Source: Cytophagaceae bacterium
Lineage (GTDB): Bacteria > Bacteroidota > Bacteroidia > Cytophagales > UBA9547
Length of the DNA stretch: 64,000 nt
NCBI GenBank assembly: GCA_027488865.1
Contig: JAIYAU010000030.1
Coordinates: forward strand, 62,001 to 126,000
Direction of reading: 5' to 3'
Below are positions 1-64,000 of the stretch, in pieces; position 1 is the first letter of the stretch; every line of letters begins with the position of its first letter. Below the pieces are notes generated by a model. That model was not told where the DNA came from, searched no databases, and worked only from the letters and a program-made list of their open reading frames with translations. A program made the translations under genes and the position numbers.

Positions 1-785
1 ATATAACTAGGTTTGATTTTGTCTAAAAGATAATGTTTGGCATTGATTTCATGTACACCTATAAGTTCTTCATCTAAGGCTATAGGAATGTAGGATTTAG
101 AAACTACTGCATGCATCATATTTGGATAACCTGCCGTAATCGGTTGTTCAATTGAATGGATCTGATATTTACTATAATCAAAAATTTTTTTCAAAGCTGA
201 TGTTCTTTCCCATGCGCCGTTGGCATCTAGCCTGATTACAAGTTTATCTTGACTTGGCATTGATTTTCTTAGTTTTTCTATGAGCTGGAGTTCTTCACGG
301 TGGCGCAGCGAACCAACCTTAAACTTAATACAAGTATAACCTTCCTCTATTTTTTCCATGGCTTGGTTATACATTTCATTAACGTTGTTCATCCACACCA
401 ATCCATTAATGTGTATTTTCTCAATGCCATTATAAAAAAAAGTATCAAATATTTTACGTTTGCCACCTAACTTTAGATCCAACCATGCGGTTTCAAGTGC
501 AAAACGAATGGAAGGAAATTCTAACGGGACCAAAGTATAAATGTCATTTATGGATTTTATTAAACTGACTTTTGATAGTATGGTGCCTAATGTTTCTTCA
601 AAATCAAGTCTATCATCGATACTAAGATTTTTTATCAAACTTGCCTCGCCAATTCCCACCAAATTTAAATTGTTCGTATCTTCTAGTATAATAAACCAAG
701 TATCTTTTTCTTTTAGCACACCACGAGATGTGCCAGCATCAAATTTAAATTGAAGCGTGTATTTTTTGAATTTTGCTATTAACAT
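1..785 (-). CDS. menC: o-succinylbenzoate synthase, partial (C-terminus outside window)
   Basis: This is an enolase-superfamily enzyme of menaquinone synthesis, which dehydrates SHCHC to o-succinylbenzoate. About 261 residues are visible and the 3' end runs off the left edge. The barrel residues expected of the family can be read in order: a KFK motif (CIKFKVG) near residue 152 for the catalytic lysine, the metal ligands D in RLDANGAW (about 182), E in SIEQP (about 209) and D/E in ALDEEL (about 235), and a second lysine in DKIKPSY just before the edge. The N-terminus reads GTSRGVLKEKDTW, as in Bacteroidota MenC proteins. Dipeptide epimerases share the fold, but the N-terminal pattern and order favour MenC. 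The ATG at 783-785 is the first in frame. Confidence 0.85.
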   Translation of the reverse strand, partial: MLIAKFKKYTLQFKFDAGTSRGVLKEKDTWFIILEDTNNLNLVGIGEASLIKNLSIDDRLDFEETLGTILSKVSLIKSINDIYTLVPLEFPSIRFALETAWLDLKLGGKRKIFDTFFYNGIEKIHINGLVWMNNVNEMYNQAMEKIEEGYTCIKFKVGSLRHREELQLIEKLRKSMPSQDKLVIRLDANGAWERTSALKKIFDYSKYQIHSIEQPITAGYPNMMHAVVSKSYIPIALDEELIGVHEINAKHYLLDKIKPSY

Positions 786-1114
786 TGGGTTAGTGAGGTT
801 ATAAATAATTTTATTAAGGTAACTGAAGTCTTTTGTCACCAATTATTATTAATTATTTAAAAACTAATTATAGAAATCGACAATTAAGTAATGAGATTTT
901 ACGAATCAATTTTATGCTGGGTTATTGTTATAATAATCTATCTTGGAGATAATATTACATCAACTTTAACCTATTTATATTGTGTATTAACATACAAATT
1001 TGGCAAAAATTACTTAATAATAAAGATAAGTAGATAAAAAAATATTATTTTAAACCCCTAATAGCAAGTATTAAGCATGAGTTATGGCATAAATATAGCT
1101 AAGGGTGTTTAAAT
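786..1114. other. intergenic, AT-rich, no gene seen
   Basis: This stretch lies between menC and the 3' end of the CPBP protease gene, both on the minus strand. It is very AT-rich. I see no open frame, RNA gene or strong hairpin. It should contain the menC promoter, but no clean TTTG/TAnnTTTG pair was found. Confidence 0.5.
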
Positions 1115-2056
1115 TTATCGATGAAAATAGGTTTGTAAAAAAGCAGCTGCTTCCATAGAAAACGCCACACCCAAGTGTATACAAATACCTCCATAAATGG
1201 ACCTGGTATAATAAGCGATTATACCTAAAATTGAACCACCAAATATTGCGCTAATGGTTTCACCCATAGGTTTGCCAAAATGAATAATACAATATAAACT
1301 TACCATAGGCATGACTGTAGCCTTCCCCATCACATCAGCCAAGGCTAGTATCAAAAAGCCTCTAAAAAAAAGTTCAACAGACACAAAATCAAGGCCATAA
1401 CAAAATTCAAAGATTAGTATAGTATAGATTTTTGGAATATCCCAATATTGGGTCACTCCAAAATCTTTGTATACAGGATAGGTTTTTTGGAAATCTTGTT
1501 GAAAAGATGCCCAGGAGATTAATGGAATCATTATAAACATCATTAATAGGTATGGTTTGTATTCAAATTTACCTTTGGCTAATCCATAAAATGACATTTT
1601 TTTTCTATCGGTATAATACCAATAAATGGATATCGGAATAACGTATAATAAAAAACTTATTAAATTATTTAAGCATTTGCGAATAAACCACATTTCTGAA
1701 AATACTTCAAAAGTGTGTTCGAGCCATACCCTATGCCAAAAAAAACATTCATTAAATGTGAGAGTTAGAATTGCTATAAAACTTACAAACCAAAATTTTT
1801 TAAGTTTCAAATAATTGGCTTGTGGATGCATAAAAGCATAGGTGATCGCAGTAAAATAATATGGAATGCCGTAATAAACAAATGTAAAAATGAAATGCCA
1901 CACTGTTCTTTTGTAACTCTCTAGTATGGTGTTTTCGAAATCATATTTATAATTGAAATATATGCAAAAAGCTAAAAATATTGTTTGTATTAAGTAGAAT
2001 TTTAAGTTAAAATCTTCTTTAAAAAATGCTAAAAGATAGTCCCAGATTTTTTTCAT
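1115..2056 (-). CDS. CPBP family intramembrane metalloprotease-like protein
   Basis: A 313-residue multi-pass membrane protein with about eight hydrophobic segments. The C-terminal third matches the CPBP (CAAX protease / bacteriocin-processing, Abi) family: motif 1 reads SVELFFRGF, motif 2 is YCIIHFGKP, and motif 3 has a histidine in GICIHLGVAF. The usual EExxxR of motif 1 has only one glutamate here (VExxxR), so proteolytic activity is uncertain. It lies 10 bp after nuoH and is probably the last gene of the phoH-nuoH unit. Substrate unknown; family assignment is good, function is not. Confidence 0.75.
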   Translation of the reverse strand: MKKIWDYLLAFFKEDFNLKFYLIQTIFLAFCIYFNYKYDFENTILESYKRTVWHFIFTFVYYGIPYYFTAITYAFMHPQANYLKLKKFWFVSFIAILTLTFNECFFWHRVWLEHTFEVFSEMWFIRKCLNNLISFLLYVIPISIYWYYTDRKKMSFYGLAKGKFEYKPYLLMMFIMIPLISWASFQQDFQKTYPVYKDFGVTQYWDIPKIYTILIFEFCYGLDFVSVELFFRGFLILALADVMGKATVMPMVSLYCIIHFGKPMGETISAIFGGSILGIIAYYTRSIYGGICIHLGVAFSMEAAAFLQTYFHR

Positions 2057-2066
2057 TATTAAAATA

Positions 2067-3158
2067 TTAAATGGCGAGAAGTCTCCAATATGCTACTATT
2101 AACAAACAAATGATTCCGGCAGGGGTGAGGTATTTCCAACAAAGGTTCATTAGTTGATCTAAACGCAATCTTGGGAAAGTCCAACGAAGCCAGATATGAA
2201 CTAACATTGCTAACAAAGCCTTAGAAATTAACCAAAAACATCCTAAAAACTGCCCCCATAAAGAATGAATATCGCCATTGGTCCAATCCGCTAGTTTTAA
2301 CAATCCAATATTGGGAAAGGGGCTATTCCATCCACCTAGAAATAATATGGCACCCAAAAGACTCACAAGTAACATCATGCCGTATTCAGACAAGAAGAAA
2401 ATGGCGAATCTAAAGCCGGAATATTCCACGTGAAAACCAGCAATTAATTCTGACTCGGCTTCTGGTAAATCAAAAGGTGCTCGGTTGCACTCAGCCAAAG
2501 TAGCAATAAAAAAAATGATATAGGATATGATTAAAGCGGGGCTTCGGATTATATTCCAAGTTAAAATGCCACCAATATGAGCCACATCGCCAAACTGACT
2601 TATTCCAAATAAATATGAGCTTGCCCCAATACTTTGTAAATATTGTGAACTCTGTTGAAAACAAATTACTTGTAAATCTATGGTTCCACAACAAATTACT
2701 ACAGTTAAAATACTCAGTCCGACTGGTATTTCGTAGGAGATAATTTGTGCTATTGCACGCATGGCACCCAAAAGGGCATATTTATTACCAGAACCATAAC
2801 CCGCCATTAACAGGCCAACTACATCGAGTGAAATAATGGCAATAACAAAAAAAACGCCCATGTGTGAAGGTGAAGCAAGTACGTGAGGAGCAAGTGGAAT
2901 TACCGCCAAACCCATAAAAACGGATGCAAATATTACAAAAGGAGCAAGTTTAAATAAAATTTTATCTGCATTGGTTGGAACAATGTCTTCCTTTTGTATC
3001 ATTTTCAAAAGGTCTGCTACAGCCTGAAGCAAGCCATAAGGCCCTGCTTGCATGGGCCCTAGTCTATCTTGTATAAAAGAAGCTAACTTGCGTTCGGCAT
3101 AAAAAATAATCAATACGCAAGTTAGTAATACTGAAAGATAAATTGGAATAAGTAACAA
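2067..3158 (-). CDS. nuoH: NADH-quinone oxidoreductase subunit H
   Basis: Membrane-arm subunit of respiratory complex I, contributing to the quinone-binding site at the junction with the hydrophilic arm. The hallmark ERKLASFIQDRLGPMQAGP follows the first membrane helix, and the acidic quinone-site loop FDLPEAESELIAGFHVEYS is intact. Length is 363 residues against about 325 in E. coli. The frame opens after TAA GGG GCG, so TTG at 3156-3158 is the only start near the N-terminus; this leaves a short first helix of about 20 residues before ERK. It sits 24 bp after phoH and 10 bp before the CPBP gene, away from nuoKLMN at 59.3 kb, which is unusual. Confidence 0.95.
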   Translation of the reverse strand: MLLIPIYLSVLLTCVLIIFYAERKLASFIQDRLGPMQAGPYGLLQAVADLLKMIQKEDIVPTNADKILFKLAPFVIFASVFMGLAVIPLAPHVLASPSHMGVFFVIAIISLDVVGLLMAGYGSGNKYALLGAMRAIAQIISYEIPVGLSILTVVICCGTIDLQVICFQQSSQYLQSIGASSYLFGISQFGDVAHIGGILTWNIIRSPALIISYIIFFIATLAECNRAPFDLPEAESELIAGFHVEYSGFRFAIFFLSEYGMMLLVSLLGAILFLGGWNSPFPNIGLLKLADWTNGDIHSLWGQFLGCFWLISKALLAMLVHIWLRWTFPRLRLDQLMNLCWKYLTPAGIICLLIVAYWRLLAI

Positions 3159-3182
3159 CGCCCCTTAGTTTTGTAAATGTTC

Positions 3183-4187
3183 TTAATTTTCACCTTCGAT
3201 GTTACGATAGGTTTTTGCGATTAACTCCTCATTTTCATAGGCAGTTATTATTAGTTTCACCAAACCATGCCTTAACACATCTTGTGTATCAAGCTCAACA
3301 AAACCAATGCCTTTAATTCCTTTTAATACTTGTACAGCGTGAATAAGCCCTGATTTTTGTTTTTTAGGTAAGTCTACTTGAGATTTGTCTCCAGTAATGA
3401 TTACCTTTGAATTAGGTCCCATTCTTGTAAGAAACATCTTTAGTTGCAATGGGGTTGTATTTTGTGCTTCATCTAATATAATAAAAGCGTTATTAAGTGT
3501 GCGACCACGCATATAAGCCAATGGTGCTATTTCTATGATATTATTTTCCTTATAGTATTTTAGTTTTTCGGCAGGTATCATATCGTCAAGCGCATCATAA
3601 ATCGGCCGTAGATATGGATCTAGTTTTTCCTTAAGGTCACCCGGTAAGAAGCCTAAATTTTCTCCAGCTTCAACAGCGGGTCTTGTAAAAACTATCTTTT
3701 TAACTTGTTTCTCCTTCAATGCTCTCACTGCTATGGCTACAGCTGTATATGTTTTTCCTGTTCCTGCGGGACCTAATGCAAACACTAAATCATTTTGACG
3801 GATGGCGTCCACCATCTTTCGTTGATTCGGTGTTTTTATTTTGATTACTATGCCTTTGTTGCCATGAAGCAGCACGTCATCATCTTCACTTTCGTCAGGA
3901 GCTTGGGTGTTTTTTTCAACTTCAGCAATCAGCTTTACTTGGTCTTTGGTCAAATTACCAAATTTATGAAAATGGCTAACCAACATACTTAGGAGTTCAT
4001 GTACTTTTTGAATATCATGTTCACTTCCTTGAATGCGAATTTCATTTCCTCTACTTACAATCTTAGATTTAGGAAATGCTAAAGCAACTTCTTTAATGTT
4101 CTGGTTTTCGATACCAAGGAAATCCAACAAAGGAAGGTCTTCTAGGCTAAATACTGATTCTGTCAAATGATTAATTTTATCTTGCAA
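3183..4187 (-). CDS. phoH: PhoH-like ATPase
   Basis: Cytoplasmic P-loop ATPase of the PhoH/YbeZ family, which is linked to RNA metabolism and ribosome maturation in other bacteria. Walker A is GPAGTGKT at residues 139-146 and Walker B is AFIILDEAQNTT; the region MRGRTLNNAF between them is typical. The N-terminal part (residues 35-75) resembles the small KH-like region of the family. 334 residues, normal for the group. The frame starts with TTG at 4187; no ATG occurs before residue 68, so TTG here, or the TTG at residue 8, must be used. First gene of a probable operon with nuoH and the CPBP protein. Confidence 0.93.
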   Translation of the reverse strand: MQDKINHLTESVFSLEDLPLLDFLGIENQNIKEVALAFPKSKIVSRGNEIRIQGSEHDIQKVHELLSMLVSHFHKFGNLTKDQVKLIAEVEKNTQAPDESEDDDVLLHGNKGIVIKIKTPNQRKMVDAIRQNDLVFALGPAGTGKTYTAVAIAVRALKEKQVKKIVFTRPAVEAGENLGFLPGDLKEKLDPYLRPIYDALDDMIPAEKLKYYKENNIIEIAPLAYMRGRTLNNAFIILDEAQNTTPLQLKMFLTRMGPNSKVIITGDKSQVDLPKKQKSGLIHAVQVLKGIKGIGFVELDTQDVLRHGLVKLIITAYENEELIAKTYRNIEGEN

Positions 4188-4260
4188 AAATACTTAAAAG
4201 AGTTCAAAACTTATTAGGGAAGATTTTATTTTTTACAGAAATGAGTTGTTATAAAAAAGT

Positions 4261-4286
4261 AAACCCCAATGGAATCATTGGGGTTT
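4261..4286 (-). terminator. rho-independent terminator (11-bp stem)
   Basis: A perfect 11-bp inverted repeat (AAACCCCAATG / CATTGGGGTTT) with a GAAT loop. On the minus strand the stem is followed by ACTTTTTTAT, a U tract, so it fits termination of the RsmI-like gene 245 bp upstream. It also insulates phoH, whose start is 74 bp further on. A second hairpin (AAAGTAAG/CTTACTTT, 4296-4315) lies just before it in the same transcript. Confidence 0.75.
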
Positions 4287-4531
4287 CTAAAAGTGAAAGT
4301 AAGTAAACTTACTTTTTAAAAAAAGTATCTTAAATATTATTAAGGTTATAGTTATCTGCTTTTGACGTATCAAATATAAAGAATAGTTTTGAATTCAATA
4401 TTAAGTTTATGTTAATTTTTCATACGAAATTTGAATAAACACGGTTTAATAAGTAATTATTTGGCATAAAATGGTTTTGAAGCGCTAATAAAGTGATTTT
4501 AGGAAGTAAAAATATTACTAATCCAAGAATA

Positions 4532-5236
4532 TTATTTGTATAGTAAAAAAATGGTAGGGATTTTATTAATCTGTGGTTTGTCTAATTTCCATTCTTGAAT
4601 GGTGCGAGTTTTGATGAATTCGTTTTCTGCGGTAATATTTGAAGCTATACAGAGTTTTGTTTGTGTTTTACAATTGGCAATCAAGTCTTCAAACATCGCT
4701 TGATTTCTATATGGGGTTTCCATAAATATTTGTGTCTGATTTTTGGAATAAATATCCGTTTCGATTTGCTTGATTTTTTTTATCTTATCTGCCTTTTCGA
4801 TAGGCAAATAGCCTAAAAATACAAAAGATTGCCCGCTAAAACCTGAAGCTATCAAGGCCAACAATATGGAGGAAGGACCCACTAATGGTATTACAGCAAT
4901 ATTGTGTATGTGTGCCAATGCTACAACCACCGAGCCTGGGTCGGCGATGCCAGGGCAGCCTGCTTCTGAAATAATCCCCACAGTCTGTTTTCCAATCTCC
5001 TTAAAATATGCCAAAACTTGTGTTGGAGTTGTATCTTTATCTACCTCATAAAATACCAACTCATCAATAACTATTCCTAATCTCAGGCTACTAATGAATC
5101 GGCGTGTAGTACGAATATTTTCTACTAAAAAAACCTTAGTTTCTAAAATTATATTTTTTACACTATTTAAAATGGTTGCTTCTTGTGTATTTTCAGCTAA
5201 TACAGTGGGTATTAGGTAAATTTTGGTAGGGTACAA
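4532..5236 (-). CDS. RsmI-like SAM-dependent methyltransferase (tetrapyrrole methylase superfamily)
   Basis: A 234-residue protein of the corrin/porphyrin methylase superfamily, closest to RsmI, which 2'-O-methylates 16S rRNA C1402. Visible matches are LIPTVLAEN near the N-terminus, FLVENIRTTRRF, the SAM-site loop GIISEAGCPGIADPG, and PLVGPSSILLALIASGFSGQ. It is about 50 residues shorter than E. coli RsmI and lacks the C-terminal helix-turn-helix part; short forms of this kind are, to my knowledge, common in Bacteroidota. The only start is TTG at 5236. A hairpin at 5265-5310 lies 29 bp upstream. Substrate by family inference only. Confidence 0.8.
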   Translation of the reverse strand: MYPTKIYLIPTVLAENTQEATILNSVKNIILETKVFLVENIRTTRRFISSLRLGIVIDELVFYEVDKDTTPTQVLAYFKEIGKQTVGIISEAGCPGIADPGSVVVALAHIHNIAVIPLVGPSSILLALIASGFSGQSFVFLGYLPIEKADKIKKIKQIETDIYSKNQTQIFMETPYRNQAMFEDLIANCKTQTKLCIASNITAENEFIKTRTIQEWKLDKPQINKIPTIFLLYK

Positions 5237-5264
5237 AGGCTTGTGAAGTTAAATCTTAGAAATT

Positions 5265-5310
5265 ATGCTATTTGTAAGTCTCCTACCTTGTAGCAACGAA
5301 CAAATAGCAT
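5265..5310 (-). other. long-loop hairpin in RsmI-like 5' leader / nfuA 3' end
   Basis: A perfect 11-bp inverted repeat (ATGCTATTTGT / ACAAATAGCAT) enclosing a 24-base loop. It lies between the stop of the NifU-type gene (5326) and the start of the RsmI-like gene (5236). There is no U tract after it on the minus strand, so it is not a standard terminator. It may be a 5' leader structure, an RNA processing site or an operator. Confidence 0.45.
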
Positions 5311-5325
5311 GAAAATATATATAAT

Positions 5326-5904
5326 TTAAACGCCTTCAGCTACCACCTGCTTTACTTCTGGTATCATCCTGGTTAGTAAATTTTCTATTCCTGCCTTTAA
5401 CGTCATGGTAGACGAAGGGCAACCACTACAAGAGCCTTGCAATTGGACTTTTACCAAACCTGTATTTTCTTCAAAAGAGTGAAAATTGATGGCTCCACCA
5501 TCTTGCTCAACAGCTGGACGAACATACTCGTCTAATAATATTTTAATTCGAGTGACAATTTCGGGTTCATTTTCATCGGTAATGGTGACTACCTCCTCAA
5601 GTATCAGTGGCCTGCCTTCTTCAAGGTAGTTTTTGATATAAGCCTTTAAAATTGGTACGATATCATCCCAAACGTCATTTTCACCTTTAGTAATAGTAAT
5701 AAAATTGGCTGAGATAAATACACGTCTTACAAATGAAAATTTAAATAAATCAGTGGCAATTGGAGATTTTATGGCAGATGCTATATCTGGAAAATCCATG
5801 CTTTTGTTATCCTGAAAAAGCAAAAATTCAACACAAAATTTTAATGAATTAGGATTTGGGTTTGACTCAGTATATACGTTAACTACTTTTTTTTCGGATT
5901 CCAT
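5326..5904 (-). CDS. NifU-family Fe-S cluster scaffold (Nfu type)
   Basis: 192 residues with two domains. Residues 8-95 form an Nfu_N-like domain (VYTESNPNPNSLKFC start) and residues 105-190 a NifU C-terminal domain, with EYVRPAVEQDGGAINF and the cluster-binding CxxC in QGSCSGCPSS. Proteins of this form carry or transfer 4Fe-4S clusters to apo-enzymes in the cytoplasm. ATG start at 5904. Upstream of the RsmI-like gene by about 90 bp and downstream of gnd by about 195 bp; it may be transcribed alone. Confidence 0.9.
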   Translation of the reverse strand: MESEKKVVNVYTESNPNPNSLKFCVEFLLFQDNKSMDFPDIASAIKSPIATDLFKFSFVRRVFISANFITITKGENDVWDDIVPILKAYIKNYLEEGRPLILEEVVTITDENEPEIVTRIKILLDEYVRPAVEQDGGAINFHSFEENTGLVKVQLQGSCSGCPSSTMTLKAGIENLLTRMIPEVKQVVAEGV

Positions 5905-6030
5905 GTAATTGTTATTTTTACTTATTCTAATTAAACAAAATTACTAAAAAAAAGTTTCTGCCTCGCTAGGATTAACTTAATAAAGAGACTTCCTTTTATT
6001 TTTTACATATATGCAGTTTTAATAAGAACA

Positions 6031-6057
6031 ACTTAGCTTGGTATTCCCAAACTAAGT
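6031..6057 (-). terminator. weak hairpin after gnd, possible terminator
   Basis: An imperfect inverted repeat: ACTTAG/CTAAGT, one mismatch, then TTGG/CCAA, with a TATTC loop. It lies 43 bp after the gnd stop codon. The following minus-strand sequence is T-rich but interrupted, so termination is only a possibility. Confidence 0.35.
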
Positions 6058-6099
6058 ATCGTTCCTGATTATTATTGAAATCTCAATTTAATATGTTCT

Positions 6100-7059
6100 T
6101 TATTCTTTTGGATATCCGCCAACTTGTGATGTTTTTCGGAATTTTTTAAGATAATTATCTGGTCCTATGGGATGTCCACCAAACCCATGTCTCATCATGG
6201 CAATAGCTTTGGCCCATGTTTTTGTTTCATCTCGAGAGGTGAATAGTTGTAACACGGAATGAGTTATGACTGGAATGGGTACTTCCATATGAAGGGCGTC
6301 ATTAACCAACCAATTCACTTCTCCTGTATCTTCAATATATCCAGGAATAGTGTCGAAACCAGTTTGTTCATTGTATTGTGCTTCCATGAGCTCCATCAGC
6401 CAAGAACGCACCACAGAGCCATGATTCCAACATTTTAATATACCCGGCATGTCTAGGTTGTGCCTGAAATGTTCTAATAAGTCCATTCCTTCTCCTATTG
6501 CCTGCAACATGCCAAATTCAATACCATTATGTACTAATTTGGTATAATGTCCTGCTCCTGGCGCGCCCGCGTGTACATAACCGTCTTCTACTGCCAGACT
6601 TTTAAGGATAGGTTCAACGAGTTGAACTGCTTCATCTTCGCCACCTATCATAAAACATGCCCCATTGCGTGCACCACTAACTCCTCCAGATGTGCCACAA
6701 TCTATAAATTGTAGTCCTTGTTCTTTTAATCGTTCATGACGTCTTATGCTATCCCCCCAATAGGAATTACCAGCATCTAGAATAATATCTCCCGTTTCTA
6801 AAATCGTGGCTAGTTCATTTATGATAGTATCTATTATTGGTCCGGCACCTACATAAATTAATACCATTCTAGGAGAAGGAAGCATGGTGATGAAATCTTT
6901 CATGCTTTCAGCTTTCTTAATACCATAGGCTTTGTATTCTTCAGGCATGTCTTTAGGGTCATAACCTACTACTTCATAACCTCTGTCGATGGCTTGTAGC
7001 CCTAGATTTCCACCCATTTTACCTAGTCCTACTATGCCAAGTTTATTGATTGTGTTCAT
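6100..7059 (-). CDS. gnd: 6-phosphogluconate dehydrogenase, decarboxylating (short form)
   Basis: Oxidative pentose phosphate enzyme that converts 6-phosphogluconate to ribulose 5-phosphate and CO2. The NAD(P) fold begins GIVGLGKMGGNLG, the substrate loop is GTSGGVSGARNGACFM, and the catalytic lysine and HN pair are in YTKLVHNGIEFGM (about residue 172). At 319 residues it is the short form found in Gram-positives and others, related to B. subtilis YqeC, not the 470-residue dimeric E. coli type; these often prefer NAD. ATG start. The cyclase-family gene ends 42 bp upstream on the same strand. Confidence 0.93.
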   Translation of the reverse strand: MNTINKLGIVGLGKMGGNLGLQAIDRGYEVVGYDPKDMPEEYKAYGIKKAESMKDFITMLPSPRMVLIYVGAGPIIDTIINELATILETGDIILDAGNSYWGDSIRRHERLKEQGLQFIDCGTSGGVSGARNGACFMIGGEDEAVQLVEPILKSLAVEDGYVHAGAPGAGHYTKLVHNGIEFGMLQAIGEGMDLLEHFRHNLDMPGILKCWNHGSVVRSWLMELMEAQYNEQTGFDTIPGYIEDTGEVNWLVNDALHMEVPIPVITHSVLQLFTSRDETKTWAKAIAMMRHGFGGHPIGPDNYLKKFRKTSQVGGYPKE

Positions 7060-7101
7060 GATTTTTGAAAAAGTTAATTGATATAGTTATTTATGATTGG
7101 T

Positions 7102-7746
7102 TTATTTTGTCTTTCTCAATAACACCCTACAAGGTACACCGTCTGCTTGGTCTAGCTTAACAGGTAAACAAAGCATTTCATATACGCCTGTAGCAATATT
7201 TGCCAAATAAAGTCCTTCAATGATCCAAATATTAGCTCCTAAAATATGATTGTGTACAACGACTCCGTTTTGTGTATTTCCAACTGATAAATAATCAATT
7301 CCAACGGTCATTATATTTTTAGAGGCCAAAAAGGCCGCAGATTCATCATTAAAACAAACAAAATTATAGTTAAATGGCTCTTGAAACCATGGTGAGGAGG
7401 AGTTATTAGTTTTAAATATTACCCGATCACCTTCTTGTAAATCAAACGTTTTAAGAGAATCTACGGGGATTGTTGTTCCTTTAACTTCAAAAACTTTTAC
7501 CAACCCTATAGTGTACTCAGGTCGCCACTCGGTCATAGTCGATCCATTTTTGATAAAGTGTCGCATCGAGTCCATATGTGTACCAGTGTGGGCAGACAAG
7601 CTAAGCTCAGTTACCTGACAAGGATGCCCCTTGTCGTAACTTGCAAATAATGAAATATTTAAAGTAGGGTCACCTGGCCATGTCGGAAGCAGCGGTGACA
7701 ATGGTACGGATATATCCATCCAATCGAGTCCTAAGGTATCTTGCAT
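7102..7746 (-). CDS. cyclase family protein (KynB-like metal hydrolase)
   Basis: A 214-residue member of the cyclase/kynurenine formamidase family (PF04199 type). The metal-site signature HTGTHMDSMRHF is clear, preceded by DISVPLSPLLPTWPGDP, a typical family opening; GIDYLSVGN and HNHILG follow. Such enzymes hydrolyse formamides or related amides or lactones; the substrate here is not evident and no kyn genes are nearby. The open frame runs to 7797, but the ATG at 7746 (MQDTLGLDWMD) gives the normal family N-terminus. Probably cotranscribed with gnd, 42 bp downstream. Confidence 0.82.
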   Translation of the reverse strand: MQDTLGLDWMDISVPLSPLLPTWPGDPTLNISLFASYDKGHPCQVTELSLSAHTGTHMDSMRHFIKNGSTMTEWRPEYTIGLVKVFEVKGTTIPVDSLKTFDLQEGDRVIFKTNNSSSPWFQEPFNYNFVCFNDESAAFLASKNIMTVGIDYLSVGNTQNGVVVHNHILGANIWIIEGLYLANIATGVYEMLCLPVKLDQADGVPCRVLLRKTK

Positions 7747-7897
7747 TTTAAATGTAGTATTTGATTTGATGGTTAAAATAATACAAATGTTTAACATAAA
7801 CTATTTTAATAATACCAAAAGTGAACTTAAAATCTTAGTGGATATGCCATGTCAAATTCCATAGAAAACATTACTTTTGAGTTTTTATAAATACGTT

Positions 7898-9310
7898 GTG
7901 ATTAAGAAGATTGATAAATTGGTAATTCAGGCCTTTATTGGCCCTTTCATACTCACTTTTGCAGTGGTAGTTTTTATTCTATTGTTGCAATTTATGCTTG
8001 GTTACATCGAAGATTTGGTTGGAAAAAATCTTGGTTTGTGGGTATATATGAGACTAATAGGTTATTTTAGTATTAATATGATGCCAGCTGCTTTTCCTTT
8101 GGCTATTTTGGTATCTTCATTAATTACATACGGCAATCTGGGAGAACATTTTGAACTCACAGCTATAAAAAGCGCAGGTATTTCACTTGTACGAACTATG
8201 GCTCCTATATTCGTATTTGTACTATTTATATCATTATTAGCATTTTATATAAGTAATAAGATTGTACCTTACGCTAATCTAAAAGCCTTTAGTTTGTTAT
8301 ATGATGTTAGGCAAAAAAAGCCTGCAGTTAATTTAAAAGAGGGCGCTTTTTATTACGGAATCCCGGGATATGCCATCAAAATTTCCAAAAAAATGGAAGA
8401 TGGTATTGGTTTAAAAGATGTTCTAATTTATAATCACACACAAGGCAGAGGCAATGTGGAGGTGGTTCTTGCTGATTCCGGAACAATGCAGATAGTGCTT
8501 GATGAAAAATACCTACAAATGGAATTATTTCGTGGGAGGAGCTATAGTGAAATATATGAGACCGCGACCACTGGCGAATCGCATCAGTTTGTAAGAAATA
8601 AATTTGATTATAGTAAGCTCATGTTCAGCTTAGAATCATTCAAAATGAATAAAACTAAAGAGGAACTTTTTACCTCAAACGCGGTAATGCGTAATTTTTC
8701 GCAATTAAGCAATGATGTAGATTCTATTGATACTGAGGTATTAAAGATAAATCAATCAGTAAAATCAAGTGTAATTAACTTGTACTCATTTTATCAAAAA
8801 TTCCCTGATAGTTTATCTAAGGATTCAATAATTGTTGGTCGTGCACTAGAAGTTGGGGATAAAAAAAGTATTGTTATGAATGCGCTTAACAGTGCAAGAA
8901 ACGTAAAAAACTTTGCACAGAGTTTTGAAGAAAGAACTAAATATCTGATAAAGGAACGAAATAGTTATGACATAGAAAGATGGCGGAAGGTCACTCAGGC
9001 TGTGGCTTGTATTATTATGTTTTTAATAGGTGCCCCACTTGGTGCTATAATCAAAAAAGGAGGTTTAGGTCTACCACTGTTAATTTCTGTCGTCTTTTTT
9101 ATTTTATTTTATGTGATATCGATGGTTGGAACACAAATGTCAAAAGAGAATGTGATTCCTGTTTTGGTAGGTATGTGGATGTCAGACTTGATTTTACTTC
9201 CAATTGGGCTGTTTTTTATGCGCCAAGCTAGAAATGACTCTCGCTTGTTTGATGCTGATTTTTTTGCAGTTTATATAGATCGAATTATAACCGCAATCAA
9301 AAAAAGATAG
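7898..9310 (+). CDS. LptF/LptG family permease
   Basis: YjgP/YjgQ family inner-membrane permease that, with LptB, extracts lipopolysaccharide for transport to the outer membrane. Three N-terminal helices, a long periplasmic region (roughly residues 120-360) and three C-terminal helices are visible; the opening KKIDKLVIQAFIGPF is typical. The frame opens with TTG at 7877, but GTG at 7898 (MIKKIDKLVIQ) matches the family start better. About 470 residues, longer than E. coli LptF (366) because of an enlarged periplasmic part, common in Bacteroidota. Divergent from the cyclase gene. Confidence 0.87.
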   Translation: MIKKIDKLVIQAFIGPFILTFAVVVFILLLQFMLGYIEDLVGKNLGLWVYMRLIGYFSINMMPAAFPLAILVSSLITYGNLGEHFELTAIKSAGISLVRTMAPIFVFVLFISLLAFYISNKIVPYANLKAFSLLYDVRQKKPAVNLKEGAFYYGIPGYAIKISKKMEDGIGLKDVLIYNHTQGRGNVEVVLADSGTMQIVLDEKYLQMELFRGRSYSEIYETATTGESHQFVRNKFDYSKLMFSLESFKMNKTKEELFTSNAVMRNFSQLSNDVDSIDTEVLKINQSVKSSVINLYSFYQKFPDSLSKDSIIVGRALEVGDKKSIVMNALNSARNVKNFAQSFEERTKYLIKERNSYDIERWRKVTQAVACIIMFLIGAPLGAIIKKGGLGLPLLISVVFFILFYVISMVGTQMSKENVIPVLVGMWMSDLILLPIGLFFMRQARNDSRLFDADFFAVYIDRIITAIKKR

Positions 9311-9412
9311 AAATATTTTATAATAACTTCAAGGAAATAACATTACAATTGGAATTAATTAGAACTTTTATTCACAAAAAACCTGTTGTATATAAAAAGT
9401 AAATTATTCTAT

Positions 9413-9754
9413 ATGAATTGGAAATCTCTTGAGGATATTAGTCAAATTAGCTCAATTATAAACGAATCTGCCGATAAGCCAGTGATGATTTTTAAGCATA
9501 GTACAAGGTGCTCTATTAGTTCAGCTGCTAAAAATAGGATTGAAAGAGCTTGGTTTGATAAAAATGAGGAAAAATTAACACCTTATTATTTAGATTTGCT
9601 TAATCATAGGGATATTTCCTCGGAAATTGCCAGCCTTTTTAACGTCGAACACCAATCACCTCAAGTATTATTGATCAAAAATGGGCAATGTTACTATCAC
9701 GAATCCCACATGGGGATCAATTTGGGTGAAGTTATAAGTCATGTTGATCTGTAG
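9413..9754 (+). CDS. ytxJ: YtxJ-like monothiol bacilliredoxin (BrxC family)
   Basis: A 113-residue thioredoxin-fold protein. The motif KPVMIFKHSTRCSISSAAKN holds the single active cysteine, and the cis-proline site is HQSPQVLLIKNGQ. YtxJ proteins (BrxC in Bacillus) are redox partners of bacillithiol, so this suggests that the organism makes bacillithiol. The frame can be read from TTG at 9386, but the ATG at 9413 gives the usual length. Convergent with gcvP, 71 bp away; no terminator was found between them. Confidence 0.85.
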   Translation: MNWKSLEDISQISSIINESADKPVMIFKHSTRCSISSAAKNRIERAWFDKNEEKLTPYYLDLLNHRDISSEIASLFNVEHQSPQVLLIKNGQCYYHESHMGINLGEVISHVDL

Positions 9755-9825
9755 CAAGCTTAGTTGTTCATCAGATAATCAGTAAGTTGATTTTTTATTT
9801 AGTTAAATGTTTGAACAAATGGGTT

Positions 9826-12693
9826 CTACTCTCCTACAGCATATTCTTCAATAGGTATACAACTACATACCAAGTTTCTATCACCATAAGCACCATCAAT
9901 ACGACTTACTGTTGGCCAAAATTTATTGTTTTTAACCCATTCTAATGGATACACTGCCTTTTGCCTCGAATATGGCCTTGTCCAGTTGTCATCCATCGCG
10001 ACTGACGCGGTATGAGGTGCATGTTTTAAAACATTGTTAGTTTTGTCCGCAAGGCCTTGTTCTATTTCGTGTATTTCTTTTCTTATAGAAACCATGGCAT
10101 CGATAAATCTGTCCAACTCGTGTTTCGGTTCACTTTCGGTTGGTTCAATCATTAAGGTACCTGCCACAGGGAAAGACACAGTCGGAGCGTGAAATCCATA
10201 ATCCATTAATCGCTTGGCAATATCCTCTACCTCAATTCCAACTGATTGCTTAAACTGGCGGCAGTCAACTATCATTTCGTGTGCACACATTCCATTTTTG
10301 CCCGTATATAAAATTGGATAATGTGGTAATAACTTATATTTCATATAATTGGCATTAAGGATAGCATATTCGGTTGCTGCCTTGAGACCATCTGGACCCA
10401 TCATAGAAATATAGGCATATGAGATAAGCAAAATACTTGCACTGCCAAATGGCGCCGAGGAAACCGCAGATATAGCATGTTCTCCACCTGTTTTTATTAC
10501 TTGATGTCCTGGTAAAAATGGGGCTAGTTTCTCAACTACTCCAATGGGACCCATACCAGGACCACCACCGCCATGTGGTATACAAAAGGTTTTATGTAAA
10601 TTAAGGTGGCAAACATCGGCTCCAATATTTCCAGGACTGGTGAGTCCCACCTGAGCATTCATATTAGCACCATCCATATAAACTAAACCACCATATTCAT
10701 GTATGAAATCAGTGATTTCTTGAATACTTTCTTCAAATACTCCGTGAGTGGATGGATAGGTAACCATTAAACAAGCTAGGCTATCTTTATATTGTAGTGC
10801 ATTCTTTTTCAGATCTTCCACGTCAATGTTGCCATTCTGGTCACACTTCGTTACTACAACCTTCATGCCTGCCATTACAGCACTAGCAGGATTCGTACCG
10901 TGGGCGGAAGAGGGAATAAGTGCTATGTTGCGGTGGTGCTCATTTCTGCTTTCATGATAGGCCCTTATCACCATCAGTCCTGCATATTCACCTTGAGCAC
11001 CGGAATTTGGCTGTAGTGACACAGCCTTAAACCCAGTGATTTCTGATAACCATTTTTCTAGTTTTTCAAAAATTTCATAATATCCAAGTGCTTGTTCCTT
11101 AGGTACAAATGGATGAAGCTGGCTGAACTCTGGCCAAGTTACTGGGATCATTTCAGCAGTAGCATTTAGCTTCATGGTGCATGAGCCCAACGATATCATC
11201 GAATGGACCATGGACAAATCCTTATTTTCTAGTTGTTTTAAATACCTAAGCATTTCATGCTCCGAATGATTAGAATTAAAAACGGGATGAGTTAGATAAG
11301 ATGAAGTTCTAATTAATCGAGCAGGAATAGCAACCGCTGATTTGGTTTTGAGTGTTTCAAAATCAGCCGGTGTCAAAGATTTACCTTGAGCTAAGTAAAA
11401 TATTTCTAAAATATCTTTTAAGTCCTCTTCGCCTACTGTTTGGTCTAGAGAAATTCCAATTTGATTAATTCCAATTCTAAAATTAATACCTTTGGATTCA
11501 GCAAGTTCTTTAATTTTGTCAGTTTCGTGGGTGGCTATGCTTATTGTGTCAAACCAACTTGTTGAAATAAGTTCATACCCAATTAATTTAATTCCTTCTG
11601 CCAAAATGGTGGTATGATTGTGCACAGTTTCGGCAATTGATTTTAGTCCTTTAGGACCATGATAAATTGCATAAGCGCCTGCCATTACCGATAACAATAC
11701 CTGTGCAGTACAAATGTTGCTTGTGGCTTTTTCCCTTCTAATGTGCTGCTCACGAGTTTGAAGGGCCATTCTATAGGCTTTTTTCCCTTGTGCATCGACG
11801 GAAACACCTATGATTCTACCAGGCATTTGGCGCTTAAAAGCATCTTTTGTGGCAAAAAATGCTGCATGTGGCCCTCCATAACCCATAGGAACTCCAAACC
11901 TTTGTGCTGAGCCAACTACCACATCAGCACCCAGCTCTCCTGGTGATTTTAATAATGTTAAACTTAATAAATCGGCAACTACAGTAACCAAAATATCAGA
12001 ATCATGTGCCTTGTTTATAAATATTGATGGATCGTATATCGAGCCGTCCGAATTGGGATATCCTAAAATTGCACCAAAATATTGATTTTGAAAATCAAAT
12101 GATTCAACATCGCCTACCACAAGATTAATTCCAACAGGAGTAGCCCTAGTTTTTAAAACATCTATTGTTTGAGGATTTAATCGATTAGACACAAAAAAGC
12201 TGTTAGAAGATGCTTTCGATGCTGGTTTAGAGGCAAATAACATTGTCATTGCTTCGGCAGCGGAAGTACCTTCATCAAGTAAAGAGGCATTTGCTATTTC
12301 CATTCCAGTTAAATCAAGCACCATGGTTTGAAAATTAATTAGCATTTCCAGTCTTCCTTGAGCTATTTCTGCTTGGTAAGGAGTATAGGCGGTATACCAA
12401 CCAGGATTCTCAAGAATATTTCTCAAAATAACGTTTGGAGTTATGGTACCATAATAGCCCATACCTATATATGATCGAAATACCTTGTTTTTGGCGGCTA
12501 ATTTCTTCAATTCTTTCAAGAAACTGGCCTCAGATTGTGCTTTTGGTAAATCAAGTAATTCTTTAAGTCTAATGGCCGAAGGTATTGTTTTTTCAACTAA
12601 TTCATCCATACTGTGCAAACCAAGCGTTTGCAACATTTCTACAGTTTCTAATGCTTGAGGACCAATATGTCTATTCTGAAATTTTTCAGCCAT
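9826..12693 (-). CDS. gcvP: glycine dehydrogenase (decarboxylating), P protein
   Basis: PLP-dependent P protein of the glycine cleavage system, single-chain form of 955 residues. The N-terminal half opens with FQNRHIGP and has the [14 protein letters not shown] region; the C-terminal half has the PLP lysine in [17 protein letters not shown] (near residue 700) and the glycine-rich [17 protein letters not shown]. gcvT and gcvH are not nearby. Upstream lysA ends 66 bp before the start, leaving no room for a glycine riboswitch, and none is seen. Confidence 0.97.
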
Positions 12694-12759
12694 TCTTTTA
12701 ATGAAATTAATTGATTCTTTTTGTAATAAACTCTTAACGATTTGAACAAGGAGTTGTTA

Positions 12760-13992
12760 TCAAATTTCTATTTCAATTTGATTTCGTAGTAGGTCCTCCA
12801 TGGTTTCTCGTTTTCTAATAAGATGAGCAATACCATTATAAACTAATACTTCTGCTGGTTTATACCTTGAATTATAATTAGAGCTCATACTAAATCCATA
12901 GGCACCTGCATTTTTGATAGCAAGAATATCACCTTCACTTACTTCGTTCAAGTGCATGTCCCAACCAAAAGTATCTGTTTCACAAATATAACCCACTACA
13001 GCATAGGCACTTTTTGACCCTTGTGTATTACTTACATTTACTATGTCATGGTAGGCTCCGTACATCATTGGCCTAATGAGGTGATTAAGTCCTGTATTAA
13101 TACCTGCGAATGTGGCTGCTGGTGTTTTTTTGACCACATTCACATGCGCAAATAAGGTTCCTGCGTCACTTACAATAAATTTCCCTGGCTCAAAACATAT
13201 ATCAACGTTTCGGCCGTAATCTTGGATGAAATCTTGAGTAGCTTTTACCATTTCTACTCCTAATTTGGCAATATCAGTAGTTTTATCACCATTTTTGTAA
13301 GCGACTTTAAACCCACTTCCAAAATCGATAAAGTCTAAATTAGAATAATCTTTAGCTACCTCAAAAATAAGGGCAGCAACTTGCATAAACACCTCTATAT
13401 CACCAAAATCAGAACCAGTGTGCACATGAACTCCATTTATTTGGATATCGTATTTATCAACTATTGTCTTGATTTCAGTTTTTTGTATAATTGAGATACC
13501 AAACTTTGATTCTGCGTGCCCTGTTTTTATTTTATCGTTTCCTCCTGCCTCTACATGTGGATTAATTCGGATACAGCAAGGATATGTGTTCCCATAAACT
13601 TGACCAAATCTCTCAAGAAAGGGAATATTATCTATATTTACACTAAGACCTAATGCAACAGCTTGTTCAATTTCGGCAAATGGTGTGCAGTTAGGTGTGA
13701 ACATTATATCTTTAGGTTCAAACCCAGCCATTAAACCTAGTCTTGCTTCTTGTATTGATACGACGTCTAGGCCAATCCCTGATTTTTTTATTAGTTTCAG
13801 AATAGCCTGATTAGTAAGCGCTTTGGCTGCATATTTTAATTTTAAATTAATCCCTTGAAAGGCATTTTTCAAATTATTTACTTGCGAAAGCACTTTTTCA
13901 GCATCATAAACATACAATGGAGTACCATACTTTTCACAAAGTTCTAAAACGGGTAATCCTTGAATTTTATATTCTCCTTCTTCTAAAAACAT
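12760..13992 (-). CDS. lysA: diaminopimelate decarboxylase
   Basis: Last enzyme of lysine synthesis; decarboxylates meso-diaminopimelate with PLP. The PLP lysine is in YAAKALTNQ, the alanine-racemase-like barrel carries HVHTGSDFGD and FIDFGSGFKV, and the C-terminal barrel has CETDTFGWD and GAYGFSMSSNYNSR, which together identify LysA among group IV decarboxylases. The frame opens with TTG at 14013, but ATG at 13992 (MFLEEGEYKIQG) fits the family start. 410 residues. Lies between the BchI-like ATPase (45-66 bp upstream) and gcvP. Confidence 0.95.
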   Translation of the reverse strand: MFLEEGEYKIQGLPVLELCEKYGTPLYVYDAEKVLSQVNNLKNAFQGINLKLKYAAKALTNQAILKLIKKSGIGLDVVSIQEARLGLMAGFEPKDIMFTPNCTPFAEIEQAVALGLSVNIDNIPFLERFGQVYGNTYPCCIRINPHVEAGGNDKIKTGHAESKFGISIIQKTEIKTIVDKYDIQINGVHVHTGSDFGDIEVFMQVAALIFEVAKDYSNLDFIDFGSGFKVAYKNGDKTTDIAKLGVEMVKATQDFIQDYGRNVDICFEPGKFIVSDAGTLFAHVNVVKKTPAATFAGINTGLNHLIRPMMYGAYHDIVNVSNTQGSKSAYAVVGYICETDTFGWDMHLNEVSEGDILAIKNAGAYGFSMSSNYNSRYKPAEVLVYNGIAHLIRKRETMEDLLRNQIEIEI

Positions 13993-14058
13993 ACTACAAA
14001 AATTGAGGCGCAAAGATACAAAATTGAATTGAAATAGTGGTTAGAAAACCACTAATCA

Positions 14059-15555
14059 CTAATTATCATCCTCATCTTCAAAATCTTCTTTATTAAAACC
14101 CGAAAACATGCTATCCATTAAATCTTTAAAAACAATCGTAGTATCAAGTTTATGTTTGCTAATAAGAGAAAACTCAGCCAAAGAATGGAGGGCGAATTCC
14201 ATAAGGAGTCTTTTGGTTTCTTTGCTCTCATCTTCGTGGTAGTAATTTACTAGTTCGTATAAGCCTGGTATAGCATACAACTTGTCATGATAGTCCTTAT
14301 CTGTCATGTCATGCACCAAATCAACTTGATTTCCCTCTCTAAACCAATCAACGATTGGCTGAAATGGATTTTTCTCCTTGGACTTTTTTAGTTTTTCTGG
14401 GTCTGGAAAATAATTTGCAAATTGGGTTCTAATGGCTTTGCCAACCAAATTTTGAGCCACGATTAAGGCACCTTCTTGTTCTCCTTCATATACAAGTTCT
14501 ACCTTACCAGTAATAGCTGGCACTGCACCATATAGGTCTGCAATACGAACATTAGAACCTTGTTCATCATTTATTAATAGTCGACGTTCTGCGGAACTCA
14601 ACATATTTTCATAAGCAGAAATGGTTAATCGGGCGGATACACCACTTTTTTCGTCCACAAACTCGCTTTGTCTTGCCTCAAACGCAATTTGTTCAATCAA
14701 ATCTTTTAGCAATTCATGCACATGAAGTACTTCTTGGCCTTTTTTAACCTTCGCTTCTTGTTGTGTAATTGTTTTACCAATTGCCAGTGTTTTAGGATAG
14801 TGAGTCACTATTTGGCTGTCGATTCGATCTTTTAAAGGAGTAATAATACTTCCTCTGTTTGTGTAATCCTCAGGATTGGCTGTAAACACAAACTGAATAT
14901 CAAGGGGAAGTCTAACCTTAAACCCTCTTATTTGAATATCTCCCTCTTGCAATATATTGAAAAGTGCCACTTGAATACGTGCCTGAAGATCGGGTAATTC
15001 ATTTATCACAAAAATACCTCTATGCGACCTTGGAATTAGACCAAAATGAATCACTCGTTCATCTGAATAAGCCAATTTCAAATTAGCGGCCTTGATGGGG
15101 TCTGCATCACCAATAAGGTCACTTACGGATACATCAGGAGTGGCAAGTTTTTCTGTATATCTTTGGGATCTATGCATCCAAGATATAGGGGTTTTCTCTC
15201 CTAAATTTTCAATCAAATCTAAAGAATATCTTGAAATTGGATGAAGGGGATCATCATTTAATTCTGACCCTTCTACTACTGGTATAAATTCATCCAACAA
15301 TTCTATCATCATCCTTGCCATTCTTGTTTTGGCTTGGCCCCTAAGTCCTAGTAAGTTAATATTGTGTTTAGACAAAATTGCACGTTGCATATCGGGAATA
15401 ACAGTATCTTCATACCCATGGATGCCTTCAAATGTCTTTTCTTTGTTCTTAAATTTTAAAATTAAATTATCCCTCAATTCTTCTTTAACCGACTTTGAAG
15501 TATAACCAGCTTTTTTGAGTTCACCTAAGGTACGAATGGAGGTTAATTCTTTCAT
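14059..15555 (-). CDS. AAA+ ATPase, magnesium-chelatase I / MoxR-like
   Basis: A 498-residue AAA+ protein of the type annotated as magnesium chelatase subunit I in Bacteroidota, although no chlorophyll genes are present. The nucleotide site reads LLGLRGQAKTRMARMM, where the last Walker A glycine is alanine; Walker B is FVINELPDLQARIQ, and sensor 1 is FTANPEDYTNRGS. Such ATPases usually act with a VWA-domain protein to remodel a target; no VWA gene lies next to it here. First gene of a probable lysA-gcvP transcript. Confidence 0.85.
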   Translation of the reverse strand: MKELTSIRTLGELKKAGYTSKSVKEELRDNLILKFKNKEKTFEGIHGYEDTVIPDMQRAILSKHNINLLGLRGQAKTRMARMMIELLDEFIPVVEGSELNDDPLHPISRYSLDLIENLGEKTPISWMHRSQRYTEKLATPDVSVSDLIGDADPIKAANLKLAYSDERVIHFGLIPRSHRGIFVINELPDLQARIQVALFNILQEGDIQIRGFKVRLPLDIQFVFTANPEDYTNRGSIITPLKDRIDSQIVTHYPKTLAIGKTITQQEAKVKKGQEVLHVHELLKDLIEQIAFEARQSEFVDEKSGVSARLTISAYENMLSSAERRLLINDEQGSNVRIADLYGAVPAITGKVELVYEGEQEGALIVAQNLVGKAIRTQFANYFPDPEKLKKSKEKNPFQPIVDWFREGNQVDLVHDMTDKDYHDKLYAIPGLYELVNYYHEDESKETKRLLMEFALHSLAEFSLISKHKLDTTIVFKDLMDSMFSGFNKEDFEDEDDN

Positions 15556-15741
15556 GATTAATTTTTCTAAAAATAATGTTTAAAGAGACTAAATAACTTA
15601 GACATAACCAAGAATCTTAGAAAATGATTTGTAATCCTGTAAATAAAAATGGGTTTAATGATTTACACATTTTACCAATAGCAATTTTATAATTAGGATA
15701 TTTTGAAGTTTTTTAACTTGAACAAATCTCATAAGTCAAAT

Positions 15742-15773
15742 TTTGTTTGGCTCTATCAGCTGGTATAGTTTTG
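15742..15773 (+). promoter_or_regulatory. Bacteroidota-type promoter
   Basis: TTTG at 15742-15745, then 20 bases, then TAGTTTTG at 15766-15773, a full match to the Bacteroidota -33/-7 consensus (TTTG, 19-21 bases, TAnnTTTG). Transcription would start near 15780 and give a leader of about 250 bases before the secreted protein gene at 16033, with the short leader frame at 15947 inside it. Confidence 0.55.
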
Positions 15774-15946
15774 TTAAGAGCAATTTAATTAAAGGACTTA
15801 AAAACCTAAATTGTCAAAAAATATTACAATGTTTTTTATCTTTTTTTAAGTAATGATAATGTTACTTTACAAAACGATAAGCAAAATATGAAATGTTTTT
15901 TATCCGTTAAAACACTTAAAACCAATCAATAACCATAGGAGGGAGT

Positions 15947-15991
15947 ATGAAAAATATTCGAAATTATGTGGTTACCTTAGAATCGTGCTAG
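15947..15991 (+). CDS. possible 14-residue leader peptide
   Basis: A short frame (MKNIRNYVVTLESC) that follows a strong Shine-Dalgarno-like run, AGGAGGG, ending three bases before the ATG. Such a site is rare in this genome. The frame ends 41 bp before the start of the 1075-residue T9SS protein. Its codons 9-11 (TTACCTTAG) can pair with CTGAGGTAA just upstream of that start, and AGGTTATCAACCT forms a small hairpin at its stop. It might be an upstream regulatory frame, or chance. Confidence 0.3.
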   Translation: MKNIRNYVVTLESC

Positions 15992-16032
15992 GTTATCAAC
16001 CTATAAATCGATCAAACAACTGAGGTAATTTT

Positions 16033-19000
16033 ATGAAAAAGTCAATTAGCATAATTTGTATTTTATTTATACTTATTTCAATATTAAATACCCATAGTAC
16101 ACTTGCCGCTGTTTACGACGTAGATAACGTAACAGATATTGACAACCTTGCGACATACACCAACAATGATGGTACAAATACACTCAGAAAATGTATTAGA
16201 TTAGCTAATCTCGGCATTTCCAAAGACACCATTCAATTTAAATTAATTGGTGCTGCGCCATTCACAATATTGTTAAATTCAAATCTGCCTCCAATTACTT
16301 CCCCATTGTACTTAAATGGATTTTCTCAAACAGGAGTTGTGTTCCCTACACCTGGCATTGTGGTTAAAGGAAGTGGTATAAGTTCGTCATTATCCACCAT
16401 AAATAACACTTTTTTTATCAATAATGGCGCTAGTAGTTCTGTAATTAGGGGTATTATTATGTACAGAACACAAAACATGAGTATTTATGTGGATGGCGCA
16501 AGCAATTGTACTATTGAAGGGTGCTGGATTGGTATTACCGAAAATGGAATAATGCCAACCCCATTAACCAACCGGGTAGGTGAACACGGTATTTACCTTG
16601 GGAATGGTGCTAACAACTGCATTATTGGAAGTTCAACAGCTAGAAATGTTATCTCTGGTAATAGAGGACACGGTATTGTTAGTGTGAATAATACTGGATT
16701 AACCATCGTTAATAACTACATTGGGACTAATATTACTGCCACAGATTCAATTCCAAATGGTATACATGGGATAAATGTTGAAAACACCAGCCAAGTGGTG
16801 ATAGGAGGTGGAGCCGCAAATCTAGGAAATGTTATATCAGGCAATAAAGGACAAGGTATCACCATTTTTAGCAATAGTGACATGTTTGATATTAAAGGAA
16901 ATAAAATAGGTACAAATGGGTTGGGTACTCTGGCAATAGCCAATGGCGTTCATGGAATAAATGTTGAGTTATCTGCTCAAGGGCAAATCGGAGGCACTGG
17001 ATTATTTGATGGTAATCTGATTAGTGGAAATAAAGCAACGGGACTCACACTTACCAATGCTTCCAACAATTGTGTAATTAAGAGAAACAAAATAGGCACT
17101 AACCTAGCAGGAATCGCAGCAATACCCAATGGTTCTCATGGAATTTCCATATATGATCGCGTAAATGGAACAATTATAGGCGGTGAAATAAACAAAGAGG
17201 GGAACTTGATTTCGGGCAATGGATATTATGGTATTAACAATGTACTTAATTCCAGATTGACAAAAATTTATGGAAACCTTGTAGGGACCACCGCCAATGG
17301 TATGGGTGCTTTACCAAATATGAACCATGGTATATATTTTGAATCATCAAATAAAAGCTCGATTGGCCTAAATATTAGTTTCAGAAATATTATTTCTGGC
17401 AATTCTACCAACGGACTATCCTTTTTAAATTGTGATTCGGTATCCATAACAGGAAATTTTATTGGAGCATCAATTTCAGGAAAAGTGGCAATACCTAATG
17501 CAACAGGACTTTCAATTACAAATGGTAAATATTTTACTATTGGCTCAGATAGTGCTATGCTTGGCAATGTGATTTCGGGTAACACAACTTTTGGTTTGTA
17601 TGCGAATAATCTAGACAATTCCTATGTTAAATGTAATAAAGTAGGGGTTGATAGCCTTGGGAATACGGCATTAGCCAATGGTGTTCACGGTATTGAAACT
17701 GAAGGAGGTTGTGACCTTGTGGATTGGATAAACAATATAGTATCAGGAAATGGGCAAAACGGTTTTGACCTATTATTGATTACCAACAATAACATCTATG
17801 GCAACAAAATTGGACTTGGCGTAAATGGAACCACCAAAATTGCTAACGGTATCCAAGGAATTAGAATAAACGGAGGCTCAAATAACAAAATTGGTAGTGC
17901 TAATAAATTACATAGAAACTACATTTCGGGCAATGGAAATCACGCGATTTTATTTGACAATGCATGCAATAATAACAGTGTAAAAGGTAATTATGTCGGC
18001 AGCGATACGTCTGGAACGGTGGCCATTGGAAACAATAACAGTGGTATCATACTATTAGATAATTCTACTGGAAACCAAATAGGCGGTGTTAACGCAGGAG
18101 AAGGAAATCTATTTTGTTGCTCCCTAGCTGAGGATGGCATTCGGGTGCAAGTATCTCCGTCTACTTTGATATACAATAATTTAATTGGAACAAATAAAAA
18201 TGGTGTCCTTGCTACTGGCTTTGGAAATGCTTTTAATGGCATTTGGATAATGGCCTATGGACCAAATAGTAACAATTGTGAAGTTGGCGGATTGGCAACA
18301 GGTAAAGCTAATACCATTGCCAACAATGGAGGTGATGGAGTAAAAGTTTCAGGATACGGAAATCCATCTAACTTTATCCCGATTATTGGTAACAAAATTA
18401 ATTGCAATGGAGGAGCAGGTATAAATTTTGAGGCAAATAATGCTTTTGAAAATGAAGGGATACTTGCCCCTGTAGTTACGTCGTCTTCTGCCAATACTAT
18501 TAACGGCACAGGTGGGGTAGGAAATACCGTGCATGTTTACCGTAATAATTATTCTGATGGAACAAGATGTGATTGTGAAGGAGAAATATATGTAGGCACT
18601 ACTACTGTTAGTGGCTCAGGAACATGGACTTATACACACAATCTTAACTTAACCACAGCACAACGGCTTTCTGTAACTGCTACCCAGACCAATTCTAATA
18701 AAAGCACCTCAGAATTTTGGGTATGTACAGCGCCTTTGCCGGTAGCTTATCTTTATATAAGGGCGATTGCAGTTAACAATCAAGTTACTGTACAATGGAG
18801 TACTTCAAATGAAATTAATAGTAGTCATTTTATAATAGAAAAGAGCTTTAATGGTAAAGAATTTTATGCTATTGCAACAATACCAGCAATCAACGAAGGC
18901 AAAAGGGTAACAACTTATGAATACATCGACGAACAGGTTCAGGCCTCAACAGCATACTATAGAATTGTGCAAATAGACCTTGATAACCAATATAATACAT

Positions 19001-19260
19001 CAAAAATTGTATCTGTGAGTTCTATGGACACACAAATTGACGTATTTCCGAATCCAAGCAAAGGGATTTTAAACATTCGTACGCTTCAAGAACTTCCATT
19101 ACAAGTGGTTATCTATGATATGGTTGGCAAAACACTATTGGAATTAGATAATATTTATAACGCTGGAAGCATAGACTTGACCAACTTTGCCAAAGGAATG
19201 TATCACGTGCATATTACACAAGGAGACACCCAAAAGGACGAGAAAATAATTATAGAATAA
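16033..19260 (+). CDS. secreted right-handed beta-helix protein with T9SS type A sorting domain
   Basis: 1075 residues. A signal peptide (hydrophobic residues 7-26, ending LAA) is followed by NTLRKCIRLANLG, resembling the opening of CSLREAI-type secreted proteins. Residues about 130-800 are many degenerate parallel beta-helix turns built on N.ISGN, GNKIGTN and ANGVHGI, about 50 residues apart. A beta-sandwich region (about 905-1000, AVNNQVTVQWSTSNE) precedes the T9SS type A tail, VFPNPSKGILNIR through the C-terminus (about 1005-1075). Probably a surface or released carbohydrate-binding or degrading protein; no catalytic residues recognised. Confidence 0.88.
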   Translation: MKKSISIICILFILISILNTHSTLAAVYDVDNVTDIDNLATYTNNDGTNTLRKCIRLANLGISKDTIQFKLIGAAPFTILLNSNLPPITSPLYLNGFSQTGVVFPTPGIVVKGSGISSSLSTINNTFFINNGASSSVIRGIIMYRTQNMSIYVDGASNCTIEGCWIGITENGIMPTPLTNRVGEHGIYLGNGANNCIIGSSTARNVISGNRGHGIVSVNNTGLTIVNNYIGTNITATDSIPNGIHGINVENTSQVVIGGGAANLGNVISGNKGQGITIFSNSDMFDIKGNKIGTNGLGTLAIANGVHGINVELSAQGQIGGTGLFDGNLISGNKATGLTLTNASNNCVIKRNKIGTNLAGIAAIPNGSHGISIYDRVNGTIIGGEINKEGNLISGNGYYGINNVLNSRLTKIYGNLVGTTANGMGALPNMNHGIYFESSNKSSIGLNISFRNIISGNSTNGLSFLNCDSVSITGNFIGASISGKVAIPNATGLSITNGKYFTIGSDSAMLGNVISGNTTFGLYANNLDNSYVKCNKVGVDSLGNTALANGVHGIETEGGCDLVDWINNIVSGNGQNGFDLLLITNNNIYGNKIGLGVNGTTKIANGIQGIRINGGSNNKIGSANKLHRNYISGNGNHAILFDNACNNNSVKGNYVGSDTSGTVAIGNNNSGIILLDNSTGNQIGGVNAGEGNLFCCSLAEDGIRVQVSPSTLIYNNLIGTNKNGVLATGFGNAFNGIWIMAYGPNSNNCEVGGLATGKANTIANNGGDGVKVSGYGNPSNFIPIIGNKINCNGGAGINFEANNAFENEGILAPVVTSSSANTINGTGGVGNTVHVYRNNYSDGTRCDCEGEIYVGTTTVSGSGTWTYTHNLNLTTAQRLSVTATQTNSNKSTSEFWVCTAPLPVAYLYIRAIAVNNQVTVQWSTSNEINSSHFIIEKSFNGKEFYAIATIPAINEGKRVTTYEYIDEQVQASTAYYRIVQIDLDNQYNTSKIVSVSSMDTQIDVFPNPSKGILNIRTLQELPLQVVIYDMVGKTLLELDNIYNAGSIDLTNFAKGMYHVHITQGDTQKDEKIIIE

Positions 19261-19266
19261 AATTAT

Positions 19267-19500
19267 CCCATTTTATGTACTAAGGTGTTAAACACTTCTA
19301 AATCCATTTGTTGTGTCAAATAACTTATAATTGCACTATTCAGATAAAACAAGCCTGTTTTAGGGAAGGATTGGCCTTGAATTTTTGGCTACTTTTTGTT
19401 TCAAGACAAAAAGTAACCAAACTTGTACAGGAATTACGATTGTTAATATTGTAAATTTTCAAGATATACAAAATATATAATTCGCAAATGCATAAAATGG
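19267..19500 (+). repeat. MITE-like repeat, copy A (internally deleted)
   Basis: Begins CCCATTTTATGTA and ends TGCATAAAATGG, imperfect terminal inverted repeats. It aligns along its length with copy C (48676-49041, read on the minus strand), sharing CTTATAATTGCACTATTC and GGAAGGATTGGCCTTGAA, then TTTTTGGCTACTTTTTGT. Relative to C it lacks about 134 bp lying between two CCTTGAA direct repeats, as expected from one deletion. It contains a hairpin TACTTTTTGT / ACAAAAAGTA. It starts 6 bp after the stop codon of the secreted protein gene. Confidence 0.75.
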
Positions 19501-19770
19501 AATATATGGATGGTTACTAAAAATGACCGACCTTATGTCATGTTATAAGGTGGTTTTTGATATGTCATTCGGCGCTAGATTAAATCTCAGCTCCTGCTAT
19601 TTATCCCACCCTATTCACAAAAACGAGAAGGTTTATTTAAAACCAGTCGGCGGCTCTTGTTTTTATATCATCTCATGAATAATTTGGGTTTAATCAAAAT
19701 TAATCAAGTGTTGGGATTAGTGTTAATTTACAAAAACCTAGGAATAGATTTAAAAATACACATCCATCAG
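19501..19770. other. intergenic with one hairpin (possible terminator)
   Basis: Between repeat copy A and the 3' end of the next minus-strand gene. ACCTTAT / ATAAGGT pairs across an 8-base loop at 19530-19551 and is followed by GGTTTTTGA, a possible but weak plus-strand terminator. At 19677-19690 ATAATTTGGGTTTAA resembles the right end of repeat copy B, so a repeat remnant may extend here. Nothing else was seen. Confidence 0.35.
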
Positions 19771-22353
19771 CTATTTAGCTGTAACCAATTCAGAAGGAAT
19801 CTTTAGTAGAGGAGAATCTGGTAAAGGAACAAAATTGGGTTTAGCATAGTTAAATGGTGCAGTTAACTTTACATCCGTTGAGTTTGGTAAATTTCTATTT
19901 TTACCATCAATAAACCACTGATTTATATTAAACTCGCTATTTGGGCTAGTAATTAAAGCTCTATCACAACCAGCAATTACATTATTTCTAAAGTTTAATA
20001 GATTTGATTGCGCATTAAACTCTACTTTAGGACCATCTAATTGTAGTCCCTTTGGGAAACCAATGAATATAGAATTATAAATTGAAATTGCCGAGTTTTT
20101 ACTTAAAAATAATGCACAATTAAAATTTTGATTGAACTGAGAACTTTTATTCTGTTTAGGTCCTACTATGGTAATATTGCTAAATAATGCCTTGGTGTTT
20201 ACGTAGTTTATGCTTTCGTTGGGATGACTTACAGACTCGAAACCATTTGCTTTTCCTAATTCTGCCAATTGAGGGTCTCTTAATGCGAGTGCGTATTGCA
20301 CAAAACCACTATATCCAATATTAATTGAAAAATCATCGTCGTTGGTAGCATAAGAAATAATATGTTTTGCATTGGCTTTACCTCCGCTCCATTCAAAACT
20401 ATTTCCTAAAGCATAGCTTACTTGAACATAAGCCATATCAATGCTTGAAAGTCCAAGAAGAGTAAGTCCACTTAAAGGCACATTTTGAAATTTCGCACCA
20501 GCAAATTCTATTCTTACAAATTTTAGATTTCCAGAGTGTTCAGCTTTACCATCCCATCCATATTTTAAAGGAGTTGGCAAGTTTTCAAAGGTTGACATGT
20601 AACTGGTTCCGTTTACCTTTGCCTTTCCTGCAATTATAATACCACCCCAGTCACCCTCTTTTCTTTTATCAATAGGCTTGTCAGAAGTAAATACAATTGG
20701 TTGATTAGCAGTTCCTACAGCATTGATTACGGCGTTTGTACTTATAACAAGTGTACCTTTAGACGCACTCTCACCTAAGATTATTGTGCCTGGCGCAATA
20801 TTAAGTTTAGAGCCAGTTGCTAGAGTTACTACACCTTTAAGTATATATACTTTATCTTTTGTCCAGTTGATTACACCACTCAATGTACCCGTAACTGGCG
20901 TATTACCAGTAGGATATGGTGTGGTTTTTGGGGTAAAATTACTCCATTTTTCAGTCCAATCTGTAGTGCCAAATGCGCCAATATATTTCACCCTATCAAA
21001 AAATGTACCTTTCCTTAACGAATCTGCCACTATTAAACCTTCAAAATTAGCTCCAGTAGAAAGTTGTGAAGTTTTAGGGGTAGTAAAAATTGGATATTGC
21101 TGATTAAATGGATCAGTGATATCCGTAAGTTGATAAGTTTTAATAAATTTGTTAGACTGAGAGTTAATTACAAACCAGCTATTGAAATCTTTGTTAGCAG
21201 TGTTTGAAGAACCTATTGGGTTGGAACATCCAATAAAGATGTTATTTTCAAGTTCAATATCACCATCCATAAGATTTCTTTCAGTATCAAATCCTTTTAT
21301 GAATAATGCATATCTATAACCAATAATGGTAGAATTATACAAACTGATACTTGCATTATTGCTTTGGCAAACTGCTTGTTCTAATTGTTTGCCGCCAGTG
21401 TTAGCTTTTTCAACAGAAATAAGTGAAAAGTTAGAAAATTCACATGATGTTAAGGGCTTACTATCTTGATTGGCATTAGGGTCATCGTTTGCATAACTGT
21501 CCGCTTCGATAGCCCTTGAAGATGTTATGTCTTTTTCGGTAAGAGAAGGATCTTTTACTGCTATTCCAAACTGCAACTTGCCACAATATCCGTTTGCTAC
21601 ATCAAAATCATCATCGACACATTTAAATGACAATAGATTTTTAGCGTTTACCGTTCCTCCAAAAAATTCAAATGAATCATCATTTGAGAATGTCACTTGA
21701 ATGTTTTCCATGATTGTTCCTGAACCTACTCCACAAAGTGTAATGCCGTTTAGTTCATTTTTGTTGTTAAATTTGGCTCCTGGAAACTCTATTCTTACAT
21801 ATTTCAATACTCCTGAATCATCTTCAGTGTTAGTTCCGCCATATACAGCTAGTTTCGGGTCTAGAAATCCTTCCATAGTGCCAATCCCTCCTTTGTGATT
21901 GGTTTTTGATTTACCTAAAATTATTATTCCACCCCAATCTCCCATATTGCGTTGTCCAGCGGGTTTATTGGACGTAAATACTATAGGATCTTTTTCGGTT
22001 CCCAATGCTCTTAGCTTACAACCTTTAGTGACAATGAGCGAGCCTTTTGTTTCAAAATCACCTCTTATTATTGTTCCAGGTTCAATATATAAAGTCGCAT
22101 TATTAGTGATATAAACATTACCTTTAATAAGATAAGTATTTTGTTTATAGAGGGTTGTGTTGGTAGATATTACACCAGAAAGTTCATTGTTAGCAGCAGG
22201 ATATTCTTGGGTAACCGGCTTGAAGTTAGTCCAACCACTGGCCCAGTTTCTTTCACCCATGGCTCCAATAAAAGGTACTTCAGTAAAAAATTGTTCACAA
22301 TTAGCTTCAAGAACGCCCAATAACACTACAAACAACACTACGATTCTTTTCAT
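19771..22353 (-). CDS. secreted protein with two tandem beta-helix-like domains
   Basis: 860 residues from the ATG at 22353 (MKRIVVLFVVLLGVLEANC, a signal peptide); the frame opens earlier at TTG 22377. It is made of two homologous halves of about 430 residues. Each has IEPGTIIRG or IAPGTIILG, PIVFTS(N/D)KP, GDWGGIII.GK, LKYVRIEF.GAKF, a short S(N/F)E(F/W).GG..NAK segment and a closing DDDF....GY.G. The unit matches a widespread Bacteroidota extracellular family of unknown function that normally has one copy. No T9SS tail is seen at the C-terminus (PLLKIPSELVTAK), so export beyond the periplasm is uncertain. Confidence 0.8.
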   Translation of the reverse strand: MKRIVVLFVVLLGVLEANCEQFFTEVPFIGAMGERNWASGWTNFKPVTQEYPAANNELSGVISTNTTLYKQNTYLIKGNVYITNNATLYIEPGTIIRGDFETKGSLIVTKGCKLRALGTEKDPIVFTSNKPAGQRNMGDWGGIIILGKSKTNHKGGIGTMEGFLDPKLAVYGGTNTEDDSGVLKYVRIEFPGAKFNNKNELNGITLCGVGSGTIMENIQVTFSNDDSFEFFGGTVNAKNLLSFKCVDDDFDVANGYCGKLQFGIAVKDPSLTEKDITSSRAIEADSYANDDPNANQDSKPLTSCEFSNFSLISVEKANTGGKQLEQAVCQSNNASISLYNSTIIGYRYALFIKGFDTERNLMDGDIELENNIFIGCSNPIGSSNTANKDFNSWFVINSQSNKFIKTYQLTDITDPFNQQYPIFTTPKTSQLSTGANFEGLIVADSLRKGTFFDRVKYIGAFGTTDWTEKWSNFTPKTTPYPTGNTPVTGTLSGVINWTKDKVYILKGVVTLATGSKLNIAPGTIILGESASKGTLVISTNAVINAVGTANQPIVFTSDKPIDKRKEGDWGGIIIAGKAKVNGTSYMSTFENLPTPLKYGWDGKAEHSGNLKFVRIEFAGAKFQNVPLSGLTLLGLSSIDMAYVQVSYALGNSFEWSGGKANAKHIISYATNDDDFSINIGYSGFVQYALALRDPQLAELGKANGFESVSHPNESINYVNTKALFSNITIVGPKQNKSSQFNQNFNCALFLSKNSAISIYNSIFIGFPKGLQLDGPKVEFNAQSNLLNFRNNVIAGCDRALITSPNSEFNINQWFIDGKNRNLPNSTDVKLTAPFNYAKPNFVPLPDSPLLKIPSELVTAK

Positions 22354-22680
22354 TTCAAACATTATTTTAAGGTTCAAATATCTAAACTAAAATATTAAAA
22401 AAGTTTAACCTAATGTTAAGTTTAGTTTAATTTTAAAATCCACCCTTTAAAAAGTACAATAAAAATAAATAACATTAGCAGTTGTTTTAAAAATATAATT
22501 CTAAACAATATTAATACTAAAAATATAACTATTCTAATATTAATTTAAAATTTACAAATACTGCTAATTGTAATATTAATTTTTACATGCCTTTAAATTT
22601 CAAATTAAGTGAATATTTTTGAATTTTATATTAATTTAATTGGATTATTACTTAGTTCTTTATAAAAAACATTTTTCTGG
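22354..22680. other. intergenic, extremely AT-rich, no gene seen
   Basis: A very AT-rich stretch upstream of the two-domain secreted protein, with runs such as TAATATTAA repeated several times. It should contain the promoter of the minus-strand gene. No open frame or RNA gene recognised. Confidence 0.45.
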
Positions 22681-22681
22681 C

Positions 22682-22712
22682 TTTTGTATTTTAAAAACAA
22701 ATCTTATATTTG
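22682..22712 (+). promoter_or_regulatory. promoter of candidate small RNA
   Basis: TTTTG at 22682-22686, 18 bases, then TATATTTG at 22705-22712, a perfect TAnnTTTG box with a spacer one base below the usual 19-21. No plus-strand protein gene follows; the next plus-strand structure is the terminator at 22785-22811. Confidence 0.55.
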
Positions 22713-22718
22713 TGTATA

Positions 22719-22811
22719 AGAAAACAATATTTTCTCTTCACTAACTAAAGATTTTATTCATAGGTTTGATTGCATTTGGGAAAGACCCGTTTAACTTAAA
22801 CGGGTTTTTTT
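22719..22811 (+). ncRNA. candidate small RNA, about 93 bases
   Basis: The interval between a good promoter and a strong terminator contains no plausible protein frame. The transcript would open with a hairpin AGAAAA / TTTTCT, continue with about 45 mostly unpaired bases, and end in the terminator stem. It does not look like tRNA, tmRNA or SRP RNA. I cannot assign it to a known family; 6S RNA and Bacteroidota-specific sRNAs should be compared. It ends 11 bp from the murF stop codon on the other strand. Confidence 0.45.
22785..22811 (+). terminator. rho-independent terminator
   Basis: ACCCGTTTA and TAAACGGGT pair as a perfect 9-bp stem with an ACT loop and are followed by a run of seven T on the plus strand. 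On the minus strand, after murF, the trailing run is only TCTTT, so the structure is better suited to the plus-strand small RNA, though it may serve both. Confidence 0.75.
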
Positions 22812-22822
22812 GTTTCAGTCTT

Positions 22823-24088
22823 TTAATGATTTTGGCCATTTACCACCTTTTCAAGCGCCATCCCTCGTGATCCTTTAAGTAGAAAATGTGTTTCATTAAA
22901 ATTCTGGTTTTCAAGCCAATTTTTTAGTTCCTCCGTAGTTTGCACAAATACGTTGCCACTGTTAGAAAATTTATGAAATTGCGGTCCGCAAAAAATAACT
23001 TTATCAAAATTCAACTTATCAACAAGTGCAATCATCTTTTCATGTTCTGAATCAGCAAAAGAACCCAGCTCTAACATATCGCCTAGAATTAACACTTTCT
23101 TATCTGCTTTAATTTTTGCAAAATTCTCAACTGCTGCGCTCATTGACGAGGGGTTGGCGTTATAGGCATCCAGAATAAAGACGTTATTACCTTGTCTCAC
23201 AATCTGAGACCTGTTGTTTTTGGGTTCGTAGTTTTGAATTGCCTTTGCAGCAAGTTTTAAATCTACCTCAAAATGTTGTGCAATACAAAGTGCTAGAGAG
23301 ATATTATAAAAGTTATATTCCCCAATCAGTTGGGTAGTGTACTTTTCTCCTGTAAACAATTCGATTTCTAAGAAAAAATCATTTTTACTCAGTTTACAAT
23401 TTTGTGGGTAATAAATGATATTGTTTAATCTTTTGGACATTCTTACTAAAATCTCATCCTCCTTATTTACAAATGCTGTTCCTCCGTTTTTAAGAAAATG
23501 ATAAAATAATTCCGAGCTTCCCCTGGCTACCCCTTCGAGACTGCCATATCCCTCTAAGTGGTCCATGCCAATGTTGGTAACTAGGCCATAATTAGGATTT
23601 GCAATTTGACACAAGGTTTCTATTTCTCCGATATGATTGGCACCAAGTTCAATCACCGCAATTTCAGTATCTTTTGGAATTGATAAAAGTGTGAGTGGAA
23701 CGCCGATGTGGTTATTAAGATTACCTTGTGTTGCAAAGGTTTTTAATTTTTGTTCAAGAACAGCATTAATAAGTTCTTTGGAGGTGGTTTTACCATTAGA
23801 TCCTGTTACCGCTATCACTGGGATATTTAAGGAATCTCTATATTTTCTTGCAAGTTTTTGTAGAGTATTCAAAACATCATCAACCAAAAGGTATCTCTCA
23901 TCTTTTTGGTAATTAACCTCGTCAATTACTACATATGTAGCTCCTTTTTCTAAAGCTGATTGAGCATACTGGTTTCCATTAAAGCTGGGGCCTTTTAATG
24001 CGAAAAAAATATCCTTGGGTTTAATTTTTCTAGTATCGGTACTTATTGACCCATGGGTTATAAATTGCTCAAATATAAAATCAATCAT
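22823..24088 (-). CDS. murF: UDP-N-acetylmuramoyl-tripeptide--D-alanyl-D-alanine ligase
   Basis: Cytoplasmic Mur ligase that adds D-Ala-D-Ala to the UDP-MurNAc-tripeptide. 421 residues, usual length. The N-terminal domain has ISTDTRKIKPKDIFFALKG, the ATP site is VTGSNGKTTSKELI (about 94-107), and the third domain has DAYNANPSSMSAAVEN and ILGDMLELG, both diagnostic for MurF. It is isolated from a dcw cluster, as is frequent in this phylum. ATG start at 24088. Confidence 0.96.
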   Translation of the reverse strand: MIDFIFEQFITHGSISTDTRKIKPKDIFFALKGPSFNGNQYAQSALEKGATYVVIDEVNYQKDERYLLVDDVLNTLQKLARKYRDSLNIPVIAVTGSNGKTTSKELINAVLEQKLKTFATQGNLNNHIGVPLTLLSIPKDTEIAVIELGANHIGEIETLCQIANPNYGLVTNIGMDHLEGYGSLEGVARGSSELFYHFLKNGGTAFVNKEDEILVRMSKRLNNIIYYPQNCKLSKNDFFLEIELFTGEKYTTQLIGEYNFYNISLALCIAQHFEVDLKLAAKAIQNYEPKNNRSQIVRQGNNVFILDAYNANPSSMSAAVENFAKIKADKKVLILGDMLELGSFADSEHEKMIALVDKLNFDKVIFCGPQFHKFSNSGNVFVQTTEELKNWLENQNFNETHFLLKGSRGMALEKVVNGQNH

Positions 24089-24326
24089 TATGTTGTAGTA
24101 TTAAAGGTCTATGTACAATATCACAACAAAACTATTAAATAATTCTAAAGGTAGGAATATGCTTAGGCCAAAAGCAGTTATTTGAAATTATATTTTTTGC
24201 CTTAAAGGCGTAAAATGGCCTTTAAGTAATTAATTAAGAATATCCTTCGTATTTAATCTTGTTCTTGGTATTTTTGTGTCCTTTTGAATAAATTTTGTCA
24301 TTTTTAACAATTAAAAACATAATCAA

Positions 24327-25268
24327 ATGAAAGTAACTGTAGTAGGTGCTGGCAATGTGGGTGCAACTTGTGCTGACGTGTTGGCCTATAAAGAAATTGT
24401 GAATGATGTAGTGCTAGTGGATATCAAGGAAGGATTTGCCCAAGGTAAAGCACTAGATATTTGGCAAAAAGCTCCAATTGATTTGTATGATACAAGAACC
24501 GTGGGTGCTACAAATGATTATGCTGCTACTGCTGGTTCTGATATTGTGGTTATTACGTCTGGGCTACCGCGTAAACCTGGCATGACAAGGGACGATTTGA
24601 TTGCTACTAATGCGGAAATCGTGAAAACAGTTACTGAAAATGTGGTAAAATACTCTCCAAATGCCATCATTATAGTAGTTTCTAATCCTTTGGATGTAAT
24701 GACTTATCAAGCCCATATTACCTCTAACTTGCCAAGAACAAGAGTAATTGGTATGGCTGGTATTTTGGATACTGCACGTTATAGAGCATTTTTGGCTTCA
24801 GAATTAAACGTTTCTCCTAAGGATATTCAAGCGGTGCTTATGGGTGGTCATGGCAATACAATGGTGCCACTTCCAAGATACACAACAGTAGGCGGAATAC
24901 CAGTAACAGAATTGATAAAGGACAAAGCTGTTTTAGACGCTATTATTAACCGCACTATTAATGGTGGAGGTGAACTAGTACAGCTCATGGGAACTTCAGC
25001 ATGGTATGCTCCTGGTTCAGCAGCTGCTCAAATGGTAGAAGCAATCGCAAAAGACCAACGTAGGGTATTCCCAGTTTGTATGCAATTGGATGGCGAATAT
25101 GGCATTAAAGATTGTTACCTCGGTGTTCCTGTAATATTGGGCAAAAATGGAGTTGAAAAAGTACTAGAGCTTGAATTAAACGCTGAAGAGAAAGCGTTGC
25201 TTGAATCTTCTCGTGGCCACGTAAAAGAAGTGATGGACGTATTAGATAAAATGCGTGCCACTGCATAA
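24327..25268 (+). CDS. mdh: malate dehydrogenase (LDH-like type)
   Basis: TCA cycle enzyme, NAD-dependent malate-oxaloacetate interconversion. 313 residues, the LDH-like MDH group found in Bacteroidota. GAGNVGATCADVLA forms the NAD site, the active-site loop reads GLPRKPGMTRDDL (arginines that choose malate rather than lactate), and VSNPLDVMTY, GMAGILDTARYR and the catalytic histidine in GGHGNTMVPLPRY follow. A TATTTTTG box lies upstream (about 24270) without a good -33 partner. Ends in a strong terminator. Confidence 0.97.
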   Translation: MKVTVVGAGNVGATCADVLAYKEIVNDVVLVDIKEGFAQGKALDIWQKAPIDLYDTRTVGATNDYAATAGSDIVVITSGLPRKPGMTRDDLIATNAEIVKTVTENVVKYSPNAIIIVVSNPLDVMTYQAHITSNLPRTRVIGMAGILDTARYRAFLASELNVSPKDIQAVLMGGHGNTMVPLPRYTTVGGIPVTELIKDKAVLDAIINRTINGGGELVQLMGTSAWYAPGSAAAQMVEAIAKDQRRVFPVCMQLDGEYGIKDCYLGVPVILGKNGVEKVLELELNAEEKALLESSRGHVKEVMDVLDKMRATA

Positions 25269-25280
25269 CACATTTTTAAA

Positions 25281-25318
25281 AATAGCGACGTATATCAATG
25301 CATACGTCGCTATTTTTT
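25281..25318 (+). terminator. mdh terminator
   Basis: A perfect 13-bp stem (AATAGCGACGTAT / ATACGTCGCTATT), loop ATCAATGC, then TTTT, 12 bp after the mdh stop codon. The flanking A/T runs also permit use from the minus strand gene that ends at 25330's far side only in the opposite sense, so mdh is its main client. Confidence 0.88.
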
Positions 25319-25329
25319 AAATTTTTTCC

Positions 25330-25824
25330 CTACCAATGGCATCTTGGTCTGTAACCATGATGATGATTCCAAGGTCCTCTGGATGGGTAAGCATATCCTC
25401 CATAATAGTTACCATAGCCAAATGTTCCACCAAAAACTACAGGCGGCACGTACACAGGGGCACCTAACTGTACAACTACATTGGGTCTTGGAGCTGGTGC
25501 TGGGTAATATTGTACAACCGTGTTTTGTTGTGGTGGTGGAGTGACTTGCGTAACAGTGGCAGGAGTAACCACAGAACTAGTATTTGCTGACGTGGAATTA
25601 AAAAGATCCCTACCGCCATTTTCATAAGCAATACTGCTTATATCTGATTTATTTACACGATACTGAGGCCCATCAGGATTAGAGGCTTTTTTGTAAATGA
25701 CTTCCGTTTGATTTATTTCAATCACCTTAGTAAGTTGCTGGGTTCCATTATTAAAGTAGATTACGTCCTGCGCCATTAGATTAACCTGAACAATTGCGAG
25801 CAATAAGAGAATAGCGTTTTTCAT
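25330..25824 (-). CDS. exported protein, small beta domain plus proline-rich/aromatic tail
   Basis: 164 residues from ATG at 25824 (the open frame extends to 25875). The signal peptide is MKNAILLLLAIVQVNLMAQ. Residues about 20-75 (DVIYFNNGTQQLTKVIEINQ ... ISSIAYENGGRD) resemble a small beta domain common in exported Bacteroidota proteins that start with a DxIxxxxG pattern. The rest is low complexity: Ser/Thr, then Pro-rich, then Gly/Tyr-rich with GNYYGGYAYP and a His-rich end, WNHHHGYRPRCHW. Function unknown; the His-rich end could bind metal. Confidence 0.65.
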   Translation of the reverse strand: MKNAILLLLAIVQVNLMAQDVIYFNNGTQQLTKVIEINQTEVIYKKASNPDGPQYRVNKSDISSIAYENGGRDLFNSTSANTSSVVTPATVTQVTPPPQQNTVVQYYPAPAPRPNVVVQLGAPVYVPPVVFGGTFGYGNYYGGYAYPSRGPWNHHHGYRPRCHW

Positions 25825-26022
25825 ATCTTTATTTTTGAAGTTATAATAACAACAATAGACCAAAAACTTTGCCAAAGTTCAAATGAGTGTAGCTTTTTAT
25901 AACAATTTGAATAATAATTTTTTTGTTGGTTTTGGGTAGGTTCTAGAGTTAATATAACTTAAACCACCTTATAATTATCTGGTTGATAATCAAGATTTTT
26001 ACTATTCTAAATTGTTTATAAT

Positions 26023-26057
26023 AAAAATGCCCATTTTTTTTAGGAATGGGCATTTTT
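26023..26057 (-). terminator. thiolase/beta-oxidation operon terminator, bidirectional
   Basis: A 13-bp perfect inverted repeat (AAAAATGCCCATT / AATGGGCATTTTT) with a 9-base loop, 46 bp downstream of the thiolase stop codon. Each strand ends in a T run, so it could work both ways. Confidence 0.82.
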
Positions 26058-26102
26058 GTTAAAATTAATTTTAAACCTAGTTAAATAATGCTAACGAATG
26101 GT

Positions 26103-27281
26103 TTATAACAATTCAAATATACCTGCTGCTCCTTGGCCTGTTCCCACACACATAGTCACCATTCCCAGTTTTTGATTTCTGCGCTTCATTTCATTGAATA
26201 ACTGAACACTTAGTTTTGCTCCTGTACAGCCTAGTGGATGACCCAATGCAATGGCTCCACCATTTACATTTACCAAATCAGGGTTAATGTTTAATGTACG
26301 CAAAACTGCTAAAGATTGAGATGCAAAAGCCTCGTTTAATTCGATTTGCTCTATATCTTGTAGGTTTAATCCTGCTTTTTTTAATGCTTTTGGGATAGCC
26401 TCAACAGGACCAATTCCCATTATTCGAGGCTCAACACCTGCCACAGCATAAGAAACTAAACGAGCAATTGGTTTTAAGCCCAGTTCGTTTACTAATTTTT
26501 CAGACATGATCAACACAAAAGCTGCTCCATCAGATGTTTGGGAAGAATTACCTGCTGTTACACTACCTTTGGCATGAAATACTGGTTTTAACTTCGCTAA
26601 AGCTTCAAGTGAGGTATCGGCACGTGGACCTTCGTCTGTAGTTACTATATATTCTTTACTTTTTCTTTTTTCTTTATCGTCAAGATAGTTTTCAACTACT
26701 TTTATCGGTGCAATATCTTCCTTAAATAACCCATTGTTTAGGGCATTTACAGCTTTTTGGTGTGATTTATAAGAGAACAAGTCTTGGTCTTCTCTACTAA
26801 TTTTAAATTCATTTGCAACAGCTTCAGCCGTGAGCCCCATTCCCCAATAATAATCGGGATTTTGCTTGGTTACATCAAAATTTGGAACAATTTTCCAACC
26901 ACCAAATGGTATGGTACTCATACTTTCAATACCACCCGCCACGATGCAGTCTGCCATTCCAGCTTTAATCTTGGCATCTGCAATTGCGATGCTCTCTAAA
27001 CCTGATGAGCAATACCTATTGATGGTCATACCAGGAACTTTATATGTATCTAGGCCCAATAAGGAGACCATTCTGGCTATATTTAATCCCTGTTCTGCTT
27101 CAGGGGTAGCATTGCCAACTATTACATCATCAATTCTTTCTTTTTCTAAGTTAGGAATCGATGCAACCAAAAATTTTATTACTTCTGCTCCAAGGTCATC
27201 TGGACGAGTAAAACGGAAAAGCCCTCTTGGTGCTTTTCCTACGGCACTTCTATATCCTGCAACTATATATGAATTATTCAT
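26103..27281 (-). CDS. fadA: acetyl-CoA C-acyltransferase (thiolase)
   Basis: Thiolase of fatty acid beta-oxidation that cleaves 3-ketoacyl-CoA to acetyl-CoA and a shortened acyl-CoA. 392 residues. The nucleophile is in NRYCSSGLE (about 88), the catalytic histidine in [16 protein letters not shown] (about 350), and the second cysteine in [12 protein letters not shown] (near 378). It follows the HAD/hydratase fusion by 51 bp on the same strand, the FadN-FadA type arrangement. A biosynthetic acetoacetyl-CoA thiolase is the main alternative, but the neighbour favours degradation. Confidence 0.93.
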
Positions 27282-27332
27282 TTTTTTCTTTTTAAAGTTT
27301 TTAAAAACCTGATTTCCAATTATACTTTTTAA

Positions 27333-29738
27333 TTAGTTTCTCAAAGGCTTGCCTGTATTTAACATGTGTTGAATACGCTCCATGGTTTTCTTTTGTCCTG
27401 TAAGATGTAAAAACGTTTCTCTTTCTAAATCAAGGAGATACTGTTCTGAAACTAGGGTAGGTGAGGAAAGGTCACCACCACACATGATATAGCCTAATTT
27501 TTCCGAAATATATTTATCGTATTGAGAAATATATCCTCCAGAGTACATGGTGTTTGCACCAGCATAAACCATCCCAAGTCCTGATTTGCCAAGTACTTTG
27601 ATGTCTTTACGCATTTTAGGTTGGGTATATCCTTCTTCCGCCAAGGCGATAGCTTGTGCTTTTGCTTCTGTAATTTGTCGGTTTTTATTTAACACAACTA
27701 CATCTCCTTTTCTAAATATTCCAAGGTCAAACGCTTCTTGAGCAGAAGTGCTTACTTTTGCCATTCCAATGGTCAAAAATGCGTTTCTTAAGCTATTCAT
27801 CTGAATGTCACCTTCTTCAAAAGAGTCTGACATGCGTAAGGTAAATTCTTTTGTTCCTCCTCCAGCAGGAATAAGACCTACTCCAAATTCAACTAAACCT
27901 ATGTACGTTTCAGCAGCAGCTACGACCCTATCAGCATGAAGGGTAAGCTCGCAACCCCCTCCAAAAGTCATATTATGTGGAGCCACTACTACAGGTATTG
28001 ATGAATATCTGGCACGCATCATGGTGTTTTGAAAAGTTTTGATCATAAAATCAATTTCATCATACTCTTGCTCAATGGCATACATTAAGAGAATTGCTAA
28101 GTTTGCCCCAACAGAAAAATTGGTACCTTCATTGGCAATTACCAACCCTCTAAAATTTTGTTCAGCTAATGAAATTGATTTATTTATTCCTTCTACCACT
28201 TCACCACCTAGTGTATTCATTTTGGAATGAAACTCTAGATTCACAATACCGTCCCCAATATCTATTAAGCTGGCACCTGCATTTTTCCAAACTACTTTAT
28301 TTTCTCTTAAGTTATCAAGTAATATAAATTGTTCGGTTCCAGGAATTGTCTTAAAAGATTGAGATGGGATATCATAATATTTTTTATTACCATTTTCAAC
28401 TTTGTAAAATTTAGTATGGCCAGAATTTAGCATGACTTCTACCCATTCAGCGGGCTTTTTGCCCAAGCTGGTCATAATATCAATACCTTTTTTAACACCA
28501 ATCGCATCCCATATTTCGAAAGGTCCCATTTCCCAGCCAAAGCCAGCGCACATGGCTGCATCTATGCGATACAACTCATCAGAAATTTCAGGTATTCTAT
28601 TACTTACATATTGAAAAAGTGCTGAAAAGGTCTTTTTGTAAAATTCACCAGCTTTATCGGTGCCACTTACTAAAACTTTAAATCTATCCTTAAGATTATC
28701 AATTGTTTTGGTCGATTCTAAAGTTGAAAACTTAGTTTTAGTTTGTGATTTATAAGCTAACGTTTTCAGGTCTAGAGACAAGATTTCAGTCTCGCCATTT
28801 TCGTTTTTCGTTTTTTTATAAAAACCACTCCCAGTTTTGTCGCCATACATTTTTTTATCATCCATTTTGATAAGGATGTCTGGCAACTTAAATATTTCTC
28901 TATTTTCATCTTTTTCTAATGATTGATATAGGTTTTGAGCAACCTTGATCAATGTATCAAGTCCTACAACGTCACCTGTGCGAAAAGTTGCAGATTTAGG
29001 ATGTCCAATAATGGGTCCAGTAAGTTTATCGACCTCCTCAACCGATAAATCTAGCTCGAGCGCAGTATACAATGTATCCATTATACCAAAAATGCCGACT
29101 CTATTGGCAATAAAAGCTGGGGTGTCTTTGCAAAGTACTGTTTCCTTGCCCAAGAACAAGTCGCCATAATGCATTAGAAATGAAACAAGTTCGGGGTCAG
29201 TGTATGACGAAGGTACTATTTCAAGAAGTTTTAGATAACGAGGTGGATTAAAGAAGTGGGTAATTACAAAATTTCTTTTAAAGTCGTCACTTCTTCCTTC
29301 GGCCATGAGAGAAATAGGGATACCCGAAGTGTTGGATGACACGATGGTGCCTGCTTTTCTATATTTTTCAACATTTTCAAAAACAGATTTTTTTATTGCA
29401 AGGTTTTCCACTACCACCTCAATTACCCAATCTACCTGCGCTAGATCTGGTAAATTATCATCGAAATTTCCGGTGGTAATCTTAGTTGAAAAAGATTTTT
29501 TATATAACGGTGATGGATTTGAATTTATTGCAGCATTTAAAGCATCGTTCACAATTCGATTCCTCACGGCTTTACTTTCAAGGGTTAGTCCTTTTGCGGT
29601 TTCCTGCTGATTTGGTTCTTTAGGAACTATATCAAGCAGTAATACTTCCACACCAATGTTTGCAAAATGACACGCAATACGCGAACCCATTACACCTGAG
29701 CCTAGTACGGCTATTTTTTTTATTTTTCTGTTTTGCAT
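27333..29738 (-). CDS. fadN: 3-hydroxyacyl-CoA dehydrogenase / enoyl-CoA hydratase fusion (FadN type)
   Basis: 801 residues, catalysing the hydration and oxidation steps of beta-oxidation. The order is dehydrogenase first: NAD site AVLGSGVMGSRIACHFAN (13-30), catalytic region VITHFFNPPRYLKLLEIV, C-terminal dehydrogenase repeats to about residue 440, then a crotonase domain (about 490-700) with GANLAILL, GGGCELTLHADRV and EFGVGLIPAGGGTKEF. This order is as in B. subtilis FadN, opposite to E. coli FadB. Forms an operon with the thiolase. No acyl-CoA dehydrogenase gene follows within the unit. Confidence 0.92.
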   Translation of the reverse strand: MQNRKIKKIAVLGSGVMGSRIACHFANIGVEVLLLDIVPKEPNQQETAKGLTLESKAVRNRIVNDALNAAINSNPSPLYKKSFSTKITTGNFDDNLPDLAQVDWVIEVVVENLAIKKSVFENVEKYRKAGTIVSSNTSGIPISLMAEGRSDDFKRNFVITHFFNPPRYLKLLEIVPSSYTDPELVSFLMHYGDLFLGKETVLCKDTPAFIANRVGIFGIMDTLYTALELDLSVEEVDKLTGPIIGHPKSATFRTGDVVGLDTLIKVAQNLYQSLEKDENREIFKLPDILIKMDDKKMYGDKTGSGFYKKTKNENGETEILSLDLKTLAYKSQTKTKFSTLESTKTIDNLKDRFKVLVSGTDKAGEFYKKTFSALFQYVSNRIPEISDELYRIDAAMCAGFGWEMGPFEIWDAIGVKKGIDIMTSLGKKPAEWVEVMLNSGHTKFYKVENGNKKYYDIPSQSFKTIPGTEQFILLDNLRENKVVWKNAGASLIDIGDGIVNLEFHSKMNTLGGEVVEGINKSISLAEQNFRGLVIANEGTNFSVGANLAILLMYAIEQEYDEIDFMIKTFQNTMMRARYSSIPVVVAPHNMTFGGGCELTLHADRVVAAAETYIGLVEFGVGLIPAGGGTKEFTLRMSDSFEEGDIQMNSLRNAFLTIGMAKVSTSAQEAFDLGIFRKGDVVVLNKNRQITEAKAQAIALAEEGYTQPKMRKDIKVLGKSGLGMVYAGANTMYSGGYISQYDKYISEKLGYIMCGGDLSSPTLVSEQYLLDLERETFLHLTGQKKTMERIQHMLNTGKPLRN

Positions 29739-29916
29739 AATAAAAAATCCCTAAAGTTTCCCGTATTTGTTACGCAAATTGTAATTTTTAGTTGAAAATT
29801 GTTTTATATTACTCCAAATAAATGTAAAAACAGGTTGTGTTGAATTGTTCCTGTTTCTTTGATGATATTATCTTCTTGGTGCTTGAGAGAATTGCTTTAA
29901 AATAATAAATTTCAAT

Positions 29917-30381
29917 ATGGTGTTGAACCTTAAAAATTGGTTGAATGATAAGCTCATATCGCCAATTCAAATGCTTATTAAACAAGGGATTACCGCTAAT
30001 AAGTTAGCTTTAACTATCAGCTTAGGTATTTGTGTTGGCTTGTTTCCAATCATCGGTTGCACTACCATTATTTGCACCATTTTAGCCATTTATTTTAGAC
30101 TAAACATGGTGATCATTCAAGTAATTAATTATTTGATGTACCCCTTGCAGCTTATTACTATTGTTCCTTTTATACTATTGGGAAATGTAGTATTGGGTGT
30201 TGATAACCCTGTTGATTTTAGTAATTTCATCCACTTATTTAAAGAGGATTTGGTAAATACTCTAGTGTTGTTTAAGGAAGCTCTTATCGCGGCTTTGATA
30301 GGATGGTTAATTGCCATGCCCTTGTTTGGACTAATCACCTATGGCATGGCATACTTTTTCTTACAAAAATTAATTAAGTAA
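29917..30381 (+). CDS. DUF2062 membrane protein
   Basis: 154 residues with about three membrane helices. The region SLGICVGLFPIIGCTTIICT followed by INYLMYPLQ matches the DUF2062 (PF09835) signature of a small integral membrane protein of unknown function. Divergent from the beta-oxidation operon and convergent with the YfiR-like gene, 4 bp away. Cytoplasmic-membrane location is inferred from hydrophobicity. Confidence 0.8.
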   Translation: MVLNLKNWLNDKLISPIQMLIKQGITANKLALTISLGICVGLFPIIGCTTIICTILAIYFRLNMVIIQVINYLMYPLQLITIVPFILLGNVVLGVDNPVDFSNFIHLFKEDLVNTLVLFKEALIAALIGWLIAMPLFGLITYGMAYFFLQKLIK

Positions 30382-30385
30382 AGGT

Positions 30386-30904
30386 CTAATCAACTACTTT
30401 ACCAAGTTCTTTTAGTTTTGAGGCTATTTTAAGACCGTGGGCATTGTTGGCATTGTTACTTATTTCAAATTTAATCGAGCCTCCATCTTCAATAAAGTTA
30501 ATATCTGCACCTTTTTTAGCAGCACCAATCCATTCTGTAATTATTAATGTTTTGTTACTAGAAGCTTTGGCAGCAGCAGAAGCTAAAGATTTACTGGCAG
30601 TTTCGGACACAAACAAAATGTGACATGGTATTATTGAACTTTCATTTGAAAAGTTTTTAATCACTATTTTTTGTGCTCCAACAGTTTTTCCGGCCAATAC
30701 TTGAAGTTCTGTAGTAATGGGTGAGTCACCAAGCACACCTATTACAAAGTCGCCAGACTTTTTGTCGTCAGGCCATTGTACAAACTTGGTAAAATGGTTA
30801 ATAAATCCAACAAAAACCTTATACTTTGATGGGTCACTTCCGTAAGCAATCATTGTAATCCCTAATAATAGGATGGCCAAATAGTTTTTTAGATTTTTTT
30901 TCAT
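30386..30904 (-). CDS. YfiR-like periplasmic protein (DUF4154)
   Basis: 172 residues with a signal peptide (MKKNLKNYLAILLLGITMIA). The order YKVFVGFINHFTKFVQWP, FVIGVLGDSP, IIPCHILFVSE, TLIITEW, GADINFIEDGGSIKFEIS matches the YfiR/DUF4154 family, whose best-known member represses a diguanylate cyclase from the periplasm in Pseudomonas. No partner YfiN/YfiB gene is adjacent. Family solid, role uncertain. Confidence 0.8.
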   Translation of the reverse strand: MKKNLKNYLAILLLGITMIAYGSDPSKYKVFVGFINHFTKFVQWPDDKKSGDFVIGVLGDSPITTELQVLAGKTVGAQKIVIKNFSNESSIIPCHILFVSETASKSLASAAAKASSNKTLIITEWIGAAKKGADINFIEDGGSIKFEISNNANNAHGLKIASKLKELGKVVD

Positions 30905-31090
30905 TGGGAATCTAAATTCGATTGAAGAAATAGTTTGTATATCAAAACAAAAATAAAAGTGCTAAAAGAATAATAAAACTAATCTAACAGCTATAACGGT
31001 TAATCTGTTATTTGGTTTTATTAAACCGATAATTAATTCATTTTTATTAAAGTTTCATAGTTAAAATGGCAAATTGCGTGCCATATATTT

Positions 31091-31864
31091 TTACCTAGTT
31101 GTTTTAAAAAGCCTTTTTGCATTAATGGAGGTAATTTTTGCAATTTCATCAATGCCAATATCTTTAATTTGAGCTATTTGTGCAGCAATATTAGACAGAT
31201 AAGAAGGTTCGTTTCTTTTGCCTCGGTGTGGTACAGGACTTAAATATGGGCAGTCAGTTTCCAAAACCAGATGTTCTAGTGAAATATGAGTTAAGATTTC
31301 TTTTAATCCTGAATTTTTGTAAGTAACTGTGCCGCCAATTCCCAAATCAAAACCCAATTCTATTGCAACTTCTGCATCTTGTAACGACCCACTAAAACAA
31401 TGAAAGACACCCGTAAGGGTATTTGCTGGAAATTTTTTAATTATTTTAACTGTTTCATAAAATGCACTTCTGCTGTGTATAATAAGAGGTAGTGAATAGT
31501 TTAATGCCCAATTACATTGTGCCTCAAAGGCTATTTCTTGTTGCTTATAATATGTTTTGTCATGATATAAGTCAATACCTACTTCGCCAATGGCAACAAA
31601 TTTTCGCTTTTGTAGCCATTTTTCCATAATCTCTAGTTCTGAAACATAGTTTTCATCCACATAACTAGGGTGCAGACCAATCATAGGAACACATATGTCA
31701 GGGTATTTTTCTTCACACCTTAGCATAGGCTCAATTGAATGGCTATCAATATTAGGCATGTAAATTTTAGTTACATTATTTGCAATTGCTCTATGTATTA
31801 CCTGATCTCTATCATGGTCAAATTCATTATTATATAGATGTGCGTGGGTTTCTATGTAATGCAT
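31091..31864 (-). CDS. tatD: TatD family metal-dependent hydrolase
   Basis: Amidohydrolase-fold DNase/hydrolase, 257 residues. The metal ligands can be read: ETHAHLYNNEF near the start, AIGEVGIDLYHD, IIHSRSAFYET, GVFHCFSGS, and LVLETDCPYLSPVPHRGKRN. Last gene of the surface operon; it starts 5 bp after the glycosyltransferase, so cotranscription is likely though functional linkage need not follow. Confidence 0.92.
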   Translation of the reverse strand: MHYIETHAHLYNNEFDHDRDQVIHRAIANNVTKIYMPNIDSHSIEPMLRCEEKYPDICVPMIGLHPSYVDENYVSELEIMEKWLQKRKFVAIGEVGIDLYHDKTYYKQQEIAFEAQCNWALNYSLPLIIHSRSAFYETVKIIKKFPANTLTGVFHCFSGSLQDAEVAIELGFDLGIGGTVTYKNSGLKEILTHISLEHLVLETDCPYLSPVPHRGKRNEPSYLSNIAAQIAQIKDIGIDEIAKITSINAKRLFKTTR

Positions 31865-31868
31865 TTTC

Positions 31869-32843
31869 TTATAACTTGCTTTCTTGTAGCTTTAAATGAA
31901 GGTATAGTCTATATAAACGCCCTATTTTTATATTTTTACTACTTAGATAAAAAATACCTTTTTGTACAAATGAAGGAGTTTGAAGTTCGCTGAGTACAGA
32001 ATAGAATTTCTTACAAAGTTCTAAATTATTGGTAAAAAAAGCTAATTTGAAATGGTACGATATAAATTGAGATAGAGCTTTTTTTTCATTCAAATTTTTG
32101 CACAACTGCTGGGCTTTAACACTGATTATCAAGGTGCTTTCCAGTAATTTGTTTTGTTTTAAGTTATAAAATTGAGATGAAAGCGAACCTGGAACTATTC
32201 TTTTACCTACCGTGATTTTGTCTAAATAATAAAACTTATATTTTCTGGCAATGCGCATCCAAATGTCAAAATCTTCATAGGAAAGACGTTGGTCATAGCC
32301 GCCAAGTTCGATTAGAATATCTTTTTTGAACATCACCGTTGGAGAACAAATAAAATGACCCTGAAACAATCTCGTAAACACGTCTCCTTCTGGAACAATA
32401 ATAAGGGATTTTTCAAATCGATCTACCTTATAGTGATTATGAAGAAACTTGCCATTTATATCTATATAATAGCCATTGGAAAAAACTAAACCATAAGTAG
32501 CATCCAGTTCTTCAAATGCTGCAACTTGTACTTCAATTTTGTTTGGTAAAAGAATGTCATCAGCGGCTAAATCTATAATATACTTGCCATTAGCTATTTT
32601 TAATGCTTGGTTAAAGGAGGTGCAATTTCCTAGATTGACCCGATTACCTATAAACCTTAGGGTTGTATTTTTGGAAATTAATTGTTGAATGATTTCTACA
32701 GAATTATCTGTACTACAATCATCTACAATAATTAACTCAATAAATGGATAGGTCTGTTTGGTTACCGAATCAATAGCAGCCTCAACAAAAGCAGAATGGT
32801 TAAAACAAAGACAGATGACTGTAACTAATGGGGTTTCATTCAT
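31869..32843 (-). CDS. family 2 glycosyltransferase
   Basis: 324 residues with a GT-A fold. The nucleotide-sugar site is LIIVDDCSTDNS, the DxD-equivalent ligand is in DLAADDILLP, and YEDFDIWMRIARKY is the expected acceptor-side motif of inverting GT2 enzymes. It lies between PorP/SprF (12 bp) and tatD (5 bp). A role in surface glycan or in glycosylation of secreted T9SS cargo is an inference from position only. Confidence 0.88.
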   Translation of the reverse strand: MNETPLVTVICLCFNHSAFVEAAIDSVTKQTYPFIELIIVDDCSTDNSVEIIQQLISKNTTLRFIGNRVNLGNCTSFNQALKIANGKYIIDLAADDILLPNKIEVQVAAFEELDATYGLVFSNGYYIDINGKFLHNHYKVDRFEKSLIIVPEGDVFTRLFQGHFICSPTVMFKKDILIELGGYDQRLSYEDFDIWMRIARKYKFYYLDKITVGKRIVPGSLSSQFYNLKQNKLLESTLIISVKAQQLCKNLNEKKALSQFISYHFKLAFFTNNLELCKKFYSVLSELQTPSFVQKGIFYLSSKNIKIGRLYRLYLHLKLQESKL

Positions 32844-32855
32844 CTGTTAGTTGTT

Positions 32856-33773
32856 CTATTTTTTAAAAAGATTATCTAAGGCAAATCTTAAGTTAATTTC
32901 GTGACTGGAAAGAATGGTTGGAGAGGCTTTGTCGTAACCAAATTGGTAGGCATAGGCTAGTCTTACACGCGAACTAACAAAAGCGCCTGCCATAAAAGCC
33001 AGTTGCTTGTTAGAAATGTATGTAACACCAGTCCAGAAATAATCAGTAATTTCAAGTTGAACTGTAGCATCTACCCTGGTGTTATATAGTGGATTAGAAT
33101 AGATGATAAAAGAAGGTAAAAGCCTGTATGTTTCATTTAGTTTAACTCTACCACCAGCATAACCTACATAATTTCTACTTCTATTAGCGAATGATTTGTT
33201 CTTGTCGTTAGCTAAAACTCCTTCTCCGCTTACAAATAAATCAGATGAGGCTAAGCCTATATACAAATCAGATGAATAAAGTTGAAAACCAGTTCCAATT
33301 TTTAGGAAATTTGAATTGTTATTTAAGGCATTGGCGAAAGGATCATTTGCGTCCCATACCCTTGAAAGATTGTCAGTGCTTGTGACATTACTTACCATTC
33401 CGCCTCTTAGCCCCATACCTAGTTTAAATTTTCTGCTTATGGGCAACAAATAGCTGTAAGAAAGTGAAAATTCAGTATTTTTTGTTATCGAAAATCGAAA
33501 ATGTTCAAAATTGGCACCAACAGCCATTCGCTGTTTGGCTGTACGTAAATCGCCCCATGCCGCATAGGTTTTAGGAGAGCCTTCCACATCAACCCACTGA
33601 AATCTGCTTAAAATACCCACATTTAATGCAGATATTCCTGTTCCTACTGCTCCAGGATTAATATATTGTCTGTTAAACATATACTGGTTAATCTTATTAA
33701 GTTCTTGTGCTTGGCTAGTTAAACAAAGTACAAGAATCAGATTAATTAATAAAATCAAATTTGTTTTTATCAT
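32856..33773 (-). CDS. PorP/SprF family T9SS outer-membrane protein
   Basis: 305 residues with a signal peptide (ending SQAQ) and a beta-barrel-like body. The opening INQYMFNRQYINPGAVGTG is the hallmark of PorP/SprF proteins, and the end HEINLRFALDNLFKK is typical. SprF-like proteins help deliver or anchor type B cargo to the cell surface through the T9SS; its cognate is most likely the 2049-residue adhesin encoded directly upstream (49 bp). Family-based role, supported by pairing. Confidence 0.92.
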   Translation of the reverse strand: MIKTNLILLINLILVLCLTSQAQELNKINQYMFNRQYINPGAVGTGISALNVGILSRFQWVDVEGSPKTYAAWGDLRTAKQRMAVGANFEHFRFSITKNTEFSLSYSYLLPISRKFKLGMGLRGGMVSNVTSTDNLSRVWDANDPFANALNNNSNFLKIGTGFQLYSSDLYIGLASSDLFVSGEGVLANDKNKSFANRSRNYVGYAGGRVKLNETYRLLPSFIIYSNPLYNTRVDATVQLEITDYFWTGVTYISNKQLAFMAGAFVSSRVRLAYAYQFGYDKASPTILSSHEINLRFALDNLFKK

Positions 33774-33822
33774 GATTCTGTATTAAATATCTATTCACTA
33801 ATAAAAGTATGTATTGGAAATG

Positions 33823-36800
33823 TTAGAAGTTAACTACAAAAAAACCTTTGATAGTTAAGCTTCCATTTTCAAATACATAATAGTAGGTGCCCTTTTTTAA
33901 ATCACTTTTTTGAATGTCGTTTGGCCAATTATTCTCGTAATTATCTTGACCAAAAATGAGGTTGCCCCAAGGATCTGTAATATATAATTTATTAGAGGTT
34001 TTTTTACTAATCCCTCTTATTACAAATTGATCGTTTAGTCCATCATCATTTGGAGAAATAAACTGTGGTGCTTCAAGTTTATCAGGTGTTTTTATTTGAA
34101 TGAGATAGTCCTCCATTTCGCCTGTTTCACCTGGCGCAGGACAAGATTCTTGGGCACTAAAGGCTCCAGAATTTCTACAACGTACACGTAATCTTCTTGG
34201 ACCTTCATTTGATGGATTATTCACAATTAATAAGTTTTTTAAATCAATAAGTGTATCTGTCTCAAAGCCAGCACTTAAAAATTCTCCTCCATCACCAAAA
34301 TCACCGTTATTGTTATAATCAATCCATAACCCCACAAAAGTACCAGTAGGAGGGGCATTCGCAATAATTGCTTGGGCATTATAGTTACTTCCTAAGAAAT
34401 AGTCGCCAGTAAGGTTAGTCGCAGTAAAATCTTGATAACCATTTTCTCCACATGCGTTACTGTTGTACACCAAGGAACCAAATCTAAAAGAATTAATAAA
34501 GCTACCAGAACAAGCGATATAGGTATCGTTAACAATGGCTGCTTCGTCGCAGGTAGTTGGAGCCAGATTATCAGCTAATTTGTTTTCTTTATTTACTATT
34601 ATGTTTATGGTAATGGTATCAAAGGGGCTCCCTTGATTATTTATATAACAAATAAGTTTTCCTGATTTACTACCATTGTTATAAATGAGATTAATGCCAT
34701 TGTTAATATTAATTGGTAAAATCAATGTGCTATCACCTGTATAGACCCAACGATAAGAAAAACCTGGAATTGCAGGTTGTAGGGAGTAAATTTCACTGCT
34801 ATTTTCTTGTACTTCTTTCCTGCCAATAATATTTAATTGCGCAGGGAAAATAGTAATATTAAAAGTTTTATTAATTGTACAAATACCATCCGAGGCGGTA
34901 AAAGTAGGATTATTTAACCCAGCGGATTTTGGGGTTCCACTTATTATATTTTGTGATAAACTCAATCCTTTGGGTAAACTATCTACGGTTAGTAAAGTTG
35001 ACAACGGTTTGATAAATCCATCTAATGAGATTGGATTGGATTGAATATAATTCTCATTAACTTCTCCAGTAGGCAATGAGTTTGTTGTAATTGCCGCCTT
35101 ATTGCAATTATATACTATAAACTTATAGTTTTTAGTGCCCAAGCAAGCGCCGTTAGTTGCTAATACTGATAGATTAAATGTGTCAGCCTCCAAAGGATTT
35201 CCCGAAATTATTCCTGTAATGGTGTCTAAGTTTATTCCAATTGGTAATCTTCCTTCAATTATTTTCCACCTAACAGTACCAGAAAGCCCAGTGGTAGTTA
35301 ATGTTTGTGTCAATGTTTTCCCAATCACACCATTATTTAGTTGAGTTGGCAAAACTGAGACAATTGCTGCATTGTTACAGTTTACAGAAAATACATAAGA
35401 TTTCTTGGCCGAACATAAGCCGCTGGTTGCATCTATAGTTACTGCAAATGTACCAGTTTGACTCGGTTGACCGCTTATGATACCTGATGATTGATTAAAA
35501 TTAAGACCTATTGGTAAGTTACCATTAAGGTTCCAAATAGGGTTTATCAATCCAGTTTGAATAATTGGCTGGTTATAGTTTTGGCCTTCTATTCCATCAA
35601 ATAAAGAATCTGTTAAAATAGCGACTCCATTACAGGCAGCACTAAATGAATATTGTTTTGAAGCACCACAACCATCTGAATCTTTTACTTCTATTGTGAT
35701 ATTTTGATTACTTACCACGTCAGGCGTGCCACTTAAAATTCCTAAGGTCGAATCAATTTTTAACCAATTTGGAAAGGCTCCTACTAAAGACCACTTTACG
35801 TCGCTTAACAACCTGGTTTGTACTAGAACCTGTGAATAAGGTTGATTTTGAATAGCTTGTTTTAATGCGATGGGAGAGATGACAACATCCTCTGGACATT
35901 GGACACGAAGCGTGTAGGATTTAATGGCAGGGCATTTGCTAACATTACTAGTAATCATAATGCTAAATTCAAATATTCCAGTTTCTAATGGTGTTCCACT
36001 TATAAGTCCATTACTAGATAAATTCAACCCATTAGGCAAAGTGCCAGAAAACAAATTATAAAAAACACCGCCGGTAAGCTTATCTTGTGACACTTGTTTT
36101 GTGTACGGAACCCATTTTTTAGCATCTAATAAAGAATCGGGCTTTATAGTAGCATCACTTTGACAATAGATGATTAACTCATAAGATTGTTGAGCTTCAC
36201 AGACACTATTAATTTGTTTTGCTGCTATGGTAAAATTGAAGGTATCAGCTCTTGTAGGAACTCCAGTAATTTTACCAGTGAAGGTGCCAAGCGTTAAGCC
36301 AGTTGGAAAACTCCCAGACTCAATCACCCAGATGGGATTTGAGATTTGTGATACGTTAAAATTAAGGTCATAAGGAGTTTTTACGATGCCAAATGGAACC
36401 GAAATTGGAGAAATTTTTGGGGAATTAATTTCTACTTCATTTCCAATTATTTTACCAGCTATTACAAAGACGCTACCATTACAGTCACGAACTAAACTTC
36501 CCTCATTTATTAGATTTCTTTCAAGTACCAGCTCATTGCCTGCTGGTAGAAACAATGTATCACCTGTATTTATGGTTAAATCGATGGCAGGTAAAAGACC
36601 AAATATAGTATAGTTGGCGTCGATTTGTGCATGTTTTAGATTAGAGGGTAATCCTTTGGACCAACTAGTTCCGTTCCATACTGTTGTAATGGTATCTGCA
36701 GAAAGGAAGGCAAGGTTTGATTCTATTGAGTTACATTCATTACTTATTATTACGCGGTAGTTTCGGTTGGAGGAGTTTTCATTTAGCAAAACAAAAAGTG

Positions 36801-39800
36801 AATCGGTAGCAGTACCATTAAATGTTTGATTATTGAATAGATTTGAAAAGGTGTTTGGAGAAACTTCTTGTTGCCATTGATATCTTGCAAATTTACCTTC
36901 GGCTTTAGCTGTTAAAATTGTATCAAAGCCGAATACTCCTTTAATATTGGTGGGTTGAGAAATTACACTTACGGGTTCTTCGACGGTAACTAAAACTTGA
37001 GCAGAATTAACACAACCATTAATGTCTATACCAGTTACCAAGTAGCTGGTATTGGTAGGCGGAGATACAATAATTTGGTTCGAAATCGATGTGGTAGTCC
37101 ATAGATATTCTGATGCTCCCGAGGCAAACAATGTAGTGCTACTTCCATTACATATAACCGTATCACCCGTGATTGATACATCTGGCAATTGGTTTACCAA
37201 TATATTTTTAGTGATTGAATTTTTACAACCAATCAGATCCAATACTTCAAGTTGTACGGTGGTATCAGTTTTAGGATTAATTTCGATACTACTACCGATT
37301 TGACCATTTCCCCAGTTGTATGATGAACCACCGCTTCCTTCAAGTTTAATCATTTGTCCTGCACAGAGTTGATTATTACCTTGGATGCTTGCAACAGGGA
37401 TTGAGTTTACGATAAGTTTTACTTCTTTAGTTATAGCTGCTGGACTACAGTTATTTTTTATCACGCATCTGTAAGTTAGTCCATTAGGGTTAGCCTTTTG
37501 ATTTCTTAGGATCAAAGAATCGGTTTTAGTTCCGCCATAGGTGGCGTCGTCAGCTAAATCGATGAAGTTGGAACCTTCAACAAGTTGCCATTGAAAATTC
37601 AAGGCGGCACCAGTAACACGTGTTTTTAAAAATCCAACACTACCTTCACATATTGTCGTCGTTGAAGGTTCTTCTAAAATTGTGGGTACTGAATTTACAG
37701 ATAATGAAGCACTTGCTGAAGTATCTGTTCCACAGGAATTTGATAATAAAACCCTATACTTATAATTATTTGTTGTAATTAATGTATTTGATACTTCAAG
37801 CGCTGGTTTTAATACATTATTATAAACTCCTCCATCGGAAAGGTTAACAAACCCATTACCAGCGTCCTGTTGCCATTGATAATTACCAGCATCTGTTGAG
37901 ATTACTGAAAAAGTAACAGCCTTACCCTCGCAAACACTAATGTCTTTGGGCTGTACTGATATGTTAGGGGCATTTCCTATCTTAACAATGGATGCAGTTG
38001 TGGATAATTTGCTATTACATTGATTAAAAACTAGACATTTATATTGATTACCTTGAAATGAAAGAGGAATATTTGATATGGTTAATGTGTCGTTGTTAAC
38101 TCCCTTATAATTGGTGGTTTCTTTTAAGGGTATAAAACTATCAGCAGTTTGATCGAAAATAAGCCACAAAAATTGGTCATTTGGGTTGTTTGACTTAACA
38201 AATAATTTTTGCTGGCCACCAAGGCATGCTTCGTTGATAGACAAAGGCTCCGAGATAATTTTCGGAGTAATTGTATCAAAGAGTACAATTACCTCATTGG
38301 AGAATGGAGTGGAACCACATCCTGAAAAAATTTCAGCGCGAATTACAAGGTTCTCGAATTCAGGAACTGAAGGAATAATTAGTTTGTTACCAAAAGCACC
38401 CACTTCTATATTGTTGAATATACCTTCCTCGTTTTTATAAAACCAACCAACCTTAGAATTTATTGGCGTAAAGTTCACTTCATATCTTATGGTATCTCCT
38501 AAGCAAAAATTCTGTTGTAGCGGTTGAGAAGTAATGACAGCCGGTACTTGATTTACTATCAAAATATGTATTTGGGAGGTATCACTTCCACAGGCACTTT
38601 CAGCAATTGCCCTATACTTTGATCCACTTGAGGTAATAGTAACATTATCGAGCAACAGCGTTGAATCATTTGCATTGGGAATATCAATAAAAACACCTGC
38701 GTTTTCGACTTGCCATCTAAAAATAAAAGGATTTGGTTGAAAAATAGGCGGGTAAATGATGGCAGATCCTCCGATGCAAGCAGCAACGATGGTATCCTTT
38801 GACTCATCAAATTCAGGTTTAAAACAACTAATGCCTTCTCCAGCAATATCAAATGTATAGAATTGATCACATGCAGAAGTGGAAAAGCCAAATTGAGTAG
38901 TTCTTGCACCTCCTGCCGTTGGGGTAAATATTACAGTAACCTCTAGTGAGTCATTAGGGTCAATTGAGGTAGGGATAAATCCACTCACTGAAAAATCATT
39001 TTCGTTTCCTTCGAAACCAAAACCTTTTACCAATAAAGTCGTACCGCCTGTATTAAATAATTTAAAGGTTCGGGAAATGGGTTTGCCAATGCTAGTGGTA
39101 CCCAAAAAGGTACCATTGTCTGGTTGAATTGATGTAGACTGGTGGAGTATTATATTCTTATTCCCTTTAACTATAAGTGAAGGAGGGATTACCGGACTAC
39201 AACTTCCTAACTCAATGGGACCACAAACAAAATTAGACGTAGGACCACATAGTTTCATTTGACTTATTCTTGCCTGTTTTCCTCTTACAAAATCAATTGA
39301 TAGGGGAATTTGTTCAGTATTTGATCCTTCTGGTAACCCTTGATTAAATTTATAATAACCAACCAAGCTTAATGGTGCTTCATTAGCTATAGTATCGCCA
39401 TAAAAGGTAAGAATCTCCTCACCCGTTCTTGCAACATTCCAAATTCTAAGCTCATCCAAAGCACCTTTAAAGAAAAAAGAGTTTAAAGTAAAACCACCTC
39501 CAATATATGCTTCATTGGTGTTAATAGCCGGGGGACTAGCGTACGTACCAGTTTCTGTAACTTCTGCAATAATTCCATTAACGTACATTTTATAATTATT
39601 ACCATCCCCACTTACTGCTACATGGGTCCACTCATTGGCGATTAGGTTAGAATCTAGATTACACTTCAATACACCATCAATCCATAATTGTAGTTGGCCA
39701 TCCTTAGTCAACATGAAATCATAACCTTGCTTGCCAAAATTATCAGATATTTTCCCAAAAATACGCTGAAACTCATTTCCATCCTTCTCAGGCCTAATCC

Positions 39801-39972
39801 ATGCCTCTATGGTAAATTTGGAATTGGCCAAACAAAGCGGATCAGCGGGCGGTATACTTTCACTAATAATTGCGTAGTCATCAATTCCGTCAAAATACAA
39901 GGCCCTATTCTGTGCAAATACAAAGGCAGGAAAGAAAAACAGAACAACAAGAAGGTGGTAATATTTTTTCAT
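33823..39972 (-). CDS. giant T9SS type B adhesin-like protein (LamG, ASH, Ig-like, He_PIG, GEVED)
   Basis: 2049 residues. Signal peptide 1-20; LamG/concanavalin-like domain about 22-215 (FTIEAWIRPE, ELRIWNVART); ASH/choice-of-anchor-D type domain about 270-380; a row of Ig-like domains to about 1110, each with Y.W pairs and cysteines; six or so He_PIG domains from about 1195 to 1690, seen as LP.GL.L and G.ISG.P; GEVED-type domain about 1806-1940 (GLWIDYNNNGDFGDGG, GETGEMEDYLI); type B sorting tail about 1965-2049 (ISPNDDGLNDQFVI ... LYITDPWGNLIF). Likely a surface adhesin or gliding-type filament exported by T9SS with the downstream PorP/SprF protein. First gene of the operon. Confidence 0.93.
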   Translation of the reverse strand: MKKYYHLLVVLFFFPAFVFAQNRALYFDGIDDYAIISESIPPADPLCLANSKFTIEAWIRPEKDGNEFQRIFGKISDNFGKQGYDFMLTKDGQLQLWIDGVLKCNLDSNLIANEWTHVAVSGDGNNYKMYVNGIIAEVTETGTYASPPAINTNEAYIGGGFTLNSFFFKGALDELRIWNVARTGEEILTFYGDTIANEAPLSLVGYYKFNQGLPEGSNTEQIPLSIDFVRGKQARISQMKLCGPTSNFVCGPIELGSCSPVIPPSLIVKGNKNIILHQSTSIQPDNGTFLGTTSIGKPISRTFKLFNTGGTTLLVKGFGFEGNENDFSVSGFIPTSIDPNDSLEVTVIFTPTAGGARTTQFGFSTSACDQFYTFDIAGEGISCFKPEFDESKDTIVAACIGGSAIIYPPIFQPNPFIFRWQVENAGVFIDIPNANDSTLLLDNVTITSSGSKYRAIAESACGSDTSQIHILIVNQVPAVITSQPLQQNFCLGDTIRYEVNFTPINSKVGWFYKNEEGIFNNIEVGAFGNKLIIPSVPEFENLVIRAEIFSGCGSTPFSNEVIVLFDTITPKIISEPLSINEACLGGQQKLFVKSNNPNDQFLWLIFDQTADSFIPLKETTNYKGVNNDTLTISNIPLSFQGNQYKCLVFNQCNSKLSTTASIVKIGNAPNISVQPKDISVCEGKAVTFSVISTDAGNYQWQQDAGNGFVNLSDGGVYNNVLKPALEVSNTLITTNNYKYRVLLSNSCGTDTSASASLSVNSVPTILEEPSTTTICEGSVGFLKTRVTGAALNFQWQLVEGSNFIDLADDATYGGTKTDSLILRNQKANPNGLTYRCVIKNNCSPAAITKEVKLIVNSIPVASIQGNNQLCAGQMIKLEGSGGSSYNWGNGQIGSSIEINPKTDTTVQLEVLDLIGCKNSITKNILVNQLPDVSITGDTVICNGSSTTLFASGASEYLWTTTSISNQIIVSPPTNTSYLVTGIDINGCVNSAQVLVTVEEPVSVISQPTNIKGVFGFDTILTAKAEGKFARYQWQQEVSPNTFSNLFNNQTFNGTATDSLFVLLNENSSNRNYRVIISNECNSIESNLAFLSADTITTVWNGTSWSKGLPSNLKHAQIDANYTIFGLLPAIDLTINTGDTLFLPAGNELVLERNLINEGSLVRDCNGSVFVIAGKIIGNEVEINSPKISPISVPFGIVKTPYDLNFNVSQISNPIWVIESGSFPTGLTLGTFTGKITGVPTRADTFNFTIAAKQINSVCEAQQSYELIIYCQSDATIKPDSLLDAKKWVPYTKQVSQDKLTGGVFYNLFSGTLPNGLNLSSNGLISGTPLETGIFEFSIMITSNVSKCPAIKSYTLRVQCPEDVVISPIALKQAIQNQPYSQVLVQTRLLSDVKWSLVGAFPNWLKIDSTLGILSGTPDVVSNQNITIEVKDSDGCGASKQYSFSAACNGVAILTDSLFDGIEGQNYNQPIIQTGLINPIWNLNGNLPIGLNFNQSSGIISGQPSQTGTFAVTIDATSGLCSAKKSYVFSVNCNNAAIVSVLPTQLNNGVIGKTLTQTLTTTGLSGTVRWKIIEGRLPIGINLDTITGIISGNPLEADTFNLSVLATNGACLGTKNYKFIVYNCNKAAITTNSLPTGEVNENYIQSNPISLDGFIKPLSTLLTVDSLPKGLSLSQNIISGTPKSAGLNNPTFTASDGICTINKTFNITIFPAQLNIIGRKEVQENSSEIYSLQPAIPGFSYRWVYTGDSTLILPININNGINLIYNNGSKSGKLICYINNQGSPFDTITINIIVNKENKLADNLAPTTCDEAAIVNDTYIACSGSFINSFRFGSLVYNSNACGENGYQDFTATNLTGDYFLGSNYNAQAIIANAPPTGTFVGLWIDYNNNGDFGDGGEFLSAGFETDTLIDLKNLLIVNNPSNEGPRRLRVRCRNSGAFSAQESCPAPGETGEMEDYLIQIKTPDKLEAPQFISPNDDGLNDQFVIRGISKKTSNKLYITDPWGNLIFGQDNYENNWPNDIQKSDLKKGTYYYVFENGSLTIKGFFVVNF

Positions 39973-40135
39973 AACGCAGTTTAGCGATAGATGTGAATGA
40001 TTAATAGGTCAATTTAAGTCGCAAAATAACTAGATTTTTGTTAATAGTTAGGGATTTTCGCTAAACAATCATTTTTGAAGGTTTGTGTATTAAAATAGGT
40101 AAACAACTAAATTAAGTTAAGGTCTTTATAAGCAT

Positions 40136-40166
40136 AAAAATCATTGAATTGTCTTCAATGATTTTT
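40136..40166 (-). terminator. glycosyltransferase terminator
   Basis: A perfect 13-bp stem (AAAAATCATTGAA / TTCAATGATTTTT) with a TTGTC loop, 30 bp downstream of the glycosyltransferase stop codon. The minus-strand side ends in a T run. A/T symmetry would also allow plus-strand use. Confidence 0.82.
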
Positions 40167-40195
40167 AAGTAAGTGACTTCACTAGATCAACTATT

Positions 40196-41479
40196 TTAAA
40201 TTGCTAACATCTTGTTTACTAATTCGTTTGCTGAGTTATCCCAAGTTATATTTTTAAGATCAGCGTAGGTGTCATGGATAACTTGATCTCTTTTTTCTTG
40301 ATTTTGAAGCAATTCGATAATTTGGTTAGCCATGGTATCTACATCCCAAAAATCGGCTTTTAGGGCATGGTGTAGCACTTCGGATACGCCAGATTGGTTT
40401 GAAATAACACAAGGAACCCCAAACTGCGCCGCTTCTAAAGCTGACAACCCGAAAGGCTCTGACACAGAAGGCATTACATAAACATCTGCCATTGAGTAAA
40501 GTTGATGAACCTTTTCTCTATTCAAAAATCCAGTGAAATGGAATTTGGAGCCTAATCTTTTATAAGCACCCGTTTCTATTAGGTTTTTTAATCTATCTCC
40601 TGTACCCGCCATCACAAATCGCACATCATCAACTTTTTGTGTTACCCTATGCGCTACTTCCAAGAAATATCCAGGCCCTTTTTGACCAGTAAGCCTGCCT
40701 AGATACAGAATCATTTTTTCAGGAAAGCTTTTTACTGTTTTATAAGTTTGAACTGGTTCCAACCCATTATGAACCGCGAATATTTTATCTTTAGGAATTT
40801 GATAGTATTGCACAATTTGTTGGGCAGTATAATTACTCACAGGTACCACCAAATCGGCATATTCCATTGCTGATTTTTCTATGTGGTATACATCTCCACG
40901 GTTGTCTGTGGTGGTTCTATCGGTTTCAAGTGCATGTACATGTAGCACAAGTGGTTTGTGATATTTAGCTTTAATTTCGCAACCCGCAATAAAAGTCATC
41001 CAATCATGTGCGTGGATCACATCAAACTCCTTATCCGCTGCAATTCTTACCGCCAATCTCGCAAACTTGTGAACTTTTTCCCACATGTCATGTCCATAAA
41101 GGTCGTCTATTGCAAACGCACCTATATCGTCAAGATAGTTAAACTTTTTAGTTACCTCTTTTTTAGTTATTTCAGTGGTAAGATCAGTTAAGTTATCCTT
41201 ATATGGTGAAAAATCACTATCAATGTACTCAACCTGGCTAAAAGTTTCATAGGTTTCGTCTATTTCTTCTATCAGTTTTAGTTTTTCAATGTCTACATGA
41301 TTAAGACCAATTAATTCTACATTTTCCAACACCATACTTGGGTCAGATTTTGGTAAGATTAAAGTGACATCAGCTAGTTTAGAAATGGCCTTGGTAAGAC
41401 CATAAGAGGCTACACCCAAACCTCCATTTATTATTGGTGGGAATTCCCAGCCTAGTGTAAGTACTTTTAATCGTTTCAT
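40196..41479 (-). CDS. family 4/5-like glycosyltransferase (glycogen synthase type)
   Basis: 427 residues, GT-B fold. N-terminus: LTLGWEFPPIINGGLGVA, a glycine-rich loop like that of starch/glycogen synthases and many GT4 enzymes. C-terminal half: YLGRLTGQKGPGYFLEVA, the retaining GT-B motif PSVSEPFGLSALEAAQFG (E-x7-E), and a DVDTMANQIIELL end. HDWMTFIAG lies in the N domain. Donor and acceptor unknown; glycogen-like alpha-glucan synthesis is possible, but no glycogen genes are adjacent. Confidence 0.85.
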   Translation of the reverse strand: MKRLKVLTLGWEFPPIINGGLGVASYGLTKAISKLADVTLILPKSDPSMVLENVELIGLNHVDIEKLKLIEEIDETYETFSQVEYIDSDFSPYKDNLTDLTTEITKKEVTKKFNYLDDIGAFAIDDLYGHDMWEKVHKFARLAVRIAADKEFDVIHAHDWMTFIAGCEIKAKYHKPLVLHVHALETDRTTTDNRGDVYHIEKSAMEYADLVVPVSNYTAQQIVQYYQIPKDKIFAVHNGLEPVQTYKTVKSFPEKMILYLGRLTGQKGPGYFLEVAHRVTQKVDDVRFVMAGTGDRLKNLIETGAYKRLGSKFHFTGFLNREKVHQLYSMADVYVMPSVSEPFGLSALEAAQFGVPCVISNQSGVSEVLHHALKADFWDVDTMANQIIELLQNQEKRDQVIHDTYADLKNITWDNSANELVNKMLAI

Positions 41480-41643
41480 AAAAAATAGAATCGTTAGGAA
41501 ATTAAAATATTGTTTTTAAAAATAAACTCATGTAAAAGTAAGGATAAAGATTGAAAAAATTGCCATTAAAATAATGATATTAATCAATAAATCTGTTCAA
41601 AATAAATGCTGTTGCAACAATATATGCTGGTTAATTGTATAAT
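41480..41643. other. intergenic upstream of repeat copy B
   Basis: AT-rich stretch between the divergent glycosyltransferase start and repeat copy B, probably containing the glycosyltransferase promoter. Nothing definable was seen. Confidence 0.35.
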
Positions 41644-41874
41644 CCCATTTTATACATTAAGGTATTTAACACTTTTAAATCAATTTGTAGTATCAAATAA
41701 CTTATAATTGCAGTATTCAGATAAATAAGCTTGTTTTAAGGAAGGATTGGCCTTAAAGAAAATGCGTTAGAAAACCTGTCTGGTTTTTATTAGGAGAATT
41801 AAGGTTTTCAACGGTTTTTGGTTAAAATCTGACAGGTCTATTATAAAAGAGTACCGTCCTATGCATAATTTGGG
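41644..41874 (+). repeat. MITE-like repeat, copy B (hybrid or diverged right half)
   Basis: Begins CCCATTTTATACA and ends TGCATAATTTGGG (11 of 13 bases of the reverse complement of the consensus end). The first 120 bp align with copies A and C, including ACTTATAATTGCA and GGAAGGATTGGCCTTA, then AAGAAAATGCGTTA as in C. The right half differs and holds its own inverted repeat, ACCTGTC at about 41774 and GACAGGT at about 41831. No clear target duplication. Lies 60 bp upstream of rlmH. Confidence 0.65.
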
Positions 41875-41933
41875 TTAAAATTGTGGGATAAAACTAAAGT
41901 TATTGCATTATTATATACTATTTAAGCTTTAAA

Positions 41934-42407
41934 ATGAAGATTCAATTTTTAGTAGTAGGTAAAACTGAGGATAAATACATACAAACTGGCCTGGATATTT
42001 ACTTGGTTAGATTAAAACACTATGTTCCGCTGGATTTTAAAGTAATTCCTGAACTAAAAAACACCAATTCGATGTCTGTAACCCAACAAAAGCAAAAAGA
42101 GGGTGAACTGATTTTGAAAGAACTTGAATCGTCTGACAAAGTCGTATTACTGGATGAGCTTGGGAAGGAATATACAAGTGTTCAATTTTCTCAATTTATT
42201 CAGCAGCAAATGAACTCTAGTGTTAAAAGATTGGTATTTGTGGTGGGTGGACCCTATGGGTTTTCGGAGGAGGTGTATAAAAGAGCGAGTATTAAAATCT
42301 CTTTGTCACAAATGACTTTCTCTCATCAAATGATTCGCCTGCTTTTTTTAGAACAGTTATATAGAGCTTATACGATAATAAAAGGCGAGCCTTATCACCA
42401 TCAATAA
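41934..42407 (+). CDS. rlmH: 23S rRNA (pseudouridine1915-N3)-methyltransferase
   Basis: 157 residues, normal for the SPOUT-class RlmH, which methylates pseudouridine 1915 in helix 69 of 23S rRNA. VVGKTEDKYIQTGLDIYLVR at the N-terminus, the knot region FVVGGPYGFSEEVYKRA and the end LEQLYRAYTIIKGEPYHHQ are diagnostic. Convergent with the rhomboid gene, one base apart. Confidence 0.97.
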   Translation: MKIQFLVVGKTEDKYIQTGLDIYLVRLKHYVPLDFKVIPELKNTNSMSVTQQKQKEGELILKELESSDKVVLLDELGKEYTSVQFSQFIQQQMNSSVKRLVFVVGGPYGFSEEVYKRASIKISLSQMTFSHQMIRLLFLEQLYRAYTIIKGEPYHHQ

Positions 42408-42408
42408 A

Positions 42409-42957
42409 CTACTTTTTGTTAAGGTTAAACCCAAAAATACTGCCAATAATACCTCCAAGTATATGCGCAAATTGACTGATTTGGTCGTTTTTGAAACCAT
42501 TTAATAGCTCTTGGCCAATAAATAACCCAAAAACAAGTATAAATGTAAGCGGGATTTCTCCACTTCTAAAGCTAGTAAATGAGGCCAGCATGATAAATAA
42601 AAATACAATACCACTTGCGCCCAAGAGTCCAGCATTCATAAACATCATATTTAAAATGGATGTAATAACCGCCGTGAGCAATATCATGATTATCAAGTTT
42701 TGAGAGCCGTACTTTTCTTCTAAAATAGGCCCAAGCAACAGTATGTAGGTAAAATTTCCAATTAAGTGACTCAAATTGGCATGGCCCAGTACATGACTAA
42801 ATAGTCTAAAATAGCTTAGGGGTTGTAAAAAATTAAATGAGGGGTAGGTTACAAACCAATCGAGTAGTGGTGGAAATAAAACATGCGTTAATAAATAAAC
42901 TACTACAGCTAAAACTGTAAAATTAAGTACTACCGGCGAGTTGTAAGATACCTTCAT
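42409..42957 (-). CDS. rhomboid family intramembrane serine protease
   Basis: 182 residues with six membrane helices. The nucleophile is in GLLGASGIVFLF, the catalytic histidine in FAHILGGIIGSIFG, and the loop HVLGHANLSHLIGNF is the rhomboid H-x-x-x-N region. The frame is open to 43035, but the ATG at 42957 (MKVSYNSPV) is chosen because the extension would overlap the tRNA terminator at 42991-43027. Confidence 0.9.
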   Translation of the reverse strand: MKVSYNSPVVLNFTVLAVVVYLLTHVLFPPLLDWFVTYPSFNFLQPLSYFRLFSHVLGHANLSHLIGNFTYILLLGPILEEKYGSQNLIIMILLTAVITSILNMMFMNAGLLGASGIVFLFIMLASFTSFRSGEIPLTFILVFGLFIGQELLNGFKNDQISQFAHILGGIIGSIFGFNLNKK

Positions 42958-42990
42958 AGGATTTATGGATTTTTGTAAAATCAAATAAAC

Positions 42991-43027
42991 AAAAAAAGCC
43001 TTCAAATTAAAAAATTCGAAGGCTTTT
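42991..43027 (-). terminator. tRNA-Asp terminator
   Basis: AAAAGCCTTC / GAAGGCTTTT, a 10-bp perfect stem with a 14-base loop; on the minus strand it is followed by TTTTTTTG. It is 25 bp after the 3' end of tRNA-Asp and 34 bp before the rhomboid ATG, so it separates the two transcripts. Confidence 0.85.
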
Positions 43028-43051
43028 AACAACAACTATTAAACTTAAATG

Positions 43052-43125
43052 CGGAATGGACGGGACTCGAACCCGCGACCCCGTGCGTGACAGGCACGTA
43101 TTCTAACCAGCTGAACTACCACTCC
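43052..43125 (-). tRNA. tRNA-Asp (GTC)
   Basis: Read on the minus strand, the acceptor stem GGAGTGG pairs with CCATTCC (one G-T), followed by discriminator G. The D arm has GTTCAGCTGGTTAGAAT, the anticodon arm CGTGCCTGTCACGCACG has anticodon GTC, and the T arm is GCGGGTTCGAGTCCCGT. CCA is not encoded. 74 bases. Single tRNA with its own terminator. Confidence 0.97.
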
Positions 43126-43258
43126 TTAGTTCAATTATTACTCATTTTATTTCATGAGCTATAATGGGACTGCAAAAGTAGAGGTTTTGTTTGAATCTGC
43201 AAAAAAAACGTAATAAATATTTAATATTTTTTATAATCGATTCTTAAATTGTTGATAA

Positions 43259-44479
43259 TCAGATTTTTTTTCTAAGTACAGAAAAGCTAATTATTAAACC
43301 CACAAGAGCCAATATGCCTCCAAGAATAAAGGGTGCGCCGGGTATTTGAACTGGGGCATTTTTATAGGTAAAATAATAAAATAAACCGTTCATCATTAAT
43401 GGCCCAATTATATACGTTATACTTTGCACCGTATTTACAAGTCCTTGAAGTTCGCCTTGCTCATTATTAGGCACTTGGTTCGATACTAAGCTTTGTAGTG
43501 CAGGCCCTGCAATACCACCAAATGCATAAGGGACTAATATTGCAAACATCATCCACTCTTTAAAGGCCAAAGAAAATAGAATAAGACTGATAACCTCTAT
43601 TGAAAAGCCAATAAATACTGATCTTTTCTCACCTATTTTTGGTATAATTATTCTAATAAGCCAACCTTGCACAAGTGCTATTAATACACCCACAAACCCT
43701 AAGGACAATCCAATGGTGGTTTCGTTCCAGTTAAACATAAACTTAGTAAAATACGTCCAGTTAGATTCTACTGCTTTTGATGCTAAATAAATAAAAAACT
43801 CAGCCAAAATTAAGCCAGCCACCAAGGGGTATTTTTGTAATGCTTTAAAGGAACCAAATGGATTAGCTTTATTTATATTAAATGGTCTTCTATTTGTTTT
43901 GTCGAGTGATTCTGGCAAAATGAAATATCCAAAAGCAAAATTTATTAAGGTCAATATTGCCGCCACGATAAACGGCATTCTAGAACCCCAGTTGGCACAT
44001 ACCCCACCTATAACCGGGCCAATAACAAAACCTATCCCAAAAGCAGCACCTACTAGTCCAAAATTTTGCGCTTTTTTTTCTGGACTGCTTATGTCACTGA
44101 TGTAGGCAGTGGCTGTGCTATAGCTTGCTCCGGAAATGCCCGCAATAATTCTACCTACAAAAAGCCAAACAATGGTAGGGGACATGGCCTGAAAGATGTA
44201 GTCAATACCAAGACCAAAAAGTGAAATTAGAAGTATGGGTCTTCTGCCATAGGTGTCACTCAAGCTACCTATTAACGATGAAAACGCAAACTGCATGATA
44301 GCATAGGCAAACATAAGCCAACCTCCATATTTTGCTGCGTCGCTTATTGAACCTCCAGTTAACTCTTCTATTAACCTAGGTGTTACGGGAATAATTATAC
44401 CCAATCCTATAACATCCAGCAAGATGGTGATAAAAATAAAGGTTAAAGCCAAATTAGGCTTGTTTACTGCACTATTCAT
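43259..44479 (-). CDS. MFS transporter, TCR/Tet (DHA1) type
   Basis: 406 residues with 12 predicted membrane helices. Motif A reads GSLSDTYGRRPIL between helices 2 and 3, motif B region GRIIAGISGASYSTATAYISDI and motif C-like GLVGAAFGIGFVIGPVIGG mark the drug-proton antiporter group 1. Closest in form to TetA-type exporters annotated in Bacteroidota, but no Tet repressor is adjacent and the substrate cannot be told. Confidence 0.88.
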   Translation of the reverse strand: MNSAVNKPNLALTFIFITILLDVIGLGIIIPVTPRLIEELTGGSISDAAKYGGWLMFAYAIMQFAFSSLIGSLSDTYGRRPILLISLFGLGIDYIFQAMSPTIVWLFVGRIIAGISGASYSTATAYISDISSPEKKAQNFGLVGAAFGIGFVIGPVIGGVCANWGSRMPFIVAAILTLINFAFGYFILPESLDKTNRRPFNINKANPFGSFKALQKYPLVAGLILAEFFIYLASKAVESNWTYFTKFMFNWNETTIGLSLGFVGVLIALVQGWLIRIIIPKIGEKRSVFIGFSIEVISLILFSLAFKEWMMFAILVPYAFGGIAGPALQSLVSNQVPNNEQGELQGLVNTVQSITYIIGPLMMNGLFYYFTYKNAPVQIPGAPFILGGILALVGLIISFSVLRKKI

Positions 44480-44600
44480 TGTTTTATATTTATATCAGCA
44501 AAGTTAACTTTTATAACTTACCAAAATTTTACTTACCACAATATTTTAACAACGATATGGTTGATTATTCGTATATGAGCACAGGTTTAAAAGTAATATA

Positions 44601-44771
44601 ATGGAGTGGTTAAAAAATAATTTTTTGTCGTTAATTATAGTTTGTTTATTAGGCATTATAATTTATCAACAAATAAAAACCAAACAATTGGTGGAAGAGG
44701 CGAGGTCTGAAGCAGCATTTACTAATAGCAAGTTGGACTACGTGGAGTCTGAAATTAATGAGAAAAGATAG
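44601..44771 (+). CDS. small single-pass membrane protein, 56 residues
   Basis: Too short for routine calling. The frame MEWLKNNFLSLIIVCLLGIIIYQ ... ends SEINEKR. One hydrophobic helix (about residues 8-24) is followed by a charged, helical C-terminal tail (KTKQLVEEARSEAAF), a typical small membrane protein layout with coiled-coil-like tail. No homolog recognised. It is divergent from the MFS gene. Confidence 0.4.
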   Translation: MEWLKNNFLSLIIVCLLGIIIYQQIKTKQLVEEARSEAAFTNSKLDYVESEINEKR

Positions 44772-44957
44772 TTACTGATTAATTTTCCCTGAATGTTTAC
44801 TGACAATGTGTCAATCATAACATTCGTTGACAGGATATAGTTAATAAGAAAATATAAAATTGTGCTTGAGAGAAATAATAAACTACTAGGCATGAATTTT
44901 GACTTACTAGATTAGATTTATAAATGGTTTAGTTGTTCAACTTTAATAGTCAAAAAG

Positions 44958-45254
44958 ATGAATCAATATATGATTGAGATTAAACTCCCTGCTGTATTTA
45001 CTCAGGAGTTTCTTGAACTTATTCCTCAACAAATTTCTACAGTAAATGACCTGATGCGTGATGGTTCAATTTCTTCTTATACCCTCAATATGGATCGTTC
45101 AAAATTATGGACTGTAGTAAATGCTGAAACTGAAATGGGTGCTGAATCTATAATTCAAGTAATGCCCTTATACAAATTTTATAAGTACAATATTCACGAG
45201 TTAATGTTCAACAACATCAACAGTTTTGTGTTTCCAGCGTTATCGTTAAACTAA
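44958..45254 (+). CDS. muconolactone isomerase-like small protein
   Basis: 98 residues of a ferredoxin-like (dimeric alpha/beta barrel) pattern. MIEIKLPAVFTQEFLELIP, LMRDGSISSYTLNMDRSKLW and VMPLYKFYKYNIHELMF line up with the muconolactone delta-isomerase family (MIase, PF02426), which has LxxxGx(I/W)...RxxLWxV and a PLxxF end. No aromatic-degradation genes are near, so a catabolic role is not implied. Probably a stand-alone protein. Confidence 0.6.
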   Translation: MNQYMIEIKLPAVFTQEFLELIPQQISTVNDLMRDGSISSYTLNMDRSKLWTVVNAETEMGAESIIQVMPLYKFYKYNIHELMFNNINSFVFPALSLN

Positions 45255-45621
45255 AGATATTCAGCATTAAACACAATATACCCTCACAAATATTTATAAG
45301 GTTGGTTTTGAGCCGTTTATGGCATCTAGGTCCATTTCACTGTTACCTACCATTATATGATATTCTTAGCACAAAAGTTTTAAACATTAGATCGTAGGTT
45401 ATTTGATATTAAAATAATCTAAAGAACTGGTTGAGAGGAGTCGTACTATTTGGATTACATACATAGGGGAAGCTTATGGAGGCTAATTATAGAAGAAACA
45501 CTTTTAGAGTTTTAATTTAGACGTATAATTATTGTATTTTGTATAATATTATAATTATTTGATAGTAAAATAATTTATAATTAACTGTATATAAGAAGAT
45601 TGCCATTAAAAGCTTCACTTT
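45255..45621. other. intergenic, no gene seen
   Basis: AT-rich stretch between the isomerase-like gene and the 11-bp repeat array, both flanks of opposite polarity. No frame, hairpin terminator or RNA gene recognised. Confidence 0.45.
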
Positions 45622-45731
45622 TACCTATGGCTTACCTATACGCTACCTATGCTTTACCTATGGTCTACCTATGAAAGATATATGGTGGATATATGAAGGA
45701 TATATCAAGAAGCTATCAAGGTCTTATGTGT
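45622..45731. repeat. 11-bp phased tandem repeat array, about ten units
   Basis: ACCTAT begins at 45623, 45634, 45645, 45656 and 45667, exactly 11 bp apart; then GATATAT begins at 45677, 45688 and 45699, again 11 bp apart and in the same phase (one base earlier by unit definition), followed by AAGCTATCAAG (45710) and GTCTTATGTGT (45721), which keep the core TAT at the same place. Two sub-families, TACCTATGnnn and GATATATGnnG. It lies 40 bp beyond the stop codon of the T9SS repeat protein, in its 3' side. Confidence 0.75.
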
Positions 45732-45770
45732 TGTTTATTTTAGTTAACCATTTTCATAGCCAGATGGTAT

Positions 45771-48473
45771 TTATTCCAAAATTAATTTTATACAATATAC
45801 ATACTGCTCAGATGAATGACGTAGCAAATACACCCCTTTTGGAAACCCGCTTAAATCTAAATTATCTAATACCCCAATAACCTGATGGGTAAGTAATTCT
45901 TCTCCTAATCCATTAACTAACACGATTTCATCGTTTACATTAGCCCCAAGTAAGGTAAAAGTGCCTTTGCTAGGGTTTGGATAAACAGCAACAGATTGTT
46001 TATTAGCTAACAACAATTGAACGATGGAGGAATAATGTTCCGTTCCGTCTATATCAACTTGTTTAATTTTATAATAGGTAGTTAAAGAATTGGGTGTATT
46101 GTCTACAAAAGAATAAGCCGTGATATTAGGACGATTTTCAATACCGTTAATCCTTCCGATGGTGGTGAAATTAATTCCATCTTCACTTTTCATTATATCA
46201 AAATGATGGTTGTTTATTTGGTCCTTCACATGCCACAAAACAGTGACCGATTGGCTTGCCTCGTTCCACTGGGCTTGTAAATCTATAAAACTAATGGAAA
46301 GCGGTATATCATCTCCATATACAAAATAAGGAAAGGCTTTCGTCTGATTATAATAAGCAATTCCCACCCCCGTACCCATTGGAATCATTGATGTATACTG
46401 ACCAACAGACCCTGTAATATCTAATGAAATGGGCGTACCCCAAGAAGTTCCTGAGGCATCTGTGGCACGAGCATACTTTAAATGTCCATTGGTTACATTA
46501 TAATACGAAACAGCTGGATTGCCACCTAAGATCTGAAGAGAAGTATACTGACCAACAGACCCTGTAACATCTATGGAAAGGGGCGTCCCCCAACTAGTCC
46601 CTGAAGCATCCGTGGCACGAACATACTTTAAATCTCCATTAGTAGCATCAAAATATGAAATGGCAGGGTTGCCATTCACCATCTGAAGGGAAGGATATTG
46701 ACCAACATTTCCCGTAACCTCTATTGAAATGGGTGTACCCCAAGTAGTACCTGAAGCATCCGTGGCACGCACATACTTTAAATCTCCATTAGTTACATCA
46801 TAATATGATATAGCTGGATTGCCGTTCACGCTTTGAAGGGAAGGATATTGACCAACAAAACCCGTAACATCTATTGAAATGGGAGTGTCCCAAATAGTCC
46901 CTGAGGCATCTGTGGCACGGACATACTTTAAATCTCGATTGGTATTATCATAATATGAAATAGCTGGGTTGCCATTCACGATTTGAAGGGAAGTAAAGCG
47001 ACCAACATCTCCTATAACATCTATTGAAATGGGCGTACCCCAAGTAGCCCCTAAAGCATCCATGGCACGAACATATTTTAAATCTAGATTTGAATTATCC
47101 CAATACGAAACTGCAGGGTTGCCGTCCACGATTTGAAGAGAGGTATATGAACCAACTTGTTCTGCAGTAACATCAATTGAAATCGGCGTACCCCAAGTAG
47201 TCCCTGAAGCATCCATGGCACGAACATACTTTAAATCTCCATTGAAGGCATCATTGTAAGAAACGGCAGGGTTGCCGTTCACAAGCTGAAGGGAAGTAAA
47301 TTCACCAACTTGTCCTGTACCATCTATTGAAATGGGCGTACCCCAAATAGTCCCTAAAGCATTTGTAGCACTAACATACTTCAAATTTCTATTGGTGAAA
47401 TCATAATACGAAACAGCTGGGTTGCCGTTCACAATCTGAAGGGAAGTATACCAACCAACAACCCCAGTAACATCTATTGAAAAGCGAGTACCCCAAGTAG
47501 TTCCTGAAGCATCTGTGGCACGCACATACTTTAGATCTCCGTTAGGATCATTATAATACGAAATAGCTGGGTTGCCATTCACGATCTGAAGGGAGGTAAA
47601 TAGACCAACAGCCCCTATAAAATCTATAGAAATAGGAGTACCCCAAGTAGCCCCTAAAGCATCCGTGGAACGAACATACCTTAAAGCCCCATTATAATAC
47701 GAAATTGCCGGGTTGCCATTCACGATCTGAAGGGAAGCATACCGACCACCAGTAACATCTATTGAAATTGGAGTACCCCAAGTTGCCCCTGAAGCATCTG
47801 TGGCACGAACATACTTTAAATCTTGATTGGTTACATCATAATACGAAACGGCAGGGTTGCCGTTCACCACTTTAAGGGAAGCATCTTGACCAACGTTTCC
47901 TGTAATATCTATTGAAATTGGAGTACCCCAAGTTGTCCCTGAAGCATCTGTGGCACGAACATACGTTAAATCTCCATTGGTAACATCATAATACGAAACA
48001 GCTGGGTTGCCGTTCACGATCTGAAGGGAAGTATGTTGACCAACATTTCCTGTAACATCTATTGAAATGGGGGTACCCCAAGTAATCCCTGAAGCATCGT
48101 TGGCACGAACATACTTTAAATCTCCATTGGTGGCATCATAATAGGAAACGGCCGGATTGCCGTTCACGATCTGAAGGGAAGTATAGGAACCAACTTGTCC
48201 TGCTACATCTATCGAAATGGGAGTACCCCAAGTAATCCCTGAAGCATCCGTAGCACGAACATACATCAGCGACTTGTGGGTAAAATCGTAGTAAGAAATG
48301 GCAGGATTGCCATTCACTACTAGAATCGAGGTAAATTGGCCCGTTTGTCCACCAGTACCTGAATGAGACTCAATCAGCACAGGACTATTCCAGACTTGCG
48401 CAAATGAACTTAAAGGCAAAAAGCCCCCGCTGTAAAAGGCTAATAAAATGAATTTTAGTAATTTACTTTTCAT
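45771..48473 (-). CDS. secreted T9SS protein made of thirteen ~50-residue repeats
   Basis: 900 residues from the ATG at 48473 (MKSKLLKFILLAFYSGGF, a signal peptide ending SFAQ); the frame is open to 48569. The body is thirteen near-identical units of about 50 residues: (Q)IVNGNPA(V/I)SYYD, DLKYVRATDASG, TWGTPISID, VGQYTSL, plus a worn fourteenth. The pattern suggests a beta-propeller or beta-solenoid. A beta-sandwich (AQWNEASQSVTVLWHVKD) and type A sorting tail (VYPNPSKGTF ... YVYCIKLILE) end the protein. Likely surface or released; function unknown. Confidence 0.87.
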   Translation of the reverse strand: MKSKLLKFILLAFYSGGFLPLSSFAQVWNSPVLIESHSGTGGQTGQFTSILVVNGNPAISYYDFTHKSLMYVRATDASGITWGTPISIDVAGQVGSYTSLQIVNGNPAVSYYDATNGDLKYVRANDASGITWGTPISIDVTGNVGQHTSLQIVNGNPAVSYYDVTNGDLTYVRATDASGTTWGTPISIDITGNVGQDASLKVVNGNPAVSYYDVTNQDLKYVRATDASGATWGTPISIDVTGGRYASLQIVNGNPAISYYNGALRYVRSTDALGATWGTPISIDFIGAVGLFTSLQIVNGNPAISYYNDPNGDLKYVRATDASGTTWGTRFSIDVTGVVGWYTSLQIVNGNPAVSYYDFTNRNLKYVSATNALGTIWGTPISIDGTGQVGEFTSLQLVNGNPAVSYNDAFNGDLKYVRAMDASGTTWGTPISIDVTAEQVGSYTSLQIVDGNPAVSYWDNSNLDLKYVRAMDALGATWGTPISIDVIGDVGRFTSLQIVNGNPAISYYDNTNRDLKYVRATDASGTIWDTPISIDVTGFVGQYPSLQSVNGNPAISYYDVTNGDLKYVRATDASGTTWGTPISIEVTGNVGQYPSLQMVNGNPAISYFDATNGDLKYVRATDASGTSWGTPLSIDVTGSVGQYTSLQILGGNPAVSYYNVTNGHLKYARATDASGTSWGTPISLDITGSVGQYTSMIPMGTGVGIAYYNQTKAFPYFVYGDDIPLSISFIDLQAQWNEASQSVTVLWHVKDQINNHHFDIMKSEDGINFTTIGRINGIENRPNITAYSFVDNTPNSLTTYYKIKQVDIDGTEHYSSIVQLLLANKQSVAVYPNPSKGTFTLLGANVNDEIVLVNGLGEELLTHQVIGVLDNLDLSGFPKGVYLLRHSSEQYVYCIKLILE
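46400..48360. repeat. in-gene ~150-bp tandem DNA repeats
   Basis: The protein repeats are also close DNA repeats: GGCGTACCCCAAGTAG-like blocks recur about every 150 bp (near 46432, 46582, 46731, 46882, 47032 and on), with several stretches identical over tens of bases between neighbours. Units 4 and 5 are shorter by a few codons. Such arrays gain and lose units by slippage or recombination. Confidence 0.8.
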
Positions 48474-48670
48474 ATTTGATTTAATTTTATGTGAAAGATT
48501 GTATAACTTATTTTTCTTTTTTTGAGATACTGAAATCCTAAAAGTACTCATTGTACTTTTGTAAAACAAGAATATTGCTCTGATTTATTTCTATAATTTG
48601 TATTTAAATAATTGATAATCATAGTATTGTATAAATATCCAGCTGGTGCAAATCTACAGACTCTAGCCTG

Positions 48671-49046
48671 ATAAACCCATTTTATGCAATAGAAAAATTT
48701 AGATTGCTTATGTCTTTAAAATATTCTGTGTCATCAATCGTCATTCCTGTGCAAGTTTTCTTGCTTTTTGTCTTGAAACAAAAAGTAACCAAAAATTCAA
48801 GGCTGTGAATAAAATGCTAAATTTCATTACGTTACGCTGGAAATGTTTGAAACTCGGTCTTGTTCCTCGCCCTCAAACAACAAACATTTCTTAACCGCTT
48901 CACTCCATGAAATTCTTAACGCATTTTCTTCAAGGCCAATCCTTCCAAAAACAAGCCTCATTTATTAGAATAGTGCAATTATAAGCTGATTGACTTAACA
49001 AATTGATTTTTAAGTATTAAACTTCAACTGCATAAAATGGGATAAA
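48671..49046 (-). mobile_element. MITE-like element, copy C (full length, 366 bp plus target duplication)
   Basis: Perfect 13-bp terminal inverted repeats, CCCATTTTATGCA at 48676-48688 and TGCATAAAATGGG at 49029-49041, flanked by the direct repeat ATAAA at 48671-48675 and 49042-49046. No frame of useful length lies inside. It carries the CTTTTTGT / ACAAAAAG hairpin near 48770-48790 and the direct repeats TTCAAGG(C) near 48795 and 48929 that bound the segment missing from copy A. It lies between the T9SS repeat protein start and the 206-residue orphan gene. No transposase is seen in the window. Confidence 0.7.
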
Positions 49047-49096
49047 TATAACACCTTCCTCCACTTTATTTTAGGCTATAGCATACCACTTGTGTA

Positions 49097-49717
49097 TCAG
49101 GTGGTGTTGTGGTAACCAAGGTTGCTTGTCCACTTTCCTTGTTGCCTATTCCCAATGGGTGGTTTTTGTGGTGTGGGAGATGGGGTTGGCTTTCTGCCCA
49201 GTAAATTCTTTTGCCTTCTTCTTTTCTTGCTAGCCAACAGCGATTGCATCTGGTGTATTTCTTGTAAAATGGCTTCCCAGCTTTCATACTTACCTTCTTT
49301 TCGAGGCTCAGCCATTGGCAAGGGGATATGGATACCCTTCAAATAATACTGCGTTGCTAATAAATGCACGTTATACTTCTTTTTCTTTTTGGCAATGGTT
49401 GCATATTTTGCCTTGATGTCAGGAACTAACATGGCTTGGTTGGCATATTGCACTGCCTCTCTGAACTTACTTCGGCTTTTCTGCTGCTTTGGTGTATTGG
49501 ATACTGGCCCTGAGTACTTTAGATAGTGCACAATGTGCCCACCCTTTTGCCGACGAAACACCCAGTTGCCAAATGTGCCCAGCACACCTTTTAATAATCC
49601 AGCTTTGATGAGATACTCCAATCGATCACGTTCCATACCACAAAGATAATTTGGCACAGTGCAACCAGCGTGCACTGCGGTAAAATTTACAGAGTGGTTG
49701 AAAGGTAAAGGGAACAT
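49097..49717 (-). CDS. orphan basic protein, DUF6266-like N-terminus
   Basis: 206 residues, or 179 if the ATG at 49636 (MERDRLEYLIKAGLLKG) is used. The region GVLGTFGNWVFRRQKGGHIV followed by SNTPKQQKSRSKFREAVQYAN resembles the DUF6266-type opening of small Bacteroidota proteins of unknown role, often near mobile or phage-like genes. The C-terminus is very basic and proline-rich (SKKRRRQKNLL, then TPSPTPQKPP). No signal peptide after residue 28. It has the look of a recently acquired or orphan gene next to MITE copy C. Confidence 0.5.
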   Translation of the reverse strand: MFPLPFNHSVNFTAVHAGCTVPNYLCGMERDRLEYLIKAGLLKGVLGTFGNWVFRRQKGGHIVHYLKYSGPVSNTPKQQKSRSKFREAVQYANQAMLVPDIKAKYATIAKKKKKYNVHLLATQYYLKGIHIPLPMAEPRKEGKYESWEAILQEIHQMQSLLASKKRRRQKNLLGRKPTPSPTPQKPPIGNRQQGKWTSNLGYHNTT

Positions 49718-49892
49718 ACTCGAATGATGCTTGGAAGATGACCGTAGGATAGAGGGAGAAAAAGCGCTATTCCAATGTCAGTTTTCTTAATAGATGCATC
49801 AAAGATACGATTGATTCGATTTTGTTATTGTAAAAAGGAACTATAATTGAGACTGAGACCGTGCGATTGTGAAATTGGAAATAAATTTGATA

Positions 49893-49918
49893 TTATGGTA
49901 ACATCTGAATTACCATAA
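49893..49918. other. dyad/hairpin after the TonB receptor gene
   Basis: TTATGGTAA / TTACCATAA, a perfect 9-bp inverted repeat with loop CATCTGAA, 67 bp downstream of the receptor stop codon. There is no U tract, so it may be a weak terminator, an RNA stability hairpin or an operator between this operon and the orphan gene. Confidence 0.4.
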
Positions 49919-49984
49919 CCACCACAACAATTTTAGTTTACAAATTTTGTCTATTTGATGTACTCCTGTGTTGTTAGAACTAGT

Positions 49985-52369
49985 TTATTTTTTCTGAAAT
50001 TTATAAGTAAGTGTTAATACAACTCTTCGTAACGGTCTTACTTCAAACAAGTTAAACACCCATGGATTTGCATAATTTATTTGATTGGTTATATTGGTAG
50101 CATTAATTTGAGCACCGAACTGTTTGTATTTATATCCTAGAGCCATATCAATAGTATAGCTTGCAGGAATCTCTAAATTAGTATCGTTATTTATCCCAGA
50201 AAAAAACTTGTCTTTATAGAAAACTCCAGAACCAATGGTCAAGCCTTTCAATTTACCAGTTGGCTCAAAATTTAACCAAATATTGCCGGTGTAACGCGAT
50301 GCATTTGGCAATCTGTTTCCCTTCGCATAACCTGGATCGTTTATAATATAGGCATTGGTATAAGCAGCACCTGCGGTAACTGAAAGCTGTTTAATTATTT
50401 TACCATCAATATCCAATTCTATTCCTTCACTTCTATGATGGCCATTATAATACACGTTGTATTCATCATAATTAGGATTTACAGGGTCTAAATACACAAA
50501 ACCATAAGGATTTCTTTTGTTGATTTGAAAAATACTCAATGTAGCGCCTAATTTATTTTTTAATATATTGGCCTTTGTTCCTATTTCCACTTGCGAACTT
50601 AGTGTTGCCGGCGGGGTTGCATACTGTGCGTAGTTTTGCGCAAAAATATCAGGAGAGTTAATTTCATAACCCACTGAATACGAACTATATATTGACACAT
50701 AGCTTTTAGGTTTGTAAACCAGTCCTACCCTTGGTGTCCAAACATTTTTAGTTACGATATCATCGGTATAGCCCTCATAGTCAGTACCTGCCAATTTATC
50801 TTGGAAATAGTGGTTGCCTTGTTTGGTTTGCCCTGCACGTATACCCAACAATAGATGCAATTTTTCATTTAAAAACATGATCTGGTCCTGAAAATAAAAA
50901 CCCATTCGCGCTATTCTTGATTCAAAAGGTAAATAAGGATTTTTGGAAGGAACAACTACCCCATCCTTATTTGTGAGCGGATTATTAATATTGGTGGTAT
51001 CAAATAATGACAAGTATCCCTCGTTGGTGTATTGATAACTTGTAGCTTGATACTCCAAACCAATCAATAAATTGTGCTTAATGGTGCCGGTATAAAATGT
51101 ACCAAAAGCATCTGCAGAGGCAGAATAGTTTATTAAATTTTGGTAATAACCATATTGTTTTCTGGTAAAATTGCCGATTGAATCAGGCTGGTCAGGCCAT
51201 AGCCCAAAAGGTCGGTTACTGGTTTTTCCCAAAAATCCGACAGCACGAATTCTCCAGTTTTTGGTAAGTTGATAGGTTAAAGTGCTAAAATAACTTTGAT
51301 CTTTAAAGAGGTATTTATGTGAATTTTCACTTAAATATAATGCAGGGTCCAACTTGTTTAATCCCGAAACGGTGCCATCAGGAGAAACTAGGCCTGGGTC
51401 ATCGGAAGCAGTGGCATTTTTGTAAACAGCTTCAAGGTTAAAAGAAAGTTTTGGTGTAATGTCCCAAGCAAGAGTAGGTGCAATAAGAAAACGATCGGAG
51501 GTTACATTTTTTCTAAAACTGTTTGATTTTTCATAAGAGGTATTGACTCTATATCGTAAGTGTTTGTTTTTAGTAATTGGCCCTGAAACATCTATTGCGG
51601 GCCGCCATAAATTCCATTGACCCATTTTAAAGTCTACATCTAGCGTAAAATCCGCCAAAGGCTTTTTGGTTACAAAATTCATAATGCCCCCGGGAGCTAC
51701 ATCTCCAAACAATATGGATGTTGGACCTTTTAAAAATTCCACTTGTTCGATATTGTCAGAGTAGTTGTTACCTAAATTCCATATCATCATGCCATTCCAT
51801 CTGTAGTTTTGCGAGTTAGACAGGTCAAAACCACGGGCATTAAAAAATTGGTATGAACCTGCTCCACTGTAATTGCCAGTGAAATTTACACCACTCATGT
51901 TTCTTACTATGGTTGTCAAATCAAAAGCACCTTGTTGATCTATTGTTTTTTGCCCTAACACTACAATAGCTTGTGGAATATCTTGCAGCTCCATTAAGGT
52001 GCGGGTAGCGGAAGCACTTTTTACCTTTACACCAGTCACTTCTACAGTTTCAAGTTCATTGCTTGTTTCTTCTAAAACCAAGGCTATATTGGCATTTTGT
52101 TCTTCTTTTATAGATATTGCCATTGAATTGTCCTTAAAGCCTACGTATTGGGTCTTTAATATGTAGTCACCTACTGGTGCTTTTAGGAGGAAATTACCTT
52201 GTTCATTTGTTATTGTACCAAATTTTGTACCTTCTAAAAATACTACAACGTACGAAATAGGCAAGCCATTTTTATCCCGAATATTTCCAGCCAAGGTACC
52301 TTTTTGATTTTGACCTAGGGCTACCAAGCTTAGGCCAAACAGAACAAGAAAAAATGTAAAATTACGCAT
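49985..52369 (-). CDS. TonB-dependent receptor (siderophore-receptor type)
   Basis: 794 residues from ATG at 52369 (MRNFTFFLVLFGLSLVALGQ, a signal peptide); the frame opens at 52393. Residues about 25-110 are a carboxypeptidase-D regulatory-like domain (GTLAGNIRDKNGLPISYVVV, LKTQYVGFKD), then plug (about 120-240, TRTLMELQDIPQAIVVLGQK, NARGFDLS, LKGPTSILFGDVAPGGIMNF) and a 22-strand barrel ending LTLTYKFQKK. The plug resembles FhuA-type siderophore receptors. Directly downstream of the EEP gene, stop and start overlapping or 13 bp apart, so one operon. Confidence 0.93.
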   Translation of the reverse strand: MRNFTFFLVLFGLSLVALGQNQKGTLAGNIRDKNGLPISYVVVFLEGTKFGTITNEQGNFLLKAPVGDYILKTQYVGFKDNSMAISIKEEQNANIALVLEETSNELETVEVTGVKVKSASATRTLMELQDIPQAIVVLGQKTIDQQGAFDLTTIVRNMSGVNFTGNYSGAGSYQFFNARGFDLSNSQNYRWNGMMIWNLGNNYSDNIEQVEFLKGPTSILFGDVAPGGIMNFVTKKPLADFTLDVDFKMGQWNLWRPAIDVSGPITKNKHLRYRVNTSYEKSNSFRKNVTSDRFLIAPTLAWDITPKLSFNLEAVYKNATASDDPGLVSPDGTVSGLNKLDPALYLSENSHKYLFKDQSYFSTLTYQLTKNWRIRAVGFLGKTSNRPFGLWPDQPDSIGNFTRKQYGYYQNLINYSASADAFGTFYTGTIKHNLLIGLEYQATSYQYTNEGYLSLFDTTNINNPLTNKDGVVVPSKNPYLPFESRIARMGFYFQDQIMFLNEKLHLLLGIRAGQTKQGNHYFQDKLAGTDYEGYTDDIVTKNVWTPRVGLVYKPKSYVSIYSSYSVGYEINSPDIFAQNYAQYATPPATLSSQVEIGTKANILKNKLGATLSIFQINKRNPYGFVYLDPVNPNYDEYNVYYNGHHRSEGIELDIDGKIIKQLSVTAGAAYTNAYIINDPGYAKGNRLPNASRYTGNIWLNFEPTGKLKGLTIGSGVFYKDKFFSGINNDTNLEIPASYTIDMALGYKYKQFGAQINATNITNQINYANPWVFNLFEVRPLRRVVLTLTYKFQKK

Positions 52370-52382
52370 ATGTATGTGATGT

Positions 52383-53912
52383 TTATTGATCAATTATTTG
52401 AATTGGAACAGCAGCTAAGGATTGAAATCCATCGTCTAACAGTAAATGAATCATATAGTTGCCGGGCTTTAAAGGCCAAAAATCCCCTTTTGACAGGCTA
52501 TCTAGGTTAAAACTACCACTCACTTCTCCCATTGTATATTTGTAAATTAGGTATTGACTTTGATCATGTGTCATTCCATAATCTTTGGTGGTTTTGGAAG
52601 ATTTGGGATACACTGCTACCCAATCGAATCGATTTCCTGCACTATTTTGCCATGTTATAGGGATTGCCTCATTCACATGAAATTGTTTTTTAGGTATTCT
52701 AAGCGTAGGTTTTACTTCTGACATCTCTTTTCTCCAAAAATTTCCTTGTGCCAATAAGGTATTTTTAACTTTTAATGAAACTTCAATATTTTTAATAAAC
52801 CCTGAACCAAGGTTTGTAATTATTTCTCCCTCAGATGGTTTAATATTATCCAGTATAATACTATCTCCAATTTCATTCTTTATAATTACACGAAAGGGAC
52901 CTTTATCTTTACAGAAATAGCTGAGTTTTACAGTATCCTCATATTCTAATAGGCGATTTTTTGTTTGAATGTAATTCGGTCTAGTAACCGATTTCAAAAC
53001 ACATGTGGATATTACACCCCTATGGTCAGATGGATATGGAGTTACTGCAAAATCCACGTCTGGTCCATTTGCCTCACCTACTAGTTGAGCGCCAATGGCC
53101 TTCACAATTCCAGATGCCCAAATAAAATCAATTCTATCATGTGTTTCGGTTGGATTTTTTTGAGGAGCAGGAAATCCCGGCGTCCAAGTAAGACCCGGTT
53201 TTGTGTGAGGATTAGGAAAAACTGCCCTATAAGTATCGATATAGCCCATTTTTTCAAGAGATTCAGCTACAGGCCACCTTACCGCGTATTTAATATGTGA
53301 CCGCTGGCCTATCATACTAGAGTCCCAATCAAGATGAGAAGGTGCATTAAAATCTCCAGTTAGCAAAATTGGAAAACCATCAGCTTCAAGCAAGGAAAAA
53401 TGCTTTTTATGAGCATCTAGCTCATGAAATCTTGTTTTAAGTTCATTATCATATACACTTTGAATCGGTTTTCCATCTCTTACCAATTCCGGGCCATAGG
53501 GATCAGAAGGGAGATGCACATTGGATAGCACCAAAACCTTGCCTGGTTCAATTTCTACATAAGTATAATACCAACCATAATAATAGGATCGTATAAGCGG
53601 AAATTTAGAGATAACGTGTAACCTTGAATCGAAATAAGGGTAATTAGCAGCCTTTGCTAACATTTCTGTATTTCCTTCTGCCTCTTGTAAACCTATAATG
53701 TCGGGATTGGCCAATTGAATGGCCTCTACCACTTTAGAAAAATCTACTTCATCGCCACCATATAATATATTGAAGCTCATCACACGTATAGTGTCCAACT
53801 TTTCTTTAACCGATGATGGACGGGAGGGTTGGCATGAAAAACTTAGCCCTACTAATAAAATTAGGAATATAAAAATGACAACGAACTGATGGCCTAAGTA
53901 CCTTTGCATCAT
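52383..53912 (-). CDS. exported endonuclease/exonuclease/phosphatase family protein with C-terminal beta domains
   Basis: 509 residues. The N-terminal hydrophobic segment (about 9-26) ends in SFSC and could be a lipoprotein signal, although the lipobox is weak. EEP-fold motifs are in order: MSFNILYGG, GLQEAEG, VLSNVHLP, LLTGDFNAPSH, PSDHRGVI (about 40-305). After about residue 315 two beta-sandwich domains follow; the last has ITWQNSAGNRFDWVAVYP and WPLKPGNYMIHLLLDDGF. Likely a secreted phosphodiesterase or nuclease. With the receptor downstream, it may release phosphorus, nucleotides or a cofactor for uptake; the substrate is inferred. Confidence 0.85.
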   Translation of the reverse strand: MMQRYLGHQFVVIFIFLILLVGLSFSCQPSRPSSVKEKLDTIRVMSFNILYGGDEVDFSKVVEAIQLANPDIIGLQEAEGNTEMLAKAANYPYFDSRLHVISKFPLIRSYYYGWYYTYVEIEPGKVLVLSNVHLPSDPYGPELVRDGKPIQSVYDNELKTRFHELDAHKKHFSLLEADGFPILLTGDFNAPSHLDWDSSMIGQRSHIKYAVRWPVAESLEKMGYIDTYRAVFPNPHTKPGLTWTPGFPAPQKNPTETHDRIDFIWASGIVKAIGAQLVGEANGPDVDFAVTPYPSDHRGVISTCVLKSVTRPNYIQTKNRLLEYEDTVKLSYFCKDKGPFRVIIKNEIGDSIILDNIKPSEGEIITNLGSGFIKNIEVSLKVKNTLLAQGNFWRKEMSEVKPTLRIPKKQFHVNEAIPITWQNSAGNRFDWVAVYPKSSKTTKDYGMTHDQSQYLIYKYTMGEVSGSFNLDSLSKGDFWPLKPGNYMIHLLLDDGFQSLAAVPIQIIDQ

Positions 53913-54060
53913 GGCGATAAAGGTATAAAGACAAGCTGTAGATTTGATTATGGTATTGTTAAGTTTTCGTTATGCTTGCTTTCAAACTGGTAAAGTCAAC
54001 AAAAAGTGGGCATTTTGTTAGCAACCAATTCTCACCACTAAATACTTAAACCATTCAAAA

Positions 54061-54999
54061 TCAACTTTCATATCGTAAGACCACCTTCAAACTGGTCGTA
54101 CAGCCTATACTGTCCTTAAATCGGCAAAGTCCAAAATTGGGTTTGCTGTCTTCTGTGGAAATTCCAATATCGATGATGTTAATCCCTTTGTTTTTGTAAA
54201 ATAAAAAAAGATGATGTGCCAAAAAGTTCATTGGTCGTAATGGAGAAGATATAGATGTATTGCCCCAGTAGATAATCTGCATTTTATCAGGAGCAATTTT
54301 AAAAACAATTGCAGACGCAATGGCGTCATTTTCTTTACTATAAACTAAAAAAAAATCATTTGGAATGAGTTGGCATGATTGTGTTAAATCTTCATAGCTC
54401 ATTCGCAAGGGTTTATTTTTTTCAGTTCGGTTGATTTTTATAATTTCGTAGGCCAGCTCTTTTTCTTTTGAATCACTACATAGTTTCAAAGTAAGCCCAT
54501 GATTCCAAGCCTGTTTTAGCATTTTGGTGGCAGTGGAGTCTAGGTAGGATAAATCCTGTTTTACGACATCCATAGTCATATGATGGTTTATGTTAACCTC
54601 TTCTATTTTGAAACCGTTTACAAAAAAAGCATTTAAGAAATTTGTGAATATACTTTGATTAAAAATGCCAGCTAAGGGTGTAATTTTACAAGCACTAAGT
54701 CCTTGGATTTTAATAAATTGTAGCAGACTTAACACAGTAGCATTGATTTTTTCTATGGAAAGATTTGGTTGGTTATAACCAAAACCACCATATGGGGCAC
54801 TAATAGGAGATACAAAGGTATTATCTATACTACCTCCAATTATACCTACTTTAAAATCTTGACCCTCAAATACCAAATACCATATTTTATCTATCTTGTT
54901 AAGATGTAGTTGATGATATTTTGCAGTATGAAAAATGGTAATGTTTTCTCCAAAAATGGCATCGTAAGTAATTGGATCAGTTTCTAATAGTTTAATCAT
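54061..54999 (-). CDS. FemAB/GNAT-like protein
   Basis: 312 residues. The layout of two GNAT-like halves, with FVSPISAPYGGFGY in the first and IASAIVFKIAPDKMQIIYWG, NFLAHHLFLFYKNKGINIIDIGIS in the second, matches FemAB-like or lysine-N-acyl GNAT superfamily proteins, which transfer aminoacyl or acyl groups. The initiation codon overlaps the stop of the GNAT-nitrilase gene by 8 bp, so translation is probably coupled. Substrate unknown. Confidence 0.7.
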   Translation of the reverse strand: MIKLLETDPITYDAIFGENITIFHTAKYHQLHLNKIDKIWYLVFEGQDFKVGIIGGSIDNTFVSPISAPYGGFGYNQPNLSIEKINATVLSLLQFIKIQGLSACKITPLAGIFNQSIFTNFLNAFFVNGFKIEEVNINHHMTMDVVKQDLSYLDSTATKMLKQAWNHGLTLKLCSDSKEKELAYEIIKINRTEKNKPLRMSYEDLTQSCQLIPNDFFLVYSKENDAIASAIVFKIAPDKMQIIYWGNTSISSPLRPMNFLAHHLFLFYKNKGINIIDIGISTEDSKPNFGLCRFKDSIGCTTSLKVVLRYES

Positions 55000-56551
55000 G
55001 ATTAGACACCACTTTCTTCTTTTTCCATTCTATTCTGAACAGATCCTTTCTTCGGTCTTGTAAATTACGTACAGCTCCATGTTTTCTTAATTCTTTTAAC
55101 AAATCAAGATCCAAATCAGCAATAAGTGTAGTTTCTGTATTTGCAGTTGCCTCAGCTACAATGGCATCATGCGGAAAGGGTACGTCCGAAGGGGAAAACA
55201 CGGCTGCTTGCGAATATTGTATATCCATGTTTTCCACTTTTGGCAGATTGCCTACGCTGCCAGAAATGGCAACATAACATTCGTTTTCAACTGCCCTTGC
55301 ATGTGCACAAAGACGTACACGTTGATAAGAATTTTTTGTATCGGTCCAATATGGAACGAATAAAATATTCATTCCTTCATCAGCCAATATTCTGGCGAGT
55401 TCAGGAAATTCTACATCATAACAAATAAGAATACCAATTTTGCCTATGTCAGTATCAAAAACTTTTAGATCGTTACCACCTTGCATACCCCAATGAAACT
55501 CTTCATCGGGTGTTACATGTAGTTTGGTTTGAGAGTCCCAAGTACCATCTCTTCTGCATAAATAGCATACATTATATAAATGGCCGTCTTCATAAACTGG
55601 CATACTGCCTGCTATAATGTTGATATTGTATGAGATAGCAAAATTAATCATTTTTTCTCGTATGGCCTCTGTATACTCAGCCAACGCTCTTACTGCATCA
55701 GCGCCGCTATCCTCATTGAATTTAGCCATTAAAGGAGCATTAAAGAACTCTGGAAACAACACAATATCTGCCTTGTATCCTGCCACCGTGTCCACAAAAA
55801 ACTCCACTTGTTGAAATAAATCTTCAAGCGAATTGGTTCTACGCATTTGCCATTGCACCACTCCTATTCTTACATTTGTTTTTCTGCCGCCTATAAGTGG
55901 AGATTCCTTTTCTTCATAATATATGTTATTCCATTCGAGCAAGGTGGCATAAAACTGCGACTCAAGATCTTCAGGCATGTAATTGGTAATGATTTTTCTA
56001 ACGTGAAAATCATTGGCCATTTGAAAAGTAAGAATGGGATCGTATAGTTCTTTTGTTTTTACCAAGTCTATGTATTGACGCGGGGTGTATTCATTGGCAT
56101 ACTCTTGGTAACCAGGTATTCTTCCTCCTGCTATAATCGATCGCAAATTTAAATTTTCGCATAGTTCTTTTCTGGCATCATATAGCCTTCTTCCCAGCCT
56201 TAAACCTTGGTATTCTGGATGAACAAAAATATCCGTGCCATAGAGTGTATCACCATCAGGGTCGTTGGTTTTGAAAGTTCCGTTTCCAGTTATTTCTTGA
56301 TAGGTGTGAGAGTCGCCAAATTTGGAATATTTAACTATTAAGCTCAAGGCCGCAGCTATTACCTTACCGTTATCTTCAATACAAATTTGACCCTCTGGAA
56401 ACTTAGACAGTTGAGTCGCAAATTCTTTCTTAGTCCACGAGCCTCCAGCATTAGAATATACCGACTCCATGATCTCCTTAATATCCGAATAATCGGAAAG
56501 GCGCAAGTTTCTTAAATTTAATTTATGCTCTGTTTCCTTTTTTTTGCTCAT
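54992..56551 (-). CDS. bifunctional GNAT acetyltransferase / carbon-nitrogen hydrolase
   Basis: 519 residues from ATG 56551 (a GTG lies one codon earlier). Residues about 14-190 are a GNAT domain (PEGQICIEDNGKVIAAALSL, VHPEYQGLRLGRRLYD). Residues about 225-510 are a nitrilase-superfamily domain with the complete triad: Glu in ADIVLFPEFFNAPL, Lys in TKLHVTPDEEF, Cys in GILICYDVEFPELAR. This fusion occurs across bacteria and is of unknown physiological substrate. The upstream Gly/Cys-tailed gene ends 66 bp before, with no terminator between. Confidence 0.9.
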   Translation of the reverse strand: MSKKKETEHKLNLRNLRLSDYSDIKEIMESVYSNAGGSWTKKEFATQLSKFPEGQICIEDNGKVIAAALSLIVKYSKFGDSHTYQEITGNGTFKTNDPDGDTLYGTDIFVHPEYQGLRLGRRLYDARKELCENLNLRSIIAGGRIPGYQEYANEYTPRQYIDLVKTKELYDPILTFQMANDFHVRKIITNYMPEDLESQFYATLLEWNNIYYEEKESPLIGGRKTNVRIGVVQWQMRRTNSLEDLFQQVEFFVDTVAGYKADIVLFPEFFNAPLMAKFNEDSGADAVRALAEYTEAIREKMINFAISYNINIIAGSMPVYEDGHLYNVCYLCRRDGTWDSQTKLHVTPDEEFHWGMQGGNDLKVFDTDIGKIGILICYDVEFPELARILADEGMNILFVPYWTDTKNSYQRVRLCAHARAVENECYVAISGSVGNLPKVENMDIQYSQAAVFSPSDVPFPHDAIVAEATANTETTLIADLDLDLLKELRKHGAVRNLQDRRKDLFRIEWKKKKVVSNHD

Positions 56552-56617
56552 CACTAGCTACTTTATTTCTTTTGCAAGATAAGTTTATTTGATCTCGAAT
56601 TTAATAAAATATAAAGA

Positions 56618-57400
56618 TTAATCGCCCCCACAGCCGCCACAACCACTACAACCGCCATCACCTCCTCCATCTCCACTGTCACCACTATCTGCAAAACAAC
56701 CGGAGTCATCATCGGAACTTTGTTCAATGGCTTCGAAAAGATCAAAAAGTAATATTACATCCACCATTGGGCCAGATGTGTTTAACACCTGATTCTCTTT
56801 GTCACGACTGTGCTCCTGTACCCAAATTATTTCTGGTATTTCACCAATTGTTTTATAATCAATGCCTTTTAGCAAAAATAAATTTCCCCCAAGACGCTTA
56901 ATAATTTCTACCGATTGAGCTGATTGATTCTTAATTAGTGGAGGTAATTCTTTTTCTAAACTATTAATGATTGACATTAATTTCTCACGAGCTTTTTTAC
57001 CTTCCTGAGTAAAACTAAAATCGTTCAACATTTCTTGCACCAAATTGTGTTTAAAAAGTTGTTTTACTGAACTATTTTTTGAAATGTAAAACTTATAAAA
57101 TGATTTGTTTTTGACTTCGTCGTTACAGGCTTTTATATACCTCCCTATTTCAATCTTATGAGACACATCTTTATCGAATATATCTGTAAAAATTCTTTCA
57201 TGACTCTTTAGGTTGGTTAAAGGGGTAACTAGATTAAGACTAATGTATTTCGCCGAATCCTTATCCTCAGGTTGAATTCGCAGAATGCCTCTGAATAATA
57301 AATCCATCAAAGTAAATCGCAGCATATCGACTGCATTCGCTTTTGTACCATCTAAAATTAATAAATTTTCTGCAGGAGAATAATTGGTTATTTTATACAT
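56618..57400 (-). CDS. TIGR04222-like protein with Gly/Cys-rich tail
   Basis: 260 residues, no membrane helix and no signal peptide. The globular part (about 1-225) opens YSPAENLLILDGTKANAVDM and has FTQEGKKAREKLM, resembling the TIGR04222 domain, a poorly known family whose members end in Gly/Cys-rich tails. The tail here is acidic and then GGGDGGCSGCGGCGGD, with four cysteines in the last 31 residues. Its ATG overlaps the GRDP-like stop codon (ATGTATAA), so the two are translationally coupled. Function unknown. Confidence 0.65.
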   Translation of the reverse strand: MYKITNYSPAENLLILDGTKANAVDMLRFTLMDLLFRGILRIQPEDKDSAKYISLNLVTPLTNLKSHERIFTDIFDKDVSHKIEIGRYIKACNDEVKNKSFYKFYISKNSSVKQLFKHNLVQEMLNDFSFTQEGKKAREKLMSIINSLEKELPPLIKNQSAQSVEIIKRLGGNLFLLKGIDYKTIGEIPEIIWVQEHSRDKENQVLNTSGPMVDVILLFDLFEAIEQSSDDDSGCFADSGDSGDGGGDGGCSGCGGCGGD

Positions 57401-57893
57401 TATGTAAAAAGGAGGGTTTAGGGATAATGAAATGAGTTTTTTTATTTACTCGGACAAAGTCAATTTCAGAAAAACGAATTTCTGAAGATGGCCAAAGCTG
57501 TGGAGGTGGTACTTGGTTAAATACTTCAAAATAAATTTTTTTCGTGTTTTCGTAAAGTATTTTATACTTATTTCGCTCATCTTGGCCTCCTTTTGTTGGT
57601 CCGTGATGTATTTCTTTGCCAATTGTATTTTTACAAAAATCTTCCCAATATGACTTTGTATATAACAAATGAAGGTGCCAAACTTGGTCAATTTGGTCTG
57701 AAGGAGTAAGTGGCTCGGCCGATTGTGCTATCAGGTACATAAACTTTTTATATTCCTGTATCGCTTGCAAGGCAAAATACAATGACCAACCATTTTCTCT
57801 GCTCAATCGATCAGAAAAACTAAAATTCGCAGTTGGTAAGTCGAATTCGAAATCTAAAATTTTGTTTAATAGATTATCTTTTGGGTCGCTCAA
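57393..57893 (-). CDS. GRDP-like (glycine-rich domain protein type) small protein
   Basis: 166 residues. The core (about 40-115) has SLYFALQAIQEYKKFMYLIA, then PSDQIDQVWHLHLLYTKSYW, then FCKNTIGKEIHHGP, which matches the GRDP-like family (PF07173) with its W-H-x-H-L motif. Bacterial members are uncharacterised. The frame starts with TTG at 57893, preceded by no ATG. The stop overlaps the next gene by 8 bp. It is the first gene of the four-gene unit; its 312-bp upstream region is otherwise empty. Confidence 0.7.
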   Translation of the reverse strand: MSDPKDNLLNKILDFEFDLPTANFSFSDRLSRENGWSLYFALQAIQEYKKFMYLIAQSAEPLTPSDQIDQVWHLHLLYTKSYWEDFCKNTIGKEIHHGPTKGGQDERNKYKILYENTKKIYFEVFNQVPPPQLWPSSEIRFSEIDFVRVNKKTHFIIPKPSFLHNV

Positions 57894-58205
57894 AGGCTTT
57901 TGTTAATTAATTACTTAAAATTACTACTTTTCTTGAAAATGAAACTATCATTTTCATCAAAGTTGCTTTAAGGGATCTTAAATGATTTAATTGAATTGTT
58001 TTTAAGTGGAGGCGAGTTGATTTGTTAAGGGTATTTTTAGGCCTGAAACCTTATTTGTAATTACACCTCATTTTTATGTTAAATTTTCATGATTTGAAGA
58101 ATATTTTTAGGATAAAAAAGTGGTGACCAATGCTTATATTTTCAAATTAAATAAGAATCAATAGTTAGTTGATTAATATATTTCAAATATGATTCCTTGG
58201 TAATA
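57894..58205. other. intergenic, promoter region of GRDP-like unit
   Basis: AT-rich stretch of 312 bp between the GRDP-like gene start and the stop of the next gene, both on the minus strand. I expect the promoter of the GRDP-like unit here, but no clean promoter box was found. No other feature. Confidence 0.4.
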
Positions 58206-59078
58206 TTATTGAAGGCCTACGGTTATTTTTGGTCCAAAAGTCCAAAAATTTACAGTTTCATAAAAATTAAAGTTACTGGCGTTTAGTCCGATTTGCATAT
58301 TAAATTTTGAACGATTAATTGGGATTAGGTCTATTCCAATGTTTATTTCTCGTCGCACATTTATTTTCGTGTAATTATCCCTAATCAAACGCCATTCTAA
58401 GTTAGTTTTTACAATTTTTGCTGGTCTGTAGCTAAAATAAGCAGTATGCTCCATAAAATTAGTTTTGGTATAATATTCATGGCTTAACCCGGTTCCTATC
58501 CTTAGTTTAACCTGAGAATTATTAACCAGATTAAACATAAGTATTTGCCAATCAAAATAGTTGTACGAATAGAAACCTCCATTTGGATTTTCTTCGTTTA
58601 AGTTAAAGATTCGGGCATCAGTAGTAAAAATTCCATAATTTATTCTTAATCGGGGTCTAAATAGGATTTGTTCTACATCTTCATTATGACCCAAATTAGC
58701 ATCAGCCATAATTTCAAATGAACTTACATCAGGTACACTATCCTTTTTTCCCAATTGTCTTTTTTGTTCCTTTTCTATGGCTTTAAAGAAACCTTCAAAT
58801 AGTGGTAACCCATATTGCAAACAATTACCACATCCTATAATAGAGCTAAAACAATCGGAGCTTGAAGTATTATTACTCGTCGAAGAGGTGCTACTGTTAG
58901 AATATTGATAAGTATTATTTTGATAATTGTAATTATTATTTTGGTTTGAGGAGTTTTGTTGTTTTGGTTGTCTATTCTGTTGGTTTTTATCGGCCTCTCG
59001 TTTTATTTGGTCCATCACTTGTGCATTTAAACGCGCAACTATAAGAATAGAAATAAAGAAAATAGGTCTTTTAAACAT
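58206..59078 (-). CDS. exported protein with Asn/Gln/Ser linker and beta-strand C-terminal domain
   Basis: 290 residues. Signal peptide MFKRPIFFISILIVARLNAQ, then a long Asn/Gln/Ser/Thr low-complexity linker (about 30-75), a Cys cluster DCFSSIIGCGNCLQYG, then about 170 residues of alternating strands (ILFRPRLRINYGIF, VKLRIGTGLSHEYY, INIGIDLIP, FNMQIGLNASNFNF) ending KITVGLQ, like an outer-membrane beta-barrel. No family recognised. Monocistronic, divergent from nuoK. Confidence 0.6.
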   Translation of the reverse strand: MFKRPIFFISILIVARLNAQVMDQIKREADKNQQNRQPKQQNSSNQNNNYNYQNNTYQYSNSSTSSTSNNTSSSDCFSSIIGCGNCLQYGLPLFEGFFKAIEKEQKRQLGKKDSVPDVSSFEIMADANLGHNEDVEQILFRPRLRINYGIFTTDARIFNLNEENPNGGFYSYNYFDWQILMFNLVNNSQVKLRIGTGLSHEYYTKTNFMEHTAYFSYRPAKIVKTNLEWRLIRDNYTKINVRREINIGIDLIPINRSKFNMQIGLNASNFNFYETVNFWTFGPKITVGLQ

Positions 59079-59275
59079 AATAAGGTTAGTTTTCTAATAA
59101 AATAAAAATCAATAACACCAATTTATGATTTCAAGGAATTCAAAATTTTACAATACGCAAACATTCGTATTTAGTTAAATTTTCCTGAAAGATTGTTCTT
59201 TGAAAAACCATAATTTAGACCCATTTAAAATAAAAAAAGGAAATCAAAAAATTCTTTCTTATTATTTAAAAGTTA

Positions 59276-59283
59276 TATATTTG
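59276..59283 (+). promoter_or_regulatory. promoter -7 element of nuoKLMN
   Basis: TATATTTG, a full match to the Bacteroidota TAnnTTTG box, 25 bp before the nuoK ATG. A matching -33 TTTG is not seen at 19-21 bp, only TTCTTTC. The 5' leader would be about 20 bases. It implies that nuoK begins its own transcript, consistent with no nuoJ upstream. Confidence 0.45.
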
Positions 59284-59308
59284 ACGCTTGAATTACTTTT
59301 AGGATAAC

Positions 59309-59629
59309 ATGGATAGCATTATCAGAGTAATACCTCTTAATTACTACATATTTTTAAGTGCTGCAATCTTTTGTATTGGAGTACTTGGCGTTTTATTGAG
59401 AAGAAATGCAATAATAATATTTATGTCGGTGGAGCTTATGCTTAATTCGGTCAATTTATTATTGTCAGCCTTTTCTGCCTATCGTTCTGATCCTTCTGGA
59501 CAAGTATTTGTTTTTTTTATTATGGCTGTGGCCGCTGCAGAAGTGGCGGTAGGTTTAGCTATAATTGTGATGATATATAGAAATACTAATTCGGTAGATG
59601 TTAATCTATTGGACAAATTAAGGGGCTAA
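59309..59629 (+). CDS. nuoK: NADH-quinone oxidoreductase subunit K
   Basis: Membrane-arm subunit of complex I, homologous to MrpC antiporter subunit. 106 residues with three membrane helices. The hallmark [13 protein letters not shown] carries the conserved glutamate, and [13 protein letters not shown] the second one. 106 residues, normal. nuoJ is normally just upstream but is absent here; a 230-bp gap and another gene on the opposite strand precede it. Confidence 0.97.
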
Positions 59630-59694
59630 TTTTAAAAATTATTAATTCGTTTTTGATCAGCAGTCTATCAAAAACATCAAATTAAAAACATAAT

Positions 59695-61605
59695 ATGGCT
59701 GATTTTGCTTGGTTAATTCCTTTATTGCCTTTCATAGGTTTTTTGATCAACGGTTTGTTGGGTAAGTCACTTCCTAAAATACTAGTAGCAGTTATTGGTA
59801 CAGGGGCGATGGTTGCATCATTTTTATTGGCGACATTAATATTTTTTTCAATACCTCAAGGGGAGACTATACATCTAAATATTCATTTGTTTGATTTTAT
59901 TCAAGCTGGGACTATTTATATACCTTTTGACTTTCTTATCGACCCATTATCAATCTTGATGATATTAATAATCACAGGAATTGGGTCATTAATTCATCTT
60001 TATTCTGCTGGATATATGAAAGAGGACGAAGGTTTTTATAAATTCTTCGCCTATCTTAATCTTTTTGTATTCTTTATGTTATTACTTGTATTAGGTAGTA
60101 ACTATATTATTATGTTCATCGGGTGGGAAGGTGTAGGTCTATGTTCTTACTTACTAATTGGCTTTTGGTTTAAGAATCAGGATTATAATAATGCGGCAAA
60201 GAAGGCATTTATTATGAATAGAATTGGTGATTTGGGCTTTTTAATGGGAGTGTTTTTTATATTTGGTACATTTGGCACGTTTACTTTTGATGAAGTGTTT
60301 TCTAAGGCTTCGTTAGTAACTGAGTTTAATCAGCCTATTTTTATTACCATTTGTTTGCTTTTATTTGTAGGAGCCACAGGTAAAAGTGCTCAAATTCCTT
60401 TGTTTACTTGGTTACCTGATGCTATGGCAGGTCCTACACCAGTTTCAGCGCTTATCCATGCCGCTACAATGGTGACAGCAGGTATTTATATGATAGCTAG
60501 ATCGAACATATTGTTCGTTTTGGCACCTACAGCTCTTACAGTAATAGCCATTGTGGGAGTTGCTACTGCCTTATTTGCTGCTACAATCGGTTTAGCACAG
60601 AATGATATAAAAAAGGTGCTAGCTTATTCTACAGTTAGTCAATTAGGCTATATGTTTTTGGCTTTAGGTGTAGGTGCCTTTTCTAGCGCGTTGTTTCATG
60701 TGATGACACATGCCTTTTTTAAGGCTTTGCTATTTTTAGGTGCTGGTTCGGTTATTCATGCAATGCATCACGAGCAAGATATAAGAAGAATGGGTGGATT
60801 GGCCAAAAAATTACCAATTACTCATTTGACATTTTTGATAGGTACCTTAGCTATCGCAGGATTACCTGGACTTTCAGGTTTCTTTTCAAAAGATGAGATT
60901 TTAGCAAAGGCGTTTGAAACCAATATCATTTATTGGGTATTGGGTGTGATTGGAGCAATACTTACAGCATTTTATATGTTTAGAGTATATTTTTTAACCT
61001 TTCATGGTTCATTTAGAGGCACACATGACCAAGCACATCACTTACATGAATCACCTTTAACGATGACCTTGCCGTTAATAGTCTTAGCAGTGTTGTCGAT
61101 TGTAGGAGGATATTTTAATTTAGCACCTATTTTTGGTGGTAACGCTGGTTTGGAACATTTCCTATCGCCGGTATTTGCAGCTGGTCAGGCTAAAATACAT
61201 CATACCAATCACCTAAGTCATAGTACTGAATACTTAATTATGGCTGTATCAGTAGTTGCAGTGATTTTGTCTATAGGATTGGCTTATTTTACATATATTT
61301 CAAAGAAGAGTGTTCCTGTGGAAGATGGTGATGAAATCAATGGATTACACAAGTTAGTTTATAATAAATATTATGTGGATGAATTGTACGATAAGGTTTT
61401 TGTACAACCAATTATGTATTTATCCACCAGTATATATAAGTTTGTTGACATAGTTGTTATTGATGGACTGGTAAATTCTATTGGTAAGGGAATATATGCA
61501 TTAAGTGGAATATTAAGGCAATTGCAAAGCGGTAGTATAGGTATCTATGTACTAATGATGGTATTAGGATTAATTTCAATATTGGCTTTTAATTTAATAC
61601 CCTAA
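59695..61605 (+). CDS. nuoL: NADH-quinone oxidoreductase subunit L
   Basis: Proton-pumping antiporter-like subunit of complex I with the long lateral helix. 636 residues, normal. FIGWEGVGLCSYLLIGFWF, TWLPDAMAGPTPVSALIH and FSKDEILAKAF are family hallmarks; conserved Glu of TM5 (GWEG) and Lys of TM7-8 (GKSAQ) are present. The C-terminal helix region begins after about residue 520. 65 bp after nuoK and 38 bp before nuoM. Confidence 0.97.
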   Translation: MADFAWLIPLLPFIGFLINGLLGKSLPKILVAVIGTGAMVASFLLATLIFFSIPQGETIHLNIHLFDFIQAGTIYIPFDFLIDPLSILMILIITGIGSLIHLYSAGYMKEDEGFYKFFAYLNLFVFFMLLLVLGSNYIIMFIGWEGVGLCSYLLIGFWFKNQDYNNAAKKAFIMNRIGDLGFLMGVFFIFGTFGTFTFDEVFSKASLVTEFNQPIFITICLLLFVGATGKSAQIPLFTWLPDAMAGPTPVSALIHAATMVTAGIYMIARSNILFVLAPTALTVIAIVGVATALFAATIGLAQNDIKKVLAYSTVSQLGYMFLALGVGAFSSALFHVMTHAFFKALLFLGAGSVIHAMHHEQDIRRMGGLAKKLPITHLTFLIGTLAIAGLPGLSGFFSKDEILAKAFETNIIYWVLGVIGAILTAFYMFRVYFLTFHGSFRGTHDQAHHLHESPLTMTLPLIVLAVLSIVGGYFNLAPIFGGNAGLEHFLSPVFAAGQAKIHHTNHLSHSTEYLIMAVSVVAVILSIGLAYFTYISKKSVPVEDGDEINGLHKLVYNKYYVDELYDKVFVQPIMYLSTSIYKFVDIVVIDGLVNSIGKGIYALSGILRQLQSGSIGIYVLMMVLGLISILAFNLIP

Positions 61606-61643
61606 ATTTTGAATTGACATAAAGGTCGAGAAGCTTTATTATA

Positions 61644-63095
61644 ATGATTACAGCACTATTATTATTTCCTCTCTTAGCATCTATTTTTCTTTTGTTTTTT
61701 AAAGGAGAAATTGTTAAAAAAGTTGCACTTGCAGCAGCAATTATTGAATTGGCCTTGTCTGTTTGGGTATGGTCGGTATTTTGTAGTACCTGTACAACCT
61801 CGAAGGAGGCTTTTTCTGTCGATATCCCTTGGATAAGTTCTTTAGGAGTGCATTTTGCCCTTAAAGTAGATGGTATTAGTTTGATTTTGATTCTGTTAAC
61901 TAATTTTCTTATTCCTTTAATTATTCTTTCTACTTATAAGCATACTTATAATAAACCGTTTACCTTTTACGGTCTAGTATTTGCAATGCAGACAGGTCTT
62001 TTAGGAGTGTTTATGTCCTATGATGCCTTTTTATTTTATATTTTCTGGGAAGTTGCATTAATTCCAGTATATTTTATTAGTGCACTTTATGGAGGTAAAA
62101 GGCGTATTGAAGTTACTTTAAAGTTTTTTATTTATACTATATTGGGTAGTTTGTTTATGTTAATTGGTATTATTTATTTATATCTACAAACACCTAATGC
62201 ACATTCTTTTTCTTGGTCTGCATTTCAACTTTTAGAATTATCTCCTGATATTCAGGGTTTAGTTTTCTTATCATTTTTTATTGCGTTTGCTATCAAAATG
62301 CCAATTTTCCCTTTTCATACATGGCAGCCGGATACTTATACAGAAAGTAATGCTGCGGGCACAATGTTACTTTCGGGAATTATGTTAAAAATGGGAATCT
62401 TTGGCGTTATACGATGGATAATTCCTATTTTGCCTTTGGGCTTTATGAAATGGGATGATATAGTCATCGTATTGGCTGTGATAGGAATTGTTTACGCTTC
62501 TATAATTGCAATTCAACAAAAGGATGCTAAAAGACTTGTTGCATATTCATCTATAGCACACGTTGGGTTAATTGCTGCTGGATTGTTTGTTGCTAATGAG
62601 ATTTCACTTCAAGGGGTAGTAATTCAAATGCTTAACCATGGAGTAAATGTGGTTGGAATGTTTGTTGTGTTAGATATCATTGAATCTAGGACCAAAACCA
62701 GAGAAATTTCTTCTTTGGGTGGTATAGCTAGTAGAGCTCCAAAACTTGCAATTTTATTCTTGATTATTTTATTAGGAAATGTAGCACTTCCTCTAACTAA
62801 TGGCTTTGTGGGCGAGTTTTTGTTATTAAATGGTTTGTTTGGGTATAATAGTTACTTGGCAGCATTTGCAGGGTTAACCATAATTTTAGGTGCAGTATAT
62901 ATGTTACGTACATTTCAAAAAGTTATGTTGGGTCAATTGACCTCCACAACAGAAGATTTTACCGATCTTACTCCTAATGAAATGGCAGTTTTGATTCCTA
63001 TTGTGGCAGTTATACTGGTTATAGGTGTATATCCTAACATTTTTACTAGTTTATCAGCTGCTGACGTAAAATCATTGGTTGGGGCACTTAAGTAG
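61644..63095 (+). CDS. nuoM: NADH-quinone oxidoreductase subunit M
   Basis: Antiporter-like proton-pumping subunit of complex I. 483 residues, normal. FWEVALIPVYFISALYGG holds the conserved TM5 glutamate, FPFHTWQPDTYTES the TM8 loop, and NHGVNVVGMF with PLTNGFVGEFLLL the later ones. Within the nuoKLMN run, 38 bp after nuoL. Confidence 0.97.
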   Translation: MITALLLFPLLASIFLLFFKGEIVKKVALAAAIIELALSVWVWSVFCSTCTTSKEAFSVDIPWISSLGVHFALKVDGISLILILLTNFLIPLIILSTYKHTYNKPFTFYGLVFAMQTGLLGVFMSYDAFLFYIFWEVALIPVYFISALYGGKRRIEVTLKFFIYTILGSLFMLIGIIYLYLQTPNAHSFSWSAFQLLELSPDIQGLVFLSFFIAFAIKMPIFPFHTWQPDTYTESNAAGTMLLSGIMLKMGIFGVIRWIIPILPLGFMKWDDIVIVLAVIGIVYASIIAIQQKDAKRLVAYSSIAHVGLIAAGLFVANEISLQGVVIQMLNHGVNVVGMFVVLDIIESRTKTREISSLGGIASRAPKLAILFLIILLGNVALPLTNGFVGEFLLLNGLFGYNSYLAAFAGLTIILGAVYMLRTFQKVMLGQLTSTTEDFTDLTPNEMAVLIPIVAVILVIGVYPNIFTSLSAADVKSLVGALK

Positions 63096-63158
63096 CTGAT
63101 ATATAAATTAACAAAATAAATTATTGTAGTAAATTCTACTAAATATAAGTAACTGATA

Positions 63159-64000
63159 TGGTAGCATTAATTTCTTTATCAATCCTTGGCGTTTTTTCAA
63201 TGATAGCAGGGTTGTTTAATGTCAATACTAAAGCCGTTCTTACAATTTCAATTGTTACTATTTTGGGTGTTCTAGGCTTTACTGCTGGATTTCATTGGAA
63301 CAATGATTACAGTCGTTTCTATGACATGCTTAATTTTGACAATTATGCTGTGGCCTTTACTTGTGCAATTTTAGGTTCTACAGCAATACTACTTTTGTTT
63401 TCTGAGCATTTTTTTTCTAATATAAAACAATATATTACCGAATATTATTCATTAATCATTTTTTCTGTGGTGGGTATGATAGCAATGGTCGCTTTTGACA
63501 ACCTTGCTATGTTGTTTTTAGGTATAGAAATTATGTCGGTGCCTTTGTACATACTAGTAGGTAGTCAAAAGAAGAATTTATTGTCAAATGAATCTTCCTT
63601 GAAGTATTTTTTAATGGGCGCTTTTACCACTGGAATTTTGTTAATGGGAATCACATTAATATATGGAGAAACCGGTTCTTTTGATTTATCAACCATTCAA
63701 TCATATTTTCAAGAGAATGCTACAGATTCAAGCCCAATATTGCTTGTAGGTTTATTTTTCTTATTGGCGGCCATGGCCTTTAAAGTTTCAGCTGCCCCAT
63801 TCCATTTTTGGACGCCAGATGTGTACCAAGGATCTCCTACTTTTATTACTGCTTTTATGTCAACTGTGGTTAAAATAGCTGGTTTTGGTGCTTTCTTTAG
63901 ATTATTTTATATATGTTTTGCACCAATAAGTGAAGTATGGACTACTGCTATATGGGTTATGGCAGCTCTTACTATAACTATTGGAAGTATTACGGCCGTT
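63159..64000 (+). CDS. nuoN: NADH-quinone oxidoreductase subunit N, partial (3' end outside window)
   Basis: Third antiporter-like complex I subunit. About 280 residues are visible; the frame starts MVALISLSILGVFSM and continues open to the window edge. It includes LGIEIMSVPLYIL, the TM5 glutamate region, and FHFWTPDVYQGSPTF, the TM8-region hallmark of NuoN. 63 bp after nuoM. It probably ends about 600 bp beyond the edge. Confidence 0.95.

Follow-up and report, generated by a model that had tools for sequence, protein, structure and literature searches.

A putative IS1380-type MITE in a Cytophagaceae bacterium and its passenger, a structured two-hairpin repeat dispersed across the Bacteroidota

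The window considered here, by which we mean the whole stretch of 64,000 nucleotides that was analysed, contains three copies (A, B and C) of a short non-coding element. These copies and the component parts of copy C are as follows.

48676-49041: copy C, 366 bp, with inverted ends that agree at 13/13 positions and a 5-bp duplication, ATAAA
19267-19501, minus strand: copy A, 235 bp, hairpin 2 gone, no duplication remaining
41644-41874, minus strand: copy B, 231 bp, right arm in common, interior and other end different, no duplication

48671-48675, no strand: ATAAA, left half of the 5-bp target duplication of copy C
48676-48688, plus strand: left terminal inverted repeat, CCCATTTTATGCA
48689-48755, plus strand: left arm of the MITE, common to other copies in the same genome
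48756-48937, plus strand: passenger, the two-hairpin core (model R1, 215.9 bits, copy C being one of the five sequences behind this model)
48761-48788, plus strand: hairpin 1 of the core, with the loop CTTGAA (from folding)
48796-48803, plus strand: TTCAAGGC, left direct repeat at the foot of hairpin 2 (from the alignment of copies)
48801-48937, plus strand: hairpin 2 of the core, a long stem with one-sided bulges that contain CTTAA (from folding and covariation)
48929-48936, plus strand: TTCAAGGC, right direct repeat; copy A lacks hairpin 2 between both repeats
48938-49028, plus strand: right arm of the MITE
49029-49041, minus strand: right terminal inverted repeat
49042-49046, no strand: ATAAA, right half of the target duplication

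The terminal sequence CCCATTTTATGCA of copy C (48676-48688) forms an inverted repeat without any mismatch with positions 49029-49041 (13/13), and ATAAA is found at 48671-48675 and again at 49042-49046, so that the perfect 13-bp terminal inverted repeats (TIRs) and the flanking duplication claimed in the original prediction are both present. The same is true of the conserved hairpin and of GGAAGGATTGGCCTT, and the ORF listing contains no gene inside the element, in keeping with the prediction that no protein is encoded. Copy A had been described as copy C minus a stretch between two repeats, and this description is correct: 133 bp are absent between the TTCAAGGC repeats at 48796 and 48929, and copy A is one base longer than had been given. 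Its two ends each carry one mismatch relative to copy C, and its flanks agree at 2/5 positions only. The kinship of copy B with copy C, likewise proposed beforehand, resides in the right-hand arm that both have in common; the other end of copy B is the variant CCCAAATTATGCATAGG, which is related to, yet distinct from, the MITE end, and no duplication was seen at its flanks. This variant (41858-41874, minus strand), which closes copy B, and the variant end CCCAAATTATTCATGAG (19672-19688, minus strand), which lies downstream of copy A, both have A+T-rich outer flanks. Possibly, CCCAAATTATGCATAGG and CCCAAATTATTCATGAG represent a second type of end; a loose variant-end pattern was no more frequent than expected by chance.

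The three copies belong to a larger family in this genome, which is available as a draft assembly of 4.33 Mb in 64 contigs. A search of it with copy C yielded 23 matching pieces that group into 20 places, mostly truncated, and the 13-bp end led to an additional place (C61:13670-13791; 122 bp) without the core. The genome-wide count of the TIR, which had been suggested as a check on the family, came out in its favour, since CCCATTTTATGCA at no more than one mismatch occurs 24+14 times versus 5+3 times for the reversed control. Pairwise identities among the four best-preserved copies (C, A, L002 and L004) amount to 78-88%, and the identity of the more decayed copies falls to about 50% over aligned columns; because of this divergence, the family is not taken to be young. 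Among the six copies that possess two near-consensus ends (false pairs inside L002 and L004 were disregarded in this analysis), the 5-bp flanks agree at 5/5 positions in copy C, at 4/5 in two and at 2-3/5 in three, and the exact duplication is hence preserved in 1/6 copies, namely in copy C only.

Elements with the same ends are present in other genomes. As an exact pattern, the 17-bp end CCCATTTTATGCAWTAG occurs in 3/241 genomes of the order, the one studied here, G055 and G089, and reading the TIR loci of G055 and G089 for genes located between ends revealed short elements only. Across the genome contigs collection, CCCATTTTATGCAWTAG was detected at 69 loci, most of them without a second end; matches of this kind in distant phyla are probably due to chance. 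At 18 of the 69 loci an inverted pair of ends lies less than 400 bp apart and encloses elements of 139-333 bp, mostly in Bacteroidota. Their hosts are a Spirosoma fluviale MAG (eight elements), the Flavobacteriaceae isolate 710 (three), Cytophagaceae SKYG76 (two) and, with one element each, Aquimarina, Winogradskyella, a Bacteroidetes MAG (LEAD1), a Nitratifractor MAG and a Cloacimonadota MAG. The elements in the MAGs labelled Nitratifractor (L134, 2424-2588) and Cloacimonadota (L149, 206-538) have the same TIR and perfect duplications, and reflect either transfer or misbinned contigs. A perfect 5-bp duplication borders 13 of the 18 miniature elements, or 14 of 19 when a full insertion sequence of an uncultured Aquimarina (L185) is included and L180 and L181, two TIR pairs more than 1 kb apart that have no duplication, are excluded from the count. 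When the right flanks were reshuffled 20,000 times, the mean number of duplications was 3.7 and the maximum 11, versus the 14 observed among 19. The duplicated sequence is of the type WTNAW, with T at position 2 in 18/19 left flanks and A at position 4 in 19/19.

The ends and the duplication connect these elements with the IS1380 family. A profile search with PF13701 found matches in 1/3 genomes and then in 6/11 genomes that had been reached via TIR loci; the remaining 5/11 had no match. In Aquimarina muelleri (G242), the C-termini of four IS1380 transposases at contig ends run directly into CTAACGCATAAACTGGG, which differs from the MITE end by 2 mismatches over 17 positions and is followed by TTAAA, TTAAA, TTGAA and ATAAA, respectively; the left ends lie beyond the contigs. 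The IS1380 element of L185 measures 1,393 bp and has TTTAA on both sides. Its transposase is split over two frames, the longer piece of which scores above the cut-off of NF033539 (E = 8.5e-60), and the two ends of this one complete insertion sequence carry 5 and 4 mismatches, respectively, to the 17-bp MITE end. At L143, CCCATTTTATGCAATAG, with a single mismatch relative to the MITE end, precedes a decayed IS1380 gene, and the second end was not found at this locus. An IS200 tnpA gene (3861-4313; NF033573, E = 2.1e-41) is situated there among the pieces of the decayed IS1380 transposase gene. No convincing pair of ends was found for the IS1380 genes of L186, L187, L190, L191 and L193, nor for the G055 fragment L182.

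Judged from these comparisons, copy C can be classified as an IS1380-type MITE because similar ends flank IS1380 genes in Aquimarina and in another Bacteroidetes MAG. Ends that are similar, not identical, to those of the MITEs are present on IS1380 elements of other Bacteroidota that could act as autonomous parents, and a 5-bp A+T-rich duplication accompanies both kinds of element (TTTAA/TTTAA at L185, WTNAW at the MITEs). The assignment of the partner family thus stems from the ends and the duplication that they have in common, and not from co-residence in the genome studied here. Neither the PF13701 profile nor an Aquimarina IS1380 protein detected an IS1380 gene in this assembly, and no pair among its TIR loci bounds an autonomous element. 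The Spirosoma MAG, in which the MITE copies are most alike one another, likewise has no PF13701 match. Inverted ends, target duplication, many copies and the presence of the same kind of ends on IS1380 elements of other Bacteroidota bear out the term "MITE-like" of the original prediction; the insertion sequence with the same ends for which it recommended a search has its counterpart, with similar ends, in those other Bacteroidota and none in the own assembly. Its suggestion of a transposase that is active, or was so recently, at another place in the genome is not supported, because searches of the assembly detected no IS1380 gene and the copies have diverged (78-88% identity, with an exact duplication at 1/6). 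A survey of open-licence PMC text yielded no description of IS1380 MITEs in Bacteroidota.

The interior of copy C has a distribution of its own. When copy C was used to search its own genome and 58 relatives, none of which belongs to the same genus, 13/59 genomes matched, the own one included. The matches in the relatives mostly cover positions 80-275 of copy C only, and those in other genera or families have different flanks; in G007 the matching stretch falls within an open frame, and in G055 only the end matches. The covariance model R1, built from five aligned sequences on which the structure of copy C had been imposed by hand, was run against a phylum-wide sample of 296 genomes and detected the core in 72 of them (own genome included) at E <= 1e-3; 41 of these reach 1e-8 or better, and the weaker ones may include chance matches. 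The TIR at no more than one mismatch was found within 300 bp of the core at 0/48 loci outside the own genome, four of which have flanks shorter than 300 bp, and one locus (L234) has a core with two weak MITE-like ends and no duplication. Conversely, model R1 found the core at none of the 23 loci of other genomes that carry these ends (18 MITEs and 5 IS1380 elements). In G461, the likeness among seven copies of the core begins at hairpin 1 and stops at GGCC, and their flanks are unrelated.

Beyond the phylum, a full two-hairpin core (L286, 1492-1660; 93.1 bits) is present on plasmid pILYOP01 of Ilyobacter polytropus (Fusobacteriota), which suggests transfer between phyla. A search of plasmids gave three partial matches, and one of phages gave none. 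Core copies also occur as inverted pairs: on plasmid 9 of Parabacteroides distasonis (L287), two full cores (1492-1658 and 1892-2058) surround a gene for a 'smalltalk' peptide, and L251 likewise contains two core copies (1305-1474 and 1501-1679) as an inverted pair.

A second genome, G268, shows the core inside an element with other ends. Five of the eight core copies examined there are located within a repeat of 471-480 bp whose ends are close to CTGAGTATCCGC and CTGACTATCCGC; L269 has the right end only, L267 and L271 have neither end, and L271 shows little likeness beyond the core. By eye, A+T-rich duplications that are near, not exact, flank most of the five full copies. In L266 and L273, the right part of the approximately 478-bp element includes a hairpin and a linker that resemble, by eye, an inverted partial core. 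As the cores of G268 reside in an element with different ends, the core is also carried by a second type of element with inverted repeats. The hairpin, which the original prediction had counted among the features of the element family, belongs to a separate, phylum-wide unit that is carried inside it.

This unit consists of the small hairpin 1, a conserved linker CAAAAA(N)TCAAGGCTG and the long, bulged hairpin 2, in the internal loops of which the right side reads CTTAAC or CTTAA. Members of several families, when folded one by one, arrive at this arrangement; some members fold otherwise when taken alone. In the five-sequence alignment, 97.1% of the cells are paired, and changes on both sides affect 20 of 49 pairs, compared with 7.7 in shuffles. 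Among 49 sequences aligned to the model, 93.3% of the cells are paired and compensatory changes occur at 47/49 pairs, counts that lean towards the structure of copy C because the model alignment had this structure given by hand; the covariation value of these 49 sequences is 0.647, compared with 0.157 after shuffling and at most 0.111 when slid. From a MAFFT alignment of 14 cores, RNAalifold recovered hairpin 1 alone since hairpin 2 is misaligned in it. Template switching can keep both arms of an inverted repeat alike, so that covariation alone is no proof of selection for function. Rfam contains no match to the core at the gathering score and three sub-threshold matches only at E values up to 10, and we found no description of it in open-licence PMC text. 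On the strength of its distribution and of the compensatory changes, we regard the core as an element in its own right that is dispersed across the phylum and whose shape appears to have been kept.

What kind of element this is can be answered with varying degrees of assurance. We give an even chance to the view that it represents an undescribed, phylum-wide family of approximately 180-bp two-hairpin repeats with compensated stems, conserved single-stranded motifs of its own and a separate mobiliser, taken up at least twice by unrelated MITEs (those of the own genome having IS1380-type ends and those in G268 CTGASTATCCGC ends).

Somewhat unlikely, and the strongest of the competitors, is the proposal that the core acts as a structured RNA or marks transcript ends, being kept at the 3' ends of genes and spread by recombination and not by transposition. 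The compensatory changes in the stems would suit it, as would the placement of 67 copies (42/51 plus 25/48 rows after weak, cut, overlapping or repeated ones were dropped; own MITE copies included; ORFs standing in for genes), which distribute into 21 in convergent spacers, 26 co-directional and antisense, 8 sense, 5 divergent and 7 at sequence edges, although arrays make these counts non-independent. It is weakened by the finding that no gene family is constant beside the core and by the fact that gene ends are also the places where mobile elements survive best.

Less probable again would be a REP-like substrate of a Bacteroidota Y1 (HUH) transposase, comparable to the TnpA-REP of subclass 2.6, that moves as single-stranded DNA. 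The strand asymmetry of the bulged hairpins, the dispersed copies without visible duplication and the inverted core pairs of L251 and L287 would accord with such a mode of movement; atypical structures beside subclass 2.6 genes are described in the portion of PMC6006769 that bears on them, and the own genome encodes a Y1 protein (L088) with YIHQNP, a subclass 2.6 motif. However, model R1 found the core at 0/69 Y1 loci (9 own, 30 and 30 others; 69 of the 116 Y1 matches reported), and in two surveys 2/12 and 1/8 core-bearing genomes were without any Y1 match; for the loci tested, a REP/RAYT relationship is therefore rejected. With the integrase loci added, the core was detected by model R1 at 0/79 loci.

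A single ancient element, in which the core would be the body of the MITE and would have been spread everywhere by the same IS1380 ends, is highly improbable. By eye, six core copies of the own genome, among the matches listed (7 counted), do have recognisable MITE arms, but these ends occur at 0/48 outside core loci (those of L234 being weak and without duplication), the core occurs at 0/23 of the MITE and IS loci with these ends in other genomes, and in G268 it is found within an element bearing other ends; the plain MITE body is largely refuted by outside cores without ends and outside MITEs without core.

The least credible reading of all, and one disfavoured here, is that the core serves integrons as an attC-like site for the recombination of cassettes. 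It would explain the one-sided bulges and a region of G512 (G512:C1:597.2-608.5 kb; L256, 2202-13461) where the core follows 7/8 consecutive genes in one orientation, but TIGR02249, the integron integrase profile, has sparse matches (above cut-off in 5/13 core-bearing genomes, neither G512 nor the own genome among them), the core is present at 0/10 loci from the TIGR02249 search (5 above cut-off), and cores are found as well in convergent spacers and in tandem runs that contain no genes. The genes of this G512 region resemble, by eye, a polysaccharide cluster.

We consider it very probable that copy C and its relatives are IS1380-type MITEs that took in the core, that hairpin 2 was lost from copy A, and that the family is a decaying relic; the ends, the duplication, the partner family, the separateness of the core and the loss of hairpin 2 from copy A are the parts of this picture that the sequence comparisons establish. 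The IS1380-type MITE would be non-autonomous and share its ends with a branch of the IS1380 family found in Bacteroidota. Acting in trans, a transposase would recognise CCCATTTTATGCA(A/T)TAG-like ends, move the element and thereby duplicate 5-bp WTNAW targets. In the lineage of the bacterium studied here, this mobile unit would then have taken in a pre-existing two-hairpin repeat of about 180 bp. According to the part of PMC9330008 that concerns us, IS1380 elements mobilise adjacent DNA through misrecognised distal ends; capture of the core might have followed this route through a misread distal end, or the two-hairpin repeat might itself have inserted into a MITE. No locus was found in which such a capture is in progress, and no empty site was encountered. 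In copy A, hairpin 2 was deleted between the TTCAAGGC repeats, conceivably by slippage across the hairpin. Because searches of the assembly detected no IS1380 gene, the family is probably a decaying relic that would now be inactive.

Several known systems can be compared with these elements. MITECca01 of Cardinium, to the extent that PMC9769881 is drawn on here, is similarly short and non-coding, has inverted ends like those of its parental insertion sequence, and occurs in many, mostly intergenic copies; it differs in that it derives from IS982 and that its parent is in the same genome, whereas the MITE reported here has IS1380-type ends, no parent that could be found and an unrelated, conserved structured repeat as its interior. 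With the IS1380 family (NF033539, PF13701), whose transposable modules ISPme1 and ISEcp1 are treated in the relevant sections of PMC9330008 and which is reported there to mobilise neighbouring DNA through misrecognised ends, our element is linked by the ends and the 5-bp duplication that it has in common with IS1380 elements of Aquimarina; it differs in that it lacks a transposase, measures 366 bp and carries a passenger that does not code for protein. The REP sequences of TnpA-REP (RAYT) proteins of subclass 2.6, as portrayed in the pertinent part of PMC6006769, are also dispersed, palindromic, bulged and largely found in Bacteroidota. The core is about 180 bp in length and comprises two hairpins; by eye, its alignment reveals no conserved GTAG foot, and it is absent beside the tested Y1 genes. 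A MITE of P. gingivalis with a minisatellite (PMC4596501, in the passages used) is another Bacteroidota MITE with repeat cargo; there, as far as these passages go, the cargo is a minisatellite, and here it is a phylum-wide structured unit.

Collectively, the MITE itself is of a known kind, and its structured passenger is the part worth pursuing. The findings assign orphan MITEs from several Bacteroidota to a transposase family, IS1380, for which an end and a target are defined, and bring to light a structured repeat, absent from Rfam, to which about one in four of the Bacteroidota genomes sampled has a match. Should the core prove to be an RNA or an element that moves as a single strand, it would offer a testable system in a major phylum, and its uptake by different transposons, if true, would show how cargo enters MITEs.
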